A DNA stretch of 34,588 nt from a virus, in the IMG/VR virus record IMGVR_UViG_3300010389_000060, positions 1 through 34,588 of that record; one strand, written 5' to 3'. Below are positions 1 through 34,588 of this stretch, in pieces. The notes under the pieces are model-generated. The model saw only the letters and a program-made list of their open reading frames with translations, was not told the origin of the DNA and did not search any database. The translations under genes and the position numbers were made by a program. Position 1 is the stretch's first letter. Each line of letters starts with the position of its first letter.

Positions 1-605
1 CCGCCGACGTATGAGACGCCGTAGGGCGGGTCGGTCCAGACGCAGTCGGCGGGGCTGTCGAGGAGGGTGGTGTAGGTGTCGGGGTCGGTGGCGTCGCCGC
101 AGATCAGGCGATGGTCGCCGAGCAGGATCAGGTCGCCGGGTCGGGTGATGGCCGTCGCTGGAAGGTCGGGGATGGTGGCGTCGCCTGCGTCGGGTTCGAG
201 CCGTTCGAGTTCGGCGAGAAGATCATCCAGGTCGTCGCCGTCGTAGCCGCTGCCTTCCAGGTTGCCGATCTTGCCCATCTCGACCAGCAGATCAGCGAGG
301 GCGTGTTCGTCATACGAGGCGAGGTCCGTCGTGCGGTTGTCGGCCAGGAGGATGCGGTGCGCGGTGTCGTCATCGACATCGACCCAGTGCACCGGGACAC
401 GATCGAGGCCGCAGTGGATCGCAGCCTGGAGGCGGTGGTTCCCAGCGAGGACGTGCCCGGTCGAGATCTGAGCGACGAGCGTGCCGTACCAGCCATTCGC
501 TTCGATCGACTGGATGATCGCGCCGACGTCGCCCTGTCTCGGGTTCGACGGGTGCGGGACGAGGTCGGTGATGGCGGTCTTGCGGATGCCTGGCTTGTGG
601 TCCAT
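1..605 (-). CDS. ParB-like / DNA methyltransferase fusion, N-terminal part
   Basis: N-terminal 201 codons of a gene cut by the contig edge; it continues at 34468 down to the stop at 33892, giving a 393-aa protein in one frame. The start is the ATG at 605. Residues 1 to about 110 look like a ParB/Srx fold, with GHVLAGNHRLQAA (about 50-62) as the GxxxxNxR-type motif. Residues 192-195 are the methyltransferase motif IV, DPPY. Motif IV precedes motif I, which is the beta-class order of N6-adenine or N4-cytosine DNA methyltransferases. Such fusions are common in phages and usually modify phage DNA against restriction. The target base cannot be read from sequence. It diverges from the WhiB gene, and TACCGT at 614-619 ends 8 nt before the start. 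Confidence 0.9.
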   Translation of the reverse strand, partial: MDHKPGIRKTAITDLVPHPSNPRQGDVGAIIQSIEANGWYGTLVAQISTGHVLAGNHRLQAAIHCGLDRVPVHWVDVDDDTAHRILLADNRTTDLASYDEHALADLLVEMGKIGNLEGSGYDGDDLDDLLAELERLEPDAGDATIPDLPATAITRPGDLILLGDHRLICGDATDPDTYTTLLDSPADCVWTDPPYGVSYVG

Positions 606-644
606 GCCCGTCGACGGTAGCGGCCTCGGTTAGCGTTGCCGGTG

Positions 645-875
645 ATGGAGAGCGTCGAGTGGATGCGAGACGGGGCGTGCCGTGGCGGGTCGGTCGACGT
701 GTGGTTCCCGGAGCAGCCGGACTTCCGGGAGGCTCGTGAGGTGTGCCGTCGGTGTCGGGTCCAGGTGGAGTGCCTCGACTACGCCGTGGCGCGGCCGGAG
801 GTGTTCGGAGTGTGGGGCGGGACGTCCCCGGCGGAACGGGTCGAGATCAGACGACGCAGGATCACCGGGTCGTAG
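645..875 (+). CDS. WhiB-family Fe-S regulator
   Basis: 76-aa WhiB-like protein. The four iron-sulfur cysteines are C12, C34, C37 and C43 (C-x2-C-x5-C), followed by the hallmark turn GVWGG at 55-59 and an Arg-rich C-terminal tail (ERVEIRRRR) that would bind DNA. WhiB proteins are 4Fe-4S factors that contact the host principal sigma factor; phage copies are known in mycobacteriophages and can interfere with host WhiB functions. The ATG at 645 is preferred over TTG 636, because TAGCGT at 631-636 would serve as a -10 box 8 nt upstream. It is the only rightward gene in this end of the genome and points into the minus-strand early run. Confidence 0.9.
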   Translation: MESVEWMRDGACRGGSVDVWFPEQPDFREAREVCRRCRVQVECLDYAVARPEVFGVWGGTSPAERVEIRRRRITGS

Positions 876-946
876 TGCTCGCCGGTTCCGCCGAGGGTCC
901 GGTACACGGCTCGGAGTTCGGCGACGTTCAGGTCGGCGAGTGTCAC
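779..946 (-). CDS. Small unknown protein, antisense overlap with whiB
   Basis: A 55-aa frame starting at GTG 946, which overlaps the TGA of the upstream gene (GTGA). Its codons have the G/C-rich third positions typical of this genome. The product begins VTLADLNVAELRAVYRTLGG and has no recognisable domain. The last 97 bases lie antisense to the 3' end of the whiB gene, which is unusual in a phage. The translational coupling and codon pattern argue for a real gene; the overlap argues for caution. Confidence 0.4.
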   Translation of the reverse strand: MTLADLNVAELRAVYRTLGGTGEHYDPVILRRLISTRSAGDVPPHTPNTSGRATA

Positions 947-1062
947 CCGCACGATGTCCAGCAGACCGACGCGTCGTAGACGACGTGGAACCGGGTGGCG
1001 ATCACCCAGGCGATGAAGATCAGGCCTGCGGCGGCGGCGAGGTCGGTGAGTCGGCTGGTCAT
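943..1062 (-). CDS. Small membrane protein (39 aa)
   Basis: A 39-aa protein starting at ATG 1062 with GGAGGA as ribosome binding site; the start overlaps the previous stop as ATGA. Residues about 8-26 (AAAAGLIFIAWVIATRF) form one hydrophobic helix, and the short C-terminal end holds two cysteines (VCWTSCG). It is probably inserted in the host inner membrane. The function is unknown. Confidence 0.6.
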   Translation of the reverse strand: MTSRLTDLAAAAGLIFIAWVIATRFHVVYDASVCWTSCG

Positions 1063-1316
1063 GACAGTCCTCCGAGGACGCGGCTGGTGGTGGTGCGGCC
1101 GGTGGCGAGTCTCCACGCGGCCCGGTACTCGGACTCCCGGCGGGAGCAGTCGTCGCAGCGGCAGCCCTTGGCGTAGCGGCGGCGGGTGCCGTGGACGGGT
1201 TGCGGGCCGCTGGTCTGCCACTCGGCGGTCTGGCGTGCCCGGTGGTGTCGCCAGTGGACGATGCACCAGCCGCGGGCGTAGTGGGCCTTGTCGCAGTCGT
1301 CGATGGTGCAGGTCAT
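1059..1316 (-). CDS. Zinc-knuckle protein, HNH-like N-terminus
   Basis: 85 aa from ATG 1316 (ATGA overlap with the upstream gene). Two cysteine clusters are visible: C3, C8, C18, H21 in CTIDDCDKAHYARGWCIVHW, and a GCRCDDC group preceded by HGTRRRYAKG. This arrangement is widespread in small actinophage proteins and resembles the zinc-binding half of HNH-type nucleases, but no complete HNH catalytic set is present. A DNA-binding role is inferred only. Confidence 0.65.
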   Translation of the reverse strand: MTCTIDDCDKAHYARGWCIVHWRHHRARQTAEWQTSGPQPVHGTRRRYAKGCRCDDCSRRESEYRAAWRLATGRTTTSRVLGGLS

Positions 1317-1537
1317 GCGATCGGCTCCCACTCGGCGAAGTCCCGCTCGAACTCGTCGACCGTGAGGCTCATCTCGTCGGCGGCGGTGACGAGGTCGCTG
1401 TTGACGAGGCTGATGCGGACGTTGGCGGCGAGGTCGGACAGGTGGCAGAGCTTGTCGATGATGTCTTCGTCGTCGTGGCATCCGAACAGGTTCGCCATCG
1501 TGCGGACGATGTCGATGGTGCGGCGTGGGTCTTTCAT
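1313..1537 (-). CDS. Hypothetical acidic protein (74 aa)
   Basis: Starts at ATG 1537 and ends in an ATGA overlap with the next gene. The product is acidic and mostly helical, with no recognised domain. It is the second gene of the short unit that begins at the 1802 promoter; the 31-nt gap from gene 1 holds the ribosome binding region (AGAAAGA). Confidence 0.65.
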   Translation of the reverse strand: MKDPRRTIDIVRTMANLFGCHDDEDIIDKLCHLSDLAANVRISLVNSDLVTAADEMSLTVDEFERDFAEWEPIA

Positions 1538-1568
1538 GGTGGGGTCTTTCTGGTGGTGGGTGGTCGGG

Positions 1569-1802
1569 TCAGGTGTCGAGCGCGAACTCGTCGTAGATGA
1601 AGTCCGGGTCGTTCATGCAGTCGATGAACTCGTTGGCCTTGGCGCACCGCTGGGCGGCTTCGGCCTCGGTGGTGAAGAACTGCCAGGGCGTGTGACCGGG
1701 AAGGATGAACGTCCAGCCGCGGACGCCCATGTCGACGACGGTCCAGCGGGCTTCGGTGGTGGCGGTGGTGATGGCGGTTGCGGTGGTGAGTGGCTGTTCC
1801 AT
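1569..1802 (-). CDS. Hypothetical protein (77 aa), leaderless
   Basis: Start chosen at ATG 1802, because a promoter places transcription at or next to this ATG and no Shine-Dalgarno sequence precedes it. The N-terminus is Thr/Ala-rich (TTATAITTATTEA). The middle (GWTFILPGHTPWQFF) and the Ala/Glu-rich end suggest a small folded domain. It is the first gene of a four- or five-gene unit. No family recognised. Confidence 0.65.
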   Translation of the reverse strand: MEQPLTTATAITTATTEARWTVVDMGVRGWTFILPGHTPWQFFTTEAEAAQRCAKANEFIDCMNDPDFIYDEFALDT

Positions 1803-1809
1803 GTAGGTC

Positions 1810-1838
1810 ACCCTATGCCATATCCGGACGCTTGACAA
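1810..1838 (-). promoter_or_regulatory. Promoter of the 1802 gene
   Basis: On the minus strand: -35 TTGTCA (1838-1833), a 17-bp spacer, -10 TAGGGT (1815-1810), then 7 nt to the ATG at 1802. This spacing predicts a transcript beginning at the start codon. The -35 lies within the recurrent TTGTCAA dyad. The remaining intergenic bases up to 1974 show no convincing gene. Confidence 0.7.
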
Positions 1839-1974
1839 CATTAGCGGGGCAGATTTTTTGAGAAGTTGGGCCGGGGTGTTTCATGCGGCAACCGCGCCAC
1901 CACAGCGCATAGACCGGTCCACCGGCTCTCCCGAGGCACCATGCCCCGGCCCAGATCTCTATGTTGCCCGCAGC

Positions 1975-2376
1975 CTACAGGATGCGGACCGACCTCGCCT
2001 CGCTGGTCGTCTCGGCGAACTCGTCCGGGTCGAGGCCCCGGTCTCGGAGCGCACCGATGCGCCAGTACGAGATCCCGGCGCACTCCCGGAGGGCACGAGT
2101 GACGACGACCCACGACGGCTCGACCTCGCCGGTGTCCGGGTCGATGTGGCGTTCGTCGAGGGCACGGGAGACGACGTGCTTCGTCAGCTCGTCATGGTCC
2201 CAGCGTCGGTTGCGTCGCTTCGACACTTCGACCAGGCCGTGCTCGGTCTCGGTCTTGCGGCCGGGTGCGGCGTCGTGGATCTCGTCGATCAGGTCGGACT
2301 CGATCTGACGGAGGCGGGCGATCTCTTGCCGGACCTCGATCAGGTCGCCGATGCGTTCGTCGAACGTCTGGGTCAT
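1975..2376 (-). CDS. Hypothetical coiled-coil protein (133 aa)
   Basis: Starts at ATG 2376 with GAGAGGAG as ribosome binding site and an ATGA overlap upstream. Residues 1-45 (RIGDLIEVRQEIARLRQIES) form an amphipathic helix typical of a coiled coil; the rest is charged and mixed. It is the last gene of the 3755-1975 run. The layout recalls small nuclease-associated phage proteins, but no catalytic motif is visible, so function is left open. Confidence 0.7.
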   Translation of the reverse strand: MTQTFDERIGDLIEVRQEIARLRQIESDLIDEIHDAAPGRKTETEHGLVEVSKRRNRRWDHDELTKHVVSRALDERHIDPDTGEVEPSWVVVTRALRECAGISYWRIGALRDRGLDPDEFAETTSEARSVRIL

Positions 2377-2783
2377 GCTGCTCCTCTCGGGCCGTAGCGC
2401 AGTTGCCACATGGTCGGGTCCCAGGCTTCGCCTTCGCCGATCGCGAGGTGGACGCCGCCCTCGGAGTGGCTGACGATCACGACGGTCTCGTCCTCGATGT
2501 TCGGGGGCGGGGTGAAGTGGACGCCGCACTCGTCGCCGACGGCGAGCGCGATGATCGACGAGACGAAGATGGTGCCGTGCAGATCCTCGAACGGGACGCC
2601 GATGATCGAGCAGTCCTCGATGACGGTGGCGATCCATTCGCGGAGGGTGACGGGTTCGCACCAGGTGAACAGGACGCCGTACTGGAAGACGTCGACGTCG
2701 CCTCGGCGGTTGATGTAGAACTCGTCGACGGCGATCTGTGCGGTCGGCACGTCGTCGCCGGTGAGTCGGTTGTCGCGGGTCAT
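2373..2783 (-). CDS. Hypothetical protein (136 aa)
   Basis: Starts at ATG 2783 (ATGA overlap with the ArdA-like gene). The product contains beta-type segments (DETVVIVSHSEGGVHLAIG) and a central FTPPPNIEDE stretch, and ends QLRYGPRGAA. No domain recognised. Its position next to the ArdA-like gene could mean a related host-takeover role, but that is only association. Confidence 0.65.
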   Translation of the reverse strand: MTRDNRLTGDDVPTAQIAVDEFYINRRGDVDVFQYGVLFTWCEPVTLREWIATVIEDCSIIGVPFEDLHGTIFVSSIIALAVGDECGVHFTPPPNIEDETVVIVSHSEGGVHLAIGEGEAWDPTMWQLRYGPRGAA

Positions 2784-3130
2784 TCGGGATCGGCTTCGGT
2801 TCGGGTCACGATGACCGGGCCGACCATCTTCGGCTCCTCGCTGATCTGGAAGATCCAGACGCCGTTCGGGTGACCGATCGACACGAAGCAGCCGTCGACG
2901 CCGAACACCCAGTCGATGTAGGCGTCGGCGTTGAAGAACGGGACGAGCATGTCGGTCAGGCCGTGCTCCCAGGCTGCCCGGTCGTAGGCGAAGCGTTGGA
3001 GGCTGGGCCACTCGCCGAGGTACTCGTTCTCGAACGTCTCGGCGGTGACCTCGATCGGTTCGTCCTGGAGACGTGCCCACGCTTCGAGGGCGGCCCAGTC
3101 GTGTGAGGGGATGCGGTCGATGGCGGCCAT
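2780..3130 (-). CDS. ArdA-like antirestriction protein, short form
   Basis: 116 aa from ATG 3130. Residues about 30-50 read FENEYLGEWPSLQRFAYD, close to the ArdA pattern of an aromatic, Tyr, Gly-Glu/Asp, Ser and Phe-Ala repeat. Downstream, DAYIDWVFGVDG and a terminal GVWIF match the order of the ArdA C-terminal domain. ArdA proteins mimic DNA and block type I restriction enzymes; full-length members are about 165 aa with three domains, so this one would keep only the last. Assigned from motif order by eye. Confidence 0.5.
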   Translation of the reverse strand: MAAIDRIPSHDWAALEAWARLQDEPIEVTAETFENEYLGEWPSLQRFAYDRAAWEHGLTDMLVPFFNADAYIDWVFGVDGCFVSIGHPNGVWIFQISEEPKMVGPVIVTRTEADPE

Positions 3131-3381
3131 CAGAACGCACCACCCTCGACGAACGGCTCGTCGCCTTCGACGGTCAGGCCGCGGGCGCGTGCGTCCTGCT
3201 TCCAGCACTCGTCCTGGATGCGGCGGGCGTCTCGGGCGGTGTCCTCGATGCGGATGCCGAACGGCGTCTGCATGTTCTGCTGGTCACGGTGGAACCCGAG
3301 GAGCGCCGCCTCGATGTTCATCAGCTCCTGGACGCTCACGTCGATGATGGCCCGGTCGGGGTAGACGATGATCGGGTCCAT
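3130..3381 (-). CDS. Hypothetical protein (83 aa)
   Basis: ATG 3381 is chosen over the adjacent GTG 3384: GGAGG lies at proper distance and the ATG overlaps the previous stop as TGATG. The product (MDPIIVYPDRAIIDVSVQEL at its start) looks like a short beta region followed by two helices. No family recognised. Confidence 0.65.
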   Translation of the reverse strand: MDPIIVYPDRAIIDVSVQELMNIEAALLGFHRDQQNMQTPFGIRIEDTARDARRIQDECWKQDARARGLTVEGDEPFVEGGAF

Positions 3382-3755
3382 CACTTCACCTCCGAGCAGA
3401 TCTTCTCGTCCTCGGCGAACTTGTGGTCGGCGAGAGCCGTGACGATCGCGTCGGCGATCTCGATCGGGAGGAACAGGTGCTCGTGTGCGTCGATGTTGAC
3501 GACGACGTAGCGGTCGCCGCCATCTCGGACCTTGATCTGAGCGTCGAGCTGTTCCGGGTCCGGGATTCCACCGGTGCAGACGTGGAGGTAGCGGGAGAAG
3601 AAGCGGCCGCCGTCGTAGCTGGTCGTGCGCTCGGCGACGAGCTTCGACGAGTAGGCCGTGGTCTCGTACTCCGTGCCGCTGTCGAGCGTGTCGGTCGAGG
3701 TGTCGAGCATGACGCCGGTGGCGTCGTGTCGGATCGTGTGGATGGTGGTGGTCAT
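3381..3755 (-). CDS. Hypothetical protein (124 aa), second ORF of module R1
   Basis: Starts at ATG 3755 with a strong AAGGAGG. It lies 43 nt downstream of RNA element R1 and heads the run down to 1975. The product is mixed alpha/beta with a central Gly/Asp-rich loop and a C-terminal helical part (PIEIADAIVTALADHKF). No recognised domain. Expression is probably coupled to R1 and the 4087 gene. Confidence 0.65.
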   Translation of the reverse strand: MTTTIHTIRHDATGVMLDTSTDTLDSGTEYETTAYSSKLVAERTTSYDGGRFFSRYLHVCTGGIPDPEQLDAQIKVRDGGDRYVVVNIDAHEHLFLPIEIADAIVTALADHKFAEDEKICSEVK

Positions 3756-3798
3756 GGTGCCCTCCTTCGGGCGGTAGGTGGTGGGTGGTTTATGAGTT

Positions 3799-3856
3799 GG
3801 ACCGATCAGTCCGGGATGGGCACCGGCCGGAGCCGATGCCGCACCCGCACCGGTCA
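3799..3856 (-). promoter_or_regulatory. Structured RNA element R1
   Basis: First of three copies (with R2 and R3). It begins at the TGA of the 3854-4087 gene: TGACCGGTGCGGGT, then the inner stem GGCATCGGC/GCCGGTGCC (9 bp, one G-U), then CCCGGACTGATCGGTCC. An outer stem can form between GGTGCGGG and CCCGGACT. The 3' end can instead form a small hairpin around GGAC/GTCC, so two pairings compete. The next gene starts 43 nt downstream. Confidence 0.7.
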
Positions 3857-4087
3857 GCCGAGGACGGCGACGAAGGTGGCGTCGGCGAAGTGGGTGCGGG
3901 CCTGCGCCGCTGCCTCGGTGAAGGTGCCGCTGAAGAACTCGACCTCGCCGGTGCAGTCACGATCGAACGCGGTGCGGGTGGTCGATGCCTGGAAGGCCCA
4001 GACGCCACGACCGGCCGGGTGCTTCGCATGGCTGCGGAAGAAGGCGGCGGTGGTGACTTCGGGGCGGGTGGTGGTGGTGTTGTTCAT
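3854..4087 (-). CDS. Hypothetical protein (77 aa), leaderless first ORF of module R1
   Basis: Starts at ATG 4087, only 6 nt after a TATACT box, so the mRNA probably begins at the ATG. The stop codon is the first base triplet of element R1. The product has a Thr-rich N-terminus (NNTTTTRPEV) and an alpha/beta-like remainder with a GRGVWAFQA segment. No family recognised. Its position matches the first ORFs before R2 and R3, although the proteins are not obviously homologous. Confidence 0.65.
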   Translation of the reverse strand: MNNTTTTRPEVTTAAFFRSHAKHPAGRGVWAFQASTTRTAFDRDCTGEVEFFSGTFTEAAAQARTHFADATFVAVLG

Positions 4088-4093
4088 GTCGCC

Positions 4094-4124
4094 AGTATAG
4101 GCAGACTTTTGACAAGCGGGTCAA
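4094..4124 (-). promoter_or_regulatory. Promoter of the 4087 gene
   Basis: Minus strand: TATACT (4099-4094) lies 6 nt before ATG 4087. TTGACC (4124-4119) lies 19 bp upstream, overlapping the rusA stop codon. A TTGTCAA dyad (4115-4109) sits between them, where a repressor could bind. Confidence 0.6.
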
Positions 4125-4576
4125 GTCAATCTTCCGGGATCTTCCGAGATGACGATCCGGACGCCTTGGTCGCTCGCTTTCTGCTGCGGCCAGAACCGGA
4201 TCGAGAGGACGTGGTCCGGGGTGTCGTCGGGCCACACGCCTGCGTCGACGAGTCCGTCGATCGCTGCCTTCACGACCGGCAGGCACGCGCCGACGTCTTG
4301 GCGTCCGGAGCGTCGAGCGGTGAGCGGCACGGCGTCGATGTGGCAGGGACCGACCGACCCGTTCGTCGGGAGCTTCGACGTGAGAGCGAGCCAGGCGAAC
4401 GCGTCGCGCCATGCCTTCACTACCGACGACCGGGTCGACCAGTGCGTCGACCGTTCCTTGTTGACGGTCAGGATGTCGTCGTAGTGGGTCAGGCTCCAGC
4501 GTCTGCCGTTCGCAGCAGTCCAGTCTCCGTCGCTTGGGTCGGGTATCGGTGAATCCAGTCGTGGCACGCTCGGCAT
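4121..4576 (-). CDS. rusA: RusA-family Holliday junction resolvase
   Basis: 151 aa. The RusA pattern is visible: an N-terminal LTVNKERSTHWSTRSSVVKAWR segment, then D94 in RQDVGACLPVVKAAIDGL, and D117-D118 in GVWPDD, matching the acidic metal-binding residues and conserved lysine (K103) of the family. RusA resolves branched DNA intermediates made by recombination-dependent phage replication or before packaging. The start at ATG 4576 makes an 88-nt overlap with the HNH gene; no later ATG or GTG retains the conserved part, so the overlap is probably real. Confidence 0.8.
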   Translation of the reverse strand: MPSVPRLDSPIPDPSDGDWTAANGRRWSLTHYDDILTVNKERSTHWSTRSSVVKAWRDAFAWLALTSKLPTNGSVGPCHIDAVPLTARRSGRQDVGACLPVVKAAIDGLVDAGVWPDDTPDHVLSIRFWPQQKASDQGVRIVISEDPGRLT

Positions 4577-4830
4577 GTCGCGATCGTATTCGATGCGTCG
4601 AGGATGTTGCCGCCACGCGCTCGGGTCAGCGGTTCGTGGAGGTCGGTCGCCCACCGGGTGCAGCCGGTCCACGTCGGGTCGACTGTCCAGATCGAGTCGC
4701 GTGCTTCGCAGCCTGGTCGAGCGGCGAGCTGTTCGAGCCGGAACTTCGAGCGGGCACGGTTCCGTCTCGCGGTCTTCGATGAGACGCGTCGGAGCGGGGT
4801 CTTGCGTTGGATCGGTCCGGAGCGCTTCAT
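4489..4830 (-). CDS. HNH endonuclease
   Basis: 113 aa starting at ATG 4830 (ATGA overlap with the C5 methyltransferase). The basic N-terminus (MKRSGPIQRKTPLRR) leads to an HNH fold: CEARDS, GCTRWATDLHEPLTRARGG, then N in LDASNTIATC and CRACHDWIH with the last zinc/metal residues. Such small HNH proteins occur in many phages, either near the terminase as packaging partners or beside recombination genes as here. The neighbours (RusA, annealing protein) favour a role in DNA recombination or processing. Confidence 0.75.
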   Translation of the reverse strand: MKRSGPIQRKTPLRRVSSKTARRNRARSKFRLEQLAARPGCEARDSIWTVDPTWTGCTRWATDLHEPLTRARGGNILDASNTIATCRACHDWIHRYPTQATETGLLRTADAGA

Positions 4831-5957
4831 GTCGTCCTCGCCCGGTCGACGAGCTGAATGAACGCGGCCGCGGCGCATTGAGGCACGACCGCGTTCCCGA
4901 GAGCGTGGAGAGACTTCCGGCGGCTGGTGAGCGTACCGGTCACCCATCCTTCGGGGTATCCCATGAGCCACTCGGTGAAGGCTGCGGAGAGCTGGTCGTC
5001 GATCTGAGGGTCAGGGGCTGCTCGACCCAGGACACGTTGCCATCGTTCGATCGCTGGGGCGTAGGGTCCGAACTGGTCGAGTCGTCGGTCTCGTCCGCCA
5101 TCAGCTTCGAGATCGAGTTGAGCGACGGTCCGCCTTGCTGGTTCTTGCCGTCCGATCCTGTTGCTGTCGTCGGTGTCGGCAGCAGACGCACGATGTCCGA
5201 CAGCTCTAGCTGACGATGGTCCTCGACCCGCTTGTCGAGATCCCGTCGAGATCCGGTCTCGGTCGCCACCGGTGTCGGTAGAAGCATCGCGATCGAGCCG
5301 AGGTGGATCGTGTTCCGGTTGGCTCGTGACGGCGACGAGCCCTCCTTCGAGTCGTGCGCGCACGGCGTCGGCAGCATCGTCATCGCGATCTGTGCTTCCA
5401 ACCGGTGCCGGTGCTCGCCCCTCGCTACCGCTACCGACGACGCTCCATTCTTGGTCGACGTCCTCGGAGTGCCAAGCAAGTCCCCACCATCGGAGGCGTC
5501 GATGTGGTGCTCCAACGGCGGACGCTGGAAGAGTCCCCCAGGTGATGCTGTACCCGATGTGGGCCAAGCCCTGAACGACTCGGGCCATAGCATCCCCGTC
5601 GTTTGCAGTAAGCAGCCCCGGCACGTTCTCGAAGTACAGCAGGGGTCGGTTGTCCATTCCCCGATCAACGAGGCGGCAGATGTCGTCGAAGAGCCATCGC
5701 TCATCGTTTACTCCTTTGCGTTGTCCAGCGTGTGACAGCGGCTGGCATGGGAACCCGGCGGTCAGTAGATCCACCGAGGGTAGTGAGTCGAGGGCGGTGA
5801 AGTCCCCGAGGTTGGGTGTGTCGGGCATGTTGGCTTCGAGCCATTCGTTCGCACCCTTGTCGATGTCCGAGACGAACACCGGCTCGACGTCGATGCCAGC
5901 GAGCCGGAGTCCTAGCTCCAGTCCGGCAATGCCGGTGCAGAGGCTGCCGACTCTCAT
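4827..5957 (-). CDS. DNA C5-cytosine methyltransferase
   Basis: 376 aa, start ATG 5957 (ATGA overlap upstream). Motif I is SLCTGIAGLELGL (residues 4-16). Motif IV, GFPCQPLSHAGQRKG, carries the catalytic cysteine; motif VI is YFENVPGLL; motif VIII is GAPHRRLRWW; motif X is HALGNAVVPQ. A GPYAPAIERW segment and FTEWLMGYPEGWV complete the C-terminal part. The protein probably methylates phage DNA for protection from restriction. The target-recognition region (about 5060-5460) has poor third-position GC in this frame, while a nested frame has good third-position GC there (see the 4940-5704 entry). Confidence 0.88.
   Translation of the reverse strand: MRVGSLCTGIAGLELGLRLAGIDVEPVFVSDIDKGANEWLEANMPDTPNLGDFTALDSLPSVDLLTAGFPCQPLSHAGQRKGVNDERWLFDDICRLVDRGMDNRPLLYFENVPGLLTANDGDAMARVVQGLAHIGYSITWGTLPASAVGAPHRRLRWWGLAWHSEDVDQEWSVVGSGSEGRAPAPVGSTDRDDDAADAVRARLEGGLVAVTSQPEHDPPRLDRDASTDTGGDRDRISTGSRQAGRGPSSARAVGHRASAADTDDSNRIGRQEPARRTVAQLDLEADGGRDRRLDQFGPYAPAIERWQRVLGRAAPDPQIDDQLSAAFTEWLMGYPEGWVTGTLTSRRKSLHALGNAVVPQCAAAAFIQLVDRARTT
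4940..5704 (-). CDS. Nested out-of-frame gene inside the C5 methyltransferase
   Basis: A 254-aa frame lying wholly inside the methyltransferase gene. Its ATG 5704 is preceded by AAAGGAG (5717-5711) at a 6-nt spacing; to make this site the host frame uses AAA-GGA-GTA codons, rare in this GC-rich genome. The product has AWPTSGTASPGG followed by LEHHIDASDGGDLLGTP, then three LPTP repeats (TMLPTPCAHDSKEG, LLPTPVATETGS, LLPTPTTATGSDGKN) and GGPSLNSI. From memory, this WPTSG/LPTPT pattern is typical of a phage protein family found beside cytosine methyltransferases. Over 5060-5460 the third-position GC is that of a coding frame. Function unknown; possibly part of the methylation system. Confidence 0.6.
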   Translation of the reverse strand: MSDGSSTTSAASLIGEWTTDPCCTSRTCRGCLLQTTGMLWPESFRAWPTSGTASPGGLFQRPPLEHHIDASDGGDLLGTPRTSTKNGASSVAVARGEHRHRLEAQIAMTMLPTPCAHDSKEGSSPSRANRNTIHLGSIAMLLPTPVATETGSRRDLDKRVEDHRQLELSDIVRLLPTPTTATGSDGKNQQGGPSLNSISKLMADETDDSTSSDPTPQRSNDGNVSWVEQPLTLRSTTSSPQPSPSGSWDTPKDG

Positions 5958-6568
5958 GATCCCGCCCAGCACGATCGCGACGCGTTCCACGGCGACCATC
6001 CCTCTCGGGACCAGATCAGGTGAGCGACGATGATGTTGCCGTAGCCGTACCGGGCGTCGTCCTCGGCGATCCCGAGACCGGCGGCGGCCGACAGCTTCTC
6101 GCCGCTGTCGGTGTAGTCCCAGCCCCACACGGTCCGGCCGGAGCCGGGGTCGCGGGTCCACGGGGCGAGGAGCTGGAACACTCCCCTGGCGGACGAGGTC
6201 GGGTTGGCTGCGTCGAGCCGGTAGTTCGACTCGCATCGAGCGACGGTGATCGCCCGGTTCCACTCGGACTCGGGCCACAGGCTCTGGATCGCTTCGAGGA
6301 TCGGAGCCGGTACGTCGCCGGTCGGGGCTGGGCGTGACGGGACAGCATCTGTAGTCACGCCGTGTGGCTCCACGGCGATCGTCGTGGTCGACGTCGAGGT
6401 CGTGGTGGTTGTGGAGGTGGTTGTGGGTGTCATGATGGTCGTGGTGGTGGGTTCCTTGGTGGTGGTCGTGGTCGGTAGTTCGATCGGGTCGTCAGCGGCG
6501 CAGCTCGTCGCGCACGCTACGAACACGATCGCCGAGATCGTCGACCGGATCGTCGGTCTGGTTGGCAT
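5954..6568 (-). CDS. Secreted/lipoprotein lytic transglycosylase-like protein
   Basis: 204 aa from ATG 6568. A short basic start and hydrophobic segment (ISAIVFVACATSC) form a signal with cysteines at 19 and 23 that could be lipidated; the lipobox is imperfect. A Thr-rich linker follows (TTTTTKEPTTTTIMTP), then a lysozyme/SLT-like domain: ARCESNYRLDAANPTSSARG with the probable catalytic Glu, FQLLAPW and AHLIWSREGWSPWNASRSCW. It would act on peptidoglycan outside the membrane. Its place in the early run, far from the lysis genes, is unusual: it may modify the wall early or block superinfection (inference). Confidence 0.7.
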   Translation of the reverse strand: MPTRPTIRSTISAIVFVACATSCAADDPIELPTTTTTKEPTTTTIMTPTTTSTTTTTSTSTTTIAVEPHGVTTDAVPSRPAPTGDVPAPILEAIQSLWPESEWNRAITVARCESNYRLDAANPTSSARGVFQLLAPWTRDPGSGRTVWGWDYTDSGEKLSAAAGLGIAEDDARYGYGNIIVAHLIWSREGWSPWNASRSCWAGS

Positions 6569-7010
6569 CGAGCATCTCCCTCGTCTCGGCGGCCGTCGAA
6601 TATCGAGGTCTCGCCTGCTTCTTTGGATCGGGTTCAGTTGGTCTAGTTCCCCTCCCACTTTTTGAGGGGGGACGGTTCTGATCTTTGAAGGGGGACCCTC
6701 CCGATATTTGAAGGGTCACGTCGGAGTTCCGGACGCGCCGGATCTTGAACAGGTTGGACGTCTGCCGTCCTTCCTCGGTGAGTCGTCCTCGGACGGTCAG
6801 CCAGCCCTTCTCCTCCAGTTCCTTCACCGCCGACCGGACCGTGTTGGGCGTGACGTTCGCACGTTCGGCGATCCTCCTGATCGAAGGCCAGCACTCCTGG
6901 TCGGCGTTCGCGTGCTCGGCGAGCACGGCGTACACCACGACGCTAGTCGCTCGGACCTCGGCGAGCATCAGACACGGGACGATGGCGAACGGGTGATCGA
7001 CGCCCGCCAC
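6492..7010 (-). CDS. Winged-helix DNA-binding protein
   Basis: 172 aa. The GTG start at 7010 overlaps the previous stop (TAGTG). Residues about 20-85 are a winged helix: ATSVVVYAVLAEHAN, WPSIRRIAERANVTPNTVRS and AVKELEEKGWLTVRGR as recognition helix and wing. The C-terminal half is basic and disordered, rich in Lys/Arg/Pro. This is the layout of phage replication-organiser proteins and of simple regulators. With no other replication initiator in the genome and recombination genes either side, a replication role is possible but unproven. Confidence 0.75.
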   Translation of the reverse strand: MAGVDHPFAIVPCLMLAEVRATSVVVYAVLAEHANADQECWPSIRRIAERANVTPNTVRSAVKELEEKGWLTVRGRLTEEGRQTSNLFKIRRVRNSDVTLQISGGSPFKDQNRPPSKSGRGTRPTEPDPKKQARPRYSTAAETREMLDANQTDDPVDDLGDRVRSVRDELRR

Positions 7011-7426
7011 TACTCGGAGGACTTCGGGGCGAGCGCCCTGTCCAGGACGTAGTGCTCGGGACCGGCCCAGAGATGGAGTCCCAGGCCGACGCGCATGGCG
7101 CACCTCGCGACGGCGGAGGAGATCGCCATCTGGGTGTTCAGCGCGTCGTTCGGTCCGGGCCGTTCGCAGTCGCCCGCCTCCTGGATCACGATGTCGTCGC
7201 GACCGTCGATCGAGAAGGTCATCTCCAGGATCACGCCGTGGACCTGGCCGTCGGCGTTGCGGATGATCTCGACGACCCGCTGCGGGGTCGGGCCGAGGTG
7301 GTAGAGCAGCCGCTGCTGGATCTCGGAGTGCGAGACGTACCTCGCCCCGAACCCTCCTGGCTTCGTCTTGATCTGGTGGTCCTTGAACGGGGTCGCCAAA
7401 GCGGCGAGGTCGGTTCGTTCGGTCAT
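7010..7426 (-). CDS. Single-strand annealing protein, Rad52-like (probable)
   Basis: 138 aa from ATG 7426, with CAGGAGG as ribosome binding site. The protein has GARYVSHSEIQQRLLYHLG near residue 30, a beta-rich centre (GVILEMTFSIDGRDD) and AISSAVARCAMRVGLGLHLW near the end. This order recalls the YV/RL, beta-sheet, and A-x-FG/GLGLW pattern of Rad52/Sak-type phage annealing proteins. These pair complementary single strands during recombination, which suits the RusA neighbour. It is the second ORF of module R2, 48 nt after the element. Motif match by eye only. Confidence 0.55.
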   Translation of the reverse strand: MTERTDLAALATPFKDHQIKTKPGGFGARYVSHSEIQQRLLYHLGPTPQRVVEIIRNADGQVHGVILEMTFSIDGRDDIVIQEAGDCERPGPNDALNTQMAISSAVARCAMRVGLGLHLWAGPEHYVLDRALAPKSSE

Positions 7427-7474
7427 GGTGTCCTCCTGGTTGGTCATGGGGAGCGACGAGGGTATCTCGTCGGT

Positions 7475-7536
7475 GGACCGATAGGTCCGGGAGGGCGACC
7501 GGCCGGGGAGCGCCGGTCGCCGACCCGCACCGATCA
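7475..7536 (-). promoter_or_regulatory. Structured RNA element R2
   Basis: Begins at the TGA of the 7534 gene: TGATCGGTGCGGGT, inner stem GGCGACCGGC/GCCGGTCGCC (10 perfect pairs), then CCCGGACCTATCGGTCC. The outer stem GGTGCGGG/CCCGGACC has a single G-G mismatch, and the competing 3' hairpin is GGACC/GGTCC. An extra hairpin, CGACGAG/CTCGTCG (7454-7472), follows before the ribosome binding site of the annealing gene. Confidence 0.75.
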
Positions 7537-7788
7537 GTCCGAGGCGACTGGGGGGACCATCGTGACGACGTACTTGCCGATCCGGTCTCCGGCCCAGGTC
7601 CAGGTCAGCCCGCCGACGGAGTTGACCTCGATGTCGAAGATCGGACCGTTGAACTCCAGGTGATCGAAGCCGTGGCCTGCTGCCCTCGACCAGGCCGGGG
7701 CGTTCGCCCGTGCCTCGTCGAGCGAGTTGCCTGCGCCCCAGAAGCCGGGGCCGATGATGACGTGGGTGTAGGTGGTGGGTTCGGTCAT
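7534..7788 (-). CDS. Hypothetical protein (84 aa), first ORF of module R2
   Basis: ATG 7788 is preferred because AAGGAGG precedes it in a context nearly identical to that of the annealing gene (AGGAGGAC, CCATGACCGAAC). An in-frame ATG at 7821 sits 6 nt after a TAGAGT box and could serve as a leaderless start, adding 11 residues. The product has a GPGFWGAGNSLDEARANAP segment and a GLTWTWAGDRIGKYVV end. No family recognised. Its stop codon opens element R2. Confidence 0.65.
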   Translation of the reverse strand: MTEPTTYTHVIIGPGFWGAGNSLDEARANAPAWSRAAGHGFDHLEFNGPIFDIEVNSVGGLTWTWAGDRIGKYVVTMVPPVASD

Positions 7789-7821
7789 GGCGTCCTCCTT
7801 GTTGGTGGTCGGTGCTGCCAT

Positions 7822-7926
7822 GCGGCGACTCTACCTCGCTTTGACAACACGAAGCAAGTCGGCACTCGAGCCGCCGCCCGACATCCCGACTTGACAGGTC
7901 CTGACAACCTGGGGTAGACATACGTC
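7822..7926. promoter_or_regulatory. Divergent early promoter/operator region
   Basis: A 105-bp gap between divergent units. Minus strand: TAGAGT (7833-7828) before ATG 7821, with TTGCTT (7857-7852) 18 bp upstream as a possible -35. TTGACAA dyads lie at 7841-7847 (exact) and 7901-7907 (CTGACAA, one mismatch), and AGGT-N7-ACCT at 7896-7910 is a small inverted repeat. This is the best candidate for the early control region. Confidence 0.6.
7891..7920 (+). promoter_or_regulatory. Rightward early promoter
   Basis: TTGACA (7891-7896), an 18-bp spacer, TAGACA (7915-7920), then 6 nt to an ATG at 7927 and 45 nt to the better-supported ATG at 7966. The -35 is a perfect consensus. Confidence 0.65.
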
Positions 7927-7965
7927 ATGGCAACACCGCCACCACGGCCTGAGGAGGTCCCGCCC

Positions 7966-8175
7966 ATGTCCACCACCGATCAGTTCCTCGCCGATCGAGC
8001 CGCATGGATCGCAGCCGGTCGTCCGGCCGACCATCCCTACCTGAACGCTCCGGCTCAGCCGCAGCGTCCGGCTCGACCCTTGACCGGTCTCGTGCCGGAC
8101 TGGACGGTCGACGCCGTCCAGACTCCGCAGATCCGAGCGATGCTCGACGCTGCTCGGGACCGGCGCTTCGGCTGA
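7966..8175 (+). CDS. Hypothetical protein (69 aa), first ORF of module R3
   Basis: ATG 7966 has GAGGAGG at an 8-nt spacing. An in-frame ATG at 7927 lies 6 nt after the -10 box and would add 13 residues if the message is read as leaderless. The product has an Ala-rich helical part (FLADRAAWIAAGRPADHPY) and a Pro-rich centre. No family recognised. Its TGA is the first triplet of element R3. Confidence 0.65.
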   Translation: MSTTDQFLADRAAWIAAGRPADHPYLNAPAQPQRPARPLTGLVPDWTVDAVQTPQIRAMLDAARDRRFG

Positions 8176-8235
8176 TCGGTGCGGGTTCCCGACCGGCTTC
8201 CCCCTCGCCGGTCGGGTTCCCGGACCGCTCGGTCC
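8173..8235 (+). promoter_or_regulatory. Structured RNA element R3
   Basis: TGATCGGTGCGGGT at the stop codon, inner stem CCCGACCGGC/GCCGGTCGGG (10 pairs), then CCCGGACCGCTCGGTCC with the GGACC/GGTCC hairpin. Compared with R2, the base of the inner stem changes from GGC/GCC to CCC/GGG on both sides, a three-pair compensatory change. The next start (8263) lies 27 nt downstream. It is on the opposite strand from R1 and R2. Confidence 0.75.
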
Positions 8236-8262
8236 GCCAACCCGATCCCGAAGGAGATCAAC

Positions 8263-8742
8263 ATGACCACCGTCCGCCACGACCAGCAGGCACTCGACAC
8301 GATGACGTCGACCGACGCCGTCGCCGTGTTCCTGATGAGCCGCCCCGGTGAACGCTTCACCGGCAAGCAGCTCGCCGCCGAACTCGACCGGCCACTCGGC
8401 ACCGTCCAGTCGGCCGCCGGGAAGCTCCACGCCGCCCGGATGCGCTCGACCGAACCCAACCCCGTCGGCGTCTACGCGTTCCGCCCGACCGACGACTGCC
8501 GCTACATCACCTACGCCTACCGGACCGACCGGCCGTTCGACTCGGACCTCCACCCGGTGAAGGACCACCAGTTCCGATCCGAGACCGAACGGGCCGCAGA
8601 GTCGAAGCGGCAGCGCGACGCGAAAGCGAAGGCCGAGGCGAAGGCCGCCTGCACCCTGACCCCGACGTCGATCGACGGGATCTACATCACCGGGAACGGT
8701 GACCTCGTCCGCCTCGTCCCGGTCGAGATCGTCGACGCATGA
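8263..8742 (+). CDS. Helix-turn-helix protein (159 aa), second ORF of module R3
   Basis: ATG 8263 with GAAGGAGA as ribosome binding site. Residues 14-58 (STDAVAVFLMSRPGERFTGK, then QLAAELDRPLGTVQSAAGKL) form a winged helix-turn-helix. A mixed middle part is followed by a Lys/Ala-rich helix (RQRDAKAKAEAKAA) and a beta end. It is probably a DNA-binding regulator. It overlaps the next gene as ATGA. Confidence 0.7.
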   Translation: MTTVRHDQQALDTMTSTDAVAVFLMSRPGERFTGKQLAAELDRPLGTVQSAAGKLHAARMRSTEPNPVGVYAFRPTDDCRYITYAYRTDRPFDSDLHPVKDHQFRSETERAAESKRQRDAKAKAEAKAACTLTPTSIDGIYITGNGDLVRLVPVEIVDA

Positions 8743-9164
8743 CCAGCGGCTTCTGCTTCGAGTGTGGCCGGGACCTCCCCGGCGACCACCTCGGCTGGTG
8801 CTCGTCGAACGTGCCGACCCCGGTCGACTTCACCGAGTCGACCCGGCACGCCCGCACCACCGACCCGGCCACCTCGAAGCTCGCCGCCGCTACACTCACC
8901 CACGACCTGACCGACCACCACCGAGCCGTCCTCGACTGGCTCACCGACAACGGACCTGCGACCGACGACCAGATCGCCCAGGCGATGGTCGACCTCGACC
9001 TCACCACCCGGACCGAGACCGCTCGCCGCTGGGTCCGCACCCTCCGAGAAGAACACCACCGGATCGTCCCGGCCGTCCGGCACGGCGACCAGATCCAACT
9101 CCCCAACCCATCCGGCCGTCTCGCTCTCGCATGGACGACCACCGAACGAAAGACCAACCCATGA
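8739..9164 (+). CDS. Zinc-finger/winged-helix protein (141 aa)
   Basis: Begins at ATG 8739 (ATGA overlap). The N-terminus has CFECGRDLPGDHLGWC, a three-cysteine motif that may bind zinc. Residues about 55-115 (HHRAVLDWLTDNGPATDDQI to RRWVRTLREEHHRIV) resemble a winged helix as in phage regulators that count or sense DNA ends. The function is unknown. Coupled at both ends by ATGA overlaps. Confidence 0.7.
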   Translation: MTSGFCFECGRDLPGDHLGWCSSNVPTPVDFTESTRHARTTDPATSKLAAATLTHDLTDHHRAVLDWLTDNGPATDDQIAQAMVDLDLTTRTETARRWVRTLREEHHRIVPAVRHGDQIQLPNPSGRLALAWTTTERKTNP

Positions 9165-9307
9165 CCACCGACAAGAGTTTCGTCTCCGCCCAGATGGACA
9201 CCGACCTCATCAAGGCGCTCGGCAAGTACGCCGAGACCGAAGGCATCACCCGCTCGGCCGCCGTCCGTCGAGCGATCGAACAGCTCCTCGACACGAAGGC
9301 CGCGTGA
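9161..9307 (+). CDS. Ribbon-helix-helix DNA-binding protein (48 aa)
   Basis: 48 aa from ATG 9161. FVSAQMDTDLIKALGKYAET and GITRSAAVRRAIEQLL fit the ribbon-helix-helix (CopG/Arc) fold: a short beta strand and two helices. Such proteins bind as dimers to short operators. It is the best repressor candidate in the rightward unit and could be the protein that reads the TTGACAA dyads (inference). Confidence 0.75.
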   Translation: MTTDKSFVSAQMDTDLIKALGKYAETEGITRSAAVRRAIEQLLDTKAA

Positions 9308-9402
9308 CGTACTGGCACGCGCTCGCCGCCCTCGGCGGGCTGGTCGTGTACCTCACCGCTCTCGTGGCGTGGGCGCATCACCACGATCGCCGGGGGCAGT
9401 AG
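9304..9402 (+). CDS. Small membrane protein (32 aa)
   Basis: GTG 9304 overlaps the previous TGA (GTGA). The product is almost one hydrophobic helix: LAALGGLVVYLTALVAWAHH, then a basic end. It is probably an inner-membrane peptide. The function is unknown. Confidence 0.5.
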   Translation: MTYWHALAALGGLVVYLTALVAWAHHHDRRGQ

Positions 9403-9411
9403 TGTCGGGGC

Positions 9412-9567
9412 GTGGCCGACGACGTCGAAGGGTACGAGTGCAAGTGGTGCGGCGACCTCGCGGTCGGCTGGTTCTTCTGCTCGCAGTCGTGCCGGTTGGC
9501 GTGGCGAGACTCGGTGAACCGGCCGGAGCGACTCGGGGAACCGAAGCCGCTCCGGCGTCATGCCTGA
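9412..9567 (+). CDS. Small zinc-ribbon protein (51 aa)
   Basis: GTG 9412 gives 51 aa with YECKWCGDLAVGWFFC and SCRLAW: two CxxC-type pairs in the order C-x2-C, C-x4-C seen in small actinophage zinc-binding proteins. The C-terminal half is basic. It is the last gene before the 98-nt gap with the next promoter. Confidence 0.6.
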   Translation: MADDVEGYECKWCGDLAVGWFFCSQSCRLAWRDSVNRPERLGEPKPLRRHA

Positions 9568-9597
9568 CCGCTCAATCGACAATCTTCTCCGCTGATG

Positions 9598-9626
9598 TTG
9601 ACAACTCCTCGAGAATCGTGTTGACT
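9598..9626 (+). promoter_or_regulatory. Probable promoter of the 9666 gene
   Basis: TTGACA (9598-9603) inside an exact TTGACAA dyad, a 17-bp spacer, and TTGACT (9621-9626) as a weak -10. The leader of about 33 nt ends in GAGGAGA before ATG 9666. The -10 is poor, so the start point is uncertain. Confidence 0.45.
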
Positions 9627-9665
9627 GACTGTGTCGAACCAACCAACCACCACGAGGAGATCGAC

Positions 9666-10031
9666 ATGCCCACCACCACCGCCAACAAGACCGCCGCAGC
9701 GATCAACACGCTCGGCCGGTACATCGAGGAACTCGACGACAGCAGCACTCAGGTCATCGCCCGACGCACGCTCGACAAGGTCATCGCCGACCACAAGTAC
9801 CTCACCGACCACACGAACGACGTCCACCGGTTCTCCGCCTCGCTGCTGGAGAAGATCAACTGGGGTCGCGACACCCGAGTCGACGCCGAACGGATCGCTG
9901 TGGCGAGCCGCAGGGTCGTCGAGTTGCAGGCATCGTTCGACACCGGTCTCGACCACCTCAAGACGATCCTCTGGACCGCTGCCGACGGCGACGCTGCGAA
10001 GGTGGAGGTGGCGAAGATGTTCCCCTACTGA
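9666..10031 (+). CDS. Hypothetical helical protein (121 aa)
   Basis: ATG 9666 with GAGGAGA. The product is almost all helix with heptad-like spacing (NTLGRYIEELDDSSTQVIAR, RRVVELQASFDTGLDHLKTI). No family recognised. It is a one-gene unit between its own promoter and the terminator at 10049, which suggests strong independent expression. Confidence 0.65.
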   Translation: MPTTTANKTAAAINTLGRYIEELDDSSTQVIARRTLDKVIADHKYLTDHTNDVHRFSASLLEKINWGRDTRVDAERIAVASRRVVELQASFDTGLDHLKTILWTAADGDAAKVEVAKMFPY

Positions 10032-10048
10032 TCCTCGATCCACACCGA

Positions 10049-10089
10049 CGACACCGCCTCGACCACTCGGTCGGGGCGGTTGTCGTTTT
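10049..10089 (+). terminator. Rho-independent terminator after the rightward unit
   Basis: A hairpin of about 16 bp (CGACACCGCCTCGACC, loop ACTC, then GGTCGGGGCGGTTGTCG, with one bulge and one G-U) followed by TTTT. It separates the rightward early unit from the leftward late unit that ends at 10089. Confidence 0.8.
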
Positions 10090-11243
10090 CACACGATGCG
10101 GATGTCGCCGACGATTCCAGCGTCGACGTCGATCGTGACCGACCCCGATCGACGAGCACCCGCCCCGGCGGTCTCGGCGTACTGCGGCGACCCGGCATCC
10201 TCGCTCGGGCATTGGACCCAGGTGCGCGGCCCGAGCCACTCGTGCCGGAAGGAGTGGTAGTGGGCTGAGATCAGCAGGTCGGCCGCTCCGATCGGGCGAT
10301 GGTTCCCGGCCTGCTTGTCGTGCCATCCCTGGACCTTGCCCTGCCCGCCGACTTGATGGCCGTGGAACAGCCCGACTCGGACGTCGGCGATCTCGACGCA
10401 CACCGTCAGGTCGTCACCGGGCACCGCCCACGACACATGGCTGTACGCGTCGAGGTCGAGGCACGCCCAGCGGCAGTCGTCGATCGCAGCGATGTCGACG
10501 TTGTCACCCACGAGGGCGTCTCGCTTCCCGAGCCGGTGCTCGCCATGATTCCCCGGCACCGCCGCGACGGTCACGGTCTCAGCCAGGGTGGATGCCTTGT
10601 CGATGATCGCCATCGCCGCCTCGCGCACGATCGCCCGCTGGTCCCGGTCGTGCATCTCGACCGAGTACGTCTGCTGGCTGCCGTAGAAGTGGGCACATGC
10701 CTCGACGAGGTCACCGCCGAACGCCACGAGGATCTCGCTCGGCTTCCCGGCCCGCCGCCATGACGCCTCGAACCGGCTCGGCAGTTCCCCGAGCGTGTCG
10801 AGGACGTGGTCGATCGTCCCGGCCTTCCCGACCTGCCAGTCGGACGTCGCCCATATCTGGCCGCCTGGAGCCGCTGAGAGCCTCGTGGAGCGCTTCCGGC
10901 GTCGTAGCGTGGCGATGAGGTCATCGAGATCAGCGAACGCCTTAGAACGGCGCACAGCGGTGATGCGGTAATACCAGCACCACTCGCCCGACCCGGCCTT
11001 CTGCTGCCACTTGCGGACCTGGAGGCTGCCGGGTTTGATCGCCCACTCGTCGGGGTCGAGCCGCATCTCGGCGAGGATGGTCGCCTCGTCCGGGTCGATC
11101 GCCTCGGTCGTGGCGAGGCCGGTGAACTCGGCGACGCCGGTCTCGTGATTCACGAGGTGGCCTGGCTCCCATCCGGGCGGCGGCCGGTCCGGCCCGTTCC
11201 GATGAGCGGTCAGCCGGGTGAAGTCTTCAGCGGCGGATGACAT
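10089..11243 (-). CDS. Metallophosphoesterase
   Basis: 384 aa; ATG 11243 is preferred to GTG 11249 because GGTGG lies 7 nt upstream of the ATG. The calcineurin-like metal motifs appear in order: ATSDWQVGKA, AFGGDLVEA, VPGNHGEHR, FHGHQVGG and ISAHYHSF. These proteins bind two metals and cleave phosphodiesters; actinophage copies may be DNA exonucleases or phosphatases. About 130 residues precede the catalytic domain and may contact substrate. It pairs with the HTH gene upstream. Confidence 0.82.
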   Translation of the reverse strand: MSSAAEDFTRLTAHRNGPDRPPPGWEPGHLVNHETGVAEFTGLATTEAIDPDEATILAEMRLDPDEWAIKPGSLQVRKWQQKAGSGEWCWYYRITAVRRSKAFADLDDLIATLRRRKRSTRLSAAPGGQIWATSDWQVGKAGTIDHVLDTLGELPSRFEASWRRAGKPSEILVAFGGDLVEACAHFYGSQQTYSVEMHDRDQRAIVREAAMAIIDKASTLAETVTVAAVPGNHGEHRLGKRDALVGDNVDIAAIDDCRWACLDLDAYSHVSWAVPGDDLTVCVEIADVRVGLFHGHQVGGQGKVQGWHDKQAGNHRPIGAADLLISAHYHSFRHEWLGPRTWVQCPSEDAGSPQYAETAGAGARRSGSVTIDVDAGIVGDIRIV

Positions 11244-11460
11244 GCTCACGCCACCGAACGACGGACGAGTAGCCCATGTCGATCCCGACCGCTTTGAGGC
11301 TGCGCTGGATCATCGCGGTGTTCGCCGTGTCGTCTTGGAACACTTCCTCGATGGCGGCGAGCAGGTCCGGGTCGGTCCGTTCGAGCTGCCGCATCGTCGC
11401 TCGCCAGTTGAGCCGCCTAGTCGGCGTCAGCGTCTGCTTGAACTCGTCGGCCTTCGACAC
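11227..11460 (-). CDS. Small HTH-like protein (77 aa)
   Basis: GTG 11460 is chosen as the only start that avoids most of the upstream gene. RATMRQLERTDPDLLAAIEE and MIQRSLKAVGIDMGYSSVVR WREHV end in a likely helix-turn-helix. A similar small protein often sits before the metallophosphoesterase in actinophages (from memory). It overlaps both neighbours. Confidence 0.6.
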   Translation of the reverse strand: MSKADEFKQTLTPTRRLNWRATMRQLERTDPDLLAAIEEVFQDDTANTAMIQRSLKAVGIDMGYSSVVRWREHVIRR

Positions 11461-11674
11461 GGTGCGCCTCCAGATGATCGTCGAGCCGTTCGGATACCTG
11501 CTCGACCCGGTCCAGCGTAATAGCGGACCGTTCGTCGACGCGGGATAGCAGCGCCAGCGACCGGCCATGCTGCTCCTCGTTCTCGTGCCGGAGCTGCCGG
11601 AACTGGAACGCCGCCGTCAGGCTGATACCCGCCAGCATGAACACGCCCGAGACGACCGCGACCCAGATCTCCAT
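11417..11674 (-). CDS. Membrane-anchored coiled-coil protein, holin-like
   Basis: 85 aa from ATG 11674. Residues 3-25 (WVAVVSGVFMLAGISLTAAF) are one membrane segment. They are followed by a long charged helix (LRHENEEQHGRSLALLSRVD, TLDRVEQVSERLDDHLEAH). This matches the small holin-like or spanin-like membrane proteins next to actinophage endolysins. The function is inferred from shape and from its position 3 nt after the endolysin. Confidence 0.6.
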   Translation of the reverse strand: MEIWVAVVSGVFMLAGISLTAAFQFRQLRHENEEQHGRSLALLSRVDERSAITLDRVEQVSERLDDHLEAHRVEGRRVQADADAD

Positions 11675-11677
11675 CGG

Positions 11678-12385
11678 TCAGCCGAGCAGCGCTGCCCAGG
11701 TCGCTGGGCCGACGATCCCGTCGGCGGTGAGACCGTTTGCCGACTGGAACATCCGGACAGCCTTCAAGGTGGCGGGTCCGAACGAGCCGTCGGCCTTGAG
11801 CGGGTAGCCCTTGTTCGTGAGCTGCGTCTGCATGAACTCGACGACCGCTCCACGCTGCCCACGCTTCACGATCGTCTTGCGGCACGCCTCGACGAACTTC
11901 GCCACCTCGGCGAGGACGTTCTCGGGTTCGGGCTTCGGGAGGTCACCGGTGCCGTCGGGCATCGGACCATCGACCCAGCCCTGTGAGGTCAACGCCTGGA
12001 CGTGCCACCACTCAGATCGAACCGTGGCCCGGAGGCCCATGCGTTCGAGGTGGGGATGCACTTCGGCTCGGGCCTGCGCTCGGGTCCGGTTCCACGGCCG
12101 CTTCAAGTCGACGGCGTGGCCGTACCCGTCGCCCTGGACCATGTGCCACGAACCCTTCGGGGTCCAGTCATACGGGAACCCGGCACCGGTCCGCAGGGTC
12201 CGGTTCGGGTTGGCGGCGAGATTGCCCCGGCCTGCCTTGTAGGCGGCGTACAGCCGCTCCTGCTTCGCCCGGTCCCGGACGGCCGGGTAGGTGCCGTACC
12301 GGCTCAGCTCCGGCAACGCCAGCAGGAGCCGGACCCGATGCGCGAGGACGGGATGGACCCCTCGGAGGTTCGAGTCGAGCGACAT
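11678..12385 (-). CDS. Endolysin: D-Ala-D-Ala peptidase with peptidoglycan-binding domain
   Basis: 235 aa. The N-terminal part is an M15/VanY-type peptidase: zinc ligands H81 in SWHMVQGDG, D93 in GHAVDL and H128 in SEWWH, with E125 as likely catalytic base. Residues about 165-235 are a peptidoglycan-binding repeat (GAVVEFMQTQLTNKG, DGSFGPATLKAVRMFQ, DGIVGPATWAAL). It cleaves the peptide part of the wall at lysis. The start at 12385 overlaps the holin stop as TGATG. Confidence 0.88.
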   Translation of the reverse strand: MSLDSNLRGVHPVLAHRVRLLLALPELSRYGTYPAVRDRAKQERLYAAYKAGRGNLAANPNRTLRTGAGFPYDWTPKGSWHMVQGDGYGHAVDLKRPWNRTRAQARAEVHPHLERMGLRATVRSEWWHVQALTSQGWVDGPMPDGTGDLPKPEPENVLAEVAKFVEACRKTIVKRGQRGAVVEFMQTQLTNKGYPLKADGSFGPATLKAVRMFQSANGLTADGIVGPATWAALLG

Positions 12386-12648
12386 CAGTCGAGCAGGTCG
12401 TCGTCGGTGCCGACCTTCGGCACCCGCACGAGTGCGCCGTCGGCGTTGCCGATCGGTCCGGCGGTAGCCGCCACCACCTTCAGGAAGCTCACGACGGCGG
12501 CCATGCCACCGGCGGCGAGCATCTCGACGAAGTTGGCGGAGGGTCCGACGTCGACGCCGTTCGCCGACACGAGCGCGACGATGGTCGCCGCGCCGGTCGA
12601 CAGGCTGCGTTCGAGGGCGTCGATCCAGAAGGTCGATGATCTCAACAT
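12385..12648 (-). CDS. Holin, r1t-like
   Basis: 87 aa from ATG 12648. FWIDALERSLSTGAATIVAL and FVEMLAAGGMAAVVSFLKVV form two membrane helices, the layout of r1t-type holins, with a charged C-terminus. It is directly coupled to the endolysin (TGATG), which supports the lysis role. Confidence 0.7.
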   Translation of the reverse strand: MLRSSTFWIDALERSLSTGAATIVALVSANGVDVGPSANFVEMLAAGGMAAVVSFLKVVAATAGPIGNADGALVRVPKVGTDDDLLD

Positions 12649-12658
12649 GGCCGACAGG

Positions 12659-12835
12659 CTAGTCGCCGTCGTCTTCTCGATCTAGGGCGACCGAGACCAT
12701 GTGCATCACGAACGCGACGCAGGTGATGATCGCGGCGTAGCGGAACGTGTCGCTGCCGGGTGGCAGCGTGGCGAGGATGTACGCGGACCCGGCGAGGGTC
12801 CAGGACAGGATGAAGATCTCCCGGATGTATCTCAT
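12659..12835 (-). CDS. Small two-helix membrane protein (58 aa)
   Basis: ATG 12835 (ATGA overlap) gives 58 aa: MRYIREIFILSWTLAGSAYI, LATLPPG, then YAAIITCVAFVMHMVSVAL and an acidic end. Two membrane helices joined by a short turn make it a second holin or antiholin candidate in the lysis cassette. Confidence 0.6.
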   Translation of the reverse strand: MRYIREIFILSWTLAGSAYILATLPPGSDTFRYAAIITCVAFVMHMVSVALDREDDGD

Positions 12836-14232
12836 CGGCGGTTCTTTCGAGTCGGGCCGGACGGTCCCGAGGAGGCGGACGGTCCAGCGGTCGGGGCGGA
12901 TGGCGGTGTTGGTCGTGGCATGGCGAGCGCCGCAGTCGACGCAGCGGTGACGGCGATCACGGTGCGCCGGTCGCCGTTGTCGATCGTCGAGTTCGTGGCG
13001 ACGTAGTCGTCGAGGGTGCCGTCGAACATCTCATCGGCTGCGGCTTCCTCGAACACGGCCTTCACCTCGTCGGGTGCCGAGTTGATCTGGTCGCCGAGCG
13101 CACCGATCTGATCGAGGTCGAGGTCGTCGAACGCTTCGGCCTGGACCACTTCCTCGAACGTGTCCACGAGCGCTTCGATCTCGTCGGCGTCGAGGTCGTC
13201 GCCGGTGATCGCCTCCAGGACGGTGGTGACGTCCTCGACGAAGTCGATGTCGGCGTCGGCGACGATCACGGCGAGAGCGTCGACGGTCGCCGGTTCCAAC
13301 TCGATCTCGTCAGGTTCCGGCTCGGACGGTTCCGGGTCGGGTTCCACCACAGGCGCTGGGAGCGTCGTAGACGTCGTCGTGGGCGCGACGGTCGTGCTGG
13401 TCGTGGTCGTCGACGTCGTGGCCGTTGGCGGGCTTGTAGTGGGCGTTGGAGGGAGCGTGGTGACCGGTGGCGGGATGGTCGTGACCGGCGGGAGCGTGGT
13501 GGTGCTAGTCGTCGGCGGGACCGTCGTCGTCGTGGTGGTCGAGGTAGTCGTCGAGGTCGAGGTCGTCGTGGGTGGCAGGGTCGTCGTCGAGGTCGTCGTC
13601 GTCGAGGTGGTCGACGATGTTGACGTGGACGTAGTAGGTGGCGTCGTCGTGGTCGTCGGAGCCTGGGTCGTCGTGGTCGTAGTGGTAGATGGCGGTGCCT
13701 CCGTAGTCGTCGTCGTCGGGGCGACGGTGGTCGTGGTCGAAGTGGTAGTTGGAGCGGCGGTCGTGGTGGTGGTCGTCGGCGTGGGCGACCAGCCCTCGTC
13801 GGAGAATGTCACCGCCATCGACCCGGTCGGCACCTCGAACTGGCCGGTGACGCCCTGGTACGTCGTGAACCTGAGGACGTAGTCGCCCGCCTCGGGCGTG
13901 AGGTGCAGCTTCGCCGAGTAGCAGTCGCCGGTCTCGGTGTGGTTGGCGTCGTCGTCTGCCGCATACGTCGCGCCGGTCGAGTCGAGCAGCAGCAGGTACG
14001 GGTCGGGTGTCGTGGTGTGATCGAGCGGGCAGTCCACGCCGGACGACGCGATGACGTGCAGCAGCGTCTCGCCGTCGAGCGTCACGTTCCAGTCGACGAA
14101 CGGGTCATCGGCGGACACCGACACCGTCCAGCCATCAGCTGCGGCCGGGTGGACCGGCCCGAGCAGGGCGATCAGGTACGACGCCGCGAGTGCGGCTCTA
14201 CTCGTCCGGCGGGTCCAGGTCGACAGTCGCAT
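12832..14232 (-). CDS. Secreted Thr-rich mucin-like protein
   Basis: 466 aa; ATG 14232 is chosen because it starts a clean signal peptide (RRTSRAALAASYLIALLGPV, AAADG cleavage). Residues about 30-145 form a beta-rich domain resembling bacterial pre-peptidase C-terminal domains (LLHVIASSGVDCPLDH, EAGDYVLRFTTYQGVTGQF). Then come about 145 residues of Thr/Pro/Ser linker and an acidic helical part (LDADEIEALVDTFEEVVQ). A hydrophobic stretch (VIAVTAASTAALAM) near the end may anchor it. It lies between the tail fibre and lysis genes and is probably displayed on the infected cell or virion. Function unknown. Confidence 0.7.
   Translation of the reverse strand: MRLSTWTRRTSRAALAASYLIALLGPVHPAAADGWTVSVSADDPFVDWNVTLDGETLLHVIASSGVDCPLDHTTTPDPYLLLLDSTGATYAADDDANHTETGDCYSAKLHLTPEAGDYVLRFTTYQGVTGQFEVPTGSMAVTFSDEGWSPTPTTTTTTAAPTTTSTTTTVAPTTTTTEAPPSTTTTTTTQAPTTTTTPPTTSTSTSSTTSTTTTSTTTLPPTTTSTSTTTSTTTTTTVPPTTSTTTLPPVTTIPPPVTTLPPTPTTSPPTATTSTTTTSTTVAPTTTSTTLPAPVVEPDPEPSEPEPDEIELEPATVDALAVIVADADIDFVEDVTTVLEAITGDDLDADEIEALVDTFEEVVQAEAFDDLDLDQIGALGDQINSAPDEVKAVFEEAAADEMFDGTLDDYVATNSTIDNGDRRTVIAVTAASTAALAMPRPTPPSAPTAGPSASSGPSGPTRKNRR
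13355..13792 (-). repeat. Low-complexity Thr/Pro codon repeat
   Basis: Degenerate repeats of ACN/CCN codons (GTCGTCGTGGTGGTC on the plus strand) encode the Thr-rich linker of the secreted protein. There are no regular spacers, so this is not a CRISPR. It is a probable site of length variation and misassembly. Confidence 0.85.
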
Positions 14233-14368
14233 CGTCGCCAGCCTCGGCTTCGGCGACGCGCGCACTCAGGACTTCGTTCTGCGCCGTGAGAACGGCGATC
14301 TCGAACTCATTCGGGAATCGGGTCTGGAGGATCGCCAGGACCCGGTCGGTGATGTTCGTCTCGGTCAT
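14198..14368 (-). CDS. Small helical protein (56 aa) after the tail fibre
   Basis: ATG 14368 (ATGA overlap with the fibre gene). RVLAILQTRFPNEFEIAVLT and AQNEVLSARVAEAEA form a coiled-coil-like helix with an acidic tail. Small proteins of this form often follow fibre genes, sometimes as chaperones; no direct evidence here. It overlaps the start of the Thr-rich gene by 35 nt. Confidence 0.6.
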   Translation of the reverse strand: MTETNITDRVLAILQTRFPNEFEIAVLTAQNEVLSARVAEAEAGDDATVDLDPPDE

Positions 14369-15777
14369 GCGGACTCCAGCGTAGTCAGCCGAGCGTTCAG
14401 GTCTTGGATCGCCGGGAGGAAGTAGCGGGACAGCTTCTCGTAATCGACCGACTCGATGACCGGGTCGGGTGGGGTCTCCGGCGGTATCGGTTCGTTGTGC
14501 TCGTCGACCTCGGTCTCGACGTTCGGGACCGCCCAGTCGACGATCGACGGCATCACGAGGTGAGCCTCCTCCGCGATCAGGCCGTAGTCGCTCCGGTCGT
14601 CGGGCACGCCGTCCGGGTCGGTGTCGAACATCGACTCGCGCCAGTCGAAGTCGCGCGGTCGGAGGTCGTAGATCTGCCGCCAGGTGTCGTCGGCGTCGAC
14701 GATGTTTTCCTTGTATCGCTGCGACGACGACGCGTAGCCGAGCAGTCCGTCGGAGCTACGACGCCGGACGGTCAGGTAGCCGGACACGCCGGGGAACTTT
14801 GCGATGATGAACGTCCCGGTCGTCTGGACGGACAGCCCGGAGACCTCGTTCCCGTTCGGGCGGATATTGACCGACCCTCCCGTCCCGACCGAGATGAACG
14901 TCGCCGACGCTGTCGTCAGCATCGTGTATTCCGCTCCGGTGTGGTTCGTGTTCGCCATCGAGTTGTAGCTGCTCGACGCTGTCCACGGTCGGAACTCGAT
15001 CCCGCCGTCGACGCCGGTCCTGATGCGGAGGTTTCCGTCTACGTCGAGCTTTTCGGTCGGCGTCGTCGTCCCGATCCCGACGTTCCCGCTGGCGTCGACC
15101 CTCACGCGGTTGGCATTACCGGCCCGAAGGTTTAGCTCGTTGCCGTCCGCTCGGAGGCCGACGTAGGAGCTACCCGTCGTTGAGTTGTCCATGAGGCTGA
15201 TGAGCGCACCGGCATCGGTCGACTCAAACGAAGCGACGTTGTTGACGGTGCCTGCGTTGACATGCAACTGGGCACCAGGCGAGGTCGTGCCGATGCCAAC
15301 GTCGCCGTCGCTGGCGATCACCATCCGATAGTCCGCCGCAGCGCCGGTGCCGGAGTCGGTCGACGACATGAAGTAGAGGGTCGAGCCGGAGTTGCCGATT
15401 CCCCAATCGACTCCGCTGGCAGTCCGCCAACGCAGCGCGGACGCAGCGTTCAGCATGAGACCCGAGTCCCAGCCGTTCGTCGTCCACGTCGCACCGCCCG
15501 TCGTCGCGACGTCCAAGCCAGCCACCGGCGACGCGGTCCCGATCCCGACGCGGTTGTTCGCCGAGTCGACCTTCAGCGTCGAGGTGTCGACGGTGAGGTC
15601 GTCGTCGATCACGACCGACCCGCCAACGTCGAGCGCGACCGACGGCGAGGCGGTGTTGATCCCGACCCGGTCGTTCGTAGCGTCCACGACGAGCGTGTCG
15701 GTGTCGACCGTCAGCGACGTGATGTCGAGCGCGTTCAACTGCGCCGCGGTCAGAACCTGTCCGGCGACGAAGGTCAT
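14365..15777 (-). CDS. Tail fibre with S74 autoprocessing domain
   Basis: 470 aa. The shaft has four copies of a VGIGT motif (NDRVGINTASP, NNRVGIGTASP, DGDVGIGTTSP, SGNVGIGTTTP), each followed by LDV or LHV, as in trimeric fibres. The C-terminal 115 residues are an intramolecular chaperone of peptidase family S74: SSSQRYKENIVDADD holds the Ser-Lys pair, then DYGLIAEEAHLVMP and a final helix (YFLPAIQDLNARLTTLE). The chaperone trims itself off after trimerisation. It is the likely receptor-binding protein. Confidence 0.88.
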   Translation of the reverse strand: MTFVAGQVLTAAQLNALDITSLTVDTDTLVVDATNDRVGINTASPSVALDVGGSVVIDDDLTVDTSTLKVDSANNRVGIGTASPVAGLDVATTGGATWTTNGWDSGLMLNAASALRWRTASGVDWGIGNSGSTLYFMSSTDSGTGAAADYRMVIASDGDVGIGTTSPGAQLHVNAGTVNNVASFESTDAGALISLMDNSTTGSSYVGLRADGNELNLRAGNANRVRVDASGNVGIGTTTPTEKLDVDGNLRIRTGVDGGIEFRPWTASSSYNSMANTNHTGAEYTMLTTASATFISVGTGGSVNIRPNGNEVSGLSVQTTGTFIIAKFPGVSGYLTVRRRSSDGLLGYASSSQRYKENIVDADDTWRQIYDLRPRDFDWRESMFDTDPDGVPDDRSDYGLIAEEAHLVMPSIVDWAVPNVETEVDEHNEPIPPETPPDPVIESVDYEKLSRYFLPAIQDLNARLTTLESA

Positions 15778-16217
15778 GTCGCTCGGATCAGTTGCACGCC
15801 CAGCGTGACGTCCGGCGTCTGCGTCGACCCGCTGTCCTGGAACACGATGGCGTTGATGTTCTGGCCGGACGTGACCGACGCATGAACGGCGACGGAGAAG
15901 TCACGACCGCCGCTCTGGTCCTCGGACGCGATCGTCACGCCGCCGACTTGCACGTTCACGAGGCCGCGGTTGTTCGAGTCAAGGCTGACGACGTTGCAGG
16001 TGATGAGGTAGATGCCGGTGATGTCGGGCGTGATGTTGGTCGAGGTGGGCGAGAACCAGCCGTCGACGTCGACGATCTCGGTGTCGAACGCGATCGTCGT
16101 GTTGGTCGAGTTCGGGACCGATACGTTGCTGACCTTCGCGATCGTGACGTTGCCGTATCCGTTCAGGTCCGAGGCGGTGAGCGTGGCACCGGCGGCGAAG
16201 GTTCCTTGATAGGCCAT
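15774..16217 (-). CDS. C1q/TNF-like minor tail protein
   Basis: 147 aa from ATG 16217. An N-terminal FAAGATLTASDLNGYGNVTI, matching the FVAGQVLTAAQLN opening of the fibre, is a common tail-tip docking segment. The rest is a jelly-roll: DVDGWFSPTSTNITPDITGI, YLITCNVVS and a closing VTLGVQLIRAT. It is probably a tail-tip or fibre-associated protein that contacts the cell surface. Confidence 0.7.
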   Translation of the reverse strand: MAYQGTFAAGATLTASDLNGYGNVTIAKVSNVSVPNSTNTTIAFDTEIVDVDGWFSPTSTNITPDITGIYLITCNVVSLDSNNRGLVNVQVGGVTIASEDQSGGRDFSVAVHASVTSGQNINAIVFQDSGSTQTPDVTLGVQLIRAT

Positions 16218-16221
16218 GACG

Positions 16222-17496
16222 TCAGCCTAGGCTATTCGCGTCGAGCACGCCTCGGTCCGCATCGTCGAGGATGAAGGCGAGGTAGATCGACTGCGGCCGG
16301 ACCTTGAGCGTCACGACGGTGTCGGCCGGGGTCGCTTCGATCGTGCGTCCGGCGATGATGAACGCGTCGGTGCGGGCGGTGCCACCGGTCGGGGTGTAGG
16401 CGACCTCGCCGGTCTGCCACCAGCCAGCGGTCACGTCGAGCAGCCCGCGCCACTTTGCCTGGTCGCCGCCGTGTCCCTGGATCATCGAGTCGGTGACCTG
16501 CAAGGACGACGCCGTCATGTCGAACGTCTCCTTGTACGAGTACCGGTTGACCCAGAGCTGCGCCGTGTTGAGCGCGGCAGCGTCGTCGACCGAGGTGGTC
16601 TCGTAGAAGCGCGCCCGTGTCCCGTAGCGGTCCTGCGAGTCGCTGTCGCTGTAGGACTGGGTCGTGCCGCCGTTCATAGCGGTGACCTCGGCGGCGTTCG
16701 TGATGAGGTCGACGTGGAAGTCGCGGACGAGTCGCCGGTATGGCATCTGGCCGGTCGGCATCGGATCGTTCTGGGTGAAGACGAACACGTTGCCGGTGGC
16801 GGTCACTCCCGAGCGTGCGAGTCCGTCGACGGTGAACCCGATCCAGGCGTCGGCGACGAAGTAGGTGCCGTCGTCGTCGAGGACTGTCGGGAACGCGACG
16901 GTCTGGCCGTTCGGCATGACGTTGTTGTTGATGGCGTCACCGATGACGTAGGTGCCTGACGGTAGGTCGTGGGCGACGTCGACGGCGGGGTCGTTCAGTT
17001 CTTGCCAGTAGGTCCGCATGTTCGACAGGCCGAGCGTCGGGACCTGGCATCGACCGAAGCCGGGGTTGGTCATGTGGTAGAGCTGGTAGGCGGTGTTCGT
17101 TCCGACGAGCGAGAAGGTCTCGGATGACTGGCGACCGATGACTTGAAACACGTCGACAGCGTCGAGGGTGACGGTGCTGCGTCCATCGCCGTCGTCCTCC
17201 AGCCGGAAGTCGGTGATGACGCCGTGGAAGACAGGCTTGGTGACGCTGTCGACGGTGGCGTCGATGAACAGCCCGGACGTGAGCCAGTCGACGTTCGCAT
17301 AGGTGCCGGACCCGGCGGGTGTGAGTTCGCCGTCGGAGTTGTCGAGCGTGACGGTGGCTCGGCCGGTGCCGAGCTGGCCGGGATCGCATTGCTGGTCGAT
17401 GAACAGGCCGAGGGTGCGCGAGGCGTGGTCGGTCGTGGTGAGCGTGCCGCCGCTGTATCGGCCGACCTTGATCTGCCAGGTGGTGATCTGCGGCAT
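16222..17496 (-). CDS. Minor tail protein / tail hub
   Basis: 424 aa, starting 1 nt within the tape-measure stop. The N-terminal 150 residues (MPQITTWQIKVGRYSGG, GRATVTLDNSDGELTP, ITDFRLEDDGDGRSTVTLDA) form the beta-barrel pattern of siphophage distal tail/hub proteins. The C-terminal third (GTARTDAFIIAGRTIEATPA, TLKVRPQSIYLAFILDDADR) resembles the closing part of such hubs. Gene order (next after the tape measure) supports this. Confidence 0.7.
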   Translation of the reverse strand: MPQITTWQIKVGRYSGGTLTTTDHASRTLGLFIDQQCDPGQLGTGRATVTLDNSDGELTPAGSGTYANVDWLTSGLFIDATVDSVTKPVFHGVITDFRLEDDGDGRSTVTLDAVDVFQVIGRQSSETFSLVGTNTAYQLYHMTNPGFGRCQVPTLGLSNMRTYWQELNDPAVDVAHDLPSGTYVIGDAINNNVMPNGQTVAFPTVLDDDGTYFVADAWIGFTVDGLARSGVTATGNVFVFTQNDPMPTGQMPYRRLVRDFHVDLITNAAEVTAMNGGTTQSYSDSDSQDRYGTRARFYETTSVDDAAALNTAQLWVNRYSYKETFDMTASSLQVTDSMIQGHGGDQAKWRGLLDVTAGWWQTGEVAYTPTGGTARTDAFIIAGRTIEATPADTVVTLKVRPQSIYLAFILDDADRGVLDANSLG

Positions 17497-20219
17497 CAGT
17501 ACCTCGCCGACCCGACCGGGACCGGGATCGACCCGCGACGCCGGACGTAGTCCTGCAAGGCCCTCACGACGTCGTCGCCGTTCGAGCCGCTCGGCATGTT
17601 GATCGTGATGTGGGTGTCGCCTCCGCCACCGAACCCGGCAGGCAGCGGGGACGATCCCGGCGTGCGATCCAGCGGCACCACCGCTTCCGGGCCTGCCTCG
17701 CCGATGATCGCTCTGGTCGGTCGGGTCACGATGCCGCCCTCGGCACCGAACGCCGCACCGAAGTCGATCGACCCGAGCTGGTTCGCGAACTGTGCCGTCG
17801 TGATGCCGTAGGCCTGAGCGAACAGGTTGAGCCGCAGGTCGATCGGGATCTCGATGCCTGACATCCGTTCCAACGCGTCGATCGCTGCGCCGATCTCCGA
17901 CACGGCGACGTCGCCCGCCGCGGCGATCGCACCGATGCTCTCCACGAAGCTCGTGAAGGCTGCGTTGACTTCCGGCCCGTCGAGGTCACCACCGGCGTCG
18001 ACGATCCTGCCGATCGCCGCTGCGGCGTCCTCAGCCATCTGCCCGAACTGGAGCTGGAGTTCGGGCAGCGACTTGTCGCCCATGTCCTCGACGATCTCTT
18101 TGAAGTCGAGCGCCAGCATCTCGGCTTCGGCGAGCGCTTGTCCTTCGGACAGGATGGTGCCCATCAGGTCTCGGAACTGCTGCTCCAGCGACTCGGCCGC
18201 CTCGGTCGCTTCGTCGAGCGCCTCGGCGATGTCGAGCGTCGGGTCCTCGGCGTCTTCGAGTTCGTCGGCGAGGTCGCCGGTCGTGATCCCGGCGCGCTTC
18301 GCTTCGATGTTGTATTGGTTCGCTGCGTCGGCAGCGCCTGACGTGATGTAGTCGATGCTGCGGGCCATGTCGACGTATGACACGCCTGCTCGGGTCCAGT
18401 CGGCGAGGATCTTCTCGCCGTCGAGGTTGGCGTCGTTCAGGAGCTTCACCGCATCGGCGGACTTGATGAACTCCTCCGACTGCTTCTCGAGTTCCTTGCG
18501 GTTGTCGTCGAACGCGTCAGCGGTCTCGTCGACGACGTCGAGCATGGCGTCGAACTGGGCGTGAGTGAGGTCGCCCGCCTCGTATGCGGCGACGAGTTGT
18601 TCGGCGACCTTGCGTTCGGCTTCGCTGAGCTGATCGAAGTTCCTGCGCAGCTCGGTGCCGCGGTTGGCGGTCGTGTGGAACCGCTTCTCCATGTTCTGAA
18701 ACTCGTCGGAGCCGTTCTCGGCAGCGGCGGCGATGTCGTCCATCGAGATCCCGAGGTCGTCGAACAGCGGGAGGACTTCGTTGTCCATCGCCATCCCGAG
18801 CGCGAGGTTCGACCCGACGAGGTTGTTCACGGGTCGGGTGGCGTCGTCGGCCTCGTCGCCGACGTCCTCGATCGACGCTGCGAGTTCGGTCATCCGGTCG
18901 ATCATCGTGGCGGCCGGATCGTTCGCCGCTTTGAACTCTTCGGTCAGTGCCGCCTGACGGTCCTTCGCTCGACGTGACTCCTCGCCCATCTTTCCGAAGG
19001 CGTACAGCAGGCCACCGACGGCGAGTGCGATCTGACCGATCGGGCCGGATGCCACGACGAACGCTGCCATCGCTGCGGCCGCAAGCTTCAGCGGGGTCGG
19101 CATGGCCTTGAACGCTTCGACCATCGACCGAGCGCCTTCGAGCATCGTCATCACGACGGGGAGGACGGTCTGGCCGATGCTGACCAACGCCTCCTGGATG
19201 TCGGCGAGCGCCTGTCGGAACTTGAACCCGGCCGTGTCGGACACGACGCTGAACGCTTCGTCGAGCGTCCCGGTCGTGTCGCGCATGTTGGCGAAGATCG
19301 CCTCGGTCGTCTCGACGTTCGCACCCATGAGGTCCATCACGCCGGACAGCGCTCGGACGTTGCCGAACACCGAGGCGGATGCGGCGGCGTTCCCGTCGAA
19401 CTCCTCGGCGAGCGTCTGGAGCGTCGCCAGGAGGCCTTCGTCCTTGATCTGTTGACGTAGTCCCTCGGATGAAAGACCCATGCCCGTGAGGGCTTCCTCG
19501 GCTTGCTGGGTGGGTCGCAGCAGCGAGGACAGGATGCCGCGCACCTGGGTCGCTGCCTCGGCGGCGTTCGTGCCGGTGCGGGACAGGGCGGCGAACGCTG
19601 CGCCGACCTCGTCGAATCGAACCCCCATCGCGGAGGCGATCGGGAGGACTCGACCCATACTCCCGGCCAGCTCGGATGCTTCGAGCTTGCCTTCCCGGAC
19701 GGCGGCGGTGAGGACGTCGGTCGCCTGGACCGCCGACAGGTTCTCCTCGCCGTATGCGTTGAGCGCCGAGGTGGCGAGGTCGGCGATCTCGGTCACGTCG
19801 CCGAGACCGACGGCGGATGCCTTCGCTGACGCTTCGAGAGTCTCCATCGCGGTCGCGCCTCGGAGACCGGCGGACTGGATGAAGAACATCGCGTCGGCGA
19901 GCTTCGCTGGTGCCTGGGCGGTCTCGCCGGAGAGCGCTTTGACCGACTCGGCCATCGCATCGACTTCGTCCCCGGCGATGCCGACGAGCGACTCGATCTT
20001 CGTCATCGAGTCATCGAAGTCGGTGGCGGCCTTGATGGCTGCACCACCGACGCCGATCAGCGCCATCGTGAGCGGACCCGACGCTGCCTTCGCAGCGGCA
20101 CCGGCGGCGGCGGCGAACTTCCCGGCGCGCGTCTGGGCCTTGTTCATCGCGGCGGTGAACTGGGTGGTGTTCGCCGTGACGATCGTGTTGATGCGGGCGA
20201 CTGTCGTGCCTGCGGCCAT
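17496..20219 (-). CDS. Tape measure protein
   Basis: 907 aa. TP901-type core at about 50-400: FDDSMTKIESLVGIAGDEVD, FFIQSAGLRGATAMETLEAS, RVLPIASAMGVRFDEVGAAF and VTQ-free helical repeats. A hydrophobic segment near 380-420 (LAAAAMAAFVVASGPIGQIA) probably aids membrane passage. At about 0.15 nm per residue the tail would be near 136 nm (inference). The tail chaperone genes precede it directly. Confidence 0.92.
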   Translation of the reverse strand: MAAGTTVARINTIVTANTTQFTAAMNKAQTRAGKFAAAAGAAAKAASGPLTMALIGVGGAAIKAATDFDDSMTKIESLVGIAGDEVDAMAESVKALSGETAQAPAKLADAMFFIQSAGLRGATAMETLEASAKASAVGLGDVTEIADLATSALNAYGEENLSAVQATDVLTAAVREGKLEASELAGSMGRVLPIASAMGVRFDEVGAAFAALSRTGTNAAEAATQVRGILSSLLRPTQQAEEALTGMGLSSEGLRQQIKDEGLLATLQTLAEEFDGNAAASASVFGNVRALSGVMDLMGANVETTEAIFANMRDTTGTLDEAFSVVSDTAGFKFRQALADIQEALVSIGQTVLPVVMTMLEGARSMVEAFKAMPTPLKLAAAAMAAFVVASGPIGQIALAVGGLLYAFGKMGEESRRAKDRQAALTEEFKAANDPAATMIDRMTELAASIEDVGDEADDATRPVNNLVGSNLALGMAMDNEVLPLFDDLGISMDDIAAAAENGSDEFQNMEKRFHTTANRGTELRRNFDQLSEAERKVAEQLVAAYEAGDLTHAQFDAMLDVVDETADAFDDNRKELEKQSEEFIKSADAVKLLNDANLDGEKILADWTRAGVSYVDMARSIDYITSGAADAANQYNIEAKRAGITTGDLADELEDAEDPTLDIAEALDEATEAAESLEQQFRDLMGTILSEGQALAEAEMLALDFKEIVEDMGDKSLPELQLQFGQMAEDAAAAIGRIVDAGGDLDGPEVNAAFTSFVESIGAIAAAGDVAVSEIGAAIDALERMSGIEIPIDLRLNLFAQAYGITTAQFANQLGSIDFGAAFGAEGGIVTRPTRAIIGEAGPEAVVPLDRTPGSSPLPAGFGGGGDTHITINMPSGSNGDDVVRALQDYVRRRGSIPVPVGSARY

Positions 20220-20761
20220 CTACTTCCTAGCCTTCGCTCGTTGGGCGGCTTGTTCCCGTTCGGAGTGTTCGATCCGGTAGAGGGCGATCCACTCGGTGAG
20301 TTCGTCGGATGACATACGGGCGAGTAGTTCGCCGACCGTCATCCCGAGGTCGCGGGCGAGGCGGAAGTAGAACCGGCGCTCGGGGTTACCGCCCGAGAAG
20401 CCTAGGAGTCTTTTCCCGCCTCGTTGACCTTGTCCTCGGTCATGCCCGACCGTTCGAAGCACATCGTCCAGAGCCGCTCGATCACGGTCGCGGACTTGTC
20501 CATGAGGGCTTCCATGTCTTCGGTCTCGAAGATCGGGTCGCCGGTCTCGGGGTCGACGATGCAGCCCTGGAGGGTGCGCGCCCACATGCCGAGGACCTTG
20601 TTGGCGTCGATGCCGTCGCCCTGCTGGGCGAGTTCCATCACGGCGGCCCGTGACTTCGCCGACATCGACCGGATGCCGACGGTCACGCCCCACTCCGGGA
20701 CCTCGACTGTGTCGGTCGGGGTGTCGGCTGCGGCGAGGATCGCGGCTCGAAGGTCGGTCAT
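20220..20761 (-). CDS. Tail assembly chaperone, G-T frameshift product
   Basis: Two overlapping frames joined by a -1 shift. 117 codons of the G frame run from ATG 20761 to the AAA at 20413-20411; reading then continues as AGA-CTC-CTA in the -1 frame to TAG at 20220, adding 63 residues (180 aa in total). The extension includes GFSGGNPERRFYFRLARDLG and EWIALYRIEHSEREQAAQRA. This is the usual lambda G/GT-like chaperone pair, needed to load the tape measure. The T frame has no ribosome binding site of its own. Confidence 0.85.
20379..20417 (-). promoter_or_regulatory. Programmed -1 frameshift site
   Basis: Heptamer GGGAAAA at 20417-20411 in phase G-GGA-AAA, the canonical X-XXY-YYZ form. After 13 nt comes a hairpin CTCGGG/CCCGAG with a 7-nt loop (20397-20379). 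The zero frame stops 9 nt after the heptamer. Confidence 0.85.
20402..20761 (-). CDS. Tail assembly chaperone G
   Basis: 119 aa from ATG 20761 with AGGAG as ribosome binding site, ending at TAG 20402. The product is helical and acidic (LRAAILAAADTPTDTVEVPE, SAKSRAAVMELAQQGD, ATVIERLWTMCFERSGMTED), as in actinophage G chaperones. It lies between the major tail protein and tape measure. Confidence 0.88.
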   Translation of the reverse strand: MTDLRAAILAAADTPTDTVEVPEWGVTVGIRSMSAKSRAAVMELAQQGDGIDANKVLGMWARTLQGCIVDPETGDPIFETEDMEALMDKSATVIERLWTMCFERSGMTEDKVNEAGKDS

Positions 20762-20781
20762 GGTGTGCTCCTGTCGTAGTT

Positions 20782-20821
20782 CCACCCGGCACGCTACTGG
20801 AGGGGAGAGCGTGCCGGGTGG
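20782..20821 (-). terminator. Hairpin between major tail protein and chaperone genes
   Basis: A perfect 14-bp stem (CCACCCGGCACGCT/AGCGTGCCGGGTGG, 12-nt loop) with no T-run. It probably dampens transcription after the highly expressed major tail gene, or protects its mRNA 3' end. Confidence 0.65.
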
Positions 20822-20830
20822 AGGTCACGA

Positions 20831-21238
20831 CTAGACGGTGCCTCGGGTGACTGCGCCGGTGACCTGGAAGTCAGCGGAGAAGGTCACGACGTCACCGACG
20901 GGCGATGACAGCGAGTAGTTGGTGAGGATGCACTCGCCGGTGTACTTCGACTCGCCGGAGGTGCCGGTCGGCTGGTACTCGAACGAGCGGCTGGCCGGTT
21001 CGGCTCCGCCCTTGAGGTAGCCGTCGACGGTGGCGTCGTACATGCCGGAGATCGAGATGGTCGCCGACTCCAGCGAGACGATGTAGCTGCGGGACGACGC
21101 TCCGAACGCTGTGACCTCGGCGGTGTCGGTCGTCTCGGGGAAGTCGACGCTGTTCAGCGTGTCGCTGATCGTCTGAAGACTGCCGCTGGTGTCGTCGATC
21201 TTGAAGACGGCGGACTTGCCGGTGGTGAATGTGGGCAT
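20831..21238 (-). CDS. Major tail protein 1
   Basis: 135 aa from ATG 21238, with TAGGAGGAG upstream. The pattern MPTFTTGKSAVFKIDD, DTAEVTAFGASSRSYIVSL, ISGMYDATVDGYLKGG and GDVVTFSADFQVTGAV is that of siphophage tail-tube proteins. It is related to the next entry and is followed by a stable hairpin. Confidence 0.8.
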   Translation of the reverse strand: MPTFTTGKSAVFKIDDTSGSLQTISDTLNSVDFPETTDTAEVTAFGASSRSYIVSLESATISISGMYDATVDGYLKGGAEPASRSFEYQPTGTSGESKYTGECILTNYSLSSPVGDVVTFSADFQVTGAVTRGTV

Positions 21239-21250
21239 GGTTCGCTCCTC

Positions 21251-22009
21251 CTAGAAGCGTGCGAACGACACCATGAAGGTGATCGCTCCGGACGAGCCTG
21301 CGGTGCTGGCCGTGACCCGCAGGTACTGGTTGACGGTGCCGGTCACGGCCGACAGTTGAGAAGTGATGGTCGACGCACCGACAGCGGTGAACGTGACGAG
21401 GTCGGCCCAGACGGCGTCGTCGGCCGAGTGCTGGACCTTGATGGTGGTCGCCCCGTCGACGGTGTTGGCCGGGACGTGAAGCAGAGCCGCTCCGCCGTTG
21501 GTGCTCGACGCGCCGTTGTCGACCGAGGCGAGGTTGCCGAGCGAGCCGTGCGCGATCGACGCGCCGGTCGTGAGCTGCACGGCGGACGCCACACCGAAGT
21601 CGACGTTGTTCGCCGGGTCGGCGGAGCACTGGAAGTCGGCGGTCAGCGAGTTCACGTCAGCGACCGGTGTCGCCATCGTGTAGCTGGTCTCGTTCGCTCG
21701 GGCGATGACCGCCCGGTTCCCGATCGTGCCGCCCTCGATCGCGACGGTCAGCACCGGGTGGGTGGCCGAGCCGAGGATCGCTTCGAACTCCTTGTCGGAC
21801 GTCCCGGCGGTGTCGGTGGCGTCGATCAGTCCGGCGAACGAGAGCGTGCCGGATGCCTGCGATGCGATGAACGCCCGAGACGACGCCCCGTAGACTGTCG
21901 TCTCGGCGGTGTCCTGCGTGTGGGTGATGTCGGTCGAGTTCAGGTAGGCGCTCATGTCGAACTCGTCCAGGTAGACGGACGTGGACTTGCCGTGCTGGAA
22001 CGTGGGCAT
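21251..22009 (-). CDS. Major tail protein 2, larger paralog
   Basis: 252 aa from ATG 22009 (GGAG upstream). Its first 150 residues follow the same order as major tail protein 1 (MPTFQHGKSTSVYLDEFDMS, DTAETTVYGASSRAFIASQA, FAGLIDATDTAGTSDKEFEA, ADVNSLTADFQC). The C-terminal 100 residues are an added Thr/Ala-rich beta domain (STNGGAALLHVPANTVDGAT, NQYLRVTASTAGSSGAITFM) that would decorate the tube. It may be the main tube protein, with the shorter one a partner or end piece. Confidence 0.78.
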   Translation of the reverse strand: MPTFQHGKSTSVYLDEFDMSAYLNSTDITHTQDTAETTVYGASSRAFIASQASGTLSFAGLIDATDTAGTSDKEFEAILGSATHPVLTVAIEGGTIGNRAVIARANETSYTMATPVADVNSLTADFQCSADPANNVDFGVASAVQLTTGASIAHGSLGNLASVDNGASSTNGGAALLHVPANTVDGATTIKVQHSADDAVWADLVTFTAVGASTITSQLSAVTGTVNQYLRVTASTAGSSGAITFMVSFARF

Positions 22010-22012
22010 CTG

Positions 22013-22195
22013 CTACTCCTCCTCGTCAGCCGGAGCGGCTGCGGTCTTGCCCGCCGGGGTCAGGTAGCCGTCGTCGACGAGCCACTTCACGGTCTTCGCT
22101 GCGGCGTCGAGGGTGTCGCCGGGTTCGTAGCGCTTGTCGCCGATGTCGATCCCGGCGTCGCCGCTCGGGCCTCCGGTGACTGTGTAGCGTGGCAT
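22013..22195 (-). CDS. Small phage protein (60 aa) before the tail genes
   Basis: 60 aa from ATG 22195. GDKRYEPGDTLDAAAKTVKW and LVDDGYL is a pattern seen in small head-tail-region phage proteins. The tail is acidic (PADEEE). Its ribosome binding site lies in the hairpin at 22199-22234, so translation may be controlled by structure. Confidence 0.65.
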   Translation of the reverse strand: MPRYTVTGGPSGDAGIDIGDKRYEPGDTLDAAAKTVKWLVDDGYLTPAGKTAAAPADEEE

Positions 22196-22198
22196 CTA

Positions 22199-22234
22199 GC
22201 CTCCCTGGACATGGGTGTCCCCCGTCAGGGAGGC
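22199..22234 (-). promoter_or_regulatory. Hairpin covering the ribosome binding site of the 22195 gene
   Basis: GCCTCCCTG pairs with CAGGGAGGC (9 bp), with a nested GGACA/TGTCC in the loop. The 3' arm contains GGGAGG just before TAG-ATG, so the stem would hide the site. It could equally be a terminator for the upstream unit. Confidence 0.55.
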
Positions 22235-22286
22235 CACCGGGGCACGGGGCGACTCAGCGCACTACCGGGGAGTCTAGGAGAACGAC

Positions 22287-22313
22287 GAAGCCCCCGCCAG
22301 AGGCGGAGGCTTC
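22287..22313 (-). terminator. Terminator after the 410-aa zinc-finger gene
   Basis: A 12-bp stem with one mismatch (GAAGCCTCCGCC, loop TCT, GGCGGGGGCTTC), followed on the minus strand by GTCGTTCTCC. It lies 23 nt after the gene's stop and isolates it from the tail genes. Confidence 0.65.
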
Positions 22314-22335
22314 ACCGGGGGGATCGGGGTGTCGA

Positions 22336-23568
22336 TCAGGCGGCGACCTCGACTGCGGCTCGGGCGATGATCTCGCCCTTGGTCGGGCGGGTGAAGAAGC
22401 CGAACTTGTCGTCGTCCTGGCTGACCTCGATGCGGGCCATGAAGGCGATCCGGTCGCCACGACCGGCCTCGGCCTCGATCTCGTCGTCGTCCTTCCAGGA
22501 CCCGTCCTCGTTCCACGGCGACCCGGCCTCGCAGTCCTTCGGGAGGGTGCCCCAGCACGCCCAGCCCTCGTCGGTCTCGACCCGGATCTTCGTGGTGGTG
22601 CCCCAGTCGGTGTCGACGTTGCGGACGGTGGTGATGATGCCCTCGATCCGGATGCGCTTGTCGGTGACGGGGACCGGGGCGGCTTCGGCCTTGCGGGCTT
22701 CCTCGGCGGCACGCTTGGCGGCGGCGGCGGCCATCTTGTCGCGCCATGCCTCGGCACCGGCCGGGGCGTAGGAAGCGATCCCGAGGCCTCGTGCGCCGAT
22801 GGTGTCGGACTCGGCGAGGCGGCGCATATTCGCTCCGAAGTCGCCGTCGCCCGAGTCGTTCAGCATCCAGTCGATGACCTCGTCGACCGTGTGGCGGGCG
22901 GCGGGTGCCTCGGCGAGCTGCTTGCGGATGTACTCGTAGCTCTTGCCCCCGATCGCCCCGGTGAGGATGGCGTGGACGACCTGCTTGGTCGGGGTGCCGG
23001 TCTCGCCGTTGGCCTTGTGGTAGCCGATGGTGCAGGCCTCGATGGCGGCGGCGATGACCATGCGGGTCGGGTACACCTTCGGGACCGTCCCGGCGTCCGG
23101 CGTGTTGAGGGCGTCGGACAGCCAGGTGAGCATCTCGGGGTTCCGGCCGAGGAAGTCTTGGGCGCACGATCCGCCGACGTGGATCAGGTCGGTGCCGTCG
23201 GTGACGACGACGATCTTGTTGCGGCGGACGTTGCGGTGGCAGTGGTCGCAGCGGGTGGCGTCGAGGTCGTCGCCGATCTCGATGGTGTCGTCGATGGTGA
23301 GGACCAGGCCGGTGTCGATGGCGGTGAAGTCGATCACGGCGACCGGGGTGTAGTCACCGAGGGCGAAGTCGCCGGTGGTGGTCAGGGTCAGGTGCCACTC
23401 GGCGAGGTTGTCGTCGGTCTCGGGGACCTCGACCCAGGTGTAGTCGAGCGTGCCGTTGAGGCCCTTCTTGTCGGCCCGTGCCTGGAGGGCGTCGAGCTTC
23501 TCGATGACGCAGGCCAGGTGGGCAGCGTATTCGTACTTGCGGGTGATGGTGGTGGTGTTCGTTGCCAT
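22336..23568 (-). CDS. Zinc-finger protein (410 aa), moron-like, leaderless
   Basis: Starts at ATG 23568, 6 nt after a TACACT box. Residues about 105-140 hold RCDHCHRNVRRNKIVVV and HVGGSCAQDFLGRN, a zinc-binding pattern found in phage and plasmid proteins that handle nucleic acid. The middle (AIEACTIGYHKANGETGTPT) is helical; residues about 255-285 are an Ala/Lys/Glu-rich linker; the C-terminus (DKRIRIEGIITTVRNVDTDW) looks like a beta-barrel. It is an early-type gene inside the late run, with its own promoter and terminator. Function unknown. Confidence 0.7.
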   Translation of the reverse strand: MATNTTTITRKYEYAAHLACVIEKLDALQARADKKGLNGTLDYTWVEVPETDDNLAEWHLTLTTTGDFALGDYTPVAVIDFTAIDTGLVLTIDDTIEIGDDLDATRCDHCHRNVRRNKIVVVTDGTDLIHVGGSCAQDFLGRNPEMLTWLSDALNTPDAGTVPKVYPTRMVIAAAIEACTIGYHKANGETGTPTKQVVHAILTGAIGGKSYEYIRKQLAEAPAARHTVDEVIDWMLNDSGDGDFGANMRRLAESDTIGARGLGIASYAPAGAEAWRDKMAAAAAKRAAEEARKAEAAPVPVTDKRIRIEGIITTVRNVDTDWGTTTKIRVETDEGWACWGTLPKDCEAGSPWNEDGSWKDDDEIEAEAGRGDRIAFMARIEVSQDDDKFGFFTRPTKGEIIARAAVEVAA

Positions 23569-23574
23569 GCGGAG

Positions 23575-23605
23575 AGTGTAACACCACTCCGGCACGGATT
23601 GACAA
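23575..23605 (-). promoter_or_regulatory. Promoter of the 23568 gene
   Basis: Minus strand: TACACT (23580-23575), 6 nt before ATG. TTGTCA (23605-23600) lies 19 bp upstream, within an exact TTGACAA/TTGTCAA dyad at 23599-23605. It matches the early promoters of the left arm rather than the late genes around it. Confidence 0.7.
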
Positions 23606-23758
23606 CTATCCGGGGAGATTCACTTCCCGGCACCTCGGGCACATGACCCGGAAGGGAGCGTTCACCAACTCGGCGAGCAGCTTCCCGCACGCCGAACAGC
23701 GCAGCTCGGCGGGCCATCTCGACTCGACGTCGTCGCCGTATGGGTCAGGTGACCTCAC
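23606..23758 (-). CDS. Com-like zinc-ribbon protein (50 aa)
   Basis: GTG 23758 lies inside the 3' end of the tail-terminator gene. The product ends LRCSACGKLLAELVNAPFRV MCPRCREVNLPG: two CxxC pairs, CGKLLA and CPRCxxxN, the pattern of phage Mu Com. In Mu, Com binds the mom mRNA and opens its translation start. Here the gene after it is not a recognisable mom, so the role is open; a regulator of the next mRNA is one possibility. Its stop overlaps the -35 region of the next promoter. Confidence 0.65.
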   Translation of the reverse strand: MRSPDPYGDDVESRWPAELRCSACGKLLAELVNAPFRVMCPRCREVNLPG

Positions 23759-24155
23759 GGGTCACGAGGAAGTTCACGACGTGCAGCATCCGGTCTTGGT
23801 CGTCTCGGTTGAGAGCGAACGGCGACTGCACCGGGTCGGCCAACAGGTAGCGGGTCGACCCGATCGTCTCGTTGTCGATCAGGCACAGCGCCACCCAGAC
23901 GTCGGTGCACAGCGCCTCCGATGTCGAGTAGGCGGCGGCGCGTGCCACGACCTGAAGGCCTCGGGTCTCGACGGGCGGTGCCGAGTTCGTTCCGAACACC
24001 AGCTCCGGGGCGGTGCCGCCGGTCTCGTACAAGGCGACGAGCGTGTCCGGCGTGTCGGGGCGGCGACCGAGGAACAGGTTGGTGCCGAGGGTGAGGTCTT
24101 GGGCGGGGATGGTCGCGGCGGCGAGGTGCGTGCCGATGTCGTCGAGGAAAGCCAT
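23745..24155 (-). CDS. Tail terminator (probable)
   Basis: 136 aa from ATG 24155 (TGATG overlap). MAFLDDIGTHLAAATI, TLVALYETGGTAPELVFG and TRGLQVVARAAAYSTSEA match the order of siphophage tail-terminator proteins, which cap the tail tube before it joins the head. Gene order between the HK97 gp10-like protein and the tail proteins agrees. Confidence 0.7.
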   Translation of the reverse strand: MAFLDDIGTHLAAATIPAQDLTLGTNLFLGRRPDTPDTLVALYETGGTAPELVFGTNSAPPVETRGLQVVARAAAYSTSEALCTDVWVALCLIDNETIGSTRYLLADPVQSPFALNRDDQDRMLHVVNFLVTREVT

Positions 24156-24565
24156 CAGCGGATGCCCTTCGACGCAGCGACCGCCTTGGCGATGATCTTC
24201 TCGGCTTTCTTGCCGACCTGCCGAGACGGGAACTCCAGATACTTCGGGCCTCGACCCTGGCCGGGAGCGACGGGGCTGCCACCCTTCGACTTCGGCGGGT
24301 GCGACAGCGTCTCGTCCTCGTGTTGGACCAGGGCGTATGGGGCGGCGGGTCCGCCGTACCCGATCTCGCCGGTGATCGTCTGGCCGCGGGTCTCGACGCT
24401 GGTGGTCTGCGAGCGAGACAGCGTGCCGGTGTCGAAGGGGACCAGCTCGTCGGCGCGTGCGCCGATCTCCAGGAGGATCTGACCGACGCCGAGCTTCACG
24501 CCTCGCTTCACGCCGAGCGACGTGGAGCGGGCGACCTTGTCGAAGTCGGAGACGACTCGGCTCAT
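24155..24565 (-). CDS. HK97 gp10-like head-tail protein
   Basis: 136 aa from ATG 24565 (ATGA overlap). A basic helical N-terminus leads to ADELVPFDTGTLSRSQTTSV, then YGGPAAPYALVQHEDETLSH and a basic C-terminal helix (KKAEKIIAKAVAASKGIR): the pattern of the gp10-like tail-completion family. Confidence 0.78.
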   Translation of the reverse strand: MSRVVSDFDKVARSTSLGVKRGVKLGVGQILLEIGARADELVPFDTGTLSRSQTTSVETRGQTITGEIGYGGPAAPYALVQHEDETLSHPPKSKGGSPVAPGQGRGPKYLEFPSRQVGKKAEKIIAKAVAASKGIR

Positions 24566-24927
24566 CGGCTGACCCTCCCGACGTAGACGACCTGGCCGAC
24601 CTGACCGAGCGGGTCGGCAAGCGTCTCGACCGCGACGATCGGGCGCGTGCCGGACACCGGAGCGGGGAGGGTGATCTCGTCGCCGGTGTCGATCGACAGC
24701 GTCCGGTCCGGGATGAAGACCTTGTACTCGACCGTCACGTCGGCGTTCACACCGGGCGGCTGATCGAGGGTCCGTTCGATGTAGCAGTCGTAGGTCGTGG
24801 CGTCGCCGGTGAACGTCGCCTCGCCGTAGTTGTTCAGCGTCGACGACGTGCGCGTGCTGACCTGCTGCGGCGTCATGTTGACCCGGAGCGCCGTGGCGAA
24901 CACGTCGGACGAAGCAGCGCCGGTCAT
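24562..24927 (-). CDS. Head-tail stopper (probable)
   Basis: 121 aa from ATG 24927. The product is beta-rich (YGEATFTGDATTYDCYIERT, VTVEYKVFIPDRTLSIDTGD, EITLPAP) in the usual stopper slot between the connector and gp10-like genes. ATGA overlaps occur on both sides. Assigned mainly from order. Confidence 0.6.
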   Translation of the reverse strand: MTGAASSDVFATALRVNMTPQQVSTRTSSTLNNYGEATFTGDATTYDCYIERTLDQPPGVNADVTVEYKVFIPDRTLSIDTGDEITLPAPVSGTRPIVAVETLADPLGQVGQVVYVGRVSR

Positions 24928-25412
24928 GACAGAGTGTCGTCGTCGATCCCGGCGTCGGCTCGGGCTGGGCCTGCGCCATAGTCGGACGTGTTGGCGAACT
25001 GGCCCGAGGTGAAGAACGGGTCGACCCGGTCGGCGTTGTCGCGGTCGATCCGCTTGTCGGAGACCGAGATGCCTCCGGCATACGGGACCGGCACGAGGTT
25101 CTCACGTCCGGCGAGGACCCGAAGCTGCTCGGCCTGGGTGCGGGCGTTGTCGGCCTTCTGCGACAGGTCGACGCGCATGTCGCCGATCGCCTGGTTGGCG
25201 AGGCGGCTGAACTTCGAGGCGATCGCCAGCATGACCCGGTAGGCGACGGTGTAGAGGTCCGTCGTCGCCGTGTCGGAGCCGGTGACCTGCGAGTTGGTCC
25301 AGGCGATCTCCTCGTCGGAGACGAGCTGGTCGTTCGTGTCGGTGTCGCCGACCAAGAACCGGATCGAGTCGCGTGCGTTCGTTGCCGGGTCTCCGGAGTA
25401 GGTCCACGTCAT
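24924..25412 (-). CDS. Head-tail connector, gp6-like
   Basis: 162 aa from ATG 25412. DPATNARDSIRFLVGDTDTN, DQLVSDEEIAWT and YTVAYRVMLAIASKFSRLA fit the helical gp6-like adaptor that binds the portal. TAGGAT 6 nt before the ATG suggests a fresh transcript after the capsid terminator. Confidence 0.8.
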   Translation of the reverse strand: MTWTYSGDPATNARDSIRFLVGDTDTNDQLVSDEEIAWTNSQVTGSDTATTDLYTVAYRVMLAIASKFSRLANQAIGDMRVDLSQKADNARTQAEQLRVLAGRENLVPVPYAGGISVSDKRIDRDNADRVDPFFTSGQFANTSDYGAGPARADAGIDDDTLS

Positions 25413-25418
25413 GCGGTC

Positions 25419-25447
25419 ATCCTACGCCACGACGCCGGACGCGTCAG
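25419..25447 (-). promoter_or_regulatory. Promoter of the connector gene
   Basis: Minus strand: CTGACG (25447-25442), 17 bp, TAGGAT (25424-25419), 6 nt to ATG 25412. It directly follows the capsid terminator, restarting transcription of the connector and tail genes. Confidence 0.6.
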
Positions 25448-25457
25448 CAGAGACGCG

Positions 25458-25502
25458 CAACAGCCCGCCCGGAAAGGAGAACGAAAACCGGGCGGGCTGT
25501 TG
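25458..25502 (-). terminator. Strong hairpin after the major capsid gene
   Basis: A perfect 15-bp stem (CAACAGCCCGCCCGG/CCGGGCGGGCTGTTG, 15-nt loop) with no T-run, 30 nt after the capsid stop. It probably ends or attenuates capsid transcripts. Confidence 0.78.
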
Positions 25503-25532
25503 GGGTGTTGGGTGTGGGAACTACCCGAAGCG

Positions 25533-26486
25533 TCAGGCGACGCAGTTCGAGAAGAAGTACCCGAGGGCGCTGGAGACGACCTTGAAGTCCCAGGCGGACT
25601 GGATCTCAAGGCGGTCGGCGCGGAGGTGGTCCATGCGGAACCGGCTGACGCTCGTCGAGGTGCCGATGCCGCCGCTGTTGGCGAGACCGGTCCAGGAGAA
25701 GTTGTAGCCAGCCGAGGGCTGCATGAGACCGGCGGACGCCGGGACGTAGGCGAGGAGCATGTCCTTGTCGCCGATCTGGGCGTAGGACGCCGTGGCACCC
25801 TCGTCCGCCGAGTTGACGATGCTGCCCATGACGTGCAGCTCGTCGAGACCGAGGACCCGAGCGATCAGGTCGGTGGTCATGGACTCGCTGGTCGTGTACT
25901 TGTAGCGCTCGACGATGTCGGTGTGGTTCTTCAGGATCGAGAAGACCGCATAGCTGCACACGCCGACGTTCGGGCGGTAGCCGGTGTTGGTGAGCATCGT
26001 GTTGATGCCCGCCTGCACGTCGCCGATCGGGTCCGAACCCGAGGCCGACCAGAGGGTCGACGGGGTGATGTCGGTGTCCCAGATGCCGGTGCCGAAGTAG
26101 TTGGTCGCCCAGTCGCGCTCCTGGCGGATCAGCATCTGCTGGGCGAGGAAGCGGGTGGCGTCCTGGTCCATGTTGAGCGGGGCGTCAGCGTTCGCTCGGG
26201 TCTGGTCGCCGATGTCCTTGTGCAGCGCCCACACGTTCGCCGAGTAGCTGTCGGTCGAGAGGCCGTAGCCCGAACCGGCGGACTCGGTGCCGTCGGCGCG
26301 GTACTGGACCTCGTCGCGGAAGAAGTCGGCCTGCGTGTAGGTGAAGAACTTGTCGGACTGCTTCGTCACCGGAACGCTCGGGAACACCTTGCCAGCGACG
26401 AAGTGGTCCGCCTCCTGCATGTAGGCGACCGAGATGCCGGTGAGGATCGCGTCGACATGGACGTCGGATTGAGTTGGCTGAGGCAT
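25533..26486 (-). CDS. Major capsid protein
   Basis: 317 aa from ATG 26486. An N-terminal arm (VHVDAILTGISVAYMQEADH) leads to FVAGKVFPSVPVTKQSDKFF, then DFFRDEVQYRADGTESAGSG and a long domain rich in helices (FLAQQMLIRQERDWATNYFG). The pattern matches major capsid proteins of metagenomic and Mu-/P22-like phages. It is preceded by a decoration gene and followed by a strong hairpin. Confidence 0.85.
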   Translation of the reverse strand: MPQPTQSDVHVDAILTGISVAYMQEADHFVAGKVFPSVPVTKQSDKFFTYTQADFFRDEVQYRADGTESAGSGYGLSTDSYSANVWALHKDIGDQTRANADAPLNMDQDATRFLAQQMLIRQERDWATNYFGTGIWDTDITPSTLWSASGSDPIGDVQAGINTMLTNTGYRPNVGVCSYAVFSILKNHTDIVERYKYTTSESMTTDLIARVLGLDELHVMGSIVNSADEGATASYAQIGDKDMLLAYVPASAGLMQPSAGYNFSWTGLANSGGIGTSTSVSRFRMDHLRADRLEIQSAWDFKVVSSALGYFFSNCVA

Positions 26487-26872
26487 CAGCTAGCCCTCCC
26501 GTTCGAGATGTTGATGAATGCGGTCTGGAGCGTGCCAGCGGCTCCGGCCGTGATGGCCTGGCCGCAGGTGTAGACGGTGGTCTCGGTGCCGACGGTGAGC
26601 GGCTGTGCCTGCCCGTCCGCCGAGGTGCCGATGACGTCGCCCGCGGCGAGCGTGGCGTCGGCGGACACCTTCGAAAGACCGAACACGGTGATCTGGGCGC
26701 TCTCGCCCGAGGCCGGGGTGTTCTGGAGGACGCCGATCGGGACGTCGGTGACGGCGGAGCAGACGTTGACGGTCGACTCGCTTGCGAGCTTCACGAAGTG
26801 GTACTGCTTGCCGGAGAGGTCAGCGGCAGCGGTGAGCGTGCCGATGTTGATCTGCGGGGACTCGTATGCCAT
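26486..26872 (-). CDS. Capsid decoration protein, DUF2190-like
   Basis: 128 aa from ATG 26872 with GAGG upstream. INIGTLTAAADLSGKQYHFV, VPIGVLQNTPASGESAQITV, FGLSKVSADATLAAGDVIGT and AITAGAAGTLQTAFI follow the order of DUF2190/decoration proteins that stabilise the capsid. It overlaps the capsid start as TGATG. Confidence 0.78.
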   Translation of the reverse strand: MAYESPQINIGTLTAAADLSGKQYHFVKLASESTVNVCSAVTDVPIGVLQNTPASGESAQITVFGLSKVSADATLAAGDVIGTSADGQAQPLTVGTETTVYTCGQAITAGAAGTLQTAFINISNGRAS

Positions 26873-26877
26873 GAGCC

Positions 26878-27519
26878 TCAGCCCTTCCCGCCGACGTAGT
26901 CAGCGTAGAGGTCGGGACGATCGGCAGCCACGGCCGCCATCGCCTGATGAATATTCTTCGCCTTGCCCTCGGCGACGAGGCCCTTGGCGAGGGTTTCGAT
27001 GGTGGACAGGGCGTCGCCGTCGCCGGGAGCGTCGGTGCCGAGTTCCTTCGTGACGTCCGCCTCGGCGAACGCGATCTGGCAAGCGTCGAAGACGGCGGCC
27101 ACAGCGTCACGCTGCTCGTCATCGAGCGAGCGCAGCACCGGGACGAAGTCGTCGGTCATGCCGGGGACCTGATCCCATCCGGCCACCTTGGCGGCGGCCT
27201 TCTCGATGTCGGCGGTCTCGGCGAGCGCGTCACGCTCGGCGGCAGCCTTTTCGAAGTGGGCGGTCATGTCGGTGAGGGCCTTCCGCAGATCGCCGAGTTC
27301 CTTCGCCAACGCTTCGTCAGCGACCGGGGCTTCGACGACCGGGTCGGCCGCGTGGGTGTCTTCCACGGGGTCCTTCTCCTGGTCGGTGATGAGGTCGGCG
27401 AACGCGTCGGAGATCGGGTCGTCGGCTTTCATGACGAGCCAGCCTTCGACGAGGGAGGCGGGGTGGTCGACCCCGGACACCTCGTCGAGTTCGAGATCTA
27501 CGAGTTGATGCGCTTGCAC
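26878..27519 (-). CDS. Head scaffold-like protein (213 aa)
   Basis: GTG 27519 is chosen because a good promoter ends 7 nt before it and LVDLELDEVSGVDHPASLVE is the usual opening of this family. The rest is acidic and helical (ELGDLRKALTDMTAHFEKAA, AERDALAETADIEKAAAK) with a basic end (GLVAEGKAKNIHQAMAAVAA), as in scaffolds. With the XkdF-type protease it would guide capsid assembly. Confidence 0.7.
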   Translation of the reverse strand: MQAHQLVDLELDEVSGVDHPASLVEGWLVMKADDPISDAFADLITDQEKDPVEDTHAADPVVEAPVADEALAKELGDLRKALTDMTAHFEKAAAERDALAETADIEKAAAKVAGWDQVPGMTDDFVPVLRSLDDEQRDAVAAVFDACQIAFAEADVTKELGTDAPGDGDALSTIETLAKGLVAEGKAKNIHQAMAAVAADRPDLYADYVGGKG

Positions 27520-27526
27520 GTCGTCG

Positions 27527-27555
27527 AGTGTAGGTGGCGAGTTTCGACGTGTCAG
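27527..27555 (-). promoter_or_regulatory. Promoter of the scaffold-capsid unit
   Basis: Minus strand: CTGACA (27555-27550), 17 bp, TACACT (27532-27527), 7 nt to GTG 27519. It is the best late promoter seen and would drive scaffold, decoration and capsid genes as a leaderless mRNA. Confidence 0.72.
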
Positions 27556-27562
27556 TAGAGGA

Positions 27563-28765
27563 CTACGAGACGGGGTTGATCGGCGCGATCCAGCCGTCGG
27601 CGAACTGGTAGCGGAACGGGTCGGTGATGGTGCCAGCACCGACCCGCACAGGTGGCTCGCCGATCGTCGGCACGACGCGGGTCTTGCATCGGCAGTTCGG
27701 ATGGGCGGGCGGGTTGCCTGATCCGCTCGGCCAGAAGAAGTCACCAGCGAGCGGGACCCGCGTGCCGCCGAGGGGGACGCAAATGTTGCACACGTCGAAC
27801 GGGCCAGTGATCCATTCTTTCTGCGACTCGGGTGCGACGACGCCCGAATCCATCAGCAGCTGGTTCTGGTACTGGATGCCCGCGTTCTGGGCGTAGGCGA
27901 TCTCGGTGCGAGCGATCGCTCGGGCGCGTGACCGACGCAGTCGATCCCCGTATCGCTGCATCGCTCGCTCGGCGACGCGAAGCGCGACGCTCGGTCGCTG
28001 GCCTGCGGCGATCTGCTCGAACGCGATCGCGTTGCCGTGCTTGATGACCGCGGCGGTGTATCGGTCGGTGAGTCCTCGAGTGTGGCCGACGTAGCGGGCG
28101 GCGAGGTCGGCACCGGTCGGGCGGGTCGGGGAGATGTCGTCGAGGATGGCGTAGATGGTCTGGGCGGTCTGTTGCGGGGTCAGGCCGGTGACGGTGCGTC
28201 CTGTGGTGAACGACTGTGACACGGTGAACGAGTCGGTGATGGCGGTCTCGATCGAGGTGCGGACTGTGGTGGTCAGGTCGTCGAGGATGGACTCGGAACG
28301 GAAGCGGGCGTAGATGCGGCCGGGTGCGTTCGGGTCGGTGCGGTCGAAGGTTCGGAGGTCGGCGTCCCATATGACCTCGCGTTTCGCCTTGCGGAGTTCC
28401 GCGGTCGAGCGCAGCATGACCGGCGACCCCAGGTCGTAGAGGACTCGATTGACGTCGCGGCGTTGCTGCTCGGCGGCGTCCTGTGCGCCTGATTGGAACG
28501 CTGCGAAGATCGGACGCTGGAGGATGTCGGGGTCGTCGGTGATGAGTTCTGCGATGCGAGCGGTGAGCGTGGCGATCGTGACTCGGTCGTAGATGTAGTC
28601 GACGAGCAGGTCGGTCGGGATGGCGTCCGCGATCTTCCCGACGGCCGTGGCGATGGTGCGTTCGGAGCCGTAGAGCTTGTCGGAGTCGACCGGTCGAAAC
28701 TCGGGGCGGTGGTTCTTGTAGACCTGGCCAGGATCACGGTCGCCCATGTCGACCCGGATGGTCAT
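27563..28765 (-). CDS. Minor head protein, Mu F-like
   Basis: 400 aa; ATG 28765 overlaps the previous stop (ATGA). The C-terminal half has the Mu F/SPP1 gp7 signature: ARAIARTEIAYAQNAGIQYQ, EWITGPFDVCNICVPLGGTR and NPPAHPNCRCKTRVVP. These proteins enter the procapsid and aid head assembly and DNA ejection. Confidence 0.85.
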   Translation of the reverse strand: MTIRVDMGDRDPGQVYKNHRPEFRPVDSDKLYGSERTIATAVGKIADAIPTDLLVDYIYDRVTIATLTARIAELITDDPDILQRPIFAAFQSGAQDAAEQQRRDVNRVLYDLGSPVMLRSTAELRKAKREVIWDADLRTFDRTDPNAPGRIYARFRSESILDDLTTTVRTSIETAITDSFTVSQSFTTGRTVTGLTPQQTAQTIYAILDDISPTRPTGADLAARYVGHTRGLTDRYTAAVIKHGNAIAFEQIAAGQRPSVALRVAERAMQRYGDRLRRSRARAIARTEIAYAQNAGIQYQNQLLMDSGVVAPESQKEWITGPFDVCNICVPLGGTRVPLAGDFFWPSGSGNPPAHPNCRCKTRVVPTIGEPPVRVGAGTITDPFRYQFADGWIAPINPVS

Positions 28766-29064
28766 GGCGAATAGAACACCGAACCGACAGCGGTCCCGGT
28801 GATGACCTCGCAGTAGATCCCGTCGGGACAGTGGACGCCGTTCGGTCCGTACCAGATCGTCCCGGCACCGTTCGAGGAGATGTCGAGAGCGGCGACGTGC
28901 TCGCCCGACGTCGACGTGCCGTTGTGGAGGTGGACCTTCACGTTCGCCGCGCCCTCGTCGCACAGCACGATCCCGTACAGGACCGAGCTGCCGGTGACGA
29001 TCTGCTCGTTGCCGCCGGTGAACTCGGCGATCGAGGCGGGCGGGTCGATGTACGAGTTGGGCAT
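28762..29064 (-). CDS. Small head-region protein (100 aa)
   Basis: ATG 29064 shares its last base with the portal stop (TGATG). The product is beta-rich (EQIVTGSSVLYGIVLCDEGA, ANVKVHLHNGTS, GTIWYGPNGVHCPDGIY) and resembles small capsid-associated proteins with a jelly-roll or Ig fold. No specific function is assigned. Confidence 0.62.
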   Translation of the reverse strand: MPNSYIDPPASIAEFTGGNEQIVTGSSVLYGIVLCDEGAANVKVHLHNGTSTSGEHVAALDISSNGAGTIWYGPNGVHCPDGIYCEVITGTAVGSVFYSP

Positions 29065-30392
29065 CAGTCGACCTCAGCTTCCTCGTCGGTCGGGAGTCCG
29101 CCGATATCTCGCAGGTAGCCGTCGAGATTGTCGTCTGGGATGAGCGCGCCCGCGGTGGCGAGGCGGGAGACGTAGTTGGAGATCGTGTCGAGGTCGGGTG
29201 CGCGTGGTGCGGTGTAGGCGATCGTCGGAGCGAGGCGCGGGTCGATGCCGTTGATCCGCATGAGGCGAGGCACCGCGTACGAGTTCAGGACGTCAGCGAT
29301 CGACGCGAGGTAGGCAGCGATCGAGTCCTGGAACAGGGTTATCTTCGAGACCGACAACGCCTGCGCGCCGATGCGGTCGTGGCCGACCAGTAGGAAGTCG
29401 GCGAGCATCGTCATCGCGATGCGGGTGTCGTAGCGACTGATGATGACGTTCGTGTCGAACTGGCGGCGACCACCAGTGCTCATGAGTTTGATGTCGTAGG
29501 CGAGGTTGCCGGTCTCGTGGTCGTAGGCCAGCGGGAACACGAGACCCTCTTGCTCGTCCCGGCGGATGTTCCGCACGATCTCCTTGATGGCATTCAGGGC
29601 CTGGGTCTCGGCTGAGGTGGCGGAGTCGGAGAGGAGCTGGGGTGGCACGAACGCCACCGGCATCCCGGCCAGGTCGCGTTCGATGCCGATCGCTTCGATC
29701 TCGGTGATGCGCTTCTGGTAGTACCAGGAGACGTAGGCCGACCGTAGGATCGACCGGCCTTGCGGGTTGTTCATGCGGGTCGTGGTGCGGAACAGCAGCG
29801 ACTTCTCGATCGGGATGAACACGTTCGTCCCGGCCGACGGGTCCTGCTGGATCGCGCCCTCGATGCCGCCATGCGAGTCGAGCTGCCACTCGGTGATCGT
29901 GTCCTGTGCCCGGACGGGGAGCTTGCGCCAGCCGATCCGGCCGTCGTCGAACTTCGACGAGGTGCCGTCGTCGGCGAGGCCGTTCCGGCGCTTGTAGACG
30001 ATCTCGTGCAGCGAGTACCCGTACACGAGGAACCCGAGCACGGACGAGATGAAGTCCTCCCACGAGGTGCTCATGTCGGACATGCACGACGCCACGAACT
30101 CGGCCTCGTCGATAGCGGCCTGGTCGTCGGAGTCGGCGGGCTGCACGGTCCACTCGACGGACCGGAACAGCATCTCGATCGAGGCGAGCGTCGCTCCGAT
30201 GACGGGATGGTTCTCGGCCATCTCGCGGAAGATCGCCATGCCGCCCCGGCCTTGGAGCTGCCGGAGGAAGTCGTCGGTGATCTGTCCGGCGTTCACCGAC
30301 AGGCCAGCCGAGCCGACCTCGGCGAAGTCGGTCGACGTCACCTTCTGCTTCTTGACCGGCGTGGTCCGGCCGCCCGTCTTGTTCTGCGCCAC
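29064..30392 (-). CDS. Portal protein
   Basis: 442 aa; start GTG 30392. DFLRQLQGRGGMAIFREMAE, IEMLFRSVEWTVQPAD, FISSVLGFLVYGYSLHEIVY and IIVRN-like helical segments match DUF935/gp29-type portals, including ALAYDHETGN-like wing parts. The portal forms the dodecamer through which DNA enters. TAGGCT 7 nt before the GTG (30405-30400) overlaps the previous stop and may be a promoter. Confidence 0.88.
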   Translation of the reverse strand: MAQNKTGGRTTPVKKQKVTSTDFAEVGSAGLSVNAGQITDDFLRQLQGRGGMAIFREMAENHPVIGATLASIEMLFRSVEWTVQPADSDDQAAIDEAEFVASCMSDMSTSWEDFISSVLGFLVYGYSLHEIVYKRRNGLADDGTSSKFDDGRIGWRKLPVRAQDTITEWQLDSHGGIEGAIQQDPSAGTNVFIPIEKSLLFRTTTRMNNPQGRSILRSAYVSWYYQKRITEIEAIGIERDLAGMPVAFVPPQLLSDSATSAETQALNAIKEIVRNIRRDEQEGLVFPLAYDHETGNLAYDIKLMSTGGRRQFDTNVIISRYDTRIAMTMLADFLLVGHDRIGAQALSVSKITLFQDSIAAYLASIADVLNSYAVPRLMRINGIDPRLAPTIAYTAPRAPDLDTISNYVSRLATAGALIPDDNLDGYLRDIGGLPTDEEAEVD

Positions 30393-30402
30393 GGTCGGCA
30401 GC

Positions 30403-32004
30403 CTAGTCGGTGCCCGGTGCGAGGGACAGGTCTGCCTCGACCCGGCGGGCCTTGCCGCCGATCGAGTAGCCGCGGAGCTGTCCGGCCTTCACGAGATCCC
30501 AGGCCCATGACTCCCACACGACGCCCATGAACGGGGTCTCGGCTGGGAACTCGACCTTGCGGATGTCTTCGCCAGGGAGCGACAGCGACGTCTGGATCGG
30601 CATCGGCCAGGTCAGGATCTCGACCATCTCCCCGGCGGCCTTGTCGGAGTGCTGGAGGAAGATGGTGCGGTCGCCGGAGCGGACCCAGTCCCAGATGGCC
30701 TTCTGGAGTGTGGCGGCGTCGATGAACTCGCCGTGACCGTCGAGGCGGCCGGGGACGTACACCGGGCCGAGGGTGTAGCGCTCCTCGGCTTTGGCGAACG
30801 GGACGACGGCGTAGAGCGCTGCGAGCTTCTCGGTGGTGTCGCCGGTCGTGTACGGCGGAGCGAACCCGAGCGCTTCGAGGCGGTCCTCGATGACGCTGCG
30901 AGCGAGGTCGACCATGTCGTCGGTCGACTTGTGGGTGAGCTGGTGGGCGGCGATGAGCTGCTCGGGGGTGAGGCCGTCGAGCGATCGGGCGAACGACTCG
31001 ATCTGGGCGAGGCGTTCCTCGGCGTCGGCCATCGTGTCGTAGCAGCCGAACCGTCGGCCACGGCCTTCGGAGTAGACGCAGAACCGGCCGTCTTCCTCGA
31101 CGATCTCCTTGCGGAAGTCGTGCCCGTAGCCCTTCGTCTCGTCGTCGTAGCCGTAGCCCGCCTCGACGTCGACCTCGGCGAGCGTCGGCTTCCACGCAGC
31201 GCAGACGTACCCGCCGCGGACCGCCGCCCCGAACTTCAGGCACGCGCCGATCTTGTAGTAGGCGCAGTTGTCGCAGCGACGCTGACCGTCGGCGGGGGCG
31301 TAGGCGTCGGGGAGGGCGTGCGGGATCGGTTCGCCGTCGGGGTAGCGGATGTGGGCCTTCTCGGTGTCCATGTCTTTCCTCGTGGAGAGCGGATGACCTT
31401 CGGGGAGGAGGTCGGTGTCGAACTTGCCGCCGGGGAACCGGCCGGTGCGGACGGCCTGGAGGAACGTGTTGACTCGGGCGTAGGCCCACTGGTCGGACGA
31501 GCCGACACCGGGCCGGACCGACTCCGGGTTCGTGTTGTACGCGCCGACGCCGCGCTCGAACACGGCGGTCAGCATGGCGAGCGTGACGCGCTTCGAGGCG
31601 GTGCCGCCATGCTCCTCGTTGTGGTCGTCGACCTTCCGCTGGAGTCCTTCCCGGACACGAGCGGAGACCGCCTTCTCCAGTCGGTCCCGTGTGCGCTCGG
31701 CCCACTCCATCGCCGCCATCCGGTCCTGGCCCAGACTGCCACCCCAGAGCAGCCAGGCCACCTGGCCGGGGGTGGGTCGGTCGGTCTCGCCCCGGAGGTA
31801 CTCGCCTGCCTTCGGCGAGTCGAGGTCCCCGCGGTGCCTGGCGAACCAGGCAGCCATGCGGGTCACCTTGTCCTCGGAGACGTTGCCGCCTGCCATCGCC
31901 CGAGCCTCCCGGACCGTGGCAGGGCGGAGACCGTCCCCGGCGTGCTCCAGGAGGTCCAAGCCGCGGGACGCGTTGGCGGAGATGTACGAAGGGACTGCGA
32001 CCAC
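30403..32004 (-). CDS. XkdF-type prohead protease fused to phage N-terminal domains
   Basis: 533 aa; start GTG 32004. Residues 30-95 (ARAMAGGNVSEDKVTRMAAW, TPGQVAWLLWGGSLG) and 140-205 (AVFERGVGAYNTNPESVRPG, DTDLLPEGHPLS) are conserved phage segments. C244, C247, C255 and C268 form a zinc/iron-like cluster. Residues 405-525 are an XkdF/S78-type protease with H452 (FLQHSDKAAG) and S514 (GYSIGGKAR) as likely catalytic pair. It would process the scaffold and capsid during maturation. The added domains are longer than a usual protease. Confidence 0.75.
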   Translation of the reverse strand: MVAVPSYISANASRGLDLLEHAGDGLRPATVREARAMAGGNVSEDKVTRMAAWFARHRGDLDSPKAGEYLRGETDRPTPGQVAWLLWGGSLGQDRMAAMEWAERTRDRLEKAVSARVREGLQRKVDDHNEEHGGTASKRVTLAMLTAVFERGVGAYNTNPESVRPGVGSSDQWAYARVNTFLQAVRTGRFPGGKFDTDLLPEGHPLSTRKDMDTEKAHIRYPDGEPIPHALPDAYAPADGQRRCDNCAYYKIGACLKFGAAVRGGYVCAAWKPTLAEVDVEAGYGYDDETKGYGHDFRKEIVEEDGRFCVYSEGRGRRFGCYDTMADAEERLAQIESFARSLDGLTPEQLIAAHQLTHKSTDDMVDLARSVIEDRLEALGFAPPYTTGDTTEKLAALYAVVPFAKAEERYTLGPVYVPGRLDGHGEFIDAATLQKAIWDWVRSGDRTIFLQHSDKAAGEMVEILTWPMPIQTSLSLPGEDIRKVEFPAETPFMGVVWESWAWDLVKAGQLRGYSIGGKARRVEADLSLAPGTD

Positions 32005-32011
32005 GGTCCCG

Positions 32012-32017
32012 ATCGTA
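32012..32017 (-). promoter_or_regulatory. -10 box of the protease-portal unit
   Basis: TACGAT (32017-32012) lies 7 nt before GTG 32004, directly after the terminase terminator. No good -35 is visible, so activity may need an activator. Confidence 0.45.
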
Positions 32018-32033
32018 GTCGACGAAAACGGCG

Positions 32034-32062
32034 GCCGCCCCGGCCGTGGTGACCGGGGCGGC
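32034..32062 (-). terminator. Terminator after the terminase genes
   Basis: A perfect 10-bp stem (GCCGCCCCGG/CCGGGGCGGC, 9-nt loop) followed on the minus strand by CGCCGTTTTCGTC. It lies 20 nt after the large-subunit stop and just before the -10 of the next unit. Confidence 0.75.
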
Positions 32063-32082
32063 GTGTCGTCGATGCGGTTGGC

Positions 32083-33396
32083 TCAGACGCTCCAGGGCGA
32101 CTTACGGGTCGACTGGAACGGCACCACCGCCTGCGGCTCCCGGCCGCCGACCATCAGCTCCGACAGCGCCCACACCAGAGCGTCGAGGCGGTCCGGCGAC
32201 GGGCCGTCCGGCGTCCATGTGCAGAGCTGATCCTCCAGCTCGGGGAACGCCCCGGCGTGATGGACCCGGCCTTGCTCGTACAGCGCAGCGACCGGTTCGG
32301 CTCGGGTGCGCTTGCCTCGGGAGGCGTGGACGAGCTTCACCGGCACCGACGCGTCGACGGTGCGGAGCGTGTGCGAGATCATGTCGCCGCCCTGGTTCGC
32401 TTCGGCGACGATCCGGTCGGCCTTGTGGACGTGGTGAGCGGTGACGGCGGCGGACGCCCACTCGGCTGGGCTGCCCTTCATCGACCGATCGTCCAGGACG
32501 TAGCCGTGGCCGTGGTCGTCGACACCGGCGACGATGATGCCGGTCTCGTCGGAGTCGGCGTTGGCAGAAGCGGCCGGGTCGATCGCGACGACGACCCGGC
32601 GGAGGTTCGGGACGGTGGTGGTGCGGGCGTCGTCGAGCATGTCGCGAGTCCACAGCGCGCCGTCGGCATCGAGGAGCAGCTCAGCTTCGAGTTCCTGACG
32701 GCCGAGGCGGGTGCCCTCGTACCGGTTCCGCATCTCGTCGAGGAACGCCGAGGACAGGTTGGCGGCGTTGTCGTAGGTCGAGCCTCGAGTCACGACGCAG
32801 TCCGGCCGGTCGGCGAGGTTGCGGATCAGGCGAGTCGGTCGAGGGGTGGTGGTGGCGACGGCTCGCGGCCGGTCTCCGATGCGGAGACCGAACATGAGCT
32901 GGTCCCATGCCTCGGGGTAGCGCCACGCCGCGACCTCGTCAGCCCAGGCGAGGTCGTGGTTCGGTCCTCGGAGCCGGTCGGGTTCGTCGGCGGAGTACGT
33001 CGTGGCGATCGCGCCGGTAGCGAACGTGATCCGGCGCTTCGAGGGCTCGTATCGGGGACGGGTCTCGTCGGGAAAGATGCGGAGCAGTCCGGACTCGCCC
33101 TCGATCATCGTGTCGCGGACGTCGGCGGCGGTCGCTCCGACGAGGGCGATGCGTCCAGCGTGACCGGCCTCGACCTGCTGGCGGACCCACTCGGCACCGG
33201 ATCGGGTCTTTCCGAAACCTCGACCGGCGAGGATGAGCCAGATGCGCCAGTCGCCGGTAGGAGCGAGCTGAGCTGGGCGTGCCCACACCGACCAGTCGTA
33301 GAGGATCGACCGGATGAAGTGCGGGTCGTAGTCCTCGGCCCAGTCGATGCCCTCGGCGGCTCGGAGCCGCTGCACCACCGAGCGTTGGTCGGTCAC
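32083..33396 (-). CDS. terL: Terminase large subunit
   Basis: 437 aa; GTG 33396 overlaps the small-subunit stop (GTGA). ATPase: Walker A AGRGFGKT (58-65), Walker B HDLAWADE (147-154) and coupling motif ATTTP (181-185). Nuclease: D273 in VVVAIDPAAS, acidic residues near 283, and D402/D405 in PDRLDALVWAL. It packages DNA into the prohead and cuts it. The packaging mode cannot be told from the motifs; the circular join fits either headful or cohesive ends. Confidence 0.93.
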   Translation of the reverse strand: MTDQRSVVQRLRAAEGIDWAEDYDPHFIRSILYDWSVWARPAQLAPTGDWRIWLILAGRGFGKTRSGAEWVRQQVEAGHAGRIALVGATAADVRDTMIEGESGLLRIFPDETRPRYEPSKRRITFATGAIATTYSADEPDRLRGPNHDLAWADEVAAWRYPEAWDQLMFGLRIGDRPRAVATTTPRPTRLIRNLADRPDCVVTRGSTYDNAANLSSAFLDEMRNRYEGTRLGRQELEAELLLDADGALWTRDMLDDARTTTVPNLRRVVVAIDPAASANADSDETGIIVAGVDDHGHGYVLDDRSMKGSPAEWASAAVTAHHVHKADRIVAEANQGGDMISHTLRTVDASVPVKLVHASRGKRTRAEPVAALYEQGRVHHAGAFPELEDQLCTWTPDGPSPDRLDALVWALSELMVGGREPQAVVPFQSTRKSPWSV

Positions 33397-33866
33397 GCTT
33401 CGAGCTGCCGGAGACGCTCCCGGAGGATCTCGCCGACGTCGGTGCGGAGCGGCCCGCCGTCCTGCCCGGAGATCTCGACCTGCCGAGGCGCGTCCATCCC
33501 GAACAGTTGACGGCGTGCGTTCGAGATCCGGATCGCCGAGTTGGTGAGGGTGGCGAGCTGGTTCGGGTCGGCGTCCGGGCCGAGCTGGGCGATCGCGGTC
33601 GACACTCGTCGCCAGAGTTGGTCGATGCGTTCGCCCTCGGACGCTCGGACCTCCTCGACGGCAGCGGTGCCCCACCGGCGCAGAGCAGCGTCGTAGGCGG
33701 TCTTGGCGGACGACCGGTTGGCGTATCCGACATGGTCGGCGATCTCGTCGAACGTCCAGCCGACACGGCGCAGCTCGACGACCTGCCGGTAGCGGTCAGC
33801 CTCCTCGGGAGTGAGTGCGGTGGTGGCGTTCTTCTGGGGTGCGGGGTGTCCGGGCTTGCGTGCCAT
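33393..33866 (-). CDS. terS: Terminase small subunit
   Basis: 157 aa; ATG 33866 is chosen over an upstream ATG that would lie in the methyltransferase gene. Residues about 18-55 (EEADRYRQVVELRRVGWTFD, EIADHVGYANRSSAKTAYDA) are the helix-turn-helix that reads the packaging site. A helical oligomerisation part follows (IDQLWRRVSTAIAQLGPD). TACACT 6 nt upstream suggests a leaderless late mRNA. Confidence 0.85.
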   Translation of the reverse strand: MARKPGHPAPQKNATTALTPEEADRYRQVVELRRVGWTFDEIADHVGYANRSSAKTAYDAALRRWGTAAVEEVRASEGERIDQLWRRVSTAIAQLGPDADPNQLATLTNSAIRISNARRQLFGMDAPRQVEISGQDGGPLRTDVGEILRERLRQLEA

Positions 33867-33872
33867 GTTCGG

Positions 33873-33878
33873 AGTGTA
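33873..33878 (-). promoter_or_regulatory. -10 box of the terminase unit
   Basis: TACACT (33878-33873), 6 nt before ATG 33866, identical to the -10 boxes of the scaffold and zinc-finger genes. No good -35 is visible. It would start the late run. Confidence 0.5.
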
Positions 33879-33891
33879 GCGTTCGAGTCGG

Positions 33892-34544
33892 TCAGGGTCG
33901 GGTGGCGGTGTCGCCGGTGTGGTCTTCCCAGCGGTCGATGATGACGTCACAGTAGATCGGGTCGAGTTCGATGATCGCTGCGGTGCGGTCGAGGTTGTGG
34001 GCGGCGATGAGGGTGGAGCCGGAACCTGCGAACGGGTCGAGGATGATGTCGCCTGGGTCGGTGGAGTGGCGGAGCATCTGTTCGATGAGGGCGGTCGGCT
34101 TCATCGTCGGGTGGTCGGGGTTGGCGGGTGGCTTGTCGATCTCGAAGATGGAGTCCTGCTTGCGGTCTCGGGGTTCGTGGTGTGCTGCGCCGGGGGTCCA
34201 GCCGTAGTAGATGGGTTCGTGGCGGTAGTGGTAGTCGCTGCGTCCGAGGACGAGGCTGTTCTTCACCCAGATGAGTTGCTGGCGGAGGACGCCGAGGTCG
34301 TGGAGTGTCTTGCCGAAGATGAGGTGGAGCGGTCCTGGTGGGTGGGCGACGAACCAGGCTGCGCCCTTGCGGGTGTTGTCGAGGGTGTTGGTGAAGGCGG
34401 TGCGGATCAGGTCGGCGAGTTGAGTTTCGTCGAGGTCGTCGTTCTCGATGGTGAGAGCGTCTTTGGTGCCGCCGACGTATGAGACGCCGTAGGGCGGGTC
34501 GGTCCAGACGCAGTCGGCGGGGGTGTCGAGGAGGGTGGTGTAGG
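33892..34544 (-). CDS. ParB-like / DNA methyltransferase fusion, C-terminal part
   Basis: Continuation of the gene that starts at 605; bases 34469-34544 duplicate 1-76. The part seen here runs from DPPYGVSYVGGT to the stop at 33892. It holds WFVAHPPGPLHLIFGKTLHD, HPTMKP (about 321-326) and motif I, DPFAGSGST (about 346-354), which binds AdoMet. The two parts join in frame, showing that the contig ends meet. The stop lies 25 nt before the terminase small-subunit start. Confidence 0.9.
34469..34544 (+). repeat. Contig-end overlap with bases 1-76
   Basis: 75 of 76 bases match 1-76; the mismatch is C55 versus G34523, changing Ser to Thr in the methyltransferase. It marks circular closure of the assembly and is not evidence of a biological terminal repeat. 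Confidence 0.9.
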
Positions 34545-34588
34545 CTGTCTCTTATACACATCTGACGCTGCCGACGACTCCTTACGTG
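34545..34588. other. Nextera adapter (artefact)
   Basis: CTGTCTCTTATACACATCT (34545-34563) is the Tn5 mosaic end, followed by GACGCTGCCGACGA of the read-1 adapter. The 8-base CTCCTTAC is the reverse complement of index GTAAGGAG, and GTG begins the flow-cell arm. Not phage DNA. Confidence 0.98.

Follow-up and report, generated by a model that had tools for sequence, protein, structure and literature searches.

The C5-cytosine DNA methyltransferase gene of the virus record IMG/VR IMGVR_UViG_3300010389_000060 wholly contains, in its +1 frame, a second gene, and sequence comparison finds this gene open and conserved across well over 100 related methyltransferases from phages and bacteria. The product of this hidden gene is probably the target-recognition partner of the methyltransferase, missed by annotations. 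The stretch of DNA analysed (34,588 nucleotides, positions 1 to 34,588 of the record, hereafter the window) is rather likely to encode a two-polypeptide C5 methyltransferase, in which the inner chain, encoded out of frame within the gene for the catalytic subunit, would act in trans as a modular specificity subunit. Long stretches of dual coding on one strand are considered rare in bacteria and their viruses. Here approximately 250 codons serve two frames, and the layout persists among distant relatives in a phage gene that is annotated very often; as a consequence of this wide conservation a second protein would be absent from many phage annotations.

A second reading frame within the methyltransferase gene

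The features of the locus are as follows.

4827..5957 (-): outer gene, C5-cytosine DNA methyltransferase, 376 aa, motifs I-X (PF00145; translation and start context)
4940..5704 (-): inner gene in the +1 frame, 254 aa, a putative beta-like specificity subunit (conserved in relatives; phrog_1008, E=2e-13)
5711..5717 (-): ribosome-binding site of the inner gene (Shine-Dalgarno sequence AAAGGAG), 6 nt 5' of its ATG (from the sequence)
5477..5704 (-): inner N-terminal segment (MSDGSSTTSA...LWPESFRAWPTSGTASPGGLFQRP), overlapping methyltransferase motifs up to VIII, with outer synonymous divergence suppressed
5099..5476 (-): inner modular LPTP array, where the outer frame reads an ADT/TDTG-type variable region (selection on the inner frame)
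5484..5513 (-): methyltransferase motif VIII, GAPHRRLRWW, outer frame
4941..4991 (-): methyltransferase motif IX, LSAAFTEWLMGYPEGWV, outer frame in the window

The outer ORF extends from an ATG at 5957 to a stop at 4827 on the minus strand and has the characteristics of a C5-cytosine methyltransferase, i.e. PCQ (motif IV), ENV (motif VI), motif VIII and GNxVVP (motif X), together with a Pfam match to PF00145 (E=2.9e-38) and M.HhaI as the best PDB sequence match. Motif IX (FTEWLMGYPEGWV) is read in the outer frame, which runs on to motif X, and the outer region between motifs VIII and IX, inspected in the search for a target-recognition domain, is poorly conserved and almost missing in locus L004. 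The inner ORF (5704-4940, minus strand) comprises 254 codons from an ATG start and lies in +1 relative to the methyltransferase frame, its end falling within the motif IX codons (GWV). An earlier, sequence-only reading of this DNA had proposed a gene nested out of frame in the methyltransferase, with its own AAAGGAG and ATG at good spacing and three LPTP repeats in its product. The sequence upstream of the inner ATG (GCAAAGGAGTAAACGATG) indeed contains AAAGGAG at 5717-5711 followed by a 6-nt spacer, the outer codons across this site being AAA GGA GTA AAC GAT, and the LPTP repeats lie at inner residues 111, 142 and 175, with an additional LGTP at residue 77.

The same reading had held that G/C third positions favour the inner frame, and measurement agrees: over 5477-4998, in 120-nt steps, GC3 is 0.72-0.87 in the inner frame versus 0.45-0.62 in the outer, which stands at 0.72-0.80 upstream of the overlap. 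The fall in outer-frame GC3 over 5060-5470 would also fit a methyltransferase that, in this contig, is decaying or carries compensating indels, an explanation that can be practically dismissed, as it is contradicted by the occurrence of the same layout in many independent contigs from many samples and in isolate genomes.

Layouts among related methyltransferases

Relatives with an open, conserved +1 frame share 40-75% identity with the outer protein. In the nearest viral relatives (L002, L003, L004, L006, L013, L014, L016, L093, L095 and L097) the +1 frame is open with an LPTP motif and, L016 excepted, the inner ATG coincides with the homologous outer xDER site or is no more than two codons away from it; conservation of both frames around 5480-5600, which had been suspected from the window, was seen in relatives as well. 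A census of loci identified 68 with a complete methyltransferase outside and LPTP only in +1, 15 mixed loci, a few with LPTP only in frame (clearly L042, L057 and L104), and eight split loci, with L122 forming a ninth by codon-position comparison. In the split layout (L008, L011, L012, L140, L144 and L163-165) the large chain ends in the variable region and the small chain carries LPTP fused to motifs IX-X, and in L104, L042, L057 and the mixed loci LPTP modules are found in cis between motifs VIII and IX. Within mixed loci L009, L010, L048, L080, L118 and L120-L125, the leading LPTP module, or the leading pair, is in +1 and ends at a stop, and later modules are in frame with the methyltransferase, as if the frame had changed between modules.

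Individual loci displayed further arrangements. In L007:2495-3579 (GigiOuiOui genes 65/66) the methyltransferase is spread over three frames, carrying the N-terminus, motifs VI-VIII, and LPTP with motifs IX-X, respectively. In L236:1481-2614 (Alfacinha1 gp46), WPTAG, WMTP and WPTP modules and a motif-IX-like LNPAFGCWLMGWP are all in the annotated frame. Methyltransferase and nested-frame segments occur in shifting frames, not so annotated, in L241:900-2100 (Klebsiella aerogenes NCTC9644 plasmid 3), which looks like a decayed or misread copy.

The variable region differs in tempo from the remainder of the gene, with L002 being 82-94% identical at the nucleotide level to L093 and L095 in the N-terminal, core and C-terminal parts, versus 50-56% across the variable region. 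Distantly related phages share modules of 30-40 aa, and these are swapped fast; such rapid exchange at the position between motifs VIII and IX is the behaviour of specificity modules. At the genome level, inner-type matches were present in 29 of 346 genomes of one actinobacterial class. Whole-genome searches gave both matches at 44 of 45 loci, and all 44 lay on a C5 methyltransferase, nearly all in +1 and three in frame; the possibility that the inner gene exists alone elsewhere is therefore not supported.

A proteobacterial type was also observed, in which motif IX itself is in the nested frame. In E. coli phage Bas70 gp36, ESSI2_ev129, AeroV_348, RcCWillis and other phages, motifs I-VIII and X are in the annotated frame, with WPTP-type modules and motif IX in +1 (in Bas70, QLNPAHSRWLMGYPPEWD). 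In a viral scan with the Bas70-type +1 protein, 60 of the 61 loci that show the motif IX pattern in the frame of the hit, among the matches listed, place the hit at +1 of the methyltransferase.

Stop codons and selection in the two frames

Expected numbers of +1 stop codons were obtained by redrawing outer codons from each gene's own synonymous codons, such that the outer protein and codon usage were kept. Across 75 viral loci chosen by the outer protein only, which are related and so not independent trials, and over a fixed stretch from 30 codons before motif VIII to 70 after, 11 stops were observed versus 201.8 expected, and 65 loci lacked any +1 stop versus 13.1 expected. Inner-frame stops in homologues, which could have counted against the nested gene, were thus confined to 10 of the 75 loci; seven of these have LPTP in the outer frame within the tested stretch, two more (L031 and L044) have outer-frame LPTP further on, and the remaining one is L014. 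In the nested subset (2 stops versus 161 expected) and the proteobacterial type (1 versus 93.8 for loci among the matches listed) the deficit was of the same kind, these two sets having been chosen on the inner frame and hence being biased. Controls were close to expectation, with 176 stops versus 153 expected at codons 5-62 of the same genes, 48 versus 53 in loci without a +1 LPTP ORF, and near-expected counts in the +2 frames. An origin as an artefact was rejected on the basis of the independent contigs and these calibrated stop counts, and the inner ORF is, as judged from the comparisons, a product of neither chance nor sequencing error.

Divergence by codon position gave a corresponding result. 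In the variable region after motif VIII, across 642 alignments among 90 nested loci, inner positions 3, 1 and 2 differ at 0.40, 0.20 and 0.22, respectively, and across 52 proteobacterial-type loci among the matches listed they differ at 0.28, 0.15 and 0.19. Inner third positions are thus twice as variable as first and second positions in the former set, which is the pattern of a coding frame, and in aligned examples from this region inner amino acids are better conserved than outer ones. By this evidence, the inner frame after motif VIII is under purifying selection and the outer frame is a passenger. The synonymous-site comparison across homologues that had been proposed for this locus also favours the nested gene, with outer fourfold-site divergence of 0.33 in the shared core versus 0.51 before the overlap and 0.53 after it, dropping to 0.13 where the inner frame encodes LWPESFxDWP.

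These patterns bear on the possibility that the inner frame is untranslated, with ADT-type and LPTP-type repeats being mirror readings of one GC-rich repeat and the openness a by-product of outer coding or module exchange. In GC-rich DNA, A-D-T codons do read as LPTP in +1, and modules do recur among distant phages; however, the stop deficit, the codon-position pattern and the synonymous-site suppression contradict this explanation, controls were near expectation and outer amino acids are the less conserved in the aligned examples, making it very improbable. We infer instead that the inner frame is translated.

Codon choice at the inner start was likewise biased. At the Asp codon from which the inner ATG arises, GAT is used in 41 of 53 loci, compared with 147 of 327 for Asp codons elsewhere (p=8e-6); at the Ser codon that would yield a GTG start in RSG-type loci, AGT is used in 10 of 38 cases versus 14 of 290 elsewhere (p=8e-5). 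The other RSG-type loci show no clear start at that site, and 34 of the 96 loci checked (nested relatives, GTRSG type) show no clear inner ATG, indicating that initiation is not uniform. Programmed ribosomal frameshifting from the methyltransferase N-terminus, producing a catalytic-LPTP fusion in place of or besides a separate inner protein, could account for several GTRSG-type and split loci that have no evident inner start near the usual site and in which the N-terminus and LPTP are in different frames. This explanation seems improbable, given the Shine-Dalgarno sequence and ATG at one homologous site in the window and most DER-type relatives, the codon choice biased towards making the inner ATG, and the two shifts that a full-length nested enzyme would need.

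Protein family and database matches

Inner residues 44-199 match positions 100-215 of the phrog_1008 profile (E=2e-13), the only PHROGs match, and the outer C-terminus of the window matches positions 216-321 of the same profile (E=2.9e-23). This family, already labelled 'DNA methyltransferase', was matched by all 62 inner homologues tested. The profile holds the LPTP part and motifs IX-X in one protein, whereas the window divides them between two frames, and its match to both the inner middle and the outer C-terminus indicates that the two parts form one protein in other phages. The family assignment, the target-recognition position and the precedent of two-polypeptide methyltransferases such as M.EcoHK31I are additions to the sequence-only reading.

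Other searches returned little. The inner protein of the window had no meaningful match in Pfam, NCBIfam, PADLOC or PDB; its 62 homologues had none above chance in Pfam and none in NCBIfam or among PDB chains. A viral-contig scan for close relatives returned nothing with the inner protein alone as query, but alignment-based scans succeeded, and E. coli genomes gave no DNA-level match. AlphaFold produced no confident fold for the inner protein (pLDDT 59) and low confidence (35-60) for the in-cis LPTP region, the in-cis model recovering only the methyltransferase core, so these models lend no support to a recognition domain. In one case, phiKX1_290 (L244:1513-2121), the annotated gene is the nested-frame protein, under the name 'hypothetical protein', and databases thus already contain some inner chains under no function; the inner gene was in none of the annotations of the other annotated nested loci examined. 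A full-text literature search, with most subscription papers outside its reach, found no report of the nested gene.

A candidate two-chain methyltransferase

M.AquI and M.EcoHK31I are two-chain C5 methyltransferases and several others function from fragments (PMC3404938), so division is tolerated by this enzyme class. Together with the position of the LPTP array between motifs VIII and IX and the rapid exchange of its modules, this tolerance leads us to infer a trans-acting specificity subunit. In the proposed mechanism, the outer frame would give a catalytic chain with motifs I-X, in which the stretch from motif VIII to motif IX is a polar filler of low conservation, and a second start inside the gene (AAAGGAG...ATG at 5704) would give a 254-aa +1 protein composed of a conserved N-terminal segment followed by LPTP modules of 30-40 aa. 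The inner chain would dock on the catalytic chain to form a complex and recognize the target in trans, each type of module conferring one specificity, and by swapping modules phages could change which host restriction sites are protected, i.e. the arrangement may serve an anti-restriction purpose.

A close precedent is M.EcoHK31I (YGGCCR), the small chain of which, in the 1995 work of Lee, Kam and Shaw, reportedly lies inside the large one in another frame, both being needed in vitro. The window resembles this reported nesting in having a second chain in another frame inside the first, and a categorically new system was rejected because of this precedent. However, motif IX is in the small chain of M.EcoHK31I and in the outer chain of the window, and the inner chain of the window bears an LPTP array and N-terminal segment; by the motif IX difference, the window appears to be a variant working like M.EcoHK31I rather than a member of its kind. 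The recognition domain of M.EcoHK31I has been described in its large chain (PMC3404938). Bas70 and its relatives have the M.EcoHK31I layout as described (PMC3404938), with motifs I-VIII and X outside and WPTP modules and motif IX in +1, and motif IX is in the small chain of Bas70, ESSI2, AeroV_348 and at least about 60 viral loci. The nested layout is apparently a widespread, unannotated variant of the two-chain kind. M.AquI (alpha, motifs I-VIII; beta, motifs IX-X) breaks between motifs VIII and IX, as do the split BellusTerra 80/79 and Micromonosporaceae L144 and L163-165, whereas the window is unsplit, its outer chain retaining motifs IX-X and its inner gene lying wholly within. Tandem recognition domains are known in the Bacillus phage methyltransferases SPR, H2 and relatives (PMC8936443), which share with the window, by layout alone, tandem modules between motifs VIII and IX of a phage enzyme, but there in cis and in frame rather than in +1.

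The position of motif IX in the outer chain of the window, unlike M.EcoHK31I, counts against a subunit role, and the outer chain might be active alone. A real inner gene could encode a product independent of the enzyme, e.g. a co-expressed anti-restriction or regulatory protein: selection shows coding and not function, the AlphaFold model has no docking or recognition domain, and all catalytic motifs are present in the outer chain. This alternative is considered unlikely, since the inner region was never found away from a methyltransferase in the genomic loci checked, some relatives have the same segment in cis as part of the enzyme, split relatives have it joined to motifs IX-X, and the nested frame of proteobacterial versions carries motif IX.

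If the inner chain is a specificity subunit, methylation specificity predicted from the annotated chain alone reads the wrong frame, and a natural trans-acting, modular target-recognition part is on offer. A broader proposition, which we regard as evenly balanced, is that phage C5 methyltransferases include a large class, spread over actinobacterial, proteobacterial and other hosts, in which the +1 frame of the catalytic gene holds the whole of an exchangeable specificity subunit, that module shuffling must keep two frames open simultaneously, and that the same modules have passed repeatedly between the nested, split and in-frame layouts as lineages evolved.

Adjacent to the methyltransferase gene, a short ORF at 4489-4830 (-) of the window (MKRSGPIQRKTPLRR...CRACHDWIHRYP) is HNH-endonuclease-like by eye, with no Pfam match. 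Its ATG overlaps the methyltransferase stop codon (ATGA), which suggests translational coupling of the two genes.
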